In this document: in pieces, positions 1 through 64,000 of the stretch
How the letters are laid out: each line of letters opens with the position of its first letter
How positions within the stretch are numbered: the first letter of the stretch is position 1
Assembly: GCA_010015675.1 (NCBI GenBank)
Contig: ML977036.1
Location: forward strand, 173,067 to 237,066
Origin: Byssothecium circinans
Taxonomy: Eukaryota; Ascomycota; Dothideomycetes; Pleosporales; Massarinaceae
Reading direction: 5' to 3'
DNA: 64,000 nt
Notes under the pieces: model-generated
What the model was told of the DNA's origin: nothing
Seen by the model: the letters and a program-made list of their open reading frames with translations, nothing else
Databases searched by the model: none
Program-made: the position numbers and the translations under genes

Positions 1-1
1 G

Positions 2-367
2 GATCTGTTTATAGCTCGAAGGGCGCTCCACAGCGCTGAGAAATTAAGCCGCAGCGCTCACCAACTGTTTGAGAAAGCTGGCAAGGCAATTGCAGAGGCA
101 AATACGCGAGCAGCAGAGGCTGAATCAAGGGCTCAGCAATTGCAGGCGCAACTTGAGGCCCTTAGGCCTCAACAGCCACGAAAGAGGGTTCGCATAGACC
201 CAAATCAACGCTTTGCAGATATAGATACAATCATGATTGCAGTGCAGGCATCTGCGCTTCTACAGGAAGAAAACGATAACAATTCTAAAGAAAATGAAGC
301 AGAAAAAGCTGCAGCTGAAATAGCAGCAAAAACTCTGCAATCTATGTGTACAGAGTGGCAATTGTAA
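2..367 (+). pseudogene. C-terminal fragment of a Fot1/pogo-like transposase
   Basis: An open frame enters from the left edge and ends at TAA 365-367. It reads about 121 residues: an alanine/glutamate-rich coiled-coil stretch, then the PRKRVRIDPNQRF segment followed by an acidic tail. This layout (helical segment, basic KRV..DPN.RF motif, short tail) is what I know from the C-termini of fungal Tc1/mariner-superfamily Fot1/pogo DDE transposases; the catalytic domain would lie outside the window. Three copies of GTGGCCG at about 405, 420 and 438 follow the stop and may belong to the subterminal inverted repeat, with TA-rich sequence at 450-456 as a possible insertion site. The frame is open here, so the element may be intact to the left. 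The assignment rests on a short, low-complexity tail. Confidence 0.55.
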
Positions 368-590
368 CTAGGCTAGCGCAATTATTGCGTTGATTTCTGA
401 GGGGTGGCCGATTTGGCGATGTGGCCGGAAACCCCTGGTGGCCGGAATCTATATAGGCTAGCTTAGGATAGAGCTAGTTGGGTAGTTTAGCGAATGCCTC
501 AGATTGGTCTTCCTTATCGATAAGAACGCGTCGCGCCCTCGCGTTGTCACGCACCCTCAACCTTCCAGATGTCCCGCACCATGGGTTGAA

Positions 591-3500
591 ATGGCAACTA
601 TCAAGCCCATCGAGGGCCGCTCCGTCCACCAGATCCAGTCCGGTCAAGTCATCGTCGACCTAAACTCCGTCTGTAAGGAACTTGTAGAGAACAGTCTTGA
701 CGCCGGCGCCACCTCCATTGGTAAATGCCATCCCACCCCTCACAGGGGAAGACACGAAGGCTGACATACCCTGCAGAGGTCCGCTTCAAGAACAATGGCC
801 TCGATGCCATAGAAGTACAAGACAATGGCGCCGGTATCGCTCCGGCAGACTACGACACGATCGCCCTCAAGCATTACACCTCCAAGCTCGCAAGCTACGA
901 TGATCTCTCATCGCTGCAGACGTTCGGCTTCCGTGGCGAGGCGCTCTCTTCGCTATCCGCGCTCTCCAAGTTTCATATTATTACGGCGCGAGCTTCGGAT
1001 GGGCCGAAGGGCACAAAGCTCGAGTTCGAGCAATCAGGGAAGTTGAAGAGCACGTCGGTGGTGGCGGCGAAGCAGGGCACGACTGTGGTGGTTGAGCAGC
1101 TGTTCTATAATTTACCGGTGAGGAGGAAGGAGCTGGAGAAGACGATCAAGCGGGAGTATAACAAGGTGTTGCAGCTGCTGAATGCGTATGCGTGTGTCAG
1201 TGTGGGAGTCAAGTTCAGCGTGAGCAATCAGGTGTCGAAGGGGTGGGTAAAAATGCTATGATATATAGCCTACAGGAAGCTGACGAGAGGCAGGAAGAAG
1301 ACTGTGGCATTTTCGACAAACAACAACCCGAATACGAAAGAGAACATTGCCAACGTATACGGTACGAAGACGCTGTTGGCACTCATCCCGCTGAATCTCG
1401 AATTCAAAATGGATCCGTCGAATCGCCCTGGTGCCACACAAAGTGCTCGCAACTGGAGTACACAGGAGGACTCCGGCTCCCGGACTGTCAAGATAGTCGG
1501 ACACATTTCGCGTCCTGTAGTCGGGGAAGGCCGCCAGACGCCGGATCGGCAGATGTTCTTCGTGAACTCACGGCCATGTACTCTACCGCAAGTCGCCAAG
1601 GCCTTCAACGAGGTTTATAAATCGTACAACATGACACAATCAGCCTTCATCTTTGCAGACATTAAACTGGATACGAACGCTTACGACGTCAACGTCAGCC
1701 CGGACAAAAGAACCATTATGCTTCACGACCAGACAGCGCTGCTGGAGAGCCTGAAAGAAGCGCTCGTAGAGCTTTTTGAAAGCCACGACCAAAGTGTACC
1801 ACAGGCTCAGCTCACCAGCAAAAAGATACCAGCTCTTCCTGCGTTTAAGCCCCCAGTAATACAGCAACGCGAAAGCGAGGATTCCGCTGAAGAGGAACAA
1901 AGTGCCCCTGTGCGACTCCCGGAACCGCGTAAATTGTCCTCGACATTCGTGGACCGGCCTAGATCGTCCTTCTCCACTGACGAGCAATCAAGGCTTGGGT
2001 TCACAAGGGCCAGCCTACTCGAACGGTTTGCGGAGAGGGATGTAATCGATAGATCAACTCATCAGCCTTCAGCTCGACGGAAGAGGAGAAGTATATCTCC
2101 GGAGAATAACAATACGACAGAGGAAAGAGTAACCCATCCCAATGCTAGGCAAAGAAGCCCACCAGAAGAAAGAGCTGGTCGGAGACCATCAATCCGACGG
2201 TCGCAGTCGCCCTTTTTCGAACCAGCACCCGAAGCCCCACCTGTCATCGACCAGAATGCGGTTGTGTCGAAGACAGTGGAAGAATTCAACGCCCATATTG
2301 CATCCCAGCACGCCAAGCAACTGGAACGCAACCGATCGTCAAGATCCCCTAGTCCTAATGCAGAAGAAGAGGAGGAGAGCATACCCGCTATTAATCAGAC
2401 GCCACAGAAACGGCTCTCACAGAGCACAATACAGAATGCGTTCGACAGGATGCGTCCCATGCGTACACCAGCACAACAAGCTACCATCACAGTTGGCGAT
2501 ACCACTACTGTCACTACTGTGGGCGGCAGCGCTGAATCACGCGCTTCGAGGCGGGCCCGAATTCACACACCAAAGTTCGGATTGAATGGTACACCTCTAA
2601 GTCAGACGCCAAAACGACCTCTTTTCATGAAAAGCCTGCGTGGGTTTGCTGCACCTGGCACGCAATTCGGAGAAAGCGACGAAGAGGAAGAAGACGATGA
2701 TGAGAGGGAGGCCGAGAGTAGTATGCCGATCGGATCCGCTCGCTCGACCTCCTTGCAAATCCGCCGCCAAAAAGAGTTCGACGAACCTCGTACTGATGAA
2801 TTCGCTGGATTATCTAGTGCTCCAGCGCCTAGAGAGCCTCCTGTTGATGCAGACATCATGGAAGTCGATGAGCCTGATGCGGAACCAGCAGCTCACGACG
2901 AAGGCTCCGACGATGAGTACATTGACGAAACAGAAAAGAAAGCTCGTGAAGAGGCTAGGATCGCCAAACTAATTGCTAAAGCTGAAGAGGCCGCCGCTCG
3001 ACCTACCGATATGAATATAAGGCGAGCGAGCAAGATAGGCAAGGTGTCGCATAAAAAGTATCAAGTGCTTAACTTGGAACGCACTGTTGATGTCGATATC
3101 CCTTCCATCGCGAACCATGTCGGAAATCTCGCCATCGCACTCGAAAATGCGGAATCCGAAGAACAAGAGAAGGAGAAAGAAAGCTCGGATAATATTCCAT
3201 CCTCTACAGAACTCCAGAAAGAAGATCCAGAGGAGCGTCTTTCTCTCACAGTCACCAAATGTGATTTCCTTAACATGCGAATCATTGGACAATTTAACCT
3301 TGGCTTCATCATCGCGGTTCGACCTCCCACCTCCACGTCGCCAACTCCCGACCTCTTCATCATCGACCAACACGCCTCGGACGAAAAGTACAATTTTGAG
3401 CGGCTATCCGCAACTACAGTCCTCATTTCGCAACGACTCGTCCATCCACATCCCCTAGAGCTCACCGTTGTGGAAGAGGAAGTCATGCTCAACAACGAGA

Positions 3501-3988
3501 CTTCGCTCACGGCGAACGGGTTCATAGTCGACATCGACACATCCGGTGAGAAAGAAGTAGGCCGTCGCGCAAAACTGATATCCCTACCCATGAGTAAAGA
3601 AGTCACATTTACCCCCAAAGATCTCGAGGAACTGCTCGCTCTTATCCTCGATAGCCCACCTTCATCGTCCCTCTCAGCATCATCACATATCCCGCGCCCA
3701 AGCAAAGTTCGCAAACTCCTGGCTTCACGCGCGTGTAGAAGTTCCGTGATGATCGGCAAGGCATTGAAGAAGACCCGGATGGAAGATATAGTGCAACATA
3801 TGGGGTCTATGGATAAACCGTGGAGTTGTCCGCATGGACGACCGACGATGCGGCATCTATTCGGGTTGGAAAAGTGGGAAGGGTGGAAAGAGGGTGACGG
3901 TGTTAGTGGATTGGGAGAGGTGGGGATGCAAGCAGATTGGGGAGGTTGGGTGGAGAGAAGGAAGAAGCTCGGGAATGAGGATGATTGA
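591..3988 (+). CDS. PMS1: DNA mismatch repair endonuclease PMS1 (MutL homologue)
   Basis: Exons 591-720, 777-1242 and 1294-3988 give 1096 residues. PMS1 pairs with MLH1 as MutL-alpha, which nicks the daughter strand in nuclear mismatch repair. The GHKL ATPase signatures are present: [11 protein letters not shown] (about 30-40), DNGAGI (59-64) and [10 protein letters not shown] (94-103). A long acidic, Ser-rich linker follows, then the MLH1-binding and endonuclease domain with [20 protein letters not shown] (about 890-901, the DQHA-x2-E-x4-E metal site), ACRSS (about 1012) and CPHGRP (about 1044). All endonuclease motifs are intact, so the enzyme should be active. Intron 1 (721-776) is canonical; intron 2 (1243-1293) uses GTGGGT, chosen because it restores the KGKKT segment matching yeast Pms1. 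The ATG at 591 is the first that yields the conserved N-terminus. A transposase remnant ends about 220 bp upstream. Confidence 0.96.
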
Positions 3989-4884
3989 TGAATGTTCGAG
4001 GGATACGATTAGCTTGGGAAGTGGATTGGGATGTATTGTTTATGTACTGTATGTGTTGATATTGTGACTTGATACCATAGGGATAGATTTGGAGGAGTAC
4101 ATGTACATGCATGGCAATCTTAGCACTGTATAAGTGTTTAGTATATTACCCACATCCACATTATTGATCTCTTAAAAGACGGCTTTTCTCGCTCGTGGAT
4201 ATATCGTTTCTTGATGTACTTTATTTCTGTTGGACTCCCATCAAGGGTCAAGACATTGTACTAGTTCCAGAAAGGGCTAAGCCATCCAAAAGTTGGTGCT
4301 AACCGCGCGCCATCCAACGTCAAACCGTTCCACCTCACTCTGACCGATCCCACGACTACCTATCCCATCGACGTCGCATCACTATTCGACTTCGTCTCTA
4401 TCAGTCCAATGGGATTTTACTCGTTCGCCTGTCATGTAAGTGCGGATACCAGCTGCCACCGACGCGTTAGGAGCCTTCACACATCCACCCACACCCTCTG
4501 GTTACAACAACAGAGCCAACGTACTCATCTTCCTCATCGTTTCAACCTCACAATGGGAACCCGACAAAACTTCCCACAATATAAAATGACCAGAGACGGA
4601 AGTTAGCCAATCACAGACAGATGCAAAAGCAGATCAGACGTTTCAAATAATGCTTTTCTCGCATTCGTAAGGCTTTATGATACACATCTTCCCAGACAAT
4701 CAACGTTTGGATATAGACAGAAGGCTAAAGAAAATAAGACAGAAGAAAGAAACCCGGTTCACCAATGTCACCATGAGGGAGAATTTTACTGAGCCGACCC
4801 GACCACTCGCGGTGGGAACTTGTCACCAAGGGGAACGTTGGCATGGAGGTCGCACTGGAACTTCCGCGAAAGAAGCTGGGACAT
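3989..4884. other. Intergenic region, PMS1 to repeat-precursor gene
   Basis: The two genes converge here, so this holds the 3' UTR of PMS1 and that of the minus-strand precursor gene. I see no supported gene. Short open frames around 4409-4606 and 4677-4880 have no recognisable content. Confidence 0.6.
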
Positions 4885-5371
4885 TTAGTTGCCCTTGCCG
4901 CCCTTCTTGCCCTTGTGGTGTGGCTCGCGAACCTCGATGTCGGCCTCCTCGCGCTTGTTGTTCTTCTTGCCGGCTTTCTTGCCCTTGTGGTGTGGGTCCC
5001 GAGTCTCGATCTCAGCTTCCTCCTCACGCTTGTTGTTCTTCTTGCCAGCCTTCTTGCCCTTGTGGTGTGGCTCACGAGCTTCGATGTCGGCCTCCTCGCG
5101 TTTATTGTTCTTCTTGCCAGCCTTCTTGCCCGCCTTCTTGCCCTTGTGGTGCGGCTCGCGAGCCTCAATCTCGGTCTCCTCCTCCTCGCGCTTGTTATTC
5201 TTCTTGCCGGCCTTTTTGCCCTTGTGGTGTGGGTCCCGAGTCTCAATCTCACTCTCCTCTTCCCGCTTGTTGTTCTTTTTGCCAGCCTTCTTTCCCTTGT
5301 GGTGCGGGTCCCGAGCCTCGATCTCAGCCTCCTCTTCCCGCTTGTTGTTCTTTTTGCCAGCTTTCTTGCCC
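4885..5371 (-). repeat. In-frame tandem repeat of 72-90 bp in the precursor gene
   Basis: Six to seven direct copies of a roughly 75-bp unit form exon 2. Unit length varies by whole codons (72, 75, 90 bp), so expansion and contraction has stayed in frame. The repeats are near identical at the DNA level in the GKKAGKKNNKR part and vary more in the acidic spacer. Confidence 0.9.
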
Positions 5372-5587
5372 CTGTACACAGTCAGTTGGCATTTTCAAGA
5401 GCGAAGCGGAGAGATCGACTTACTTGTGATGCGGATCACGGGCGTTTAGCACGACCGAAGAAGCAAGGGAAGCCCCGCTACCCGGGTAACGAGCCTCAAT
5501 GGCACCCTCGGGTGCATTCTCGGTAACAACATAGGCGGCGGCAGAAGAGGCGCCTAGCGCGAAAAGAGCAATACCAGTGAACCTCAT
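4885..5587 (-). CDS. Kex2-processed repeat secreted protein (candidate RiPP precursor)
   Basis: Exons 5587-5424 and 5371-4885 (intron 5372-5423, GTAAGT donor) encode 216 residues. A signal peptide (about 1-18, basic start then a hydrophobic core ending AAA) is followed by a short pro-region and seven copies of a [DE]PHHKGKKAGKKNN core. Six are followed by the dibasic KR (after residues 66, 91, 116, 146, 170 and 195), the classic Kex2 site. Each later unit begins with an acidic EE(E)A[ED]IE[AT]R spacer. Units are 24-25 residues except one of 30, which has a second GKKA. Kex2 plus carboxypeptidase trimming would release His/Lys-rich peptides of about 21-28 residues. The layout matches fungal KEP proteins and dikaritin precursors (UstA type). 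The core has no Tyr, Trp, Phe or Cys, unlike alpha-pheromones and known dikaritins. A UstYa-family gene lies divergently 1.3 kb away. Alternatives are a cationic antimicrobial or metal-binding peptide precursor. Confidence 0.85.
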
Positions 5588-6882
5588 ATTGAAAGAAGGT
5601 ATTGACGAATGAGGTAATTGATCACGAAGAATGCAAGGTGGTCCGGCCACAAACGAAGAGAATGAACCAAAAGAGTGGAACGAAGGAAGACTGTGAGAAG
5701 GTTTGAGAAGGTTTGAGAACGATGCCTGGTTGTGATGGGGTGATCGTGGGCATGGGCACTTTATATTCTAACTCACCTCTCATACAGACTTCCCAGCGGG
5801 TACAGTCTTGGCTCCTGAGACAACTCCCGCATTGACGCGGAGCCTGAAGGCACCAAATCCTTCCGCAGCCTGTCAGTCTTTGAAGTCTTCAATCATGGGT
5901 TCGAAAAGAGACAGGCATTGCTTCGACTGGGACGTGCGAGAATAGATGCCGTCATGTCTCATAGAGCCGCGGTAGCAGAATACCATTGGGTAGACTTGGG
6001 CGGTTCGCGGTACAGTCCGCATGTTACTCATCAAAGAAGGATATCCCTCCGCCCACTCCGCGGAAGTTCCACCACCATAGTGTTTGAAATGCCTAACGAC
6101 CATGGTGGTCGGTAGTCCTTAAAGGAGACTCTCCGCGCTCCTCCCCAACCCTCATTGGACGCGAGTGAAGCGTTAAAATGCCGCAACACCCAAATCCCAT
6201 GTCTCGAGGCTACAATCAGGCAGCTTTTCGCGTGCGGGGAAGTTACTTGCGTATGGACGTGCCACCAGAGTGTCAAGTTCTGTTTCTAACCCTGGCGCGG
6301 AATCCCTGTCCGTTAGATCGCCAAGCTGAAACAATAGTGAAGGACCAAGACAGTCAAGACATTGCCAAGCGCCAATGTTCCAAACCAAAATTGCATTGAC
6401 AGCCAACGACGTTCATCCGCTGTCGCTTATATAATATCGCTAAAATGCTTCGCTGTTGCTTGACACCGCCGCAGGAAGGACAATCCTGCGAAGTTTTGAC
6501 ACAGTTTGGATGCAATTGTGCTGGTTGTCATCGACGTTGCACGCGCCGCACCCCGCCGCACCTCCAACACTCTACAACAGCGGCAACGTTACGGAGTATG
6601 GGTCCCGCTAATATTGACATTTTTCCTCTTGAGGACGGTAGACGTTTTGAGTCGTAACATGATGTATCCATCGAACTCATACACTGCAGTTGCTTCCGAG
6701 GACTTGGCCATTCGGCATTCGGCGCCTCTGCTTCTCTCCCTTGGTTCTCGACTGTCCAGCGTTGAGCGCAAGACTTTTACATTTCTCTTCATCGCAGGTC
6801 GACATCAGCGGTCTAGTTTTAAATACGTCTTTTCATATAATTAATTTCTACAATTTCCTTCCCTTTCAAGCCTCAAGACATC
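5588..6882. promoter_or_regulatory. Divergent intergenic region between precursor and UstYa-like gene
   Basis: About 1.3 kb separates the two divergent start codons and would hold both promoters. It contains a CCGCGG palindrome near 6058 within a CCG-rich stretch, a kind of site bound by Zn2Cys6 activators; this is suggestive only. No gene is supported inside: the frames at 5873-6406 and 6445-6844 lack recognisable features. Confidence 0.45.
5758..5767 (-). promoter_or_regulatory. TATA box of the repeat-precursor gene
   Basis: On the minus strand the sequence reads AATATAAAGTG about 170-180 bp upstream of the ATG at 5587. A pyrimidine-rich leader with a repeated CAAACCTTCT motif (plus-strand 5696-5720) follows, as in strongly expressed fungal genes. 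The start site itself is inferred. Confidence 0.5.
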
Positions 6883-7789
6883 ATGGAGAAGCACGCAACA
6901 GTCGATTACGATGATGCCAGCTCCCAAGGCGAGGAGAACATGTCTTTCCTGAACACTCACTATATGAAGGAGAAGGCAAAGAGGAACGGCATGAAGTATC
7001 TGCTTCTAGCTAACCTCTTCGTATTCACCATGTCAGCCCTCACACTCATTTGCGCGATATACATGCAACATTCGAAAGGAACATATATCGCCGCAGGCTT
7101 AATGGACGAATTTGGTGTATTCTGTAAGCGAGATGTACTCTCCTTTCTGTCTTGAGCAACTTGCTAATCCCAAGTAGCACCCGCAATGAATGTAGTAGAG
7201 TACGAACAACAACACTTCAAGCTAGCGAGCCCGATCAACGCTTCCGAGTACGTCGGGACCAATGCTGCTGTCGAAAATGCCTGGAAGAACATTGCCTCCC
7301 GTACGTCGTCCACAGGCTTCCATTCCCCTTTCATCGCTAACAATTTTGCAAAGTACCGGATCAGATGATATCCACGGACGATTTCCCCAAGCTCCAAAAG
7401 CCCGCCGACTCTCTAAAGGTGACTGACTCCAAGACTGGTGAAACCGGATACCGCGTCGGTCTCGAGGTCTTCCACCAACTGCAATGCCTCAACATACTCC
7501 GCTTGGCAAGTTATCCGGAGTTTGCCTCCAAGCTCAAAGGGCAGGATGACAGAGCAAGCCTTGGTAAGTCGTTGGTCCTTCACGGTATATTCAAAATCTT
7601 ACTAACATGCTACCAGATGAGTGCATCGAGATTCTACGAATGAACTTGATGTGCCAAGCCGACGTCAGCGTCTTTACTTACCACTCTATGTCTGGCAAGA
7701 AAGACGCAGTTGCAGACTACGAATCGCAGCACGTATGCAGGAACTTCGACAAGATCAAGCAGTGGGCAAACGAAAATGCGATGCCTTGA
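6883..7789 (+). CDS. UstYa-family (DUF3328) membrane oxidase-like protein
   Basis: Exons 6883-7123, 7178-7300, 7354-7563 and 7617-7789 join in frame to 248 residues. Family layout: short N-terminal cytosolic part, one membrane segment (about 37-61), the ..FGVFSPAMNVVEYE.. segment at the start of the lumenal domain, YRVGLEVFHQLQCLN (about 154-168), and ECIEILRMNLMCQAD (about 193-207). UstYa proteins oxidise or cyclise peptide substrates of ribosomal origin (ustiloxin, asperipin, phomopsin) in the secretory pathway. The two HxxHC motifs usual for the family are degenerate: HQLQC keeps the first His only, and the second is SLDEC with no His. So metal binding may be altered, or this is a helper rather than a catalytic paralogue. 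It lies head-to-head with a Kex2-repeat precursor, the standard partner of such proteins. The start has a good context (ACATCATGG). Confidence 0.88.
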
Positions 7790-8762
7790 TTGCATGGATG
7801 GAGCGGATCGCGTACGACCCCAAGGCCGCAATCCCTTCGTACATACCGGGCAGTGCTGGAGCCAACAGGCAGCAACACACTCAATACAATATACCGATTA
7901 CCTCATAATATTACTGATTGTAAATATTCGTGCGCCGATATGCGCTATTCACTATCGCCGCCCAAGCGATCAACTCACCACCGCGCAATCCAGCGTCGCT
8001 CCCACTTCTTCAAGCCTTCTCTTCCGCCTCGGGCCACGGACACCCTTCCAAGTTGCCACTCTATCGTATTTACATTCTCCCCGCCGAAGTCAGCTTCCGC
8101 TCTGTTTATGGAACACCTTGGCGTTCCACCCACGAAACACCGGCTGGTCAACCGGCCCGGAACCAAACAATTAACAGTTCCCCGTAAAAGCAGCCATGTC
8201 CATTGATCGGCGCGGCAAACCGTTATTGCCGAATATTTCGAGGGCCTTGGTGCCCAGAAAACATTTGCGTTTTCGGCGACGGGTGCCGGGTAGCTGTGAT
8301 CCTGGTTTCTTTATTACCGGTATCCTTTCTTTTAAGATGTGGATTTCTTTCGAGAAGGGAGTGAATATGTTTGGGTTTAGTGGGTGGATGTTTTGTGTTC
8401 TGTTTCGTTGTGGGTTGGCGTGACGTGTCGGTGTAATGCGCTGATCTTAAATCGTGTTTGTCGAAGGCGAATTTCGCGAACTGGGAGAGCTTCGGCGACT
8501 TTATGGGGTATTTAAGAAGCCTCAGGACATGAGGATTCTCCGCAGAAGTAGACTTCTTTTCACCACTCCACAAAAATGCAGCAGGCGGCTCTACCTCTAC
8601 AGGGTATCGGCTGAACAGTCGCTAAGACTCTGGAGACCGTGTAACTATCAATAGAAAGGTATAGGAACACATCAATCATTCCCGCATAAAAATTGGCAGA
8701 ATGTAGACAATGGATGCATTGACTACAAAATACTTGGGCAGTCCTACCACGCCGCGCACACT
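7790..8762. other. Intergenic region
   Basis: No gene is supported. It should hold the 3' UTR of the UstYa-like gene and the 3' side of the broken ADP-ribosylglycohydrolase. Open frames here (for example 7790-8206) are Ser/Pro/Arg-rich and look like chance frames. Confidence 0.5.
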
Positions 8763-9855
8763 TTAACTTGCTGACAACAGCAGATTTTGCTGATGTACTT
8801 GTTCCACAAAGGCCCCATCCGTAGCTCTGTCCGCCAATCCCAACGATTCCCTAGAGTATTGACGCCTCCCACCATCGATCGACTCATCGTTCTCCCTACG
8901 TATCTCCCCATAAATCACCTCAAGCGCCTTGGTCAAACGCAAGATCTTCCAGTTAAACCAATCGTTGTGCGCAAGACCAAGCGCCCAGTGCGGAGGTATA
9001 TTGGCGTAGCCCAAGTAGGTACCGATGATTGCGCCTGCGACAGCGCCATTGGTATCCGCATCACCTCCCTCCATGATGAGATTGGTGATCAATTCCTCAA
9101 AGAGAGGCTTGGATGGGATAATCGTAACCTGGGCTCCTCGAATGCAGAAGCGTAGCAAAAGGACGGCGGACCCGATACATTTGTAGACGTAGCCTATCTT
9201 ACTAACCTTGTCGAGTTTGAGATCCGCGAGACTGCCCGCGTAGAGGTGCGCATCGAATTCGTCGCGATTCAAAAGCTGGCCCATCTCGTCGTAAGAAGGA
9301 TTGGACTTGCTGCCAGGGTTCAGGATATCGGGGTATGATGCGACGAAGTTATATGCGCGTTCGATAACGTCGTCGACATCATCTTCATTGACGATTTCGC
9401 CGCGACGTATGCTCCTGATGAGGCCTGTGGAAATACAGTATGCAACACTGCACCTAGGATCAACATGAGTAGTCCATTCCACGGCGACTGCGTATTTCCA
9501 AGTCTCTTCTTCTGATAGACCTATCCCAATGATGCCGATCGGGTGAGTCCGCATTACGCTCCCGTTGGGAGCAGGCCTTGGGTTCTTGACTTTCTCTAAG
9601 CAGCAGTAGCGAATCTCACGGGATCTTGAGGGTAGTCTCTATTTTGATCTAATGCGTAGCCTACAACGCTGCCGACTAGCGCTTCGATACCTAGTCCAGG
9701 GGGGGAAAGAGCGAGAGGGCCACTGTGGATCTAGAGCTTTAGGCGGGCAGCGAAGTCGATGGGGAAGTGTTTGAAGACACGAAACAAATTGAATGCAGCC
9801 ATGTTGAAGAGTAAATAAAGACGGCATTCATTGTTTCCACCTATGGACTACAACT
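8763..9855 (-). pseudogene. Broken ADP-ribosylglycohydrolase-family gene
   Basis: The main open part (9554-8763) starts at MRTHPIGIIGIG, which is the middle of an ADP-ribosylglycohydrolase (family motif NG..MR..P.G), and includes GGDADTNGAVAGAIIG, the conserved metal-binding DxDTxxxxxG region. Upstream the frame continues with NPRPAPNGSV. The earlier part of the fold (VGSVVGYALDQNRDYPQDPV, about 9690-9620) is in another frame, so there is a one-base shift near 9600. Further upstream an in-frame TAG (about 9735) sits where the family usually has Trp, consistent with TGG to TAG. The N-terminal metal site is poorly recognisable. The family removes ADP-ribose from proteins or small molecules. I call it a pseudogene because shift and stop are separate lesions; an unusual intron or sequencing errors in the G7 run near 9700 could explain part of it. 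Confidence 0.7.
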
Positions 9856-10118
9856 CAAACGGACATTCTTCATCAGAGCCGATGATGAAGGCTGCCATTT
9901 CTATGAACGCTACCAAGACTTCAAGTATGAAGCTACAGTTTCATTGATTTCTCCAAGTCTCTTCTTTAAGATACCATAGGTACTGATTTGCGGACGTACG
10001 ACAACCCAAAGAGAAAAAAGGGCACAGGGTCCATGGTACAAAGTTTTATTCTTGAATTTTGATAAACCTTCATGCAGACAGTCTTATACTTCAACGTCAA
10101 CCATAAACGTCCAGTTTG
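9856..10118. other. Short intergenic region
   Basis: No gene seen. It contains the 3' flank of the large minus-strand gene and the degraded 5' side of the ADP-ribosylglycohydrolase relic. Confidence 0.4.
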
Positions 10119-12416
10119 TTACGCAGGCTGACGATGGTGGAACGTCCACGCGATAAGTAACACAGAGCTTTGTTTCCGCTTTGTATCGACTGACTCCTTG
10201 TTAGTTAACTCCTGCAACGCGCACTGGAAACAATCCCAGACAACCTCCACATACAAAAAATCCCTTAGTACCGCCAACGCAACCGCAGTAGTAGCCTTAT
10301 CAGTACTTGCATCGACGAGGAATCTCGCAGGCCAAGCGTCAGGTTTTAAGCCACGCGGTGCAACACTTATCAGCTCCTCCATACTAATCTGACGCCATTG
10401 TTCTTCGGAGTTGGATGGAATGGTTGCTGACCTACAATACTGACCACAACGACAGCTTTTGTATCTTTTCCAGGTTTTGGAGAGTGTCCAAAGGTTGACT
10501 GTCGCTATAGGAAGTCCGTTCCGTCGAATTTTCCATACGACGAGTTGTGGATCCATCTTCCAAAATGGCTCCGGATCCAAGCGAAGAGTGCTCCCATTCT
10601 TGAGATTTTCGGAGGTTCCGAGTGTCTTTAACAATGGTTTCTTCTCGCTTTCTATATTTGTGGCGTTGGAATCGTATCCCCTATCTATGTAGGCACGAAT
10701 GATGCCTCCCTCGTCCGTTGGTATGTTTAACGGCTTACCCCGGAGGAGACGATAGCGCCTATCGTATAACTCACCTCCCACCTCCAGTTGAACCAAGGAC
10801 TCCGATAGCAGAGTGAGACCGCCGATGTGTACGCCGAGGAGAATGCCTCTACGTTGGCTTGCGATGTCCCCCATCTCCGGAAACTTCCAATTGCTCAGAC
10901 TGAAAAACAGGATTGAAAGGGTGATGAGTGGTCTGATTGTTTCAATGCAATCCTTAACGACACGCTCACAAAACGTCTGCAAGAATGCCCGGCTCGCTAG
11001 AAAGGGCAAGAAAAATACGTCCTGATGATATATCTCTTCATCCCTAGGAAGGCTGATGAAACAGCTAACCATCCCATACAAAGTTCCAAGAATGATGGCT
11101 TTCAGCATGTTGCAGTTGTAGTTTCCTTGTATCCAATTTGAAGTTTCTCGCTCTTCCGAAACTTCACCTCGAAGGAAACTGGCTATTAGATCTGGATTCC
11201 AATCGGCCTGGTTCCCTAAGCAAGGGACGTGGTCACCTATCGATGAAAAATGTAACAGGTCGCAGTCGTGTTCCCAACCAGGTGGTTCCATGAAAATCTC
11301 CCACAGTTGTGTGTGAAAGGGGGCGAGTTCGTTTCTCCTGAGACGATTGATGCGATCGTCGGGAGCATCATTCAAGAACTCTTGATATTTTGTACGAGCT
11401 TTTTTGAATGATGAGGCGAAAGCTTCTTGAAACATAGTAACGTCCAGTTTATAGGGCTGTCCAGTAAAGCGGCGAAATGCTAGCACAGGTATTCCCGAAA
11501 TAGGCGTCACGGCTGGACGAACTGAGGGAATCGCTTCGCCGATATGAACAGTGCAAGCAAGGTAGTCGGTGGCAATGTCTGCGCAGGCCACAATGTAGAC
11601 TTCAGGTATTGTCGACGAGCCGAAATGGGGTTGAGAATGAGCGATGTATTTTGCTGCAACGATCTCGAAGCCAAGACTGCCGAGAATAGATGCCATTGAC
11701 CAGGCGCGTATGCTACGCGTTCCATATGTCGTTTGCTTACGCTGAGGTGATGGTGTAAGACACCATTTAAGTACCCCGATGACGAATGGAATCTCGCCTG
11801 TCTGCTCTTTCAAGTTGCTATTCAGTACGTCTTCGAACGGAATTCCAGATAGTTTGTGTTCTTTGGCAGCGACCTGCTGTAAAAGGTAGCCTCGGGTGGC
11901 GTCACAATCTTCCTCCACAGCAACCGACCTGACCCACTCTCTCAATGCGGGGAGGAGAGGGCCATCGTCGAAAGACACTCCAAGATCTTCGAGCTCTCGT
12001 TGGATCAAGGCAAAAGGTATGATCTCACGTAGAATGGCGGTGGTCGCTTCCGTCTCGTAAAGGCATAGAATCGCTGCCGTAATGGCACGTAGACAAGCCT
12101 GGCCTCGATCATTCGGGAGAGCAGTTGACGCCTTCGGAAGAGGAACACAGCGAACTGCGTTATCTTGTACGACGATTCCCGTCATCTTTCCATGTTCGAC
12201 ACGAGCGCGCACGTAAGCCGTATGGTTAAAGGAGCTCGGCGCTGATAACGAACATTGGTGACTTTCGAGAAGATGGACCAGCGATTCGGTGCGCTCCCGA
12301 GCTTTCCACCAGCCGTAAACACCGGTGGCGAGCTGGTAGGCTACCATGAGCTCTCCCGGCCCGATGCTGACTTGTGCGAGCGGACCGGCCCGCTGGACAT
12401 TGAAAGCTAATGCCAT
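10119..12416 (-). CDS. Large hypothetical protein, family not recognised
   Basis: A single open frame gives 765 residues from the ATG at 12416 (MALAFNVQRAG), or 783 from an upstream ATG at 12470. I prefer 12416 because the extra 18 residues are Ser/Pro/Thr-rich leader-like sequence. The protein begins with a short helical segment (GELMVAYQLATGVYGWW) typical of fungal proteins that open with a STAND-like or membrane-proximal helix. It has scattered hydrophobic helices (for example NMLKAIILGTLYGMVSCFISL and LITLSILFFSL) and a cysteine cluster near the C-terminus (CRCGQYC). No catalytic motif was seen. Such long intronless proteins of unknown role are common in Pezizomycotina accessory regions, often beside HET-like genes. 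I assign no function. Confidence 0.7.
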   Translation of the reverse strand: MALAFNVQRAGPLAQVSIGPGELMVAYQLATGVYGWWKARERTESLVHLLESHQCSLSAPSSFNHTAYVRARVEHGKMTGIVVQDNAVRCVPLPKASTALPNDRGQACLRAITAAILCLYETEATTAILREIIPFALIQRELEDLGVSFDDGPLLPALREWVRSVAVEEDCDATRGYLLQQVAAKEHKLSGIPFEDVLNSNLKEQTGEIPFVIGVLKWCLTPSPQRKQTTYGTRSIRAWSMASILGSLGFEIVAAKYIAHSQPHFGSSTIPEVYIVACADIATDYLACTVHIGEAIPSVRPAVTPISGIPVLAFRRFTGQPYKLDVTMFQEAFASSFKKARTKYQEFLNDAPDDRINRLRRNELAPFHTQLWEIFMEPPGWEHDCDLLHFSSIGDHVPCLGNQADWNPDLIASFLRGEVSEERETSNWIQGNYNCNMLKAIILGTLYGMVSCFISLPRDEEIYHQDVFFLPFLASRAFLQTFCERVVKDCIETIRPLITLSILFFSLSNWKFPEMGDIASQRRGILLGVHIGGLTLLSESLVQLEVGGELYDRRYRLLRGKPLNIPTDEGGIIRAYIDRGYDSNATNIESEKKPLLKTLGTSENLKNGSTLRLDPEPFWKMDPQLVVWKIRRNGLPIATVNLWTLSKTWKRYKSCRCGQYCRSATIPSNSEEQWRQISMEELISVAPRGLKPDAWPARFLVDASTDKATTAVALAVLRDFLYVEVVWDCFQCALQELTNKESVDTKRKQSSVLLIAWTFHHRQPA

Positions 12417-12470
12417 CGTTGAGGTGTTTTGCGGTGAGCTGATATAAGGTGAGACTGAATGATCGTACAC

Positions 12471-13107
12471 CTAATGGAATGTTGATTTGAAGGAGATTTT
12501 TGGGGAGGGATGAAAGCTAGGAGGAATTGTTGAACCGAAGATGAAAAGAAATACTGCTGCCTGATCAGACCGGTGAGCCTTTGGCTGGGGGTGCGGGGCA
12601 GGGTAACGCCTTCCTCAACTACCAAATAGGTTTTTGCGAGCCACGAATAACGGCGCCGTAGTGCAATTACAAGTCAGACTTATAGAATTAATGTCGTAGA
12701 GCTCTTAAGCGACTTGTGCGTACCTAGTTAATCTCCCCCATGTTCACGATGCTTACGGCACCACGCTCAAAGCGAAGAATATCCTTCCACCAAGCGTACT
12801 GTAATCGAAAAGAGCGAATTTAGAAATTCGGAAGGACGCCGGATATTGACACAAGAATCAATAAGGCGTCGACCGACGAACCCTCCATCAGCATAGCCCC
12901 TCGTTCCTGTCCATAAACGAACAATACCCGCAACATCACACATGGGGTACGCGAGAGTCGTTGTCAAGGTCTCTGGATTTCTTCTCCATCATGCACACGC
13001 TTAGCCCGAGATAAATGAACAAAGAGACACCAAGAAATATATGCAGCGAAGGGAACCATTTAACATTTTCTCGATCCAGACACCCATGCCTTCGAGACAT
13101 CACATCC
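12471..13107. other. Intergenic region
   Basis: No gene supported. It includes the promoter of the large minus-strand gene and the 3' flank of the secreted Cys-rich gene. The apparent membrane-like frame at 13217-12936 is intron and 3' UTR of that gene read through. Confidence 0.5.
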
Positions 13108-13634
13108 TCAACACTAAAACCATCAGCAACTATTATGAGTATGGCTGCTAGAGACACAAAGCCTACCTTCAACACCGGCGACGGACATCCACCCTGTGTT
13201 TGCTCGTAGCAAGTCATGTCCTGGTAGAACTTGAAGTGGCATTGCTAATCATTCACCGTTAGCGTAAATCCGCTCTATACCGCTCACATCCTTCCCCATC
13301 GTCGTCATTATCTGTCTCCTCCCCCAATACCTCTTCATACACACTTCTCTCCGACCCTATGGTCTTCCCTTCGCAAACTAACCTCATTGGCATTCAACTG
13401 CCCAGCCGGCATCAGCGGCTTCGCGCAATTGCACGTCTTTTTAAACACGGGCGTATGCTCATGATGCTTATTATGTTGGCCCTTGGTCTTCGTTGCGTTC
13501 TTGGATGGGGCGGCGGAGATGGAAGGGAGCGCTGAGCTCATTGCTGTGACGGTGGCTTGGACTTCTGCTGCATCGGCCCAGGGTTGTGGGGAGGCGGCGA
13601 CGACGGTCGCGAAGATGATGGCGATGACACGCAT
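13108..13634 (-). CDS. Small secreted cysteine-rich protein
   Basis: Exons 13634-13383, 13244-13167 and 13113-13108 give 111 residues. The last intron (13166-13114) has a GCTGATG branch and TTTTAG acceptor, and the last exon is just Cys plus stop. There is a signal peptide (about 1-15, MRVIAIIFATVVAA), then an Ala/Ser/Thr-rich stretch, a Lys/His-rich GQHNKHHEH segment, and a Cys-rich C-terminus: CNC, QCHFKFYQDMTCY, GGCPSP and a terminal Cys. Six cysteines would allow three disulphides. The pattern resembles a family of small secreted fungal proteins often listed as candidate effectors. The terminal Cys produced by the final splice supports the model. Intron 1 (13382-13245, 138 nt, GTTAGT donor) is longer than usual. 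Function unknown. Confidence 0.75.
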
Positions 13635-16061
13635 TGTAAATGGTGTGGAGGGTTACGAGGATGCGATGTGGATGGAATCTATTAGAGAGAGAATCGAAGC
13701 CTTGGACACTGGGAAATGTTCAACTGATGGATCGAGAGCGGGTCAAAGGCCAGGAAAAAGACAAGATCTAAAAAAAGTGCGCTGGGAGAGGATGTATATC
13801 CCAAGCACCTCTTTCATCCAGCCTCCGTGACCGCAGCACGCACTACGCGTGTCCATACATTATTGTCTCGGCACTAGACCTGGCTGTACTTGTCCTCTCC
13901 TGCAAAGGACCTCGTAGGCTATGTGCAAGACCTGCGCGGCCTAATTTGTATAAATGGACCTGCATATGTGAGTGCCGACTAGTATATGCATCCGGATAAA
14001 GTGAGATCGCGACATGGTTACATCGCCACACCTGGTCGACGCATCATTGGTTCGCGATCGCACCGCGGAATTCGTACGGAAGGTGTAAGAAGCAACTCTG
14101 CGTGTTAACATGGGAGGTGAGGTATTGCGGCTTGGATACGAACCACGAATGCGGGATTTCGTATGCTACCTGAGCGTCCAAAATGCATGGTGCCAAGTTG
14201 ATACTACTTCAGCCCCGCCCCGCTCCCGTCCCGTCCCATGTGTCCGCAGGCTCCACTAGCATCTCTGTCGAATCCTAGGTTGGGGTTGCACTGCCTGCTT
14301 CACTGCGCTGTTGGCTCTTCGCTTCCAGTGCGGTCAACGCAGGCTCAGTGCCTTCGATAGCGGGCCAGGTCTTCGGGAAAGACATGTGGTCCAATAGCTA
14401 TGGATGTCTATCTCGCAGGCTAAGATGACTATGAGAAATGGGTAGTTGGAGTCGACTCGGATACCGCTATCGAAAGCGTCTGTTTCTGTCAGTCTGTGTG
14501 TTGCGACGTGGGACAAACCGCTTACAGTTCCATGCAAATTTAGAGTTTCCAACCGTACACCAAGAGGGCCAGCGAAGGTGCGGATTTTTCTGAATGATTG
14601 TTGCCTTCATTGTTTGTGCTGGGAAAGCCCATCTCCTGGTTCGCATAGGTGCAGACGGGCAATCACACCGGTCTATCGTCCCTAACCTAATTATCCGAAG
14701 AAAGACAAGAAAAAATGCATTCTCTTTGATCCCTTACCTGAGCACTGACGTTACATGGGCATGAGTGTTGTGACAGTACCGCCAAACTCACCTCTGGTCG
14801 AGCCTCACAATCAGCCGATATCCGAAGACCGAATGGAAGGTTGATACATGAAGTGAGGGAGTACCGAAAGAAGAGGTTGAGGCATTCGAGATTCTCCGAA
14901 TTTTGCTCTCCACGACGCTGTGTCAGTCGCAGCCTCCTTCCGTTGCTCAAATTCTCTGTGGGTGCCTCACCGTGCCCTTATGCCTCGTCAATGGCAATCT
15001 GCTGTTGGCGGTGCGGTCTCTTAAGCGATCCGTACGTGGCCCTCAAGCCTCGCCTTGGGAGGGCTTCGTGGGTCGTGCAGTGAAACAAAATTGCGTGGTT
15101 TGGATGCCGCAGACGCCCGTCTTCAAGATGTGCCTTGTGAAGACAGGCAGTCCACGTCGACAGTTAAAGCCGGCACCCATCCATATAAACAGCCTCATTA
15201 AAGTCATCAACAACTTGTCAAGAGCTCCTATCGTCGTCTTCAAGGGTGATGATCTAGCCGCCGCGCTGCTCAAACCTGCGTCTATCATCATCATGGCAGG
15301 GAGTAGACGTTCTATCTTCAATGTCGGTCCTGGTCCATATATCTCCATCTACGCTGCTTGATCAAGAGCTTTTTCAGAGCTTCGTCTTGCACGGCTCGTT
15401 GGATCGCTCGAGGTGCTGATTGATGGAATGTGGTAGTGAGAGACCCAACTTTGGGGCTGTTTCATCCAACAAACAGGTGAGTGTATGTGCTGAGTGCAAA
15501 GAGGACGGCTGGATGTGTGGGATAGTGACAAAGTAATTGGCGTGGTAGTCAGGTGAAAGAGGAAAGCACGACGAGATGTCCACGGCTAATATGGCAATCG
15601 CGCTCGCAGAGCATGGATACAGAGCAGCGCTTGCCTATTCAGTTTGACCAGTTCGAACAATGTTACACCATGGCAGCCGTCAGGCATTCATTTGCAGACC
15701 GTGAATGGAATTGGTAAGAGCATCGAGGTGCTCAAAGGACAGGCCAGTTGAACGTTGTGTGGCGCAGATGCTGTGCATCTGACATTGCAAAGTAAATAGG
15801 ACGCTCGGGTACGGAATAGCAAGACGGTATAGTGGACTGCGAGATGCTTAGAGAGAGTGTGTGAGGTGAAGGTAAAATTGCAATATGCAAGTTTGTAATA
15901 CAGACATATAAGCTCCAAAGGTATTCTGTTCTAAACCCACATCGTCAAACCGCACAGGATTAAGATGGGCCAGCACAAGATGTCTGTGCCAGACCAAACT
16001 CCAGCCAATGCAACAGCCGCACAACATCCAAGACAATACAGGAACTAACACACAGCGTCCT
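13635..16061. other. Long intergenic region without a supported gene
   Basis: About 2.4 kb. I looked for split genes on both strands and found none I can defend. The plus frame 14903-15361 (152 codons) and the overlapping minus frame 15348-15043 have no recognisable motif and no clear start or splice context. The left part holds the promoter of the secreted Cys-rich gene; the right end holds the 3' UTR of CAP. Confidence 0.45.
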
Positions 16062-17920
16062 TTACCCAGCATGCTCGACGATCTCACTGACCAACTGCCC
16101 GTCCTTGACGAGCGTCCTGATTTGCTCTGGCACGGCGTTTTCCGCAAAGTCGTCATCGGCTGTTGGCAAGTTGATGTTGACGTTCGAGCATTTGCTGGTG
16201 AAAATCTCCGTGTTCAAGGAGTTCTTTGAGAGGTACACGGTGGCGCCGTCTACCTGGTCGAGAAGAAGCGTGGGCAGTGTGTCGATGACTTGGAGCGCAA
16301 ACTTGGGACATTTGATAACGTCCACGGAACTGACGAGTGAGTCGATCACGATGGAAGTCCTCTCGGCGTTATCTATTGAAATTGCGTTCCCTTTACCATT
16401 GATGCGGATAGTAGTGTTTTTGCACCGCGAGATTAGAATGGAGTGGTTCATCTCGGCATCGATTTCGACCATTTCGCTGGGGCTGTCAAAGTGTTCCTGC
16501 AAACTGTTAGTGATACATTTGTGCTCGTGCCGCGAATCAACACACTATTATCCACTTGTTGCCGTCAAGCTCCTTCTTCGGCGGCTTCTTCGTACGCATG
16601 CTTTCTGGCTTCGGCTTCTTCCCTGGGGGTGCCGGGCTCTTACTCCGAAGCGACCCATTGCTGTCGCTTCGAGTAGGCACGGGGGCCTTTGCTCTCAACG
16701 AGGGATTCTTATGCGTCATTTGACTCGTGTCCACCTTCTTCAAGCCTTTCGTCACTGCCTCGCCCTTGTTCAGCTCATCGAACACGGCGCCCATGTCTGC
16801 TGCCGACTTTTTAGGCGCGGGAGCAGCGCCCGGTGGCGGAGGCAGTCCTGGCGGCGGCGGTCCCGGGGGTGGGGGAATACCTCCAGGTGGTGGAGGTGGT
16901 GGAGGGGGTATCCCAGATGCTGATGGGTCTGAGGAGCCGTTCTTGACCTGCTTAGCAGCTTCCTTTGCGTCGATGCCCTCCTTGTTCCATGCGACCGAGG
17001 TGGTGTGGTGCTTCTTTGCGTATTCCGAAAGAGCTTTGAATAGCTTGTAGTAGGCCTGAACCCACTCGACATTCGTCTTCTCCGGCCTGAACATGTTAGC
17101 CTTGCACAAAGCGCCTAGATGAGGTTCCATACTTGTCGCGGTACTCCTTGAGCACCTTGTTGCCGTACATCTGGGCGCCACCAAAGAGCTCGTTGATGTA
17201 TTCGTGGGGCTTGGGGCTTCCTTCCACTGTAACCCATCCCAAAGCCCCAACACCATCAGCGACCATGGCCAAGGGGTCTTTGAGCTGCGGCTCTCGGTTG
17301 CCCTGGCGGATCTCGTCGACCTTCTCCATGGCAGCCTGGAGGTCCTTGAGGATCTCCATGCAAGTCGCGATGTCCGGCTTCTTTGCCTTGGTAGCGATGA
17401 GGAGGAATTCCCTTTGCGCCGAGAAGGCCTGCTGCACGGCTTTTGCCTACTCAAATATTAGATCTCGCCCATGCCATGATACCTTCCCACCATACCTGGC
17501 TGTCGATGACACTGCCCAGCTTGCTGCTCAGATCGGACCATTCCTTCAACTCGGTATTCAGGAGGGTGTCGAAGGCCTCGATGGACGGGGGCAAGCTCTC
17601 GACGGCTTTCGGTGCGGGTGCGCTCGAGGAGGCATTGGCGGAGGTGGAGAGGGAAGGACCTGCTTGGGTCGCGCCGCTGTCGTAGGTAACAGAGGATGAA
17701 GCTATATCTTCAAGTCTCGACGTCGCAGCTTCCAGCCTATGAATGACAGTGGTCAGCACGCTGGTGGTGGTACGTATTGGCCCTCGGCGGCCGAGAAATT
17801 GCTCTTGAGAATCGGCCATGCTCGCAATGATGGCTGGCGTCCATGGCAATGATTCTAGGGGAGCACCCACCTCTTTATAAGCGTCGTGAGGTTGTTCATG
17901 TTGTTTTGTGCCTGTGCCAT
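16062..17920 (-). CDS. Adenylyl cyclase-associated protein (CAP/Srv2)
   Basis: Exons 17920-17871, 17736-17496, 17446-17133, 17086-16546 and 16496-16062 join in frame to 526 residues. CAP binds actin monomers, promotes cofilin-driven actin turnover and links to Ras/adenylyl cyclase signalling. Visible parts in order: the N-terminal MNNLTTLIKRLEAATSRLEDIA coiled coil typical of CAP; the helical HFD domain (AKAVQQAFSAQREFL to EWVQAYYKLFKALSEY); a polyproline block (PPPPPPPPGGIPPPPGP) for profilin/SH3 binding; a WH2-like stretch; and the C-terminal beta-helix CARP domain from GNKWIIEHFDS (family: NKW..EN..), with SILISRCKNTTIRINGKG. Length equals the fungal norm. The first coding exon is only 50 nt and its intron uses a GTGGGT donor. 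The gene is divergent from the MAK32-like gene with 370 bp between start codons. Confidence 0.95.
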
Positions 17921-18290
17921 GTGGCGGGGCGGTTTATGGGAAGAGCAGCCTGGGGGGAGTGACGAGTGACGGGGAGAGCTCGGGGATGGTGCAGATGGCA
18001 TGCACAACGGGCAGGGGCTACGCGCTGTGTGTTGCCTTCTGGAAGCTGAAGAGTTGGAGATAGATGGTTGCACCGCCCTCTAAGATCGATGACACGCTGT
18101 CCAGGAGTGTAGCAAAAGTTAAGACGCAATGGTACAATGGCACAGATGTGAAGCATCAGCCTGCGAACGGTTCAATGTTCTCCTGCATGTTCCATGCGTT
18201 AGCTCGCCAAGGCCGTACCCCAGCAGCCACCACTCATCACTCAACCTACATGCTGGATACTCCAACTTCGGAACAAGAAAGCAACTGAAA

Positions 18291-19460
18291 ATGGCAAACA
18301 ACGCAGGAGATGTCGATTTTTGCACCCTAGGCATGTTCATAATCGGTAATATAGCTCATGAAACTACTACCACTGGCTGTCGCTCAGTATGTTCTAGATG
18401 AGATTGAGTTCCCCCCACCAAAGCCGCCCGTGAAGGACATAATAGGAGGGGCCGGCGCATACTCAGCGCTGGGGGCGCGTCTTCTCTCGCCGCCCCCACG
18501 ATCCACAGCCGTGGGATGGATCGTCGACTGCGGCTCCGACTTTCCACCCGAGCTTCGAGAAACCATCGCTCAGTGGAATACCGGCGTCTTAATTCGCGAA
18601 ACCCCTGACCGACTGACCACCAGGGGGTGGAACGGGTATGGCGAACATGAACATCGAGGTGCGTGTGCGCCAATACTAGAAGGACAAGACGTCATGCATA
18701 CTGATATGTTGCAGCATTCCGTTACACGACCCCAAAACTGCGTCTCGACCACCATGCACTGGCTAACACACAGCTGCTCTGGTCCAAGTCTTTCCATCTC
18801 ATCTGCTCCCCGCTGCGGTGCATTGACCTCGTCGAGAATATTCTAGCGTTGCGCAAGCAATCTGTAAACGCGCCATCTGAAGACCACCCATTGTTTATTT
18901 GGGAACCAGTGCCCGATGTCTGCACGCCCGCAGAGTTGGCCAACACCCTCAAGGCGCTAAAGTACGTCGACGTCGTCAGTCCCAATCATTCAGAGCTCGG
19001 TGACTGTTTCGGCGTGAATACCAATGGAGAGGACCACGTTAACTTTAGGTCAATCGAGAGCCTATGTGATCAGTGGTTACAGAACGGCATTGGTTCGAAT
19101 GGGGAAGGTGGCATCGTCGTTCGCGCTGGTAAAGACGGGTGTCTGGTCGCCCGTCGAGGGTTTCGCAAGTGGCTACCTGCGTATCATCAGTCCGCGGACA
19201 AGGTGGTGGACCCCACTGGAGGGGGCAATGGCTTTCTAGGAGGTTTAGCAATGGGGCTGGTGAGAGGTGGTACGCCTTCAAGCGTCAGTAACCTCGAGGA
19301 GGCTGCGATATGGGGGTCAATTTCGGCCAGCTTTGCCATTGAACAGATCGGAATGCCCGTTCTTTCTAATACTGCAGCTGGCGAGGTGTGGAATGGTGTG
19401 CGTGTCGATGAAAGAGTCTCAGAATTCAAGGAAAGGCTGGATAGATATGTACAGCCTTAG
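18291..19460 (+). CDS. MAK32-like PfkB-family sugar kinase homologue
   Basis: Exons 18291-18345, 18398-18658 and 18715-19460 give 353 residues. The protein opens with FCTLGMFIIDEIEFPP, then GGAGAYSALGARLL (the PfkB substrate-side GG motif), FRYTTPKLRL, SPNHSEL and the C-terminal DPTGGGNGFLGG. This combination matches fungal Mak32, named in yeast for maintenance of the L-A/M killer dsRNA. In canonical ribokinases the last motif is DTxGAGD with Asp as catalytic base; here the position is Asn (GGGN), which I recall as normal for the Mak32 group, so kinase activity is doubtful. Each junction is phase-consistent. The gene converges on the small minus-strand gene that follows, with 53 bp between the stop codons. 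Confidence 0.85.
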
Positions 19461-19513
19461 TGCTCCCAGTACCGCCCAAAGGCCCGCAATCGAATTCCTC
19501 GCTCTTCACCCCT

Positions 19514-19899
19514 CTATTGCCCGCTTTCCCTCTCCTTCTCCTTTATTTTGCGTTCGTGTTCGATGATTTGCTTGCTCCAACTGTGCCATTGTCAGCCACT
19601 GGTGTCTCCTCTTATCCCTCAAGATGTGAGCTCGTACTATCGGCTTGGGAAGAATCTGTTCGGCTCGGGCATCTTGTCGCGGTGCTCTAGCCTTGCGCTG
19701 GCCATCCAAACCATTCCAACGATGCCTGTGAGAACGGCGCCCACAATGGCGGTGTTGGCCTTCCAGTTGGCGGGTTGGGCGTACCAACCGCCGGCCGGCG
19801 ACCAGACGTGCTTTGGGTACCTAGGAAGAGGCTGGTTAGAGATGCAGCCTATGGGCCACTGAGCGCATAGACTTACGGAATCTTTCCTCCTCCACCCAT
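19514..19899 (-). CDS. Small single-span protein, probable mitochondrial complex I accessory subunit
   Basis: A three-exon gene: 19899-19877, 19820-19638 and 19580-19514, 90 residues. Introns are 19876-19821 (GTAAGT...CCTAG) and 19637-19581 (GTACGA...GCTGACA...ACAG). The protein starts MGGGGKIPYPKHVWSPAGGW, has one membrane helix (about residues 30-52), then HRDKMPEPNRFFPSRYWSKQ and a charged helical tail. The size, the Gly/Pro-rich start, the single helix and the C-terminal RYWSKQ..EHE stretch fit a conserved fungal mitochondrial inner-membrane protein that I associate with NADH:ubiquinone oxidoreductase. The gene call is strong because the splice sites join conserved-looking segments across three frames; the complex I assignment is from memory and weaker. 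The divergent neighbour encodes mitoribosomal mL44, which fits a shared mitochondrial promoter. Confidence 0.72.
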
Positions 19900-20124
19900 T
19901 GTGAATTGTAGTTATGCGGTTTCGGTGGTGTTGTGGGTGCTTAAGCTTGAGGCTGCTTGAGTGAGGTAAGGTCGTCGGGATGCGAGGCTAGTCGCTTCCG
20001 TACTAGTAGCTTGGCTGAAATTTTGGGAAGTCGCGATCATCAGAGCTCCCGGCACACACGATCAGCTCATCGTCTTCTGCCGTGTCCTTCTGATCCTTTT
20101 CCTTCTTCTCCGGCTCTGTTCTTA
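19900..20124. promoter_or_regulatory. Compact divergent promoter of two mitochondrial-protein genes
   Basis: Only 225 bp separate the start codons of the complex I-like subunit (19899, minus) and mL44 (20125, plus), so both promoters must lie here. No TATA box is evident. Confidence 0.5.
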
Positions 20125-21369
20125 ATGAAGCGAATACGCGTCTCCAGTCGTGCCACTCAATTACTGGCGAGAAACGCTCCACGCCGCCCGTCATGTCCCT
20201 ATGCTTCAGTCTTCCAAGGGACCGTCGCGCCTCACCACCATAGGATACAAGCGCGTTTCCAAACCACAGCCGCGATCCCGAATGCTGAAGAATTGGAATT
20301 GGAGAGTGAAGAGGGGGCAGAGGCCTCGACATTGGGCAAGGTTCCGGCCCTTCGAAATGGGGGGTTTGGCAGAAAACCCCTTCGACTGGAGAGACTCCCG
20401 TCTCCGCACCCACACGCCGCTTCACATTCAATCAAGCTGTCTGCTCTGCGGTCTCGACTGTCACTCGACCCTCGATTTCCGCTACAAACCCTCGCCCGAA
20501 CACTCGTGCACCCCTCCGCCGACCCCGATCCCGCCTTCAGCAATGCCTCCTTATCCGTTCTCGGAGCCAACCTGCTCGGCTACTACACAACTGAGTGGAT
20601 TCTCTGCAATTACCCTCGTCTCCCCATGTCGGTTGTCTTTGCAGTACAACACGCATATATCGGGCCAAAAGCACTAGCCACCATTGCTAGCGAATGGGGG
20701 ATTGAAGCGGCGGCAGAACCGGGCGGCGAGGTGGATCCAGGGCTTTTACAATTCAAGAGACTTAAGTCCGGGAAGGAGCTGCCAGCAATACTTAGGCGGC
20801 AATCTCCCTGGAAATGGAACAATACGACTACGCATAAGATCGTCGCTACAGATGAGTTTGGCTCCGACCACGCGCCAGTCAGCCCACATGCTCTAACTGA
20901 GACTGCGGTCCCTTTGGAGGAAGCAGCACAATCTTTTGTGCGAGCTTTGATTGGAGCATTGCAGCTGCACCTCGGGTCCCCTCTCGTAAAGCGTTTCTTC
21001 AGGGACCACTTCCTCAGCCGGAAACTCGACCTATCCTCCCTCTTCGACTTCCGGACACCAACTCGCGATCTCTCACGGTTATGCGCAAGAGAAGGCTTCG
21101 AAGCCCCCGTAGCGCGCCTCATTTCAGAAACTGGTCGATTGAGTAGACACCCTGTGTTTATCGTGGGAGTGTATAGTGGTAAAGATAAACTTGGGGAAGG
21201 AGCAGGGAGCTCACTAGATGAAGCCAGGATAAGAGCTGCAGCAGCCGCTTTGAAGGCATGGTATCTCTACAGGCCGATCGAAGTCACGCTGCCAAGTAGC
21301 ATGGAGAACGAACTCGACACAAGCAAGTGGAAACCGAACATGGTGGATTGCGGTGAGGTTATTGTATAA
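20125..21369 (+). CDS. Mitochondrial large ribosomal subunit protein mL44 (MRPL3 type)
   Basis: 414 residues from the ATG at 20125 in one exon; the frame is open further upstream, but this ATG begins an Arg/Ser-rich mitochondrial targeting sequence (MKRIRVSSRATQLLARNAPRR). The body is an RNase III-like fold: KLSALRSRLSL, FPLQTLARTLVHPS, NASLSVLGANLLGYYTTEWI (helix equivalent to the RNase III signature but without the catalytic acidic residues), EEAAQSFVRALIGALQLHLG. It ends in a double-stranded-RNA-binding-like domain (RHPVFIVGVYSGKDKLGEGAGSSLDEARIRAAAAALKAWY). Loss of the acidic residues is normal for mL44, which is structural near the mitoribosome tunnel exit. Confidence 0.9.
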   Translation: MKRIRVSSRATQLLARNAPRRPSCPYASVFQGTVAPHHHRIQARFQTTAAIPNAEELELESEEGAEASTLGKVPALRNGGFGRKPLRLERLPSPHPHAASHSIKLSALRSRLSLDPRFPLQTLARTLVHPSADPDPAFSNASLSVLGANLLGYYTTEWILCNYPRLPMSVVFAVQHAYIGPKALATIASEWGIEAAAEPGGEVDPGLLQFKRLKSGKELPAILRRQSPWKWNNTTTHKIVATDEFGSDHAPVSPHALTETAVPLEEAAQSFVRALIGALQLHLGSPLVKRFFRDHFLSRKLDLSSLFDFRTPTRDLSRLCAREGFEAPVARLISETGRLSRHPVFIVGVYSGKDKLGEGAGSSLDEARIRAAAAALKAWYLYRPIEVTLPSSMENELDTSKWKPNMVDCGEVIV

Positions 21370-22175
21370 GATATGGGCGAAACCACACTTTTGGAGTTAT
21401 TATGGGCATGGCATGTATGCATAGAGGGAGGTCGCCTTCTCTTCAATTGTGTATTTTTGAGTCGGATGTTGGGGGATTTAAGAGGGGGGAACGAGCCGTG
21501 ACCGACAATCCACGATGCCGTGTGCGAGTCGAGCAGAGAGATGCTGGGCGTACCAGATAGGAGCCAAAGGTTGGCGGTGAATGCAGCCTAATGTACCATA
21601 TATCACATCGACAGTGTGAAGATACCACCGGCATTTCAGCGTGTACCATATCAGACAATTCAAGCGAATTTCCAAGAACAGACGACAACTGAAGATGAGC
21701 GGTGATGGCAAAGACACTACGGACGAAAAGAGGGAGAGTAGCACCGGTGAGACTAAGATGCGGCTGACGTCACAGCGCCCCCGACAGTTAGCTTCGAAAC
21801 AAATTCGTCGTACCACAGTACTATTCAATATAATCGTCACATGGTCACTGAGAGGCGGGATGCAATACAAGGGAGACGCTCGCTTCTGCTTTTGATTCAC
21901 CGCTACAGCTCAAGTACCTATGCAGGTGGTATTTCTGTATAGGTTACAAATCAAGCAACTACAGCGAAACCTTTAGTAATCCCCTTGTTACAGTCATCTT
22001 CCAAGCTCTACCGAGGTACATAAACCATCAATAACAATGTCTCATGTTCACTCGTCTTATACCTAGTATTGATATCGCCCCCGCCATCTACGTACCAGTC
22101 TCACCGCCAACCTTTGGAAGTTAGCTCTCTGTGCTCCCCCAAACTCAACATCAACCAAACAATCAAATCCTCAGC
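21370..22175. other. Intergenic region
   Basis: About 0.8 kb with no supported gene. The plus frame 21641-21895 and the minus frame 21900-21478 lack recognisable features. The right end is the promoter and leader of the arginase-like gene. Confidence 0.5.
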
Positions 22176-23219
22176 ATGGCCCCATCCCCCCGGACCATCA
22201 ACATCATAAACATCCCCTCGGACATCGGATCCATGTACGCCGGGAAATCGCGCGCACCAGCCGCTTTCGCATCCGCAGGACTCCAGCGCAAGCTCCAAGC
22301 CGCGGGCCACCCCATCAAAGAATACGGCGCCTTCTCACCCTTCACAACGGGGAAACACCCCCCAGTAACAACGACAGTCTGGAAGCCCTCATCCCGACAA
22401 CCCAACGGCGCCCGCAACGAAAAGGAAACGGTAGAAGCCTGCCACCGCGTAAAAACCACCATCACATCCGCACTCTCCGACTCCAACCCCCGCGTCAACA
22501 CGCGAGAAGACGGGATCCAGACTCCAGAGTTCCAACTCATCCTCTCGGGGGAATGTCTCTACACCCCCGCCATCCTCTCCGCCTACGCCCACCACTTCAA
22601 CCCCCCCTCCCCCCCGTGCACCCCCTACCCGCAAGCGGAAGCGAAAATCGGCATCATATACATAGACGCCGACACGGACCTACACACCCCCGCGGACCCA
22701 GCTGCCACGGGCACAATAGCCAGCATGACGCTCACGCACCTGACCCTCCGACCCGGCGCCCTCGCCAGCATGACTCCCTTCTCCCTCCCCAACGGTTCCC
22801 CCGTGGTCGATAGTTCGAACATCGTGCTCTTCGGCACTAACCTGCATTCCCCCGCGAACCAGAACCCGGAACACCTCGCCTACCTCTTCGACAACGGGTT
22901 CCGCGTCATCACCTCCGACGCCGTGCAGAAAGACGCCGGAGGGAAAGCGGCAGAGGCGCTGCGGTGGATGGAGGATAGAGTCGATTACTTCGTCGTGCAT
23001 TTGGACGTTGATGTCATCGATCCGGGCGAGTTTCCGTTGTGCAATGTGCCGAATTGGACGGGCACGGCGTATGAGCAGGTTATGGCGAGTGTGAGGGTTT
23101 TCTTGGGGAGTCGGAAGGTGGTTGCGCTGAGTGTGGCTGAGGTGAATCCTGATCATGATCCCGGGTTGGGGATGACGAGGAGGCTTGTTGATGATCTTGT
23201 CGGTGCGCTGGGTGGTTGA
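22176..23219 (+). CDS. Arginase-like protein of the ureohydrolase family with altered metal ligands
   Basis: 347 residues in one exon from the ATG at 22176 (MAPSPRTINI); an upstream in-frame ATG at 22131 would add 15 residues with no family match. The ureohydrolase fold is recognisable: GSMYAGKSRAPAAF near the N-terminus, IDADTDLHTP (about 163-172), FVVHLDVDVIDP (272-283) and SVAEVNPDHD (319-328). Arginases hold two Mn ions with GGDH, DAHxD and SxDxDxxDP. Here GGDH is replaced by SGEC (124-127) and DAH by DAD (164-166), so both usual histidine ligands are gone while the later aspartates remain. This may be a catalytically changed or inactive paralogue rather than a urea-cycle arginase. The 5' two thirds use almost only C-ending codons, while the last 240 bp turn G/T-rich. 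Confidence 0.82.
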   Translation: MAPSPRTINIINIPSDIGSMYAGKSRAPAAFASAGLQRKLQAAGHPIKEYGAFSPFTTGKHPPVTTTVWKPSSRQPNGARNEKETVEACHRVKTTITSALSDSNPRVNTREDGIQTPEFQLILSGECLYTPAILSAYAHHFNPPSPPCTPYPQAEAKIGIIYIDADTDLHTPADPAATGTIASMTLTHLTLRPGALASMTPFSLPNGSPVVDSSNIVLFGTNLHSPANQNPEHLAYLFDNGFRVITSDAVQKDAGGKAAEALRWMEDRVDYFVVHLDVDVIDPGEFPLCNVPNWTGTAYEQVMASVRVFLGSRKVVALSVAEVNPDHDPGLGMTRRLVDDLVGALGG

Positions 23220-24422
23220 GAATCCGTGTAGGCTTTGAGAGAATGGGGAGTTCTTGGGAAGAAGTTCTCCATTTAATGTATGTATAGTATAGTATATGAG
23301 GTCTCTGTAATTGATAAGTTTCTAGTTAATATCGTGTCAATCAATGTGTTTCTTTGCTATAGTTTAGCTTCTCTTGTTGGCAAAAGAGTTGTGATATATA
23401 TACAGAGTTAAAGGGGAAAAAAAAAACCAAAAACATACGGCAGCAGCTATTCGCTTGAGGTCTCCCATCAAACTACTAAACCGCCGGTCGAAGATTTAAC
23501 GTGTGGTGAGCGGACGGGAACCAGTGGTCTTCTTCACCTATGGTCGTATGTGGAAGTTTTGCACTGGTTCATCGTATATAATGCAGGAATCGTGCTACAG
23601 TATCCATAAACATAAGAAAGGACGTCAGACCCGACCACTTCACAAAACCCCGATACTTGGGAAACATGCTAGCAGTACTTAAATAAATTAGGAGTATCAC
23701 ATAGCGAGACAAAGCATATCGAGCTGTTTTCTGGGCGCAGAGGAATTGAAGGTGGAGGTGGAGGGGAGGTGAAAGAGGACGTGTTGCTGACTAAGAGATT
23801 GATTGCACTTCCCGTCTGCTTTCTCTAGAATCAGCCGTCAGGCGGAAGACAGAACATTCAAGGTCATTTGAGAATCAAAATTACAATAGTCTTGTTCCTA
23901 TCTACACGGTTGTACCAGTGAACGCCATACACCCCATCTTCTCGAACCAATGTGTTCCGATTCACCGGGTATTCAAAGTAGGACAAAGCGAAGTAATGTG
24001 CACGTAATCGGTAGATGCGTAATCGTGTTCAATCATCCATCGTCGTCCTCGCGGTCCAAATCTTATGCAGTCGTAATCGTAGTCGTAATCATAATCTCAT
24101 GAGAGACATGCTGCTGAATGTGAACGCGGCCAACGTGCAAAATGTGTGAAGGGTATCAAATGCCTGCCCAAAAACAATCGAATCAAAACAGACGCAGTCG
24201 TTAAAAAAGGACCTGTCGCAATCGTATCAAAACCTCCTGCCGCCATCTATCCGTAAACCAAACATGTCCCAATGTTTCCGGATCGCTCCGAATATGCCGT
24301 GTTATCCCTCGTGTTGTCTCCTCCTCGTGACTCCCATAAATCCTCGCGGATTAAGCCCATGCCGAGATGTCACACGTTTCGACCAGAAACCAAACACAAC
24401 ACCACCATCTCGTCGCATCTCC
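23220..24422. other. Intergenic region between convergent genes
   Basis: About 1.2 kb holding the 3' ends of the arginase-like gene and the minus-strand pseudokinase gene. It has an A9 run near 23420 and a degenerate CGTAATC/CGTAGTC repeat at about 24070-24096. No gene is supported; the plus frame 24264-24662 is antisense to the pseudokinase C-terminus. Confidence 0.5.
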
Positions 24423-26411
24423 TCACCAAGTACCAGCCTGATCAAACCGCCTGGGCTGCTGTTGCTGGAAATAACCATCAAACACACTCAGCTCTGGTTG
24501 GTGAACTTGGTGCCTCACACCACCGCCCTGTCCACTTCCCCTTCCACTTGCACTGGTGACGCCCAAACTCGCAGCAGCCTGCCCACTGTATCCCCCACTA
24601 TCCAAGCTTCGCCTCCTAACACCAATAGCCTTCCCGCTACCATATCCATTAACGATGGATGAAATTTTTGCTCTCTCTTTAGGCTTCTGCCTAATCATTT
24701 CCTCGATGATCTGAAGCCAGTCTGACTCCGCCTTGAGCTGGCGCACTTTGCGGCCTGATCCGACATTTCCGTTCCGCTGCCCGGAAGTTGTGACTGCATG
24801 CAAGCGGTTTCGCCAGCCGGCCACCCGATCCAGGTTTCCATGAAACGAGGCGTCCTGAGAGGAACGGGCGCGGTACTGGGCGAATAAGGAGAGTGATTCG
24901 CCCTGCACGACGGTCATCATGGATAAGAAGACGCAACCAAGAGAGAAGACATCGGAAAAGCGCTTGCCACGCGACTGGACAGCCTCCGGGGCGGCGTAAA
25001 TGTATGCTTGATCCTGGAAGTAGGTATGAAGCTGATCGAGGCGCGCTAGGGTGGGGGCCGTTGGACTCGTGGAATAATCAGATCCTCCAATGCCGAAAGC
25101 GCTGAAGAAGATGCGTGAGCTGTCGATGAGGATCTTGCGCGGTCGGATGCTGCGGTGGCAGATGGATTGGGAATGGAGATAATCCAATGCAGATGACAGA
25201 TCAAACATCCAGTCAACTAGTAATTTTGGCCGATTTGGTTCTGCGCCCTGCAAACTCAAATAATCATCAAGGCTGTACTGAGCTCTCGCCGTTATAATGC
25301 CTACATGGCTTGGCTGAGCATATGTAACCATAAGCCTAGCGATGTTCTTGTGCTCGTACGTCTTGAACTTGTTGATCTGGTCTAGTAGTGCCGCCTTCTG
25401 GTTTGGTCGAGTTAGAACAAGCCGCTTCCTTATCAGGGTACGGTCGTCACTACTCCCCAACATCCGGACCCGATCTACACTCTTCTCAGAGCCCCTCGAC
25501 GTCCGTATCAGATTGATGTGTTGTAGCGGAACCGTTTCTCGGGAACTGAAGTCCACGTGAGAGCCATTCAATGGTAGCTCTTTCGACGTGGCACGCCACT
25601 GCTCATCAACAACTCGTCGGGCATCCGCCACGATACCCTGAAGTCGATCTTCTGGAAATGGTAGATTCTCGTCTCGAAGATCGAAGAATGCTGCCTGTCG
25701 CCACGACGACACATCGTCGCAGACGACTAGAAGGATGGCGAGTCTAGGATTAGATAACGTCCACTGCCATACCTTCCTGATCATGGCTGCCTCAACGAAC
25801 TGTCTCCTCGCAAGCTCGTAGAACCACCCAGACAACGACTGACCCTGGGTAGAGAGCAACGACGTGTTGATAAATCCATTTACCAAGGGGGAGAAAGCTG
25901 TCATGCTTTGTCGGTAGGGGTTGGGCGATGCAATGTTGGGAACTGGCGACCCTGGATAGTCTGTACCTCTAAACGCCTCTCCAGAAGCTGATGGTGTGGG
26001 ACTCATGGGTGCAAATCCGGCGGGATTGATGGGTCTTAATGGTTGAGGGGCTATGGGAGTAGTCGACCGACTGGCATGCTGCGGAGTGCGGTTCGGGCTG
26101 TAGTCGTCTGAAGGACGTCTTTCCGATGTCTCCCTAGGTGGCGAATTGGTCGACCTGCTTGATTGCGAGGAGGCCGGGCTAGACATGATATTTAACCAAG
26201 GGTTGTTCGTGTTGTTCGAAGTAGGGGTAGCGCTCCTGCTCGTACTAGTGCAGGATGATACCGACGAGGCCGTCGGGGATGGGGGTCCTCGCGTGTACCA
26301 CGATGGCTCGTCGTGCAAGTTGACCATTGACATGGTGTGCTGGAGATTGTACTGCGGTTTGGCATACTCGTTGGCATGCGTCCGCCAGGGGGAACTCGAA
26401 GTGGGCTGCAT
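24423..26411 (-). CDS. Protein pseudokinase with Ser/Pro-rich N-terminus
   Basis: 662 residues in one exon. About 170 N-terminal residues are Ser/Thr/Pro-rich and probably disordered. Then comes a conserved region (LSGWFYELARRQFVEAAMIRKVWQW onward) and a kinase-like C-lobe: LLVDWMFDLSSALDYLHSQSICHRSIRPRKILID, FFSAFGIGG, YAAPEAVQSRGKRFSDVFSLGCVFLSMM. In active kinases the catalytic loop is HRD and the metal site DFG; here they are HRS (419-421) and AFG (438-440), so both essential aspartates are missing. The APE motif (AAPEA) and the D..S.GC..L helix survive, so the fold should be intact. I infer a scaffold or allosteric role; the partner is unknown. The ATG at 26411 is the first in frame. Confidence 0.85.
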   Translation of the reverse strand: MQPTSSSPWRTHANEYAKPQYNLQHTMSMVNLHDEPSWYTRGPPSPTASSVSSCTSTSRSATPTSNNTNNPWLNIMSSPASSQSSRSTNSPPRETSERRPSDDYSPNRTPQHASRSTTPIAPQPLRPINPAGFAPMSPTPSASGEAFRGTDYPGSPVPNIASPNPYRQSMTAFSPLVNGFINTSLLSTQGQSLSGWFYELARRQFVEAAMIRKVWQWTLSNPRLAILLVVCDDVSSWRQAAFFDLRDENLPFPEDRLQGIVADARRVVDEQWRATSKELPLNGSHVDFSSRETVPLQHINLIRTSRGSEKSVDRVRMLGSSDDRTLIRKRLVLTRPNQKAALLDQINKFKTYEHKNIARLMVTYAQPSHVGIITARAQYSLDDYLSLQGAEPNRPKLLVDWMFDLSSALDYLHSQSICHRSIRPRKILIDSSRIFFSAFGIGGSDYSTSPTAPTLARLDQLHTYFQDQAYIYAAPEAVQSRGKRFSDVFSLGCVFLSMMTVVQGESLSLFAQYRARSSQDASFHGNLDRVAGWRNRLHAVTTSGQRNGNVGSGRKVRQLKAESDWLQIIEEMIRQKPKERAKISSIVNGYGSGKAIGVRRRSLDSGGYSGQAAASLGVTSASGRGSGQGGGVRHQVHQPELSVFDGYFQQQQPRRFDQAGTW

Positions 26412-28308
26412 TGCTGCAAGACCAAGAGACGATTCTATTCAGAGGCAAAACCTGATCAATGAGCAGCAAAGGAAATGGCGCCGGGGCGCGGGCGCACAAA
26501 TGCAGCAGAACGGACAGGCGCTATTGGACAAGCAGGCAGCGAAAGACGCAGAAACAGCATGAACAAAAACAAAAACGCACATCAGCAGCGAAGGGGGGAA
26601 GCGTGGGAGGTGACTGCGAAGTGGTTTGAACCCAGGAGCTCAGCCCGGCTAGATGTACTGATAGATGCACACATCGGAGGGACGCGGTCTCTACCGGGTG
26701 CCCCAGGGAAGGACCAGGCTATTGCCAGAGAGGGCGCAGAGGCTTTGATGTGCTGGCACTCCTTCTCTGCATTCCGGACCGCATTAGTAGACGATTACAA
26801 TATATGGTGAAGAGTTGGGTTGTCGGGCGAATACACACTGGGCACGAGCACACCCTTGCGCATCAATGTGGGTTAGCATGCTGCAGGCGAACGTGGCCCG
26901 CTGGGAGTCGCCTCGCTCACAACCTCTTGGAAGCAGAAGTTCGCATGCCGTTGTCAGCGTCACTCGTGTGGTGCCAGATCATCGTCGCAATCGTGTACAC
27001 AGCGCGCCGTCCCGAGGCGGGCCAGTTGCAGTTGCGGTTGCGGCTGGCGAGGTGTCAAAATGCAAGGCGAGGCGACAGGGCGAGGCTGTGTACCGTCTTT
27101 GTGAATGGCATGGTCATGATTCAGACGGTTTGCTATTGAAGACTTTGAAGGGTGGCTGGCATCTCGCCGTTGCTGTATCTAATGATGCGAGGTTGATGGG
27201 CATCAAGATCAACGATTTGGGCGTCACCGTCTCTGTTGGGCCCAGAACTCGGCAGGAAGAAAGATAGCCCGGGCGGCCTCAATTGGATCGGCGCCAAGTG
27301 AGCACTCGAGGACAAGAACAACAAATGGCAGTGTTGGTGGGCGCGGAGACTTCGCAGAGTGATGAATGGGGTGGAGGGCGGTGTCGTGGCAGACAGAGAC
27401 AGACACAATCACCGCAGCTGCTGTATTGTAGTCTTCTGCTGCGCTGTAGATGATGAATCCGTGAACGGAGCCAAGGCCCAAGGCTTCTGACAAGGGAAGG
27501 GAACGATGTCTGTGGCTCTGTGGTGGGGTCTGCGTGAGGTGAGCGTGGTGAGGTCTGTGGTGACTCGGCAGAGAGGCCGCGGTGAGGCGCCGAATCTGTC
27601 TGGTCGCTCCTGCCCAGTGTCACGCTGAAACCCCAGTCGTCCTCGCGCTGGGGTGCTCCTTCCTCACCCTCCCGCGGGCAGGGGCGCGCCTTCCCCTCTG
27701 ATTGGCGTGCCTGCCGAACTCGGGCGATTTTGAAGCGCCTCACGTCCCGTCTGTGCGCCGAGTCTCCAGACCTCAACACCAATTGTCTCAAGGGGTCTAT
27801 TACCTTCATGCCTGTCACGAACCGCTGCCAAAGCTTGGTTGGCTTAGCGTCCAAACTACTAGATCAAGCTTAAAATGTTCTCTCGTCAGTGTCATCGCAT
27901 GGCTCTGTTCCGCCACGCCGTCTCGAGTCCGTCTCAACACTGCCATGGAAGATTCAGTTCGGTCTGGCGCTGCTCGCTGAGTCTGCATTGCCCTGTTCCT
28001 CGCGCCATCTTCCCCCTCCGTGCGGACTCGACCACCAAGGCCTCGTCACCTGGATCACTCAAATTTTCTTAATCCTCGTGGCGCCGGGCACCCTGAACCT
28101 AATGACTTGCTGGCAGAGCCGGTTTCTCACCAGCCGTTGACCCTCCTCCATCTTTTCGTTTCTCTCCAAACTTTCTTCCCCTCTCTTCGCCACCCTCTTT
28201 TGCATTGCTGCTGGCCAGCCCAGCATCGCCTTTCTCTTCTCTACCTTCGACCCAAACACCTTTTAATACAGCAGCTCCTATCTCATATCCGCCCTGCTCT
28301 TCGTCGCC
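26412..28308. promoter_or_regulatory. Long divergent intergenic region
   Basis: About 1.9 kb between the pseudokinase start (26411, minus) and the membrane-protein start (28309, plus). The right 250 bp is strongly pyrimidine-rich (CT blocks at 28140-28260), a usual core-promoter and leader feature in filamentous fungi. Several 80-190 codon open frames overlap here on both strands, none with recognisable content. Confidence 0.45.
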
Positions 28309-29382
28309 ATGCTCTTGAACGCCGCCCTTGTGGGCGGCCTTTTCCTCGCCGGCTTGACGTCCGCAAAACCCAACCCACACGGCGCACTCTTTCGACGCAG
28401 CGATGATTTGGACATTGTCTTACGACGGGATGCTGGAGACATGATGGCCATGCTTACCGAACGACAAGCCGCCAATGGTGCCGACTCCGCGCCCCAAGTG
28501 TCGCCAACACCAGCTTCGGGCGATGCAGCAAAGGCGAATCTGGCAAAATGGGAGGAGCAGACCAAGACGGCGTGTACAACAGCACTCATGTCACTCAATG
28601 GCCAGGCCTCAAACCCTAGCGGTATTGCAGTGTGCTACAACCTTCCGTTTCTCGACAACCAGACTGGCATCTTCCAAGCCGAGTTGCGCATGTACAATGT
28701 TTCTGCGCCCATTGCCCCGTGGACTGGCATCCGAGCCGCCGATGTCAGCATGACTCTATCCTACTTGGGCGCTACCGTGCAGAACATGAATGCCCCATTC
28801 ACAAAGCGCGACGCAGGGTACCCGTCGATTAAAGAGAGGGGTGTGGAAGGCATGCTCGTTGAAAGACAGTCCGCCAATGCGCCCACAGAGCTGAAGGTGC
28901 TCATGTATGTTGGAAAGATCAACGCCAACCTGATGGGAAGCGCCATGACACAGTGAGTCTACCACCGATCTCATCCCAATTGCTCGCGATACTAACCAAT
29001 ATTCAGGGCAACTCTCCAACCTCTCCTCATCCCCCAGATCGAGCTCACGGCCAAGAACCTCGCCGGTCAGGACGAAAAGGCCACTCTCTCCTCGCAAGAT
29101 GCCTCCTTCGTCAACGGTGTCTTCGCGAAGCAAGCCACGTCTCCGGCAGCTGATGCCCAGGCCGCCGCGTCCGCCTCCGCAGCCGTTGCCTCCGCCGAAC
29201 CTTTCAAGCTCCCCGGAACCGGCATCGGTGAAGTGGGCCCCCAAGGTGTCATCATCACCGGCGTATGGATGGTCGCATTCACCTTCGTCGTTGGCATGGG
29301 CACCTTTGGCCGGATACAATTCCGCGAGCAATACAGGCGACGCATGAAGAACGACATGGCTCGGAATCTGCGTACGATATAA
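28309..29382 (+). CDS. Secretory-pathway membrane protein of unknown function
   Basis: Exons 28309-28952 and 29007-29382 (intron GTGAGT...TACTAACC...TTCAG) give 339 residues. There is a signal peptide (MLLNAALVGGLFLAGLTSA), a lumenal region with an N-glycosylation site (NVS) and several dibasic or RR positions, one membrane helix near the C-terminus (GVIITGVWMVAFTFVVGMGTF), and a short basic cytosolic tail (FREQYRRRMKNDMARNLR). It should therefore be a type I membrane protein. Hydrophobic beta-like segments (AELRMYNVSA, ELKVLMYVGKINANLMG) suggest a folded ectodomain. I do not recognise a named family; similar fungal proteins are annotated as hypothetical. Confidence 0.82.
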
Positions 29383-30275
29383 GATCATGTATTGATCGTG
29401 TTCAAGCAAAAGCAAAGTGATGAGATGAGATGATTCCCCCTCTCGATTATTTTCCCCTATTTGTCGCATGCGATACCATTACCCACGCTAGTCATTCTTT
29501 TCCTAGCGATTTCTGTTCTTCTCAAACACGTTGTACATAATTTTAAGCAGGGCGGGAGCTTGATTCTCCCTGTCCTGTATTGTGGCGGTGATCAGTGGCG
29601 GCATCCTAGCGATGAAAAGGTTTTTATATTACTGGATCCGGATCCATTGAGATGCGAGGGGAGGGGAGGGGATTAGATAGAAAGCAAGAAGGGATAGAAA
29701 CAACTTCTCTAATATTTTCCAAGCAAAACAATTCAAAAATAAAAGTCAAAATAACACTTACATTCGTTTGACGTTTTCTCTCCATCGTATATCTCGATTT
29801 CCATGTGTAATGTAAGTCCTACCCTGCTAGGTTCGTCCAATAATCCAGATGTATACAACGCTGTGAACACGGCAAATGCCACACTCCAATAATCTACCTT
29901 CCAATAGCCTCGCCATGGCTCGCCACCTGGGCATGTCTCACCGCACGTGTGATCTACCCCAAGACGTCACAGCCACCGTTCTTGGGCATCCCGCTCAGCT
30001 CAGCTCAGCTTACCATCTCCCAGCTCCCGCCCTTCCCCAAGATCCCCCATCCAAGCTGCGGAAAATCCATTCATCGTCCAGAGATCTCGCCATCGGAAGT
30101 AATTCGAGATCTATCTCCTAATCTCTTACGAATGCATCGGCCCATCTTCCATGCACATGCATACAACCCATCATCGTCCCTCAACCCAGACTCCAGACAC
30201 GAAAAGCACGGGTCAGAAAGCCTTTCAACCTAGTTATTCAGCGGAAATACATTCTCTACATCCCCCTTTCCCTCC
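29383..30275. other. Intergenic region between convergent genes
   Basis: About 0.9 kb of 3' flanks. It includes a short AGCTC tandem (30000-30009) and AT-rich stretches at 29700-29760. No gene supported. Confidence 0.5.
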
Positions 30276-32249
30276 TCACAGCATACTCTTCCGCTTTATC
30301 CATTCCCCCGCCTCCACCCGCCCACACACCTCCTTCAAGACCTCCCCCGCCCACTCAAAGTCCCCCAACTCCAGATAAACCTGCCCGCTCATCCTCACCC
30401 ACCACTGCCCCCCGTAGAACATAGCCGCCATAAACGTCTTGTATTCCCCCGCAAGCGTCCCAGCAATCCAATTCCTCACCTCGATCCCCACAAAATCCCG
30501 CTCAATCCCCGCCTCTCCGCCTCTTTCGTGAAGCGCCGCCACGTCAAGCGGAAGCCGCACATTGGCCATGCAGCATTGCGTCAACGTCCCCGCCCTGTTA
30601 TCCATGATTTCCGTCCCCAATATCTCGGCCACGCGCTGCGTACCCAGCCGACTCAGCGTCTGTGCGTAGTTGAGGATAACCGTCTCCCCGCCGAGGCGTT
30701 CGCGCCATCTGATGGCTTCCGGGACGCACAGATACGGCGCGCCGTCCACGGTCCCGACGAACTCGAAGTTGAGCTCGAAGTCGGATTTCGGCGTGCTGGA
30801 CGGCGGAAGTGGGCTGAAGAGTTTGATTCCTCCCCCGGCGGGCGCGGGGACGAAGCCGTGGGATGTGGGGAGCGTGGAACGGATCATGTGCTGGTTGCGG
30901 AGCGGGACGTGGAACTACAAAAGCAAAGCAAACATGTTAGTTTGATACCGATGATTGATTACACTTTACATAGATAGATCAGTTCCGGCGATGTTTTCGG
31001 GCTCAGATGTGTCGAGTCCGTACGGTAGGTAGGTAGGTAGGTAAGGAGGGGAGATCGGAGTAGCGACTTACAATGGCACAGCCTCGTGGGACATGAAGCC
31101 ACCTGGAAAGTTCCAAAAAGTCAGTCTGCAGCTTTTTATGTGTGCCGATATGCGCACGAGCGGCTTACTTGTGACAATTGCTGACGAAGAAATCCGCATC
31201 CAGCGTGCGGAGATCTAAATCCACATGCCCAACGCCATGCGCGCCATCGATACAACTCAGCACGCCCAACTCCCTACACGCCTGGGTGAGACGCTCAAAT
31301 GGCATCCGCACGCCCGGCATACTGACCACGGTATCAAATACGGCTACTTTGACCTTCCCGCCCGCGGCTTCGACTTGTTTGACTTTGGCGCCGAAGGCGG
31401 AGAGCAGCCAGTCGTCTTCTACGGGGAGAGTGTATTCGATTTTTGTGGCTGAGGCGGGTGTGGTTTCCGTTATATACGCGATGGTTTTCTCGCAGGCGCC
31501 GTAGATGATGCTGAAGTAGAGGATGTGGTCGCCGGGCTCGTAGATGAGGGCGCGGAGGACGGTGTTGACGCCGGTTGTCGCGTTGGGGACGAAGACTAGC
31601 TCTTGGATGGGGGCGTTGAGTAACTAGGCAGGTATGTGAGTTGATGGGTGAGTGTAATGAGGAGAGGCGAGGAGAGGGGAAAGGGTACTTTTGATATTGC
31701 TTCTCGTGACTCGTCGAGGAGCTTGGGGTATGTGTAGCGGATGAATTCGTCGGGGCGCGATTCGGCTTGGTCTTGGAAAGAGCGGAGGGCGTTGCGGATG
31801 GCGAGGGGGTAGGTACCGAAGGAGCCTTGGACGGTTAGTAGGGAGGTAGGTGTGAAGAGGGTGAAGAGGGTGAAGAGGTAAATTAGAGGAACGGGGTACG
31901 TTATAGGAAACAAATAGAATCTGGGCTTGAAAATCTTGCCGAAAGCAATAGAAATCAAGCCTCTTTTCGCAAGATGCGATGAGCCACTAATCCAGAATGC
32001 TGTTGAAACTGGAGATATTCGAACCATATTTGATATTGGTGGAAAGGAAAAATCGATGGAAAGACTGAGGAATAATGCCCCACGTAAACGCAAAGAAACA
32101 GCGAACGCCAACGATGAATGGATGGAAGCAATCTTACCATGGTTCAAGTTCCTCCATTTCGTATCCATCAAGAACTCCTTCCGCAGCTCTTTTCCAAACT
32201 TCACCCCGTCCTTCGTCCTGACGTCCAAAGCCTTCGTTTCGTTTGTCAT
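30276..32249 (-). CDS. Class V PLP-dependent aminotransferase (isopenicillin N epimerase-like)
   Basis: Exons 32249-32138, 31825-31689, 31623-31169, 31102-31072 and 30914-30276 join in frame to 457 residues; an ATG at 32273 would add 8. The N-terminus gives NLNHGSFGTYP (family start motif), then [40 protein letters not shown] (PLP phosphate region), and [36 protein letters not shown]. In that last segment D-x-A-H holds the cofactor and the Lys of CHKW is the Schiff-base residue. The family includes isopenicillin N epimerase-like and cysteine desulphurase-like enzymes; the substrate cannot be read from sequence. Intron 1 is long for this genome (31826-32137, 312 nt) and contains a GTGAAGAGG triplet repeat. 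Exon 4 is only 31 nt, but both its junctions are in phase and it supplies the residues after the PLP lysine. Confidence 0.9.
31025..31043. repeat. GGTA microsatellite in an intron
   Basis: Four to five tandem copies of GGTA (minus strand TACC) lie inside intron 4 of the aminotransferase gene. Confidence 0.8.
31852..31878. repeat. Three tandem copies of GTGAAGAGG in an intron
   Basis: A perfect 9-bp triplicate lies in the long intron 1 of the aminotransferase gene, near its 3' splice site on the minus strand, where it forms a CCTCTTCAC pyrimidine-rich tract. Confidence 0.85.
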
Positions 32250-32933
32250 GATTGGCACAATCGTACTCTTCAATGTTCGGGCCTCTGCTCTGGAAGATGA
32301 GAAATGACCGACGAAAGTATGGACAACAAGAGGCAGATATATATCTCAATGAAGACAAAACGGTGAGTCAATTCATCCATTGGCGCCAAGTGCATGTAGA
32401 GAGGATACGGAAGAGTCACGCCCTTCGACATCTGCATGTGGCTTCCCCTCTAGATAGTCCACGACCAATCATATCATCCCATTCCAACATCCGCGTTAGC
32501 GCGTGGGCCCCCCGAAATTGCATACCGTAAATTTCTGCCGTAGAATGATGGCTTGCGCATCTCACGCCGCGAAAAAGAATGCGATGATGCGACGGAGGAG
32601 GCTAGAGGGTTTTTTTGGAACCAAGTGAATTGGATTATGTATGGAAAATGCGCCGGCGGCACAACGGAGATTTATTCTTAGTTTGTGAATCTGGAGTCTG
32701 AACAGAGGGAGGACGATAGTTGCACGTGTGTGCATGTAACCAATGCTTTCAATTGAGGATGCTGTAGGTAATTCACTGTAGACAAACGTTTGCACCGTCG
32801 CTGATCAGACCATGCAGCAGGTCGCCCAACTACAGAGCCTCCAATACCGAAGATCCAGAGATCCAGCCGCTTTACTATTGAACCGATCAAATATACCACA
32901 CGACATCTCACGGTGGTAGGCATTCAAGGGCGT
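32250..32933. other. Intergenic region
   Basis: Promoter of the aminotransferase gene on the left and 3' flank of the small secreted protein gene on the right. No gene supported. Confidence 0.5.
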
Positions 32934-33419
32934 CTAGGCCCACTTCGGCTGGCAGTTGTCGAACCCTTTGTCCGCGCACTTCTCCTTGCACTAACTTGAG
33001 TTATTATATCGCCGCCATAATGTTAGTGGGGAAGACCACTTACCTGGGGGAACTTGCGGCAGACGTAGGCATTGCAAATGTCGGCGCAGTGCTCGATACC
33101 GGGCGCCATGTCGTTGCCGTACTAGGAACGCTTGTTAGTTGGGGTCGTCGGGAAGTCATGGGTTAAAAGATTGGATACACTCTGCAGTTTATAGGGTTGG
33201 GACTGTCCCCAAGCCTGAGCTGTAGCTGTACTTGCTCGCGGCGGCACTCACCTTCATGCAAATGTCCAGATGCTCAGTGCAGTCGTGACAGACTTCGGCG
33301 TTGTCGCGACGGACGATAATCTTGTCCAAGGCTTTGTCGAAGACCTTGAGGTCCGTAGTCGGAACGGCAAAGGCGGTGCTGGCCAGGACGGTGAGTACTG
33401 TGGCGAGAAGGATCCTCAT
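32934..33419 (-). CDS. Small secreted cysteine-rich protein with dibasic pro-site
   Basis: Exons 33419-33252, 33121-33044 and 32990-32934 join in frame to 100 residues. Signal peptide MRILLATVLTVLASTAFA (1-18), a short pro-region ending VRR (about 36-38, a possible Kex2 site), then a compact Cys-rich domain: EVCHDC, DICMK, EHCADIC, YVC, QCKEKC and DNC, nine cysteines in about 55 residues. The length and spacing recall small secreted effector or antimicrobial-type proteins of plant-associated fungi; I do not recognise a named family. Introns 33251-33122 (130 nt, GTGAGT donor) and 33043-32991 (53 nt) are each confirmed by phase and by exons rich in Cys. Confidence 0.8.
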
Positions 33420-34268
33420 GGTGGAGCAGACGTTGTTGGAGGGAAGATGTTGGAGATGTGTGTGAAGGCCAAGGGCCGACAGGCAGGTTGGTGATAGTAA
33501 GGAGCGTGGGTGTGGAAAGGCTGTGTGAATAGGAAGTTGATGCTGATGGTTGTATGGTGTGTGTTGCAGAAGAGAGGAGAGCAACGAACGGCCAGCAGAT
33601 GACATGCAGGCCGTTGGTTACCGAGATTGCTCGTACAACGGGGCAGGAGCGAATATCACGAAGTTGCCGTCTGTTGAGGTCATTGAGGTCATGGGGAAGC
33701 CGTGGTCTGACAATGGAAAGAGCTCATTCACGCATAGGCAGCTGTCGTGCACAAACGCTCTGGTCACCGACATTAGCGCGCGCGTGTCACGCACGTTGTT
33801 CTAGAAGAGTTTGAGTGAGTAGCCTAAGCCATGACCATCCATGAGGGCAGATGCTGATTGATGTGCTAAGTGACACCAAAGCCGGCTACACATGGTACAA
33901 ACGGATCCATGGATAATGCACTGGCCTGTGACTCGCACAGGTCGCTCACATGGATTGTAGAGCCTACCATTCCACAAAGTGCCTCGAGTGCTTCACCATC
34001 TCTGTGCTCTTCACATTCTTTGGCAGACGTGGAAGTACGAGAGCGGAAAACTGGATCGTGTTGGTGGTCTGCATCAGACCCTTTCTTTGCATACTATCCG
34101 ACAACAAGAAAACATCATGGCAAGACAAATTCCAAGTGTCCCATACGTGAAGAGTGTTGATACGGTCTGGAAAGATACACCAGACTTCACCCCGAGCGCC
34201 CTGCATATTTAGCATTGCCTAGAAGAATCGTCCACTCTTACAGCGAGTAGTACCGCAACTGACTCGAA
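33420..34268. other. Divergent intergenic region
   Basis: Promoters of the secreted Cys-rich gene (minus) and the F-box gene (plus). The open frames here (33550-33814, 33870-34215) have no recognisable content. Confidence 0.5.
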
Positions 34269-35594
34269 ATGGACAGACTGCCACAGGAGCTTGTCGACGA
34301 AATACTCGCATATCTCACCGATTCCGAACATCCCCTCACGGAGCGCTTCGCCAACGTCACCCACTCCTCCCAAGAGTCCATCCTCTCCGCACGCCAAGTA
34401 TGCCGCTGCTTTCGCGATTCCAAAACGCTCGACGATAGCTTCATTACCTTACTCGAGGAGACGCCCCTGTTCCGGGTCAGTTGGGGAATGCCAACACTGG
34501 AGGCTCTTTCTAAGTCGCCGTATGCAGTCTCCATGACCATGCTCTCGATTTCCGGCATCACCATGTTTCCAGAACCGGACGCTGGATTATGGGACTACAG
34601 GTTTCAAAGTTACCTGACAGATCTTCTTACGCAATTTACCAAGGTGAAGCACTTGAGATTTTATCCGGTTACTCCAAGCAGTCTCCGACAGTCCTCACCG
34701 GATGCAGCGAAGTTCCCACGCAACGCACTCTTAAACTTCCTAGACTTTCCCCGCGGTCCAGACAACGAGGTCTTGATCACAAAAGGCGAGCCGCAGTACG
34801 GTGACCTCCATGTGTTTCCTTGTGTGGAACGCGCTTTTCGACGAGCCGGCATCGAGCTCGATACCTTGAGCATGCCATTATTTGGCAATCGATCTTTCTA
34901 CTGCAGTATGGATCCCATGAGTGCACATTGGTCGCAGAGTCTGACCCGGCTGTCGGTCAACATGGCCGAGCGTGATTTCTCGTTCATCGTCGATCGGAGA
35001 TTCTTCGATTTACAGAACTTGGAGGCCCTTGAAATTGCCTTCTCTCGACGTCCGGGAACATCATTTGGTCACTCTCAGCCTGTTTTAAGCGATCGAGTGA
35101 AGAGCGAGGGGATGACGTTACCGCGACTACGGGACTTTAGACTTATGACGGATAACTGGCATTCGTTTGACGAGACTGAGTTTGTAAACGCGGTATCAAC
35201 CTTCCCCAACCTCAAGTCCCTAGGATTAGCGTACATCATGCTAAGACTTGGGTTGTGGTGGGGTCTCCTCTCTCGATTGAAGCGTCAGCATTTGGACAGG
35301 ATCTGGCTTCTCGATCCGAAATACGTGTCCATGGAACCGTTGACCGAGCAAGTCTTCACATGGAAATTCACAGGCACAGGTCGCACTGCACAGCACGGTT
35401 GGGATGTGTCAGATATGGCGGGCGAGGTTCGCCTCATTCAGATAGATGACTGTATATGGCACAAGCACTATCACAGTCCTGCGGCCTATTGTGAATTTGA
35501 GTATCCGGGCTTCGAGGTCTTTGAGGAGGGAGGGGAGGAGCGGTTGGATGTGTGGCGTGGTGAGAGGGAGACGAATAGTTTAATTCCATATTAA
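34269..35594 (+). CDS. F-box protein
   Basis: 441 residues in one exon. The N-terminus MDRLPQELVDEILAYL is a clear F-box start, followed by SARQVCRCFRDSKTL, so the protein should bind Skp1 and act as substrate receptor of an SCF ubiquitin ligase. The remainder has no WD40 or kelch pattern; it contains weak leucine-rich segments (FFDLQNLEALEIAF, FPNLKSLGLAYI) as in many fungal F-box/LRR-like proteins. The substrate is unknown. The gene converges on Eaf7 with 104 bp between stop codons. Confidence 0.88.
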   Translation: MDRLPQELVDEILAYLTDSEHPLTERFANVTHSSQESILSARQVCRCFRDSKTLDDSFITLLEETPLFRVSWGMPTLEALSKSPYAVSMTMLSISGITMFPEPDAGLWDYRFQSYLTDLLTQFTKVKHLRFYPVTPSSLRQSSPDAAKFPRNALLNFLDFPRGPDNEVLITKGEPQYGDLHVFPCVERAFRRAGIELDTLSMPLFGNRSFYCSMDPMSAHWSQSLTRLSVNMAERDFSFIVDRRFFDLQNLEALEIAFSRRPGTSFGHSQPVLSDRVKSEGMTLPRLRDFRLMTDNWHSFDETEFVNAVSTFPNLKSLGLAYIMLRLGLWWGLLSRLKRQHLDRIWLLDPKYVSMEPLTEQVFTWKFTGTGRTAQHGWDVSDMAGEVRLIQIDDCIWHKHYHSPAAYCEFEYPGFEVFEEGGEERLDVWRGERETNSLIPY

Positions 35595-35698
35595 TGTAAC
35601 CGGGGTATCATGTTGGGCCGTGCTACTGTACATGTACGCACACGGCACCTGCAGTGATGATTTCCTGTTGGATAGTGCGCTGTGGAGACTTTGATGCA

Positions 35699-36529
35699 TC
35701 ATCTCTTCCGTGTCCGCTTCGGCGCTGGTCGCGCTTTGCCAGTACTACGAGCCGTCCGCCGTGTGCTCGGACCTGTGTTGTCTTCTTCCGACTCGGGGCT
35801 AGATTCATCCTCATCATCTTCATCCTCACCTTCTTCGGAATCTGATGCGGCAGACTGTGCCTTACTGTTCTTCGCAGTACTTTGTCCCTTTGCCCCCTTG
35901 CCACTCTTGGTCGCCGCAGCCCTACTCGCTCGTGTTGGCTTGGACTTCTTCGGCGTAGGTGTCGCTTCGGCCACGCTCTCCGCTTTTCGCGAAAGTAGGC
36001 CATGTGGGTTGTCTTTGAGGAGCCCAAAATCTGGCACAAAGAGTGCCTTGTCGTCTTCAGTTGGAATGAGCGGTGGAGAGGAGCTGGCAGCGGATCTGGG
36101 GCCGTGGAAGCGGCACTGCCACATCATCTCGCCGTACTCGTCTTCGGGGAGCTCGAAACTTGGCATGTTGGCTGCATCGTCGGGATCGAGGGGGTCTGGT
36201 TCTTCCCCAAAGGCGTTTGCATATTCGCGCTCGTCCAGGGCGCGCAGGTCGTAGAGCTTTTCAATCTTGCGCCAGATGCCGGGGATGCGCGTGTGCGGTG
36301 CGTCGTCTCCCGCAAAGCCATGCGAGCGCATATTGCCATGGATACTAACCATGCGGAAGTGCTTGTGCATGCCCGTCGGCTTCCACCTCACCATGGTCTT
36401 GAGCAGCTGTATCTCCTGGTCGTCGGTCCATGGGTCGTTGAAGAGGTCGTGGTCTTGTGTGCCGGTTGTCTGCGCGTCGGCGAGGGGGGTCGATGCCGCG
36501 CTGGCTTTTGCTTTCTTGCGCGGAGGCAT
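35699..36529 (-). CDS. EAF7: NuA4 histone acetyltransferase subunit Eaf7 (CT20/MRGBP family)
   Basis: 276 residues from the ATG at 36529 (MPPRKKAKASA); the frame is open upstream but only chance sequence is added. The CT20 domain is clear: WTDDQEIQLLKTMVRWKPTGMHKHFRMVSI, then HTRIPGIWRKIEKLYDLRALDERE. The C-terminal half is lysine/alanine- and then acidic-rich, ending in a basic tail (RPAPKRTRKR) likely to contact chromatin or act as nuclear signal. Eaf7 forms the Eaf5/7/3 module of the NuA4 complex. It is divergent from the gamma-tubulin complex gene, with 193 bp between start codons. Confidence 0.92.
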   Translation of the reverse strand: MPPRKKAKASAASTPLADAQTTGTQDHDLFNDPWTDDQEIQLLKTMVRWKPTGMHKHFRMVSIHGNMRSHGFAGDDAPHTRIPGIWRKIEKLYDLRALDEREYANAFGEEPDPLDPDDAANMPSFELPEDEYGEMMWQCRFHGPRSAASSSPPLIPTEDDKALFVPDFGLLKDNPHGLLSRKAESVAEATPTPKKSKPTRASRAAATKSGKGAKGQSTAKNSKAQSAASDSEEGEDEDDEDESSPESEEDNTGPSTRRTARSTGKARPAPKRTRKR

Positions 36530-36722
36530 TGCTGGTACGATGTGAAGAATGCGCGTGGGGGTGGAAAGTTGATTGCAGTATGAATGTGGGTGGAGAGAAG
36601 ATGTTGAGTGTGAAGTACACAAGCAGTGCAGGGGTCTCATAGGGCTGCAGTTGGCGTCATGCCGCGGCCCCTCCAAACATCCATACATTTGAGTTGCCAG
36701 CCAGTCCACACTCCACAGCGCA

Positions 36723-39508
36723 ATGGACGCGGAAGACCCATACGATGCCTTTGCGAGCGATCACTTGTGGAAGTCGTCTTCCTTCTTCGAAGATGCTGCC
36801 ACTTTTGAATCCTCGTTATTCGTGTCACTACAGCTAGACGGTGGGTTCGGCGCGTCGCCTTTTCTCGCGTCACAGACGTCTGACCGCGTCCAGTTCCATC
36901 TATCAAATTCGACCACCCGTATGCGCCCAAAGAGATATTGGACAAAGAGCTCCGGCTCCCAGATATTGACGCGTTTGAATTCGGTCCACTCCCAGAAGAT
37001 AGTTTCGACGACTCGTACGTCTCGCTCCTCACCCCGACGACCGAACCAGAAGGGGAGGATATCTGGCACGTCGCATTTGAACTAGGGCCGGCGAACAAGG
37101 AAACCACTTTCTTCACATGGGAAAGTTTTGAAAATGCTGGGTGCAAGGAGCGTCAGACACCATACATCACCGAGTCCGGTCCGCAACTGTTCGATGCTGC
37201 CCTAGTAAAAGATGAAGAAAAGACACCTGCCGGGAAGATGCTGAAAACCAATGTGCTCTTGGAGTCTTTGTGGAACCTTGGACTTGGCCGCTCATCCATC
37301 TTGTTCTCCTTCAACTCGAAATTGCTGTCGTTCGAGCCTACTATTCCCAATGGAAGGGCTTCAGGTCTCAGTCTCCGGGTCGCGCAGAGTGTCATCACTC
37401 AATTCATCCATACTGGAAACACTTTCTTATACCTACGCTCGTTCATAGAACGCACATTTTCATCCGCTACGTCTATACCAGCACGGGTGGCTTTGGCAAC
37501 GTCGGTTTCCAGCATTCTGTCCATTTTCGAGGACCATCTAGGGCGGCACTCTGGGAAGATCAGGTCGCTGCTGCAACTGCAAAGCCTGTTTGAGAGGCCC
37601 CGGAAGATTCTCGACTACATTGCTCGCACAGTCGATGCGGTGAAGCACGCCGACTCCAACGAACAACTGTCGTCAATCATACACCACCGTGTCCTGGAGA
37701 TCGAAGAGGGTGATGAGTACGTTCGCCAACTGTCGTGCGAAATCCTTCGCCGCGTATCGAAACCTACCCTGGATCTTCTAGGCGAATGGATCGGCATCCA
37801 GCAAGAGCAGCGAACCGTACCCTTTTCAAAGCGAGGCGCTTTTGTAGCAGTTGACGACAGCTCAGAAAGTGGGCCGCCAGAACACGTATATCGCCCTGAG
37901 ATGATGCCAAGATATATCTCTCCTGAGGACGGCAACACCATATTCGAGACCGGCAACAGCCTGCGCTTCTTAAAGCTGCATCATCCGAAGCACCCAATGG
38001 CATGTATGGACAAGTTCTCCGTTAAGCCTCCGGCCCTTCAGTGGGAGTTTGGCTGGCAAAATATTGAAAGCATATCCGAGAAGGCGAAAGCGTATGAGGA
38101 GCAGCTACGTGCCGCCATCTTAGGTATTTCAGAGGGCCGAGAATATGTACTACACACAGATTCTTTAGCCCCAGGAGAACCTGAGGAGGTCGACTTCCAG
38201 CAATACCTAGACCAGTCTGCTAAATCGTTCGATGGCCCACCCAAACAGCTTTTAGGGGAGTTGCCTGACGAGCTTCAGCTTCTCACCGAACAGATACTAA
38301 CAAAGTCCTCAACGACGGATTCCGTCACAGTGAATACATTTTCGCCGCCCCTTTCAATCACTTCGACCTTATCATTTCGGCCGCTACTCACTGCTCAAGC
38401 AAAGCTCGTAAACGCGACAACATTACGCTTGTTCTTTCGCTCCCATCAACTTTCTTTACACCTCGCGCTACAACGGCAGTATCAACTCCTAGGAGACGGT
38501 GTCTTTTCATCTCGACTGGCGTCGGCGCTCTTTGACCCCGATCGCGAGAGCGCTGAGCGTCACAAAGGCAAGATGCGCAGCGGAGTGCAAATGGGTCTCC
38601 AGCTGGGCTCTCGTGAGAGCTGGCCACCTGCAAGCTCGGAACTTCGTTTGGCGCTTATGGGTGTGTTGAGTGAGAGCTATTATTCTTCTGCGCTCTTCTA
38701 CTCCACACAAGAACAAGGTGCCAAGTCAAAGCTGCGGCGAGAGAACGATGAGCTACCTGGACAGCTCAACTTTGCCGTCCGCCAGCTTACCGAGCACGAG
38801 ATGGAAAAGGTCATGGATCCTTACGCGCTGTATGCAATTGACTTCCTGCGCATGCAGTATGTACCGCCGAGCCCGCTCAACCTCGTCATCACGTCGTCCG
38901 CTCTTGACAAGTACGACCACATTTTCAAGTTCTTGTTGCGACTCCTGCGTATCCTCTTCGTAGTGGCGCGTCTGCCACGCGAATATCCAGATATCGAATC
39001 GCGCTCCTTCAGAATGGAAGCCCACCATTTCGTCACCGCCCTCTCAACCTATATATTCCAAACCGGCATCGCCTCGCACTGGGATACCTTCAACGCCTAC
39101 GTAGACACACTCGAGCATCGTCTTTCGGCGGAAGACGCAGCCAACGAACTCGGCACACGCGTCATCGAAGGACTAGGCTCCCTCCGCGACGCGCACGATA
39201 AATGTCTCGACAGCATCCTCTTCTCGCTTCTTCTCCGCAAACGTCAGCGTAAAGTCATGGCGCTCATGGAAGAAATCTTCGAACTTATACTGCTGTTCGC
39301 GAAGAATCAGACGGATGCAAAGGTCGGACAGAGCGTGCATGACATGTATGCGGGGTTGAGAGGCAAGATCAGGGTTTTCCTGAGTGTGTGTAGACAGCTT
39401 ACGGGGAAGAAGGGTTATGGCAAGGGTAGAGGGACGGCGGAAGAGAATACATTGGAGAGGCTGGATGTGCTGTTGGAGATGAATGGATATTTTGCGGGTT
39501 CAGTTTGA
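36723..39508 (+). CDS. Gamma-tubulin complex component (Spc97/Spc98 family, GCP5/6-like)
   Basis: Exons 36723-36840 and 36894-39508 (intron 36841-36893, GTGGGT donor, CAG acceptor) give 910 residues. The join replaces a frame break and creates LQLDVPSIKFDHPYAP. The family pattern appears across the protein: LLESLWNLGLGRSSILFSF, RVAQSVITQFIHTGNTFLYLRSF (GRIP1-like region), PTLDLLGEWIGIQ, ISPEDGNTIFETGNSLRFLK and, in the C-terminal gamma-tubulin-binding part, YALYAIDFLRMQYVPPSPLNLVITSSALDKYDHIFKFLLRLLRI and MEAHHFVTALSTYIFQTGI. It should help nucleate microtubules at spindle pole bodies and septa. The early DLLGEWIG and TGKSLRFL-like segments point to GCP5/GCP6 rather than GCP2/3; that choice is moderate. 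Confidence 0.85.
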
Positions 39509-40044
39509 GGCGGAAAAGCAGCGTCCTGTTTGGGTGGGACCTTCACATCAGACTCGTGTTGTGGCTTGCGCATACGCGGGAAATAATCGCCTCTATCGCA
39601 GTCGTTTCTACGAACGGGCTATGGGGAACAGTAGACGTGGCTCTGCAAAGGATTTATCTGAATATCCTTTTACAATCGCCTACCAAAAGTGATTAGCCAC
39701 TCGGCGCCCTGAGCGTTACAGGGGTCATACACGTGATTTTAAAGTCGATACATAACTTAATCCAAAATTCTGGACGTGGACACCTTGAGATAGGGTAAAC
39801 TGTAAGGTTCGATGTAGCAAATTGCCCCGAGTCGGACTTAGCAACAGCGGTACTCGGGGAATTAACACTCCAAGCAGTGGTAAGCCAGTCTTTTGCCAGC
39901 TGAATATCTATGGCAGTCGCGATGGCCAGATGTCTTGGCGCTTGTCACCGCCTTTGATACGACGGGGCTTAGGGTTCAGCCGTGTCGCAGAAAATTGAAA
40001 CGATTCACGACCCCTCTCATCCAACGCGCTTACCTTCCTTCATC
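39509..40044. other. Intergenic region
   Basis: Short frames at 39483-39696 start inside the previous gene and are not supported. The right part is the promoter of the HET-domain gene. Confidence 0.5.
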
Positions 40045-42172
40045 ATGGGCACTCCAATACTAGCTCTCGAGACGTACCAGTACACATCGCTTCGAGCCGG
40101 GGACTCGACTTTCCGACTCCTGAAGCTATTGCAATACCGAGGTCCTGAGCTCGAATGTGAGCTTTTCCCGCAGTCGCTATCGAACAATGAACACGTTTCA
40201 TATGAAGCCCTCTCCTACGTATGGGGCAGCACCGAGCTTGTGGAATGCATAATACTTAATCGAAAGCGGCATTGGATAACAGACAGCCTGTACTCTGCGT
40301 TACAGTACTTGCGATTGCACGACAGAGACCGTTATCTATGGATTGATGCAATATGTATCAACCAAGCCGACAAAGAAGAGAAGGGCTGGCAGGTTCAGCA
40401 GATGGGAAGAATCTTTGGATCTGCTAAGGAAGTTCTCTTCTGGCTGGGAAAGGCAACGATAGAGATCACGAGTCTTATAGACGCACTCAATCAGCATTCA
40501 AGGACAGGTGCAGATTGCCAACTTGGACAGTTGACACTTGACGACAATCGTTGGGATAATTATCGTACCGGTTTACGGCAACTACTACGCCGACAGTGGT
40601 TCACACGGGTCTGGATTCTACAGGAAGTAGCAAACGCTCGAAAAGCTACTGTCTGTTGTGGCACTCGGTCCATTCCGGCGGATATATTTGCTTGTGCACC
40701 GTCCGTAATACGAGAAGAGCCTGAGCCGCACTGTCAACCTATATTGGAGATGATGCCAGGGCCTTCCCGGTCAGGATCTTGGTGGGGCCAGAAACGAGAC
40801 TTATGCACCCTCCTCCGCAGATTCCCAGCGAGCAAAGCAACAGACGAACGCGACAAGATATACGCCCTACTCGGCATGTCCTCTGAGCCTCTAGATACCC
40901 AAAGCATTGATATAGACTACCAGAAGCCGACTCACCAAGTTATTCACCGGGCTGTAACATATCTGCTTCATTCCACACCTGTATCCGTTCATGAGATTCT
41001 TAATCTCATGTACTACTTCGAAACTCTGGAAACAACCTATTTTGTGCTACGATCTGAGCAAGAGGAGGCAACAGAAATTCTTTTCCCTCATCTTCAATCA
41101 GGGAAAGTGCTGAACATGCCGATCAAGCCTGAAGAACCTGAGTTCATGTCCCAGGGCATAGTAGTTATTAATGATCCAGCGCTGTTCCTGTTTGAAAAGA
41201 GACTAGAAAGAAATTCCAAAGAGGAGGAGACATGTTACAGCCAGGTTGTTAGGCTTGTACTAGGCGGCCGGACGAACAAATCACAAGAACATGAGAAATA
41301 CGATAAGGGATTGCGGGTATTTTCATGGGGAAGTCCTGAGCACCGAGTCAAGATAGTGGTTATTCAAGACAGGAAAAAAGCTATAATAGGGGCTGCACTA
41401 CAAGGGTGCGGGCACATTGTGAAACACTTGCTGCACTTAAAAGTAGGAGACGAAGAAGGAGAGAAACTGGAAGATGAAGTGCTCGGAGAGGCCATAGATG
41501 AGGACCACATGCTGGCCGTTCAAACGATACTGCATCAGAATACCCATGTGCACGTGCACGTGCAGGGTGGATACCTTCGCAACGCACTCCAGGCGGCTTC
41601 ANNNNNNNNNNNNNNNNNNNNNNNNNNNNNNNNNNNNNNNNNNNNNNNNNNNNNNNNNNNNNNNNNNNNNNNNNNNNNNNNNNNNNNNNNNNNNNNNNNN
41701 NNNNNNNNNNNNNNNNNNNNNNNNNNNNNNNNNNNNNNNNNNNNNNNNNNNNNNNNNNNNNNNNNNNNNNNNNNNNNNNNNNNNNNNNNNNNNNNNNNNN
41801 NNNNNNNNNNNNNNNNNNNNNNNNNNNNNNNNNNNNNNNNNNNNNNNNNNNNNNNNNNNNNNNNNNNNNNNNNNNNNNNNNNNNNNNNNNNNNNNNNNNN
41901 NNNNNNNNNNNNNNNNNNNNNNNNNNNNNNNNNNNNNNNNNNNNNNNNNNNNNNNNNNNNNNNNNNNNNNNNNNNNNNNNNNNNNNNNNNNNNNNNNNNN
42001 NNNNNNNNNNNNNNNNNNNNNNNNNNNNNNNNNNNNNNNNNNNNNNNNNNNNNNNNNNNNNNNNNNNNNNNNNNNNNNNNNNNNNNNNNNNNNNNNNNNN
42101 NNNNNNNNNNNNNNNNACGAGCAGCTGGTGAAGCTGCTGCTCGACAAGGGCGCCGTCACCAACGTTGAGTGA
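40045..42172 (+). CDS. HET-domain protein with C-terminal ankyrin repeats, interrupted by assembly gap
   Basis: The ATG at 40045 (MGTPILALETYQY) starts 519 readable codons before the run of N. The HET domain is unmistakable: VSYEALSYVWGS (about 51-62), YLWIDAICINQADKEEKGWQVQQMGRIF (98-124), VLFWLGK and WFTRVWILQEVANARKATVCCG (185-206). Later come TDERDKIYALLGM and, before the gap, sequence of ankyrin-like character (IIGAALQGCGHIVKHLLHL). After the gap, EQLVKLLLDKGAVTNVE and stop look like the end of an ankyrin array. HET proteins trigger cell death on non-self recognition in vegetative incompatibility. The frame before the gap does not match the frame after it across 515 N, so the gap size is nominal or an intron lies inside. 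It is the last intact gene before the repeat-rich tract. Confidence 0.88.
41602..42116. other. Assembly gap (515 N)
   Basis: A run of N inside the HET/ankyrin gene. Ankyrin repeat DNA is repetitive, which may be why the assembly broke here. Confidence 0.99.
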
Positions 42173-43533
42173 GCCAATGTTAGGGCAGCGCACCCTCAGA
42201 CCATGATCAGCTCTGCGCTCGGCCGATCATGTGACTGAAGATTGAGTACGTACCCGCCCCCAGATCTGTCATATTCTGGATATAGTTCTTACTAGCGTAA
42301 CTTTCTCTCCTATATATATACTATTCTCTCTATTTCATAGAGGGCCGGGGATTAGCATGACTATATACCGTATCAATTCGCCACAGAGAAGCTTCGAGCA
42401 TGCTCTAAATAGTGGTGAGATGGGCTCTTCTAGAACTACGTACCCGTTCAAGATTCGTTACTTCAGCATCGTTAAACTGACAAACTCCTCCACCAACGCT
42501 AGCAGGGAGGACTGCCGAACCGCTCCTGCTAGGACCTTGTAAATGTTTCGAAATAAATAGATAACAGGTAGGTAGAGGTATATAAGGCGCAGCTTAGGAT
42601 TTCGCCACTTTTCAAACTATGTGTACCACCCCTGCAAAGCGGTACTACCTATCTAGTAAGGCGCCTTTCTAGCGGCCGTGCGCGCAGAATAACTGAAGTA
42701 TAGGAACTGGAAACCGATTTCGGTTATCACTGTACCAATGCGGCTCTCATGACATGATACCCTTTTGGATTGATCGAATCTCGATCGATCAAGAAGATAC
42801 GCCTAAGGAAAGAGAAATACATGCAGTCAATGGATCTAGAGCGCGTTGCACATCACAGATGGGGGTCGCGAAAGTCAACAACGTACAGGTCAGGTGGAAT
42901 ATCGCAGCTATATCTTCAAACTAAAATTAGGAATAGAAATCCCGAATTCGGACATATTATCCTTTGTGGAATGCATATAGCAGATGTGCCATATCCTAGT
43001 TCGCTCTTTGTCTAAGGGCGCTCGGTAATTTGTAATTTATACTCATTATTCTGCTCATCCACCTGTTTAGGAATTTTTTAAAGGATATGTCTTTTGGAAG
43101 CTTTTATTGCCCTGCTACTGCTACTCTAATTGGATGGATCCTGTCGCCCTAGTGCAGTGATAGTAGATCTAACACATTTCGAATCCTACTAGCGCCACGT
43201 ATGTGGGTCGCCTTGAACGATAGAACCAAGGGGCTATGCCGTCTAAGGCTAGAAGACAATGTTAGGAAGATGCCACCAAGGTATCAACAAAAGAGGTAGG
43301 AGGCGACCTTTCTTACCTAGGAGCGGGGTACTCTACTACCTTAAGAAGACAACTAGATAGACTCACAATCTTAGCAAGACCTTATATCTTTATTCTATTA
43401 TTAATTTTAGTCTGTTGTTGGCTAGCAATGCAGCTAAAAGAAGAATTCCTAGCCCTATATAAACAAAATAAGCTTACCTCTAACTTATCCTTACGTCTTA
43501 AAGCTACAAAACCTCCTGTACTAATACGTACAC
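42173..43533. other. AT-rich repeat-derived tract without a supported gene
   Basis: The transition from gene-dense DNA to RIP-like AT-rich DNA. It contains poly-pyrimidine and TATATA stretches (42300-42345) and a GGCGC...GCGCC-bearing segment around 42590-42670. The frames 42357-42542 and 42770-43015 have no recognisable content. It may include degraded flanks of the mobile element that carried the DUF3435 gene. Confidence 0.4.
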
Positions 43534-44472
43534 TTATAAGACGGTACCATAGATATCTAATGCATATTACTGCAAGTACATCTTATTATCAAGATATACC
43601 TAATAGAGATAGCAACTAAGCTAATCCCCTTTCTTAATATACTGTAGGTGCTTCCTCCTAAAATATTTACTAAGATCCCCTAAGGTATAGAATAAGTATA
43701 TGCGTACTTCTATAGGTAGACTCTAGTTAACTAAGCAAATAAAATATATCCTTAGTCTTATCTCTTTATATACTACTACCTTAGCTACTTCTAGCGCCTT
43801 TTTATTAAGATCTAGCTAGACATTATCTTCGTTCTTTTTAGGCAATATAATGCGATTACTTATATATTTTAGTAGGGATAGGTGTATTCTACCTTCCTTA
43901 ATCCTATAATATTGTATAATAGCATTAATAGCTGTATTCTACTAGCTAAACTCCTCTTCTAGTATAAGTCCTAGATAGGCTAGGATAGTATTAATTAACT
44001 CCTTCTATACTAGGAGTAGAGTACTATATCCTACTTTAAGTTTGTCCTTAATCTTAATGCTAGCAAGCTACTGCTTAATATCATGTATAGGCTATTTAAA
44101 CTCCTAGCATTCCTTAACATCCTAAAGAAGGGCATGCCGCTAACGCTACCTCTCCTAGTTAATCTTAGAGGTAAGCGCTTTATACTTTAGATATTTAGTT
44201 ACGTTAGTAAGGATACGTTTAAAATACTCTTATTAGTTAAGTAGAGAATAAATAGTAGGATTATTATTTATAGATACTAACTATTCTAGTATAAGTCATT
44301 ATAGCTAATAACAATTAATAGAATAGCTTATAGTATAAGCCGCCTATATAAGCGCCACCTAGGGCTAGATACCTTACACGATAGCCTACGTATTAACTAT
44401 AATACGCCGTAAGAGGTAGTACTTTAAGAACTTTGCTATACTAGCGTGCCCTATTATTAGGTTCTATATAGC
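43534..44472 (-). pseudogene. DUF3435 (tyrosine-recombinase, captain-like) gene relic, C-terminal part
   Basis: Read on the minus strand from element A leftward, one frame with several stops gives NLIIGHASIAKFLKYYL (about 44460-44410), then the IIVNT.AIV.GI segment and VALI.AAYTISYSI. Near the end come a block matching a CxxC..TPGDL.K.FRRKHL zinc-finger-like motif (about 43700-43660) and a last segment with C-x2-C, KM.LQ..ALDI.GTV and a stop at 43534-43536. This order (GHA, Y-L-[PR]RR[VI]T.[ND]T, basic middle, Cys/His C-terminus) is what I know from fungal DUF3435 proteins, the tyrosine-recombinase family that includes Starship captains. Nearly all stops are TAG/TAA at positions where Gln or Trp would fit. 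The rest of the gene continues beyond element A at 51225. Confidence 0.75.
44468..44472. repeat. Target-site duplication ATAGC, left copy (element A)
   Basis: ATAGC directly precedes the 5' LTR and recurs directly after the 3' LTR at 51220-51224. It marks insertion of element A into the DUF3435 gene. Confidence 0.92.
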
Positions 44473-44933
44473 TGTTACGATCTAGAAGCGGGGTCGCCAC
44501 ACTTATGTAATAACTAGCTGCACGCCCCAACCAGACAGACGGTCACGAGTAGTAAGTAAGTCACGTGACCATCCTAGCGTCCTAGGAATCCCAGAAGTCC
44601 CATGAGGGACTAGGACGAGTGGGACGGATGGGACGAAGGGACGCAACTAGTATATAGATAGACTTGATCTCTACATTGTAGGAGTCGTGTTCAACCTTTT
44701 ACTTAGGATTACAATCTATTTAGTATCTCATACTCCATGATTGTAAGCTTACCTAAGTTCACTAAGTGTACGCCCTTTAGACGAACATTACCACGTACTG
44801 TTGGAGTACCACCATGTGTCGCGAATTGATATCCCTTCTAGAGAACCAACTGAGCTCCAGAACCTCAAGCACCCTTGTCACCTAAAAGCTCTTTGAGCCA
44901 TCTCTAGTAATAAGCCCCCCCTAGATCTTAACA
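44473..44933 (+). repeat. 5' LTR of element A (461 bp)
   Basis: Begins TGTTACGATCTAGAAG and ends GATCTTAACA. It matches 50759-51219 end to end with transition differences only in the parts compared. Confidence 0.95.
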
Positions 44934-44953
44934 TTTTGAACACCCTTAGAAGG

Positions 44954-45865
44954 ATGTCTAAGACACACGATACCTAATCCTACGGCAACGCTAGCAAGGT
45001 CGCTAAACTAGATCTCTACTATGGAGATCGCGCCAAACTTAAAGGATGGCTCCTGCAAATTAACTTATACTTCAAGTTTGCAGCTAGTACCATTGACGAC
45101 GTAGACAAAGCCTCCTTTATTACGACCTACATGCGTGGTGACGCTAAATGATGGATTAACCCTTACCTCGCCAAATACCTAGACGACGATAATGATGATG
45201 ATGAAGTCATGATACTCTTTAAAGACTATACTTAATTTAAGACCCATCTCCGACAGGTCTTTGGAGTCTCAAACGAGGAATCCGTCGCAGGAAGGAAGGT
45301 GCAGCGCCTCAGACAACAACGCTCGGCCGCTGAATATGCCGCGGAGTTTCAACACTACGCAATTCAGACGGGCTAGGAAGATAAGGCACTCATGACAATG
45401 TATAGACAAGGCCTTAAGGATACCGTTAAAATGGAGCTCATGCGATTAGGAGCATCCATCACCACCTTAGAGGAACTATACCAGGAATCCATCAGAATCA
45501 ACGGACAACTATACGAGTTGACATCCGAGCTACATGACAAGCGAAGTAGACTCAGCGCGGGTAAGACTAAGAGTACCTACACCTGACCTAGGTACTTCCC
45601 CGCTATGAAGCTACGGAAGCAATACTCAGATCCCTACGGGTTGCAGCCAATGCAGCTTAATAACGTTGAGAAAGGGAAAGGGAAGGGCCACCGCTACAAG
45701 AAAGAAGCTAGGACGTGCTACTCGTGCGGAAGAACAGGCCACATCGCCAGAAACTGTCGCGTGAAGCCAGGAAGAGCTAAGCACACGGTCCAACGACAGT
45801 TAAATATAATCACGGCATCACATGCTTTAGGCTGCCTCCCTGACGTTAAAGAAGATGACGAATAG
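44954..45865 (+). pseudogene. gag of element A with in-frame stops
   Basis: Frame from ATG 44954 to TAG 45863-45865. It has a retrotransposon gag core (DLYYGDRAKLKGWLLQINLYF, then ..FKTHLRQVFGV.., RLRQQRSAAEYAAEFQHYA and ELYQESIRINGQLYEL) and a CCHC zinc knuckle CYSCGRTGHIARNC at about 45717-45758. Stops at the 7th codon and several later positions are TAA, TGA or TAG. Two stop-free stretches remain (45392-45586 and 45605-45865). Pol lies in another frame (-1 relative). Confidence 0.88.
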
Positions 45866-48800
45866 GAAGTGATCAATTCAGGCGAAGAAAGAGGAAACGC
45901 TGTTAGACGAAGGCTACAGGAACTATCTGTAAGAAAAAGGGTCAGCTAAGCCGCCAATTAGATATGGCACAATAAGGAAGTCAACACTATGGATAACAAA
46001 GTCTAGGACTTCCTTAACGACCCTAACCAACCCCTTAACGCGAGAGAACAACAACTTCGGGACTACTTACTCAGCGAACGAGCCAAGGATAATAAAGGAC
46101 CATCATGGGCTGACAGGGCTCTTCAAATCATTAGTAGAAAAGAAGAATACCTTGGAAAAGAAAATTAAGATCCCTATGACTCCGAACTACCTTATACTGA
46201 AGTCGCGCAAAGAAACCATCCACGATGGACGGATAAAGACCTAATATGGTACGACAGCGAAGTCACATTAGATAGTGACGAACCAATGGATTAAGGACGC
46301 TTAGGATATAATAACTAATACTAGAAGCCCAGCGCAGGACTCAACGATGAGTACCTGTACGAAGATCTAAACCCTAGGCCTAGGAAGCAATAGAAGCTAA
46401 GGCACCAGTAGGAGAAAGCCTATGAGAGGCAGGCCAACTAGGTGGACTAAGAGCTCGCAGAAGGAAGCATCCAACGAGCGGCACAGTAGGAAGAAATGAC
46501 CAAAGAATTGCGGTACGATATAGACTATCAAAATGGAAACCACGGAAAGCTTAGCTTCACCTAGTGTAATAACGACGGTTGTCTCACCCACTACGATGCG
46601 AAGGTGAAAGCAAGCTATTTCCTAACTATTAAGAAAGATTACAAGTTTAAATAGTATGACTACTATGACGATAAATGCCTAATATACTTATACGATAAAC
46701 GGGCACGACCATGGTTCCTGGGGAAAGAAGATCCTACGGAACTAATAAAGATGAACATGATTATTAATGACATCTACACTTAGAGCAAGTGGCAGACATG
46801 TCTACATACTAGGTGCAAGAGACACGCTAAAGAAAAAGAGAAGAATAGATTTAGAGCATCTTTTTTAGACCCTTACCTAACACTGCTAAAGGGTTGCACA
46901 CCTTAGAAGCAGCAGGTGAACGCCTAATCAAAATCCCAATCCATCTTAGTGGCAGAAAAATGAAGGCATTAGTAGATTTAGGATTATAAGTAAATTACAT
47001 CTTAATAGTAATGGCGCTCTTAGCGGGACTAAGGCCACTACTAAAGAAGGATCCCTACCCACTATACGTAGCAAACGGACAAGTCATGCTAGAGTAACCT
47101 AAGATCTAACATAAGATTACCTTAGCACTTATGAAAATCCACCACTACAGCGAACGGATCACCCTAGACTGTTTTGAGATGGCCACTCACAACGTCATAT
47201 TAGGGATCCCTTGGCTAAAAAGACACAACCTAGTAATTAACTAGAAGAACGACATGATATCATTAGTGAACTGCGCCTGCTAACGCACTTCAAAGCCTAC
47301 GCACCGACGGCGTTCGATGGTAGATGAGAAGGTAATTAATAACATTACTTTAACAAAGACGCGTTCAGTGAGAACAGTTAACTCTATAGATGCTACTTAG
47401 TCAACAGATTAACAAGTAAGAGTAAAGGAGAAAAAGGCACCTCTAGAGATCCCTAAAGAGTATAGAGAATGGGAGCACCTCTTTTAGGAAGACGTAGGCG
47501 CCACGGCGCTACCTAAGCATTAACCCTAGGACTGCGAAATTACGCTATAGGAAGGAAAGCAACTAACTTTTGGACTAATCTATTAACTATTAGAGAAAGA
47601 ACTAAAGGCTCTACGAGAATACATTAATAAGAGCCTAGTAAAAGGCTACATACGAGAGTTAAAGTTACTAGCAGGATACCTAGTCCTCTTCGCCCTAAAG
47701 AAGGACGGATCGCTGCGACTATATGTAGACTACTGGAAACTAAACGAAATCATAGTCAAGAATCATTATCTATTACCTAACATTAGAGAACTGCAGGATT
47801 GACTAGCGCGTGCAAAGATATTCACGGCTCTTAACCTATAAGACGGATACTATCTTATCCGCATAAAGGAAGGCGATAAATAGAAGATAGCATTTAGGAC
47901 ATGATACGGACACTATAAATATACTGTGATGCCCTTTAGTCTTACTAACGCCCCAGCGACTTTCCAAGCATTAATTAATAACGTATTGCGGACACACCTG
48001 GACATCTTTGTGATCGCATACTTAGATGACATACTTATCTATTTAGAAAACGTTGAAGAACATGTGAAACATATTAAGCAAGTACTTTCGTGCTTAGATG
48101 CCGCAGACCTGCGCCTCAAGCTAGAAAAATGCGAATTCCACAAGGAAGAACTTAACTTCCTAGGATTCGTAGTCAACACTACAGGGGTCAAGATGAGCCT
48201 AAAGAAAATACAAGTAGTATAGGACTAGCCGACACTAACAACAGTCAAAGAAGTGCAGGAATTCCTTGGATTCTGCAACTTCAACAGGAGGTTTATCAAA
48301 GAATACGCCTTGATAACCTTACCCCTGGTAGGACTCACTAGGAAGGACGTACTCTTTAGATAGTTAGAAGCATAAGAGAAAGCATTTAAAACCCTAAAAG
48401 AAAAATGTATAAGCCCACTAGTACTAGTAGCATTCAGGAGTAGAGAACTAATAAGAATTAAAACGGACGCATCTAATCTCGCACTCGGAGCAGCAGCTAG
48501 TTAGATGAGAAACGGCTAATGGCACCCTATTGCTTACTACTTAAGAAAGTTCTTAGGACTAGAAGAACGTTACAACGTACATGATAAGGAACTAATAGCT
48601 ATTATGGATTCATTAAAGCACTAGAGGGTATACGTAGAAAGCTGCTCTAAACTTACCATCTTTACTAACTATAAGAACCTACTTTACTTCACGACGACTA
48701 AACAACTTAACAGAAGACAAGTCAGATAGTCTGAGTTGCTTAGATAATATAAATTCAAGATCATATACACACCAGGCAAGGAGAACGGACGGGCTAATGC

Positions 48801-50220
48801 CCTCAGCCGACGAAGTGATATCGCAGGAACGAAGGAAACCATCAAAGCACCAATACTACGAGCTAACAAGGACGGGACCTTAGGACCGACCTAATAGCTA
48901 AACGGCATCCTGTGAATCAATAATAAAGTACCAGAGGAACTATAGGAAGAGATTATACGACAACATCACGATAACCCTGTACATGGACACCCTGGCATTT
49001 GAAGGACTATTGAACTAATTTAGAGAAATTATAAGTTTAAGGGCATAAAAGAAAAGGTTACACGCTTTATTAGCAGATGTATGGACTGCTAGAAAAACAA
49101 ACACAGCACGCACGCATCCTACGGAGAAATGCAACCCATTGAGCTACTAAAAACGCTATGGGAAGACATCTCTATAGACTTCGTAATAGGTCTACTAGTA
49201 TTAAGGGACCTTATAACTAGGATAACCTATAACGCTATCTTAGTAATCATTAATAGGTTTATGAAATACGCGGAAATGATACTATTCAGAAACAACTACA
49301 ACGCGGAATAACTTAGACACGTAATCCTAGATCAACTTATTAGATACTATGGCATACTAAAGTCAATTATTAGTGATAGAGACAAGCTCTTCACATTAAA
49401 TTACTGGAAAACGCTGATGGCTGCGATTGGAACGAAACGTAAGCTATCCACAGCATATCATCCGCAGACGGATGGACAGACGGAAAGAACGAATCATACG
49501 ATAAAGACATATCTATGAATCTACAGCAATACCTAGTAGAATAATTAGGTTTCCCTTTTACCTATAGCTTAATTAGCGTACAATAATAAAATATTAGAAT
49601 CCATAGGACAAACACTATTCTACGTAAACTACGGGAAACACCTAAATCTCTTTAAATGCACACTGCTAGGAGGCAAGGCAGCGGTAGCTTTAATAATGAT
49701 AGAGGACTTAAAGAACGTACACTAACGGTTATAGGTCAGCCTTAAAACGGCATAACGTAAAAGCATTTCATACGTAAACACAAAACGAAAAATGGCACCT
49801 TAGCTAGAAAGGGGGGATAGAGTATACCTACTTATAAAGAATCTTCGCACAAAATAACTAAGCAAGGGACTAGATAACGTTAAAGTTAGACCATTTTTAA
49901 TACAAGCTAGGATAAGCCCTATCAACTACTGACTCTAGCTACCTAAAGAAGCTAAGATACACCTAGTGTTCTACGTATCTAGATTGGAACTAGCAGACCC
50001 TAAGACACCGTTATAGAAAACATTCCATTATAAAGTTAAGGAAGAAAATAAATTCAAAGTCGAAAAGATCATAGACCAGAGAAATTGGAAAGGTAGAAGA
50101 GAATACCTAATTAAATGGAAAGGTTACCTAGAGAATGAAAACACATAGGAACTAATTACACACCTTATAGGTTACAAGTATCTCCTAAAGAACTAGCATC
50201 AACATTCTAAAAAGGCGACC
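45866..50220 (+). pseudogene. pol of element A (PR-RT-RNaseH-IN-chromodomain), degraded
   Basis: Protease: ALVDLG at about 46966-46983 in place of the usual ALVDSG. Reverse transcriptase about 47640-48220, with MPFSLTNAPATFQ and AYLDDILIY (about 48016-48042). RNase H about 48400-48830 (KTDASNLALGAA, YNVHDKELIAIMDS). Integrase zinc finger about 48960-49110 (HH..CC), catalytic core about 49130-49510 including ISIDF, SIISDRDKLF and AYHPQTDGQTER. Chromodomain about 50050-50170 (KIIDQRNWKGRREYLIKWKGYLENENT). Many TAG/TAA stops interrupt it. Confidence 0.9.
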
Positions 50221-50371
50221 AATTAATGGTAGCGGCACTGAGCGCGGCCTCTGGATTCACTAAAGTGATATCCTAAAGTAGAGCCTCCTACGCTTCTAAC
50301 GCCTCTAACTCCTCCATAGACGACATTCCTTTATCAAACATTTCCTGCTCCTTCTAACAAAGCAGTTTCTT

Positions 50372-50647
50372 TTATTTATGAAGCCTTGAAAGCTTCTCCC
50401 TCACTAGACGGGCGCGCTGTAGAGTGGCCTTGGCAATATCCTCTTCCATACGTAAGTGAGCCTCCTCTTCTTCTTCTAACGCCTCAAGACGACCCATCTC
50501 CTTATCAATTTTCGAGAAATCTAGTAAAGGTAAACCCGCAGGTTCACACAAGCTACGCCCAACACGAGTACAGTTATTGCAACGCTTGTGCGAGGACGAC
50601 AGTTTGCAAGGGAGCTGGCGGTCAGCGCAATAAGAACAAGCGACCAT
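50372..50647 (-). CDS. Antisense ORF of element A: Zn2Cys6-like motif plus coiled coil
   Basis: 91 residues, intact, on the strand opposite to gag-pol, between the chromodomain and the 3' LTR. The N-terminus has six cysteines spaced C-x2-C-x6-C-x8-C-x2-C-x7-C (CSYCADRQLPC ... CNNC ... C), which fits the fungal Zn(II)2Cys6 binuclear cluster rule (x2, x6, x5-12, x2, x6-8). The rest is acidic and helical (EMGRLEALEEEEEAHLRMEEDIAKA...), a probable coiled coil. Elements B and C carry an antisense ORF at the same place with the same cysteine spacing. There is no stop here although neighbouring pol is full of them. Role unknown; a DNA-binding or Gag-like accessory protein is inferred. Confidence 0.75.
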   Translation of the reverse strand: MVACSYCADRQLPCKLSSSHKRCNNCTRVGRSLCEPAGLPLLDFSKIDKEMGRLEALEEEEEAHLRMEEDIAKATLQRARLVREKLSRLHK

Positions 50648-50744
50648 GGCGAAGGAACCGCGACTGTCGATATGGTCAGCAAGTTGATGGCGGTGACGAA
50701 TGGAATAAAAGGGTGGTTATTAACTCATGAGGACATTAAGCTCT

Positions 50745-50755
50745 AAGAGGGGGGA
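50745..50755 (+). other. Polypurine tract of element A
   Basis: AAGAGGGGGGA directly upstream of the 3' LTR, the expected primer for plus-strand DNA synthesis. Confidence 0.85.
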
Positions 50756-50758
50756 TAG

Positions 50759-51219
50759 TATTATAATCTAGAAGTAGGGTCACCACACTTATGTAATAAC
50801 TAGCTGCACGCCCTAACTAGACAGACGGTCACGAGTAGTAAGCAAGTCACGTGACTATCCTAGCGTCCTAGGAATCCTAGAAGTCCCATGAGGGACTGGG
50901 ACGAGTAGGACGAATAGGATGAAGGGACGCAACTAGTATATAGATAGACTTAATCTCTACATTATAGGAGTCGTGTTTAACCTTTTACTTAGGATTATAA
51001 TCTATTTAGTATCTTATACTCTATGATTGCAAGCTCACCTAAGTTTACTAAGTGTACGCCCTTTAGACGAACATTACCACGTACTGTTAGAGTACCACCA
51101 TGTGTCGTGAATTGATATCCCTTCTAGAGAACTAACCAAGCTCTAGAACCTCAAGCACCCTTGTCACCTAAAAGCTCTTCGAGCTATCTCTAGTAACAAG
51201 CCCCCCCTAGACCTTAATA
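50759..51219 (+). repeat. 3' LTR of element A (461 bp)
   Basis: Begins TATTATAATCTAGAAG (TGTTACGATC with G-to-A and C-to-T changes) and ends GACCTTAATA. It is followed by the ATAGC duplication at 51220-51224. Confidence 0.95.
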
Positions 51220-51224
51220 ATAGC

Positions 51225-52415
51225 CTTGCTAACGTTGCCTATATACTACGTTAATCCTGTACCTTATATCCTATACCTTATCTATAATAGCTTGCAGAGC
51301 TTACTATTCTTATTAAAGGCCTTCCCTCTAGTATATCTTAATAAATAAGGATAAGTAACCTGCGTAAACCCTATAATTTACCCTAGTACTTAGATCTAGG
51401 GTAGTAAAGTAGAGTAAGGAAGAGGTTTAGTAAGAGAAATAGCCTAGCTATCTAGGGTCTATACTGCTTTCTAAAATATAGGAATATTATCTAATTCTAG
51501 ATTTAGGCGTAGTAGTAGCTTATTGTAGTCTAGCGTAATATTAAGCTTATTAAGTTCCTCTAAAGAGGTTAAATTATATACTATAAACGCCTAATTATAA
51601 AAGAGTATACTAAGGAGGAAGATATACGGACTAAAGATAAGAGTCTTATTATATATAATTTTAGGGAGAGGGAAAGTGTTCCTTAGAAAAGAGTTAGTAG
51701 TCTTATAAACTCTAGTAGAAATAGAAAGTATAATAATATATATATCTTTAATCCTAAGGAACTCCTTTGTAAATTTAAAGATAAACTTAAGTAATACTTA
51801 ATAAGGGCTACCCTTTAGATTTTATAGCAACGTAACCTATATATACTAATAGTAGAGACTAAGAAGAGCCTAAGACTAATTTACTATAAAACTACCTAGT
51901 TATAGATAGAGTTAGGCTTGTATCCTATAGCGTCTGTATAGGTATCTCTTTTTAGTTATTACTAGGTTTATTTATAGTACTAGGGCTAGATCTTTAATAT
52001 ATATACAGGCCTTATCTCAGCTTATCTTCTTAAGACTGTACTTCTTCGCTAGCTTTCTTAGTACCTATTTGTTACGTTAGGCGTAGATACACGTATAAGA
52101 ATAGAACTAAGAGGCTAGTCCTTTATACCTTATATATACTCTAATTTATCTTTCTATCTAGCTTTACGCTAGTTGCTTTTTTATATACTAGGCGGAAAAC
52201 TTTCTAGTACATCTCTAGGGAGCTAGTAAGCTTAGTCCCTTAGCGTTTCCTTTTACCTTTCCCTTAGCGCTAGCCTAGTAGCTAGTTAAAGAATATATAT
52301 AAAGTAGTAATAGATATAGTTACATAGGTATAGTAATAGTCTTTCTAGAGGTATATCTAGTACCTATACTATATTAGTCCTACGTATTCTAGCGTAGGCT
52401 ATAAGGGAACAATAG
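51225..52415 (-). pseudogene. DUF3435 gene relic, N-terminal/middle part
   Basis: Read on the minus strand this precedes the 44472-43534 segment once element A is removed: ..GNVSKAI joins to .NLIIGHASIAKF without a break. Upstream one recognises KKYSLKKI followed by a helix-rich block with ALVL (about 52060), QALLSLYY.YIQVTLL (about 51870; family GxRPGALLxLxYRDIxL), the KFIFKFTKEFLRIKD stretch, LDYNKLLLRLN and YPYLLRYTGGKAFN (51360 region; family YSLRYxxGxxF). A probable intron (GTAAGC...TTAACGTAG) lies at about 51340-51250. Stops are frequent and mostly TAG/TAA. The 5' end is lost or displaced by element C, whose LTR begins at 52416. Confidence 0.7.
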
Positions 52416-52875
52416 TGTTACTAAGAGGTATACTTGCTAGTCTTAATCCGTGTAAAGGGAGGTCGGTAGGTGTAAGGTGTATACATTAGGTAGTATGCTT
52501 TAGTAATTTAAGAGGTAAATGTGTAAAAGTAACTAATTCTATAACTAACTATAGAATAACTAAGTATTAATCTAGGTAAGAGATAAACTATTAAAAGTTA
52601 ACTACGAAGAACTAGAATTAGAAAAATAAAAGAGATCTGTCTAGTCTTTATACTACTCATTCTGTTCCTCCGCTAAGTCTTTGATCCTGCCTAGAGCCTC
52701 TGCTTCTTTTAATTCTAAGATCTCTTTATAATCCTAGGATCCATAGGATCCTTTAGCCTTAGCGGGATTACAATTACGTAACTAATGCCTTAACCTTATC
52801 CTATGCCCTACTATCTAATACTTTCCCTAAGCGTATCGTTCCTCCGTAGCTATACTTATACATTATCTTATAATA
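52416..52875 (-). repeat. 3' LTR of element C (460 bp)
   Basis: On the minus strand it starts TATTATAAGATAATG after the polypurine tract and ends CTTAGTAACA. It resembles the LTR of B over its downstream half (the ATTAATACTTAGTTATT region), but differs upstream. Confidence 0.85.
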
Positions 52876-53036
52876 TTATCCCCCTCTTTAAGGTTATTAT
52901 TTTAATATCCTAAAAGGTGTGTCTACTATGCCACTTCTTCTTATAGCTAGTATATAAGTCGTGCGTGTCTCTAGTTGCTCATAGTGTCGTAGCCTCTTCT
53001 AGGGTTTTACTAACTTTTCTTTAACTATGCCTAAAG

Positions 53037-53690
53037 TTCCGTCTAAATTGTTAACTGCACGCCGTCGTAATCGCGCTAACTAGATTCGTTCTTAAAGGCT
53101 AAAGATAATGCTAGGTTACAAGCGTTGTTAGAAGCGTAAGCTTCGTTATTTTATTAATGCAGCTATAGGTTAGTGTGCCGCCTACATTTAGGTTTATGCT
53201 AAGTGCAGTCTGTTTGTTCCTAAAGAAGAGTAAAAGAAAGTATAAACAAAGAAAAAAAAAAGTAAATTGCGCTTTTTTATTCTAAGGTAGAGGCTGTGCG
53301 GCTTTAAGCTGAATCTACCTAACTTCGCGTGGAGCTAGCTAAGTTAGAAGCCTATAAGCGCTTTTTTACAAACTAGGATTACTATGTCCTAGCTATAATA
53401 GATGCTACTTAAGAGGTAGAGATTTTAAAGAGTACAGAGTCTACTATTTTATCTAAACCACTATTATCTAAACCGTCGTTAACTAACCTAGGCTAGTTGC
53501 AGGCTAATCCTTCTTTAATTTCTTTTAATCCTTCTTTATCCTTTAACTTTTCCGCTTTCCTAGCGAACACGGAGTTACTGCTTCTAGATGCTGCTAGTAG
53601 TAGTCCTTTACTAGTTTCCTATAGTCTATAAGATTCTATATTAGTTCCTAGGTATTCTAGCTATCTGGCTAGTTCTTCTACTTAACTAAG
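53037..53690 (+). pseudogene. Antisense ORF of element C: degraded Zn2Cys6-like protein
   Basis: It lies opposite to C's gag-pol between chromodomain and 3' LTR. From ATG 53037 a basic start (ARRRNRAN) leads to a cysteine array with spacing C-x2-C-x6-C-x8-C-x2-C-x6-C at about 53133-53220, in which three of six positions are now Tyr (TAC/TAT, from TGC/TGT by G-to-A). Then come LFVPKEE and a Lys-rich helix. Several TAG/TAA stops follow, and a frame change is needed after about 53380. The right end is uncertain. Confidence 0.55.
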
Positions 53691-53699
53691 TACTTCTAC

Positions 53700-54486
53700 T
53701 AACGCTTAAATTTTCATAGGTTCTTAATTTCTTCGACCTTATAATCCTTATCCTCAAGCTTAATCCGTGTCTTGATTTCGGCGTCTAGTAGTGCTAGTTC
53801 AAGGAGTGATTTATAAAAAATAGAGTATATACGCATACCTTTAAAGAGTTCTAGCTTAAACGTTACTAGTCCTTTAGCCTCTAGGATTTGAAAAGGTCCT
53901 ATTTAGAGGTTATCTAGTTTATCGCATAGTCGCTTAGTTTTTAAGTTTTTTTGTAATAAGAAAACTTTATCCTCCTCTTTAAGGGTTAGTTTTTTAAGCC
54001 TTTTCTTGTTTACTAATCTAGCTGTCGTAAGGTTCCTTTAAGCAATTCGTTAGCTTAATTTGTTATGCAGTTCGTGAAGTAGTCGCGCCTTATCGTTAGC
54101 TTTTACTAAAAAACTCTTAACGTCTTTAAGATTTTAATAAGCAATTAGCTTATATCCATAGTTCGCGTAGTACGGTAAGTATCCTATCGTTAAAGACCTC
54201 ATGCTATTATAGGCTAATTATGCTATTAGTAGAAGTTTAACCTAGTTATCTTATAGCTTATTAGCGTACATTCTTAGATACTATTCTAGTGTCTAGTTTA
54301 TTCGTTCCGTCTAACTATCTATTTACAAATAAAAGCTAGTTAAAAGCTTCTTATTAACTCCTAGCTTTGCAAGGAACGTGCTCTAATACTTAAAGGTAAA
54401 TAGTGTCTTATAATTAGTAATAAACTATTCTAGTATACCATATTAACTAATAAGTGCCTTAGTTACTTTGTAAGCTATTTCTTTAG
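53700..54486 (-). pseudogene. Element C integrase C-terminal part and chromodomain, degraded
   Basis: The reverse complement shows the same segments as B 60120-60790: the Q.DG.TE.. region near 54320, the KLFLL..NLKT stretch near 53950, and a chromodomain-like KVEEI start near 53760. All frames have stops. Confidence 0.7.
54482..54486. repeat. Target-site duplication TTTAG, left copy (element B)
   Basis: TTTAG directly precedes B's 5' LTR and recurs at 62053-62057 after its 3' LTR. Confidence 0.92.
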
Positions 54487-54961
54487 TGTTATGAACATAA
54501 TAGATACAAGGTATCTAAGACTAGACAGTACAGCGCAGAGGGTGTTAAGGCCAGAGGACAGCGACACAGTGACGCGCGGGGCAGGATTAGGTCAGCGATC
54601 ACGTGACATTGATCTCGCCAAGAATAGAGATCACAGACTAATCTCTGGATCTTAAGAGATTAAGAGATCAAGAACGATCTCAGGATCTCTAGAGATTATA
54701 GGATTAAAGGAATAGAATGGACGGCATAAAGACTAGACGGATTTCCTTTATCTTTCTAATTCTGATTCCTCGTAGTCAACTCTTAATAGTTCATCTCTTA
54801 CCCAGATTAATACTTAGTTATTTTATAGTTTGTTATAGAATTAGTTTACTTTATACGTTTGCCTCTTAAATCACTAAAGAACACCACCTAACGTATACAC
54901 TATATACCAACCTTCCTCCCCTCATATGGATTAGGCTAGGCCAGTATACCCCTCGGTAACA
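54487..54961 (+). repeat. 5' LTR of element B (475 bp)
   Basis: Begins TGTTATGAACATAATAG and ends CCTCGGTAACA. It includes GATCACGTGACATTGATC and a run of AGAGATTAAGAGATC-type short repeats (54640-54720). Confidence 0.95.
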
Positions 54962-55000
54962 CTTTAACTACCCACAGGTTCAAGAACCTAAACGTACGTA

Positions 55001-56040
55001 ATGGCAGCTCCCGCTACCCTACGTGCCGCTAGCAGTAGTGTCAATACACCTGCTTCAAGCCCGGCATCAGTGATGGCCACCTAGGCCAACCAGTTGCAGC
55101 AACAGGCCACGCAGATTAACGAGCTGATGCAAGCAATAGCTCAGCTTTAGGCCGGAAATACTGCACCTCAGGGAAAGATCGCGGCGCCAGAAAAGTACGA
55201 TGGAGGATGAGATGGCTTAAAGCCATTCCTCACTAACATGGATTTATACTGTCGGTTCAACCTCATAACAAACGATGAAGACAAAATCCTCGCGGCCGGC
55301 ATGCACTTAAAGGATAAGGCAGCTGCCTGGATGCAGCCCTTCATGGACGACTACCTCTTAAATGATATAAGGAATCGCAAAGACGACACGAAGGCTATCT
55401 TCAAGAGCTAGACAAAGTTCAAGGAAGAGATTCAGAAGGTGTTTGGAGAGCTCAATGAAGAGATCCAGGCGGAGTAAAAGATCTCTTAGATCTAGCAGGA
55501 TAGGTCAGTCACTAGATATGTGACAGAGTTTAAACAATTGCAGTCAAAGATTAATTAGGATGATGCGCCGTTGCGCACAGCCTTCTACAATGGGCTGAAG
55601 GAAGTCGTCAAAGATAGGATGATCCATCACGACAAGCTAGAAGACTTATAAGACATGATTAACCTAGCCACCTAAATCAATAATAGGCTCTACGAACGAG
55701 CGCTGTAGAAGAAGCAATGGGACACGACGATCATTCCTAACTCTAGACGTTATAGGAAACCAAGGACACCACGTTACGACCGCGATGGTGATGTGGTAAT
55801 GACAGACAAAGTCTAATAGAAGAAGTAGTTTAATAAGGGCAAGGGAAGATAGCCAGACGGCCTAACCCACGAACAACACTAGGAACGCTTCAAGAAGAAA
55901 GCATGTCTCTGATGCGGCGAAGTGGGACACTTCCGCAGAGACTGCCTAAAAAATCAGGGCTAAGCAAGCAAGCTTGGAGCGGTCAAGATTAGGATGATTA
56001 AGTTCAAGGTAACGGGACCTAAGGAAAATGATTCAGAGGT
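55001..56040 (+). pseudogene. gag of element B with in-frame stops
   Basis: From ATG 55001 (MAAPATLRAASSSVNTPAS). A helical NQLQQQATQINELMQAIAQL stretch precedes the gag core (KPFLTNMDLYCRFNLI, AAGMHLKDKAAAWMQPFMDDYL, LQSKIN, APLRTAFYNGLKEVVKDRM) and a CCHC knuckle CL.CGEVGHFRRDC at about 55906-55944 in which one codon is now a stop. At least ten in-frame stops. Confidence 0.85.
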
Positions 56041-59000
56041 GCTACGTAGGTAGCCTACTCCTTGCCCACCTTTAGAAGCAGATCAGACTATGGAACCATC
56101 TGACGGCGAAGTCAGCGACATGGAATCCATCTTAACCTAAGTGACGTAACCCCTGAACTAGACAGATGACCACGAGGTCCTTCAACGGCTTAAAGAAGAT
56201 CTATGCTAGATGTGTAGAGACAACACACATAAAGGCGAAACATGTACCCATGATATGCTAGTGCGTGGCGGCCATGCCCACGAAGCAGTAGTAGCAGCAA
56301 TGAAGGAATAAGGCCCGCAGACGAAAGTACGATAAATTAAGGTTAATGACGAACATGACGAAGTCAAATGGTATAACTACACAAGGGAGTACTATGTTAC
56401 TTACTTATAAGAAAGATAGAGCGTGCGACACACACCTAGACGAGCCTCTTACGCCCTCCTCCCGTTAACGGACTGCATGGAAGATAACTGCCACGTGCAT
56501 CACTTCAAATATTAGTAGAAATGGCATGAACGCCTAGGATAGAGTAGGTGCTACGATACGCACTACTAACTACACTAGCTTAGTAAGCATGTTGCGGGAT
56601 ACTGGCTAGCTAGTAGAATAGATAGAGAGATAATAGTATGTAAGAATAGTATATGTCTCTACCATTACCCTATGGGACACCCTTTAGATAAGGGGCATAA
56701 GGAGATTGACTGGAACGAATGTCCATCCCTCCTAGGATGCATGTTTCATCTCCTCCTAAAGGAAGAAGTAGTATAGACCTAGCGCGGAGCCCACTATGAG
56801 CTACTACCTCCTTCTAAGTGCTTAGCGGACGTATGCAAATGACACAAATTCCTGCCACTTCCTGACGAGACTAGGGAAGATGCTTTCAGACGAAAGATAG
56901 CACTCACGCGATAAATATGGCAGACGTTGCTAGAAACGCAACACTGGCTACAAGGCCATCTAGAAAACAGGGCTGCTAGAGATAACATCTTGCATACCTA
57001 GACTATGAGACGCCCACCTAGAGCTATCATTAGGGAAAGTCACAACGACCTCCCCTATGAATAGTGCTTCGATGACATGTATTAAGCACACCTCTAAGAG
57101 AAACTTAGGAGAGGTTTCCCACGATGAAATGATATTAAGGTAGAGCATGCCTACCTGCCTTAGACAGCGTGCCTTATAAATGACTATCAAACCTACATGC
57201 TTAAGGAATAAGTAGTAGAAGAGTCCACGTAGGGACTATAGAGATCAAAAAACTAGGATGCTACTAGGGACAAGGTCACGCTAGTGAGAGCACTTCTATA
57301 ACGACCCTATATAACGTACGATACCTAGATCTACTAGCTTATCAATTAAAGGTAAAGGTGCGCGTACACGGACGTAGGCTTACAGCACTAGTAGATAGTA
57401 GAGCTGCATAGACAATTATCTCCCCATGAGTAGTTAAGAAATATGATATACCCTATTAGGATAAGGAACGTCTAATATGAGTGGTACTAGCTGACGACGA
57501 ACTAATGTCCTACGGCAATAGATTCTTAAGGTTAGAAACCTAAGAAGTATCATTCCACGTACTTAGAATTAAGGACACGACATCCCTCAACATTATGGAT
57601 CTTGGTGAAGAAGACATGTTAATTAGTTACGATTAGCTTAGGAAGCATAATCCTGCCATAGACTAGTAGAAAGGCACGATGTTTAGCTAAGAACTAGCGC
57701 GCAAGGTTACTAGAACACGTCATGGAAGATTAAGCCTGGTAATCTAGAGCTTACCTAGTTAGACTAGACGGATTAGCAAGATATCACCTTATAAGATTAA
57801 GAGAATCTATGAGAAGGACCCTTTGTAAATAGGAGTTATATAGATACGGAGAGTTACGCCTATAAAGGACGAACCCTGACCAACAATACCACCAGAATAC
57901 GAGGAGTTTCAAGACCTATTTAAAGAAATAGAAGAAACCGCATTACCAGATCACTAGGAATGGGATCACGAGATTCACCTAGAAGAAGGCGCGAAGCTGC
58001 GCCTAGGACTAATATATCCGCTTACTTAAGATTAGCAGTTAGAACTGCGAGAGTACATTAAGAAGAACTTAAAGTAAGGATACATATAAGAGAGTGCCAG
58101 CCTGATGGCTTCGCCAATTCTTTTTGTCCTAAAGAAGAATAGAAAGCTGCAACTCTGTGTGGATTATAGATAGCTAAACCACGTTATAAGGAAGAACCGT
58201 TACCCTCTTCCTCTAATCTAGGAGCTTATAGACCACCTCTAAGGAGTTAAGTGGATTACGAAATTTGATATATAAGATGGATTCTATTGAATATAGATAG
58301 CTAAGGGCTTTGAATAGCTGACTACCTTTAAAACTTAGTATAGACTATATGAGTATACGGTTATGCCCTTTAGACTAATAAATGCACCTATGACGTTTCA
58401 GGCACTTGTTAACATAGCACTTCACAAATACTTAGACGTTTTTATGACTGCGTACCTAGATGATATACTAGTGTATACCTTAGGAACGCTTAAGGATCAC
58501 ATTAAACACGTTAAGAAGGTGCTTAGGAAGCTTAGGGAGTATCAATTACCCCTATAGCTAGAAAAATGCGAATTCCACGTCACGGAAATGGATTACTTGG
58601 GATTTATCATCTCGCGAGAAGGCATTGCCATGGACCCAAAGAAAGTTAAGGCTGTACAGGATATAAAGACGCCTAAAATAGTTAAGGACGTGCAATCCTT
58701 CCTAGGATTCGCAAACTTCTATTGAAAGTTCATTCAGGGATACTTAAAGACTACGGCGCCTCTTACAGAGATCACTAAGAAAGAAAAGGGATTCTATTAA
58801 AGACAGGAATAATAGAAGGCTTTTAATAAGCTTAAGGAATTATTCTTATTAGCCCCTATGTTATAGATGCACGACCCGGAATGGCTACTGTGAGTGGAAA
58901 CGGATGCATCAGATTACGCCTTAGGAGCAATCCTCTCATAACAAGGCGATGATAGGAAATAGAGACTAGTGTTCTACCATTCTTAGAAATTCTTAGGAGT

Positions 59001-60790
59001 AGAACTTAACTATGACGTTCACGATAAGGAACTACTAGCGATAGTAGACTCCTTTAAATAATAGTGAGCCCAGCTAGTAGGCGCTAAATACTAGGTAGAG
59101 GTATATTCTAATCACTAGAACCTAATAAGCTTCATAACGACTAAGAAGCTCAACTAATGACAGGTTAGATGGGCTAAGATGATGGTGGATTACGACTTCA
59201 AAGTACACCATCGCCTAGGAATGCTGAACGGAGTAGCAGATGCTCTTAGCCAACAATTGGACCTTCAGGAAACAGATAGACCTATTACACACGACGCGGT
59301 CCTACAAAAGGATAAGGATGGCAGTCTAGGCTACAATCAACCATGGCTGTTTAAAGGAACTCTAGTTGAATAGTTAGCTAAGGTAACTAAGGTTACATAA
59401 CTACGAGATAAGAAGCTTGATAAGCTTACTAAGGTAGCCAGGATTAATTACTAGGGACTAGAGGTGCATGACTTTATAGACTATAATTATTTAACCCTAG
59501 ACCAGAGGGCAGAATACGACTTAATTAGGTATCTTAAGGCTAGGCCACCCTAAGACAAGAAATAACAGATCTTACTATGCGAAGAACTCGCACTAACCCT
59601 GATATGAAAGCTACATGAGTCTAAGGAATATAGACACCCTGGGATTAATAAAATGGTTCAACAAATCTTAAATAAGTACTTAATCCCTAATGTATAAAAA
59701 ATAGTTTAGAACGCAATAGGCAACTATTTAGCATGTTCTAAGAATAAGCCTAAGAGACATAAGCCCTATGGATTACTCTAACTACTAGAACCACCCACAC
59801 GCCCATGGATTAGCGTCACGATAGACTTCATAGTAAAGCTCCTAAAATCATTAGAACCTAGATTAGCACGGCTATATGACTTAATATTAGTGATCGTTAA
59901 CTAATTAACTAAAGCATCAATATTCATACTAATAGAAGAAATAGTTATAGCTAAAGAAATAGCTTACGAAGTAACTAAGGCACTCATTAGCTAATATAGT
60001 GTGCTAGAATAGTTCATCACTAATCATGGAACACTATTCACCTCTAAGTATTAGAGTACGTTCTTAGTAAAGCTTAGAGTTAATAAGAAGCTTTTAACTA
60101 GCTTCCATCCACAGATAGACGGCTAGACGGAACGGATGAACCAAACACTAGAATAGTACCTAAGAATGTACGCTAATAAGCTGCAGGACAACTAGGTTGA
60201 ACTCCTGCTAACAGCACAATTAGCCTATAACAGCGCGAGATCCTTGATAACAGGATACTCACCGCACTACGCGAATTACGGATATAAGCTAATTGCTTAT
60301 CAAGATCCTAAGGACGTTGAGAGTCTTTTAGCTAGAGCTGATGATAAGGCACGACTACTTCGCGAGCTGCATGATAATTTGAGCTAACGAATCGCTTAAA
60401 GGAACCTCACGACAGCCAGATTAGTAAATAAGAAAAGGCTTAAGGGACTAACCCTTAAAGAGGGGGATAAAGTTTTCCTATTACGAAAAAATCTGAAAAC
60501 TAAATAGCCATGCGACAAACTAGACAACCTCTAAATAGGACCCTTTTAGATCCTAGAGGCTAAGGGACCCGTCACGTTCAGACTAGAGCTTCCTAAAGGC
60601 ATGCGCATACACCCTATCTTTTATAAATCGCTCCTTAAACTAGCACCACCAGACGCCGAGCTAGAGACATGAATCAAGCTTAAGGACGAAGATTACGAGG
60701 TCAAAGAGATCAAGGACCTGCGGAAATTCAAGCGTTAGTGGAAGTACTTAGTTAAGTGGAAGGACTAGCTAAACAGCTAGAATACCTAGG
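56041..60790 (+). pseudogene. pol of element B (PR-RT-RNaseH-IN-chromodomain), degraded
   Basis: Protease ALVDSRAA at about 57385-57408 (DSG changed to DSR by G-to-A). RT about 58040-58660 with MPFRLINAPMTFQALVN and AYLDDILVYT (58363-58480). RNase H about 58880-59200 (ETDASDYALGAIL). Integrase zinc finger about 59600-59760, core about 59790-60160, chromodomain about 60690-60795 (YEVKEIKDLRKFKR.WKYLVKWK). Pol is in frame -1 relative to gag. Confidence 0.88.
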
Positions 60791-60970
60791 AACTATTATG
60801 AAATCTTATAGGCTATTAGGATTTAGTGAAAAGTTATTACTAATGGTATCTAAAGGTAGTGGTCCCAAGTTCACTAGGAAGGCAGAAAAATTAAAAGATA
60901 AGGAAGAATTAAATAAGAGAGAAGAGTTAGCCTGTAACTAGCCTAGGTCAGTTAATAATACGGGTAGCAG

Positions 60971-61300
60971 TTATAAAGGCACAACAGTAGCATCCGTACT
61001 CTTAGGAGTAGCAGTTAATAACCCAGCCTTGCGTTTAAGACGCTCCATCTCTTCTATTAAGGCTAACTCTTGATAGTACATCTCCTTCTCTTAATAATTA
61101 AGTTTCTCTAACTCCAGCTAAGACTTAAGAATTAGGATACGAAGGCGACTGCGCTTCGCATCTAGCTTAGCCTATTCACGAGGAGACACGACTAGATCAC
61201 ACTTGCAGTTATGATCAATACACTCGAAACAACGCCTAGAATCTAAGCTCATGATACACTTCTGACTCTCCTTGTGACAAGTGGAGCATAGAGAAGGCAT
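60971..61300 (-). pseudogene. Antisense ORF of element B: Zn2Cys6-like plus coiled coil, three stops
   Basis: ATG at 61300, stop at 60971-60973; 109 codons with three internal stops (two TAG, one TAA), all explicable by C-to-T at CAG/CAA. All six cysteines survive with perfect Zn2Cys6 spacing C-x2-C-x6-C-x8-C-x2-C-x6-C (CSTC, C, CFEC, C). A charged, Leu-rich helical region follows. Same position and polarity as 50647-50372 in element A and 53037 onward in C. Confidence 0.7.
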
Positions 61301-61563
61301 TTCGCAACCATTTGCTAGAACGCGGCGAGCAAGTAGCTTTCAACGAGCGGTGGATGTGTCGGCAGGAATAGACAAAGGATCTGTATAAGGAACCTTTAGG
61401 ACTTAAGGACGGGATTCCCTAGGCATGGTTAGGCAGAAGGTTAAGGAATATCTAAGGAGGATATGACACTACCTATGGTGGGGAACTCGCACGCTTTATA
61501 CACTAGCTAAGGCCTAATGCGGCACAGCGGCTAGATCTTTATAGATATTAAGACGATAATCCT

Positions 61564-61574
61564 AAAGAGGGGGA
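61564..61574 (+). other. Polypurine tract of element B
   Basis: AAAGAGGGGGA directly upstream of the 3' LTR, nearly identical to the tract of element A. Confidence 0.85.
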
Positions 61575-61577
61575 TAA

Positions 61578-62052
61578 TATTATGAACATAATAGATACAG
61601 GGTATCTAAGACTAGATAGTACAGCGCAGAGGGTGTTAAGGCCAGAGGACGGCGATATAGTGACGCGCGGGGTAGGATTAGGTCAGTGATCACGTGACAT
61701 TGATCTCGCCAAGAACAGAGATTATAGACTAATCTCTAGATCTTAAGAGATTAAGAGATTAAGAATGATCTTAGGATCTCTAGAGATCATAGGATTGAAG
61801 GAATAGAATAGACGGTATAAAGACTAGACGGATTTCCTTTATCTTTCTAATTCTAATTCCTCATAGTTAACTCTTAATAGTTTATCTCTTACCTAGATTA
61901 ATACTTAGTTATTCTATAGTTTGTTATAGAATTAGTTTACCTTATACGTTTACCTCTTGAATTACTAAAGAACACCACCTAACGTATATACTATACACTA
62001 ACCTTCCTCCCCTTACACGGATTAGGCTAGGCTAGTATACCCCTTAGTAACA
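61578..62052 (+). repeat. 3' LTR of element B (475 bp)
   Basis: Begins TATTATGAACATAATAG and ends CTTAGTAACA, followed by TTTAG at 62053-62057. Its end looks more like C's LTR (CTTAGTAACA) than B's own 5' copy (CTCGGTAACA) because of RIP transitions. Confidence 0.95.
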
Positions 62053-62057
62053 TTTAG

Positions 62058-64000
62058 CTATAACCGTTTCTTCTGTTAGTACAAATATTAATGCTTTAGT
62101 TAATTAGTTAATAATTACTAATATTAAGTCGCATAGCCATGCTAATCTAGGTTCTAACGATTTTAGGAGCTTTATAATGAAGTCTATCGTAACGCTAATC
62201 TATAGGCGTATGGGTAGTTCTAGCAATTAAAGTAATCTATAGGGCTTATATCTCTTAGGCTTATTTTTAGAACATGCTAAATAGTTGCCTATTACGTTCT
62301 AAACTACCTTTCGTACGTTAGGGATTAAGTATTCATTTAAGATTCGCTAAACTATTTTGTTAATCCTAGGGTGTCTATATTCTTTAGACTCATGTAGCTT
62401 TCGTATTAGGGTTAGTACGTAAGCTTCTTGCAGTATAATTTATTATTTTTAATCTTAGGGTAGTCCTGCCTTTAGGTAGTTTACTAAGTCGTATTCTATC
62501 CTCTATTCTAAGGTTAAGCAACTGTAATCCGTGAAGTCGTGTACTTTTAGTTCCTGATAATTAATTCTAGCTACCTTAGTTAATTAAGGTTAATTATAGC
62601 TTATACTTTTATTATAGTCCTTTTATAGGACCGCGTCGTGCGTAATAGGTCTATCTATTTCCTAAAGGTTAAATCTTTAGCTAAGGGCGTCTACCGCTCT
62701 ATTTAGCGATCCTAGGCGATAGTATACCTTAAAGTCGTAATCTACTATTATTTTAGCCTATCTAACCTGTCATTAGTTAAGTTTCTTAGTCGTTATAAAA
62801 CTCGTTAGGTTCTAGTAATCTAAATACACTTCTACCTAATGTTTAGCGCTAACTAACTAGGCTTGCTATTGTTTAAAGGTATCTACTATTGCTAGTAGTT
62901 CCTTGTCATAAACGTCGTAGTTAAGTTCTACTTTTAAGAACTTTTAAAAGTAGTAGAACACTAGTCTCTACTTTTTATTATTACCTTACTATAAGAGAAT
63001 TACTCTTAGGGCGTAATTTAATGCATCCGTCTTTACTCGTAGTAGTCGTTCTAGGTCATGCATCTATAGCATAGAGGCTAACAAGAATAATTCCTTAAGC
63101 TTTTTAAAAGCCTTCTACTGTTCCTATCTTTAATAGAATCTTTTTTTCTTCTTAGTAATCTTTGTAAGAGGCGCCGTAGTTTTTAAGTATCTCTAAATAA
63201 ACTTCTAATAGAAGTTCGCGAATCCTAAGAAGGATTGCACGTCTTTAACTATCTTAAGTTTTTTTATATTTTATACAGCCTTAACTTTCTTCAGGTCTAT
63301 GGCGATGCCTTCTCTTAAAACAATAAATCTTAAGTAGTCTGTCTCCCTAACGTAGAATTCGTATTTCTTTAGCTATAGAGGTAATTGATACTCTCTAAGC
63401 TTCCTAAGCACCTTCTTAATGTATTTAATGTAATCTTTAAGCGTTCCTAAGGTGTATACTAGTATATTATCTAAGTACGCAGTTATAAAAACGTCTAAGT
63501 ATTTATAAAGTGCTCTATTAACAAGCGCCTAAAACGTTGCTAGCGCGTTTGTCAGTCTAAAGGGTATAACCGTATACTCGTATAATCTATAATAAGTTTT
63601 AAAGGTAGTTAGCCATTTAAAGCCCTTGGCTATCCGTATTTAATAGAATCTATCTCGCACATTAAATTTTATAATCTACTTAACTCCTTAGAGGCGGTCT
63701 ATGAGTTCTTAGATTAATAGAAAAGAGTAACAATTCTTTTTTATTACGTAGTTTAGCTATCTAAAATCTATACAGAGTCGCAGCTTTCCGTTCTTCTTTA
63801 GGACAAAGAGAATTAGTGAAGCTATTAGGCTTATACTCTCCCGTATATATCCTCACTTTAAGTTCTTCTTAATGTACTCTTTTAGCTTTAAATGCTAGTC
63901 TAGAGTAAGTAGATATATTAGTCCTAGGCGCAGCTTTGCGCCTTCTTCTAGGTGAATCTTGTAATCTTAATCCTAGTAATCTAGTAATACGGTTTCTTTT
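62058..64000 (-). pseudogene. Element C pol: integrase, RNase H and RT, degraded, runs off the window
   Basis: The reverse complement follows element B's pol: RNase H about 62700-63020, LTE.TK region about 63150, FLGF.NFY about 63210, RT with YLDN box about 63465-63485, MPF..TNA about 63540-63570, and the RT N-terminal part to the window edge. Stops throughout. Confidence 0.8.

Follow-up and report, generated by a model that had tools for sequence, protein, structure and literature searches.

An antisense Zn2Cys6 gene in Ty3/Gypsy elements of Byssothecium circinans and its candidate pairing with the U3 of the LTR

Three Ty3/Gypsy-type elements (A, B and C) in the stretch of 64,000 nucleotides analysed here (the window) carry one kind of antisense frame, of about 187–206 codons, in the interval leading from pol to the 3' LTR, and we are almost certain that it is a real gene maintained by selection. 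It is an accessory gene with a product of 187–206 amino acids that contains a GAL4-type Zn2Cys6 cluster. The best explanation, which we consider rather probable, is that a dimer of this element-encoded protein recognises the array of motifs in the U3 of the element itself and governs transcription from the LTR. The data show that the frame is coding, that it was selected in B and C, and how the gene is built, placed and diverged; we infer that it is transcribed, that its product dimerises and binds DNA, that U3 is its target and that it acts as an activator. The initial annotation had proposed that the frame is an accessory gene of long standing, kept by selection and encoding a Zn2Cys6 cluster. 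This proposal is borne out by an excess of third-position differences, a Zn_clus match in C, the profile homology of A and C, and stops of the type made by RIP; the roles suggested along with it, which are regulation of the element, of its targeting or of a host gene, are candidate roles.

The elements and the extent of the antisense gene

The window lies on contig 60 of a 48.4-Mb assembly, and its G+C content falls from about 41 kb onward, into elements A, B and C. At window positions 41001–42000, where the gene-like part meets the transposon part, it goes down to 28%. Element A (44473..51219, + strand), delimited by its LTR pair and boundary letters, has LTRs at 44473–44933 and 50759–51219 that are 92.9% identical, and a target duplication, ATAGC. 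Pfam recognised the reverse transcriptase (RVT_1) and CCHC pieces in the window copy, Chromo in copy L003 (4.1e-15) and Integrase_H2C2 above the cut-off in copy L002, where rve scored below the cut-off. Family A has the reverse transcriptase, integrase and C-terminal chromodomain of a Ty3/Gypsy chromovirus; the chromodomain of B, C and a fourth family, D, was identified by eye.

Element B (54487..62052, + strand), delimited in the same way, has LTRs at 54487–54961 and 61578–62052 with 91.9% identity. It lies inside element C, which has the opposite orientation and is interrupted by the B insertion, and the 5-bp target duplication of B within C, TTTAG, is present at 54482–54486 and 62053–62057. 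The 3' LTR of C (52416..52875, - strand), with boundaries set by eye, was recognised by its similarity to the B LTR (84.7% over 255 nt). The remainder of C past B (62053..64000, - strand), an inverted match of 82–83% to B pol, runs off the window end.

Antisense frames had been noted in a common slot of A, B and C, and they are present in all three. The frame was, however, thought to be limited to the gap behind the chromodomain; instead, it converges with pol, and the ends of the two frames overlap by about 70 nt in A and about 100 nt in C, where the pol stop is the first stop kept 3' of the chromodomain, as deduced from RIP-damaged copies. By comparison with copy L002, the A gene (50165..50728, - strand) comprises 187 codons and a stop, with its ATG at 50728. 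The antisense frame of L002 is open over these 187 codons, and its ATG lies upstream of the methionine of the 91-aa ORF annotated at first. In the window the A gene is broken by stops, and the 91-aa open piece (50372..50647, - strand), which holds the six Cys and the start of the long helix, belongs to an existing frame but is only a fragment between RIP-type stops. The B gene (60806..61426, - strand) has 206 codons and a stop by comparison with copies, with its end read from the sequence. Its frame also exists as annotated, but it is not open in the window (3 stops in 109 matched codons), and its likely start is at 61426 rather than at 61300. The C gene (53027..53631, + strand), placed by copy comparison with its end from the sequence, has 201 codons in copy L053. 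The C frame is real too, but the window copy has stops and a frame break, with 7 stops in the first 81 codons and a subsequent departure from the frame of the other copies. The D gene, in copy L037, has 200 codons by copy comparison. A 114-aa sense ORF lies opposite the A gene (window 50386–50730, + strand); it looks like the complementary shadow of the antisense gene and not like a gene.

Searches of this genome returned 23 matches with the A query, 32 with the B query and 74 with the C query, cross-hits counted. At the fetched loci, pol flanked the gene in antisense orientation, on the side predicted, at 23/23 loci for A, 28/29 for the B query and 30/30 for C, and an LTR lay on the opposite side of the gene in 22/23, 28/29 and 29/30, which sums to 81/82 for pol and 79/82 for the LTR (29 of the 30 B-query loci were counted, with L038 omitted). 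The gene is antisense, lies between pol and the 3' LTR and does so in most copies, as is characteristic of aORF-3R genes.

The antisense gene in the window is broken by RIP. In the 187-codon frame, 166 stops were counted across 21 A copies, and every one falls at a Gln or Trp codon of the open copy L002, as RIP would produce. This copy is the only fully open one among the 21 aligned; in the window copy (L001) the frame is interrupted by 7 stops. The 91-aa stretch taken alone is stop-free in 6 of the 23 genome matches.

The transcript of the gene would run opposite to gag-pol, and its promoter in B, C and D would probably include a TATA box located after the polypurine tract and ahead of the start codon. 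A TATA box facing the B gene (61494..61500, - strand) is situated outside the LTR, about 74 nt upstream of the ATG, and TATATAA faces the C gene (52951..52957, + strand) 76 nt before the ATG at 53027. Copies L053 (C), L013 (B) and L037 (D) each have an antisense-facing TATATAA 76 nt before the ATG, outside the LTR. The leader contains TATATAA or TATAAA in 29/30 C copies and 26/26 B copies, the B count being that of the wider pattern (a first, narrower one gave 2/26), and TATATAA occurred in 0.12% of shuffled leaders of L053 and 8% of those of L013. The A gene has its ATG about 31 nt from the LTR; an antisense promoter would therefore have to sit in U3, and the A gene may be transcribed from within it.

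Selection on the protein and its zinc-cluster identity

RIP changes are transitions, and transversions are not caused by RIP. The codon-position test was therefore based on purine–pyrimidine differences, those common to at least two copies being tallied at positions 1/2/3. It covered 21 of 23 loci in A (two pieces of one broken copy omitted), 26 of the 30 fetched with the B query (omitting the truncated L032 and L036, L037 of family D, and L038, which coincides with C copy L053) and, for C, the 30 loci fetched out of 74 matches. In the part encoding the cluster and helix, the shared transversions were 1/1/14 in C (third-position binomial p 1.2e-5 against one third) and 9/4/18 in B (p 0.004). 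Pol, tallied in its own frame as a control, gave 10/4/17 in C (p 0.011) and 9/4/16 in B (p 0.013). Because the transversions concentrate at antisense third positions, the antisense protein was under selection in B and C. Differences seen in a single copy were flat in pol (C 68/59/58, B 48/55/55) and were 8/1/7 in C and 3/2/4 in B in the antisense part. Family A offered few sites, with 0/2/6 including singletons (p 0.02). The third-position excess was absent from the C-terminal part of the gene (C 5/1/1, B 1/1/2), and the stretch overlapping pol had shared transversions of 2/1/1 in C and 5/0/2 in B.

From its N terminus on, the protein consists of an arm, a predicted Zn2Cys6 cluster, a long helix and a short tail of aromatic and acidic character; the helix is probably a coiled coil, perhaps that of a parallel dimer. 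The Cys spacings reported before were seen again, namely C-x2-C-x6-C-x8-C-x2-C-x7-C in A at complement(50372..50647), x2-x6-x8-x2-x6 in B, and that of B in C with three Cys positions reading Tyr. A and B fit the Zn2Cys6 spacing x2-x6-x5..12-x2-x6..8, and C fits it with its three Tyr. The six-Cys pattern also exceeds chance: it is carried by 49/54 C-type relatives and by 28/93 A-profile relatives, many of which are fragments (24/32 among those of at least 150 aa), and by 0/2,940 shuffled relatives. All six Cys are invariant in the 27 C-type relatives, out of 54, that were aligned. A chance ORF is ruled out by the codon-position bias together with the six-Cys pattern against shuffles. A misread gag zinc knuckle is likewise ruled out, as the gag knuckle lies at 45605–45862.

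Pfam Zn_clus (PF00172) matched C copy L053, read with X at stops, with 24.8 bits against a cut-off of 21; B reached 14 bits, under the cut-off, and the A query gave no Zn_clus match. At E <= 1, Zn_clus was found in 25 of the 27 aligned C-type relatives and in 4 of the 15 rows of the A-type alignment A1 (14 of the 15 A-type relatives and L002), with a best E of 0.064. The comparison of A-type and C-type profiles by hhalign gave 96.8% and E 2.8e-10 over the cluster and the preceding arm, which, at the level of sequence profiles, supports the homology of the two types. In a Foldseek search of the PDB with the model of A, 21 of 22 matches were Zn2Cys6 DNA-binding domains. The C-type profile had a single match among the sequences of solved structures (E 0.67), onto a coiled-coil stretch, and the BFVD fold search gave nothing at E <= 0.001.

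Pol, the DNA-binding half and U3 in families B, C and D

Family D is repeated in the genome too. It is represented here by one fetched copy, L037, which had 60 genome matches, the first 40 at 40–100% identity and the remaining ones being cross-hits to B and C and fragments. Divergence was expressed as transversions in each segment and taken from five copy pairs, the pair L010–L037 being left out. Pol is nearly the same in the three families (0.010–0.014 between B, C and D, 0.009–0.011 within families), while the part with arm, cluster and helix stands at 0.234–0.255 between them and at 0.006–0.007 within families. Proximal U3 diverged by 0.138 (B–C), 0.303 (C–D) and 0.217 (B–D), distal U3 by 0.151, 0.152 and 0.054 for the same pairs, the leader by 0.105–0.127 and the tail of the antisense gene by 0.033–0.040. 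R-U5, at 0.041–0.086 between families, was not above the within-family level of 0.049–0.094. In the two pairs with D (C–D and B–D), proximal U3 was the most variable segment besides the DNA-binding half; in the B–C pair it was not more variable than distal U3.

Two C copies, L053 and L043, differ in R-U5 by 0.094 transversions, as much as families do from one another, unlike their U3 and antisense gene, which are nearly identical. The LTR ends seem to have been exchanged among elements.

Proximal U3, from CACGTG to the TATA box, is an array of short motifs in four families, with GGGAC in A, GAGATC in B, GATCCC in C and CTGAGCA in D. Pairs of repeated 6-mers exceeded dinucleotide shuffles there in 8/8 copies from the four families (p <= 0.008), and in the control halves such an excess was found in 1/8 (p 0.036). 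In copy L043 the most frequent single 6-mer of proximal U3 was not in excess. The motif counts over all copies were low, and the B and C motifs overlap; these counts, made with fixed coordinates and possibly too low in copies bearing insertions, may have been reduced by RIP and by the coordinates themselves. CACGTG was observed ahead of the array in L053, L043, L010, L011, L013, L037, L003 and L006, which cover the four families, and may bind a host bHLH factor.

In the mechanism that we favour, the long helix would probably form a parallel coiled-coil dimer, the dimer would bind the repeats that its own family carries in proximal U3, and the bound dimer would control the LTR promoter. The aromatic/acidic tail makes an activator more likely. 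Families B, C and D combine one pol with different DNA-binding halves and U3 arrays, as a self-recognition cassette would predict, and these three families suggest a joint change of the segment that recognises and the segment that is recognised. It is conceivable, although we hold it only tentatively, that a lineage keeps one pol and swaps the antisense DNA-binding domain and its own LTR array as linked specificity cassettes; this extension is weakened by the B–C pair, which has no proximal U3 excess. If true, each family would possess a private transcriptional lock and key, insulating siblings within one genome.

A selected DNA-binding protein could also have other targets, steering integration or altering host genes, with host factors binding U3. 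The Zn2Cys6 architecture and the selection are silent on the target, and the CACGTG common to four families suggests that host factors act on U3 too. We nevertheless regard these other targets as unlikely, as the pairs with D, whose pol is the same, differ in the proximal U3 array as well as in the DNA-binding half.

We assign a smaller probability again to the idea that the cassettes of B, C and D are old lineages recombined under a recently shared pol, with no pairing of protein and U3, the A gene perhaps being a separate gain. In its favour, B, C and D differ in their helix and cluster halves about as much as shuffled sequence does (0.255–0.277 for the part with arm, cluster and helix), only 2–4 of 24 compared residues agree apart from the shared Cys, and distal U3 and the leader diverged as well (0.05–0.15). 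However, the arm ahead of the cluster is common to the A and C profiles, and in B–D the stretch between the two most variable segments is much less diverged than they are (0.054 and 0.105 against 0.217 and 0.234), a pattern that one old block would give only if the intermediate stretch were constrained.

Antisense transcripts have been discussed as triggers of retrotransposon silencing (PMC7264820), and the antisense RNA itself might matter, for example as a source of small RNA, with the ORF incidental; the codon-position bias in the antisense frame and the conservation of full-length proteins make this very improbable. Even less credible is a selected sense-strand extension of pol with the antisense ORF as its shadow: A copies have 114–165 aa of open sense frame across from the gene, but the antisense stretch tallied in the sense frame has its shared transversions mostly at second positions (C 6/15/2, B 10/20/5) and the evidence from protein families concerns the antisense translation, so that the extension is rejected on the codon-position counts for B and C, only 8 sites bearing on A.

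Known systems and relatives in other organisms

For the antisense accessory genes already described in LTR retrotransposons, no function had been established (PMC7264820). Among fungal Gypsy elements, Boty has an extra antisense gene, brtn, between pol and the 3' LTR, as here (PMC7264820), and its gag-pol has a CHROMO domain (PMC4227169). The likeness to brtn drawn here is one of slot and orientation. Zhao et al. in 2011 reportedly described Boty-like Gypsy elements with the antisense gene brtn. The plant aORF-3R genes (Grande gene23, RIRE2, Retand ORF4) share the slot and orientation seen here, are kept in most copies and have been proposed to be regulators, and Grande gene23 is driven by an upstream promoter of its own and yields a nuclear product (PMC7264820). 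They differ in their domains, such as TRP28 in Retand, whose antisense proteins are predicted to bind DNA (PMC11963269), and the aORF-3R descriptions in the relevant parts of PMC7264820 and PMC11963269 mention no Zn2Cys6. HBZ of HTLV-1, an antisense-encoded nuclear regulator of a retroelement (PMC11963269), resembles the role proposed here; the HTLV antisense promoter is inside the 3' LTR (PMC7264820), whereas the TATA of B, C and D is outside it.

GAL4, HAP1, PUT3 and LEU3 have a like Cys spacing and a cluster followed by a long helix (predicted in our protein), but the protein here is retroelement-encoded and under 210 aa. Host Zn2Cys6 factors usually have a large central region, which it lacks, and HBZ is a leucine-zipper protein as opposed to the zinc cluster here. 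In the literature covered, with most subscription papers including Zhao 2011 outside its scope, no fungal antisense Zn2Cys6 gene was found in Gypsy elements. Extra antisense genes of LTR elements are already known from plants and Boty; the Zn2Cys6 version appears to be new, and it offers an interpretable architecture, evidence of selection that is independent of RIP-prone sites, and a testable target alongside. If our reading is true, a retroelement encodes a fungal-type transcription factor for its own use and alters the specificity of this factor in step with the promoter, and some small 'Zn(2)-C6 domain' proteins annotated in fungi would be retroelement genes and not host regulators.

The profile search for relatives scored only the 7,996 candidates with the most shared words. 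The C-type relatives number 54. Full-length A-type relatives came from metagenomes and full-length C-type relatives from Bipolaris, Pyrenophora and Exserohilum. Nine A-type relatives from the protein search are 181–191 aa long with 57–74% identity, five of them having 186 or 187 aa. Scans confirmed none of the relatives' loci on viral contigs and prokaryote genome contigs. One C-type relative, P0051 of Pyrenophora tritici-repentis, bears the source name 'Chromo domain containing protein', although the matched protein is the zinc-cluster one; this naming perhaps hints at a Gypsy context.
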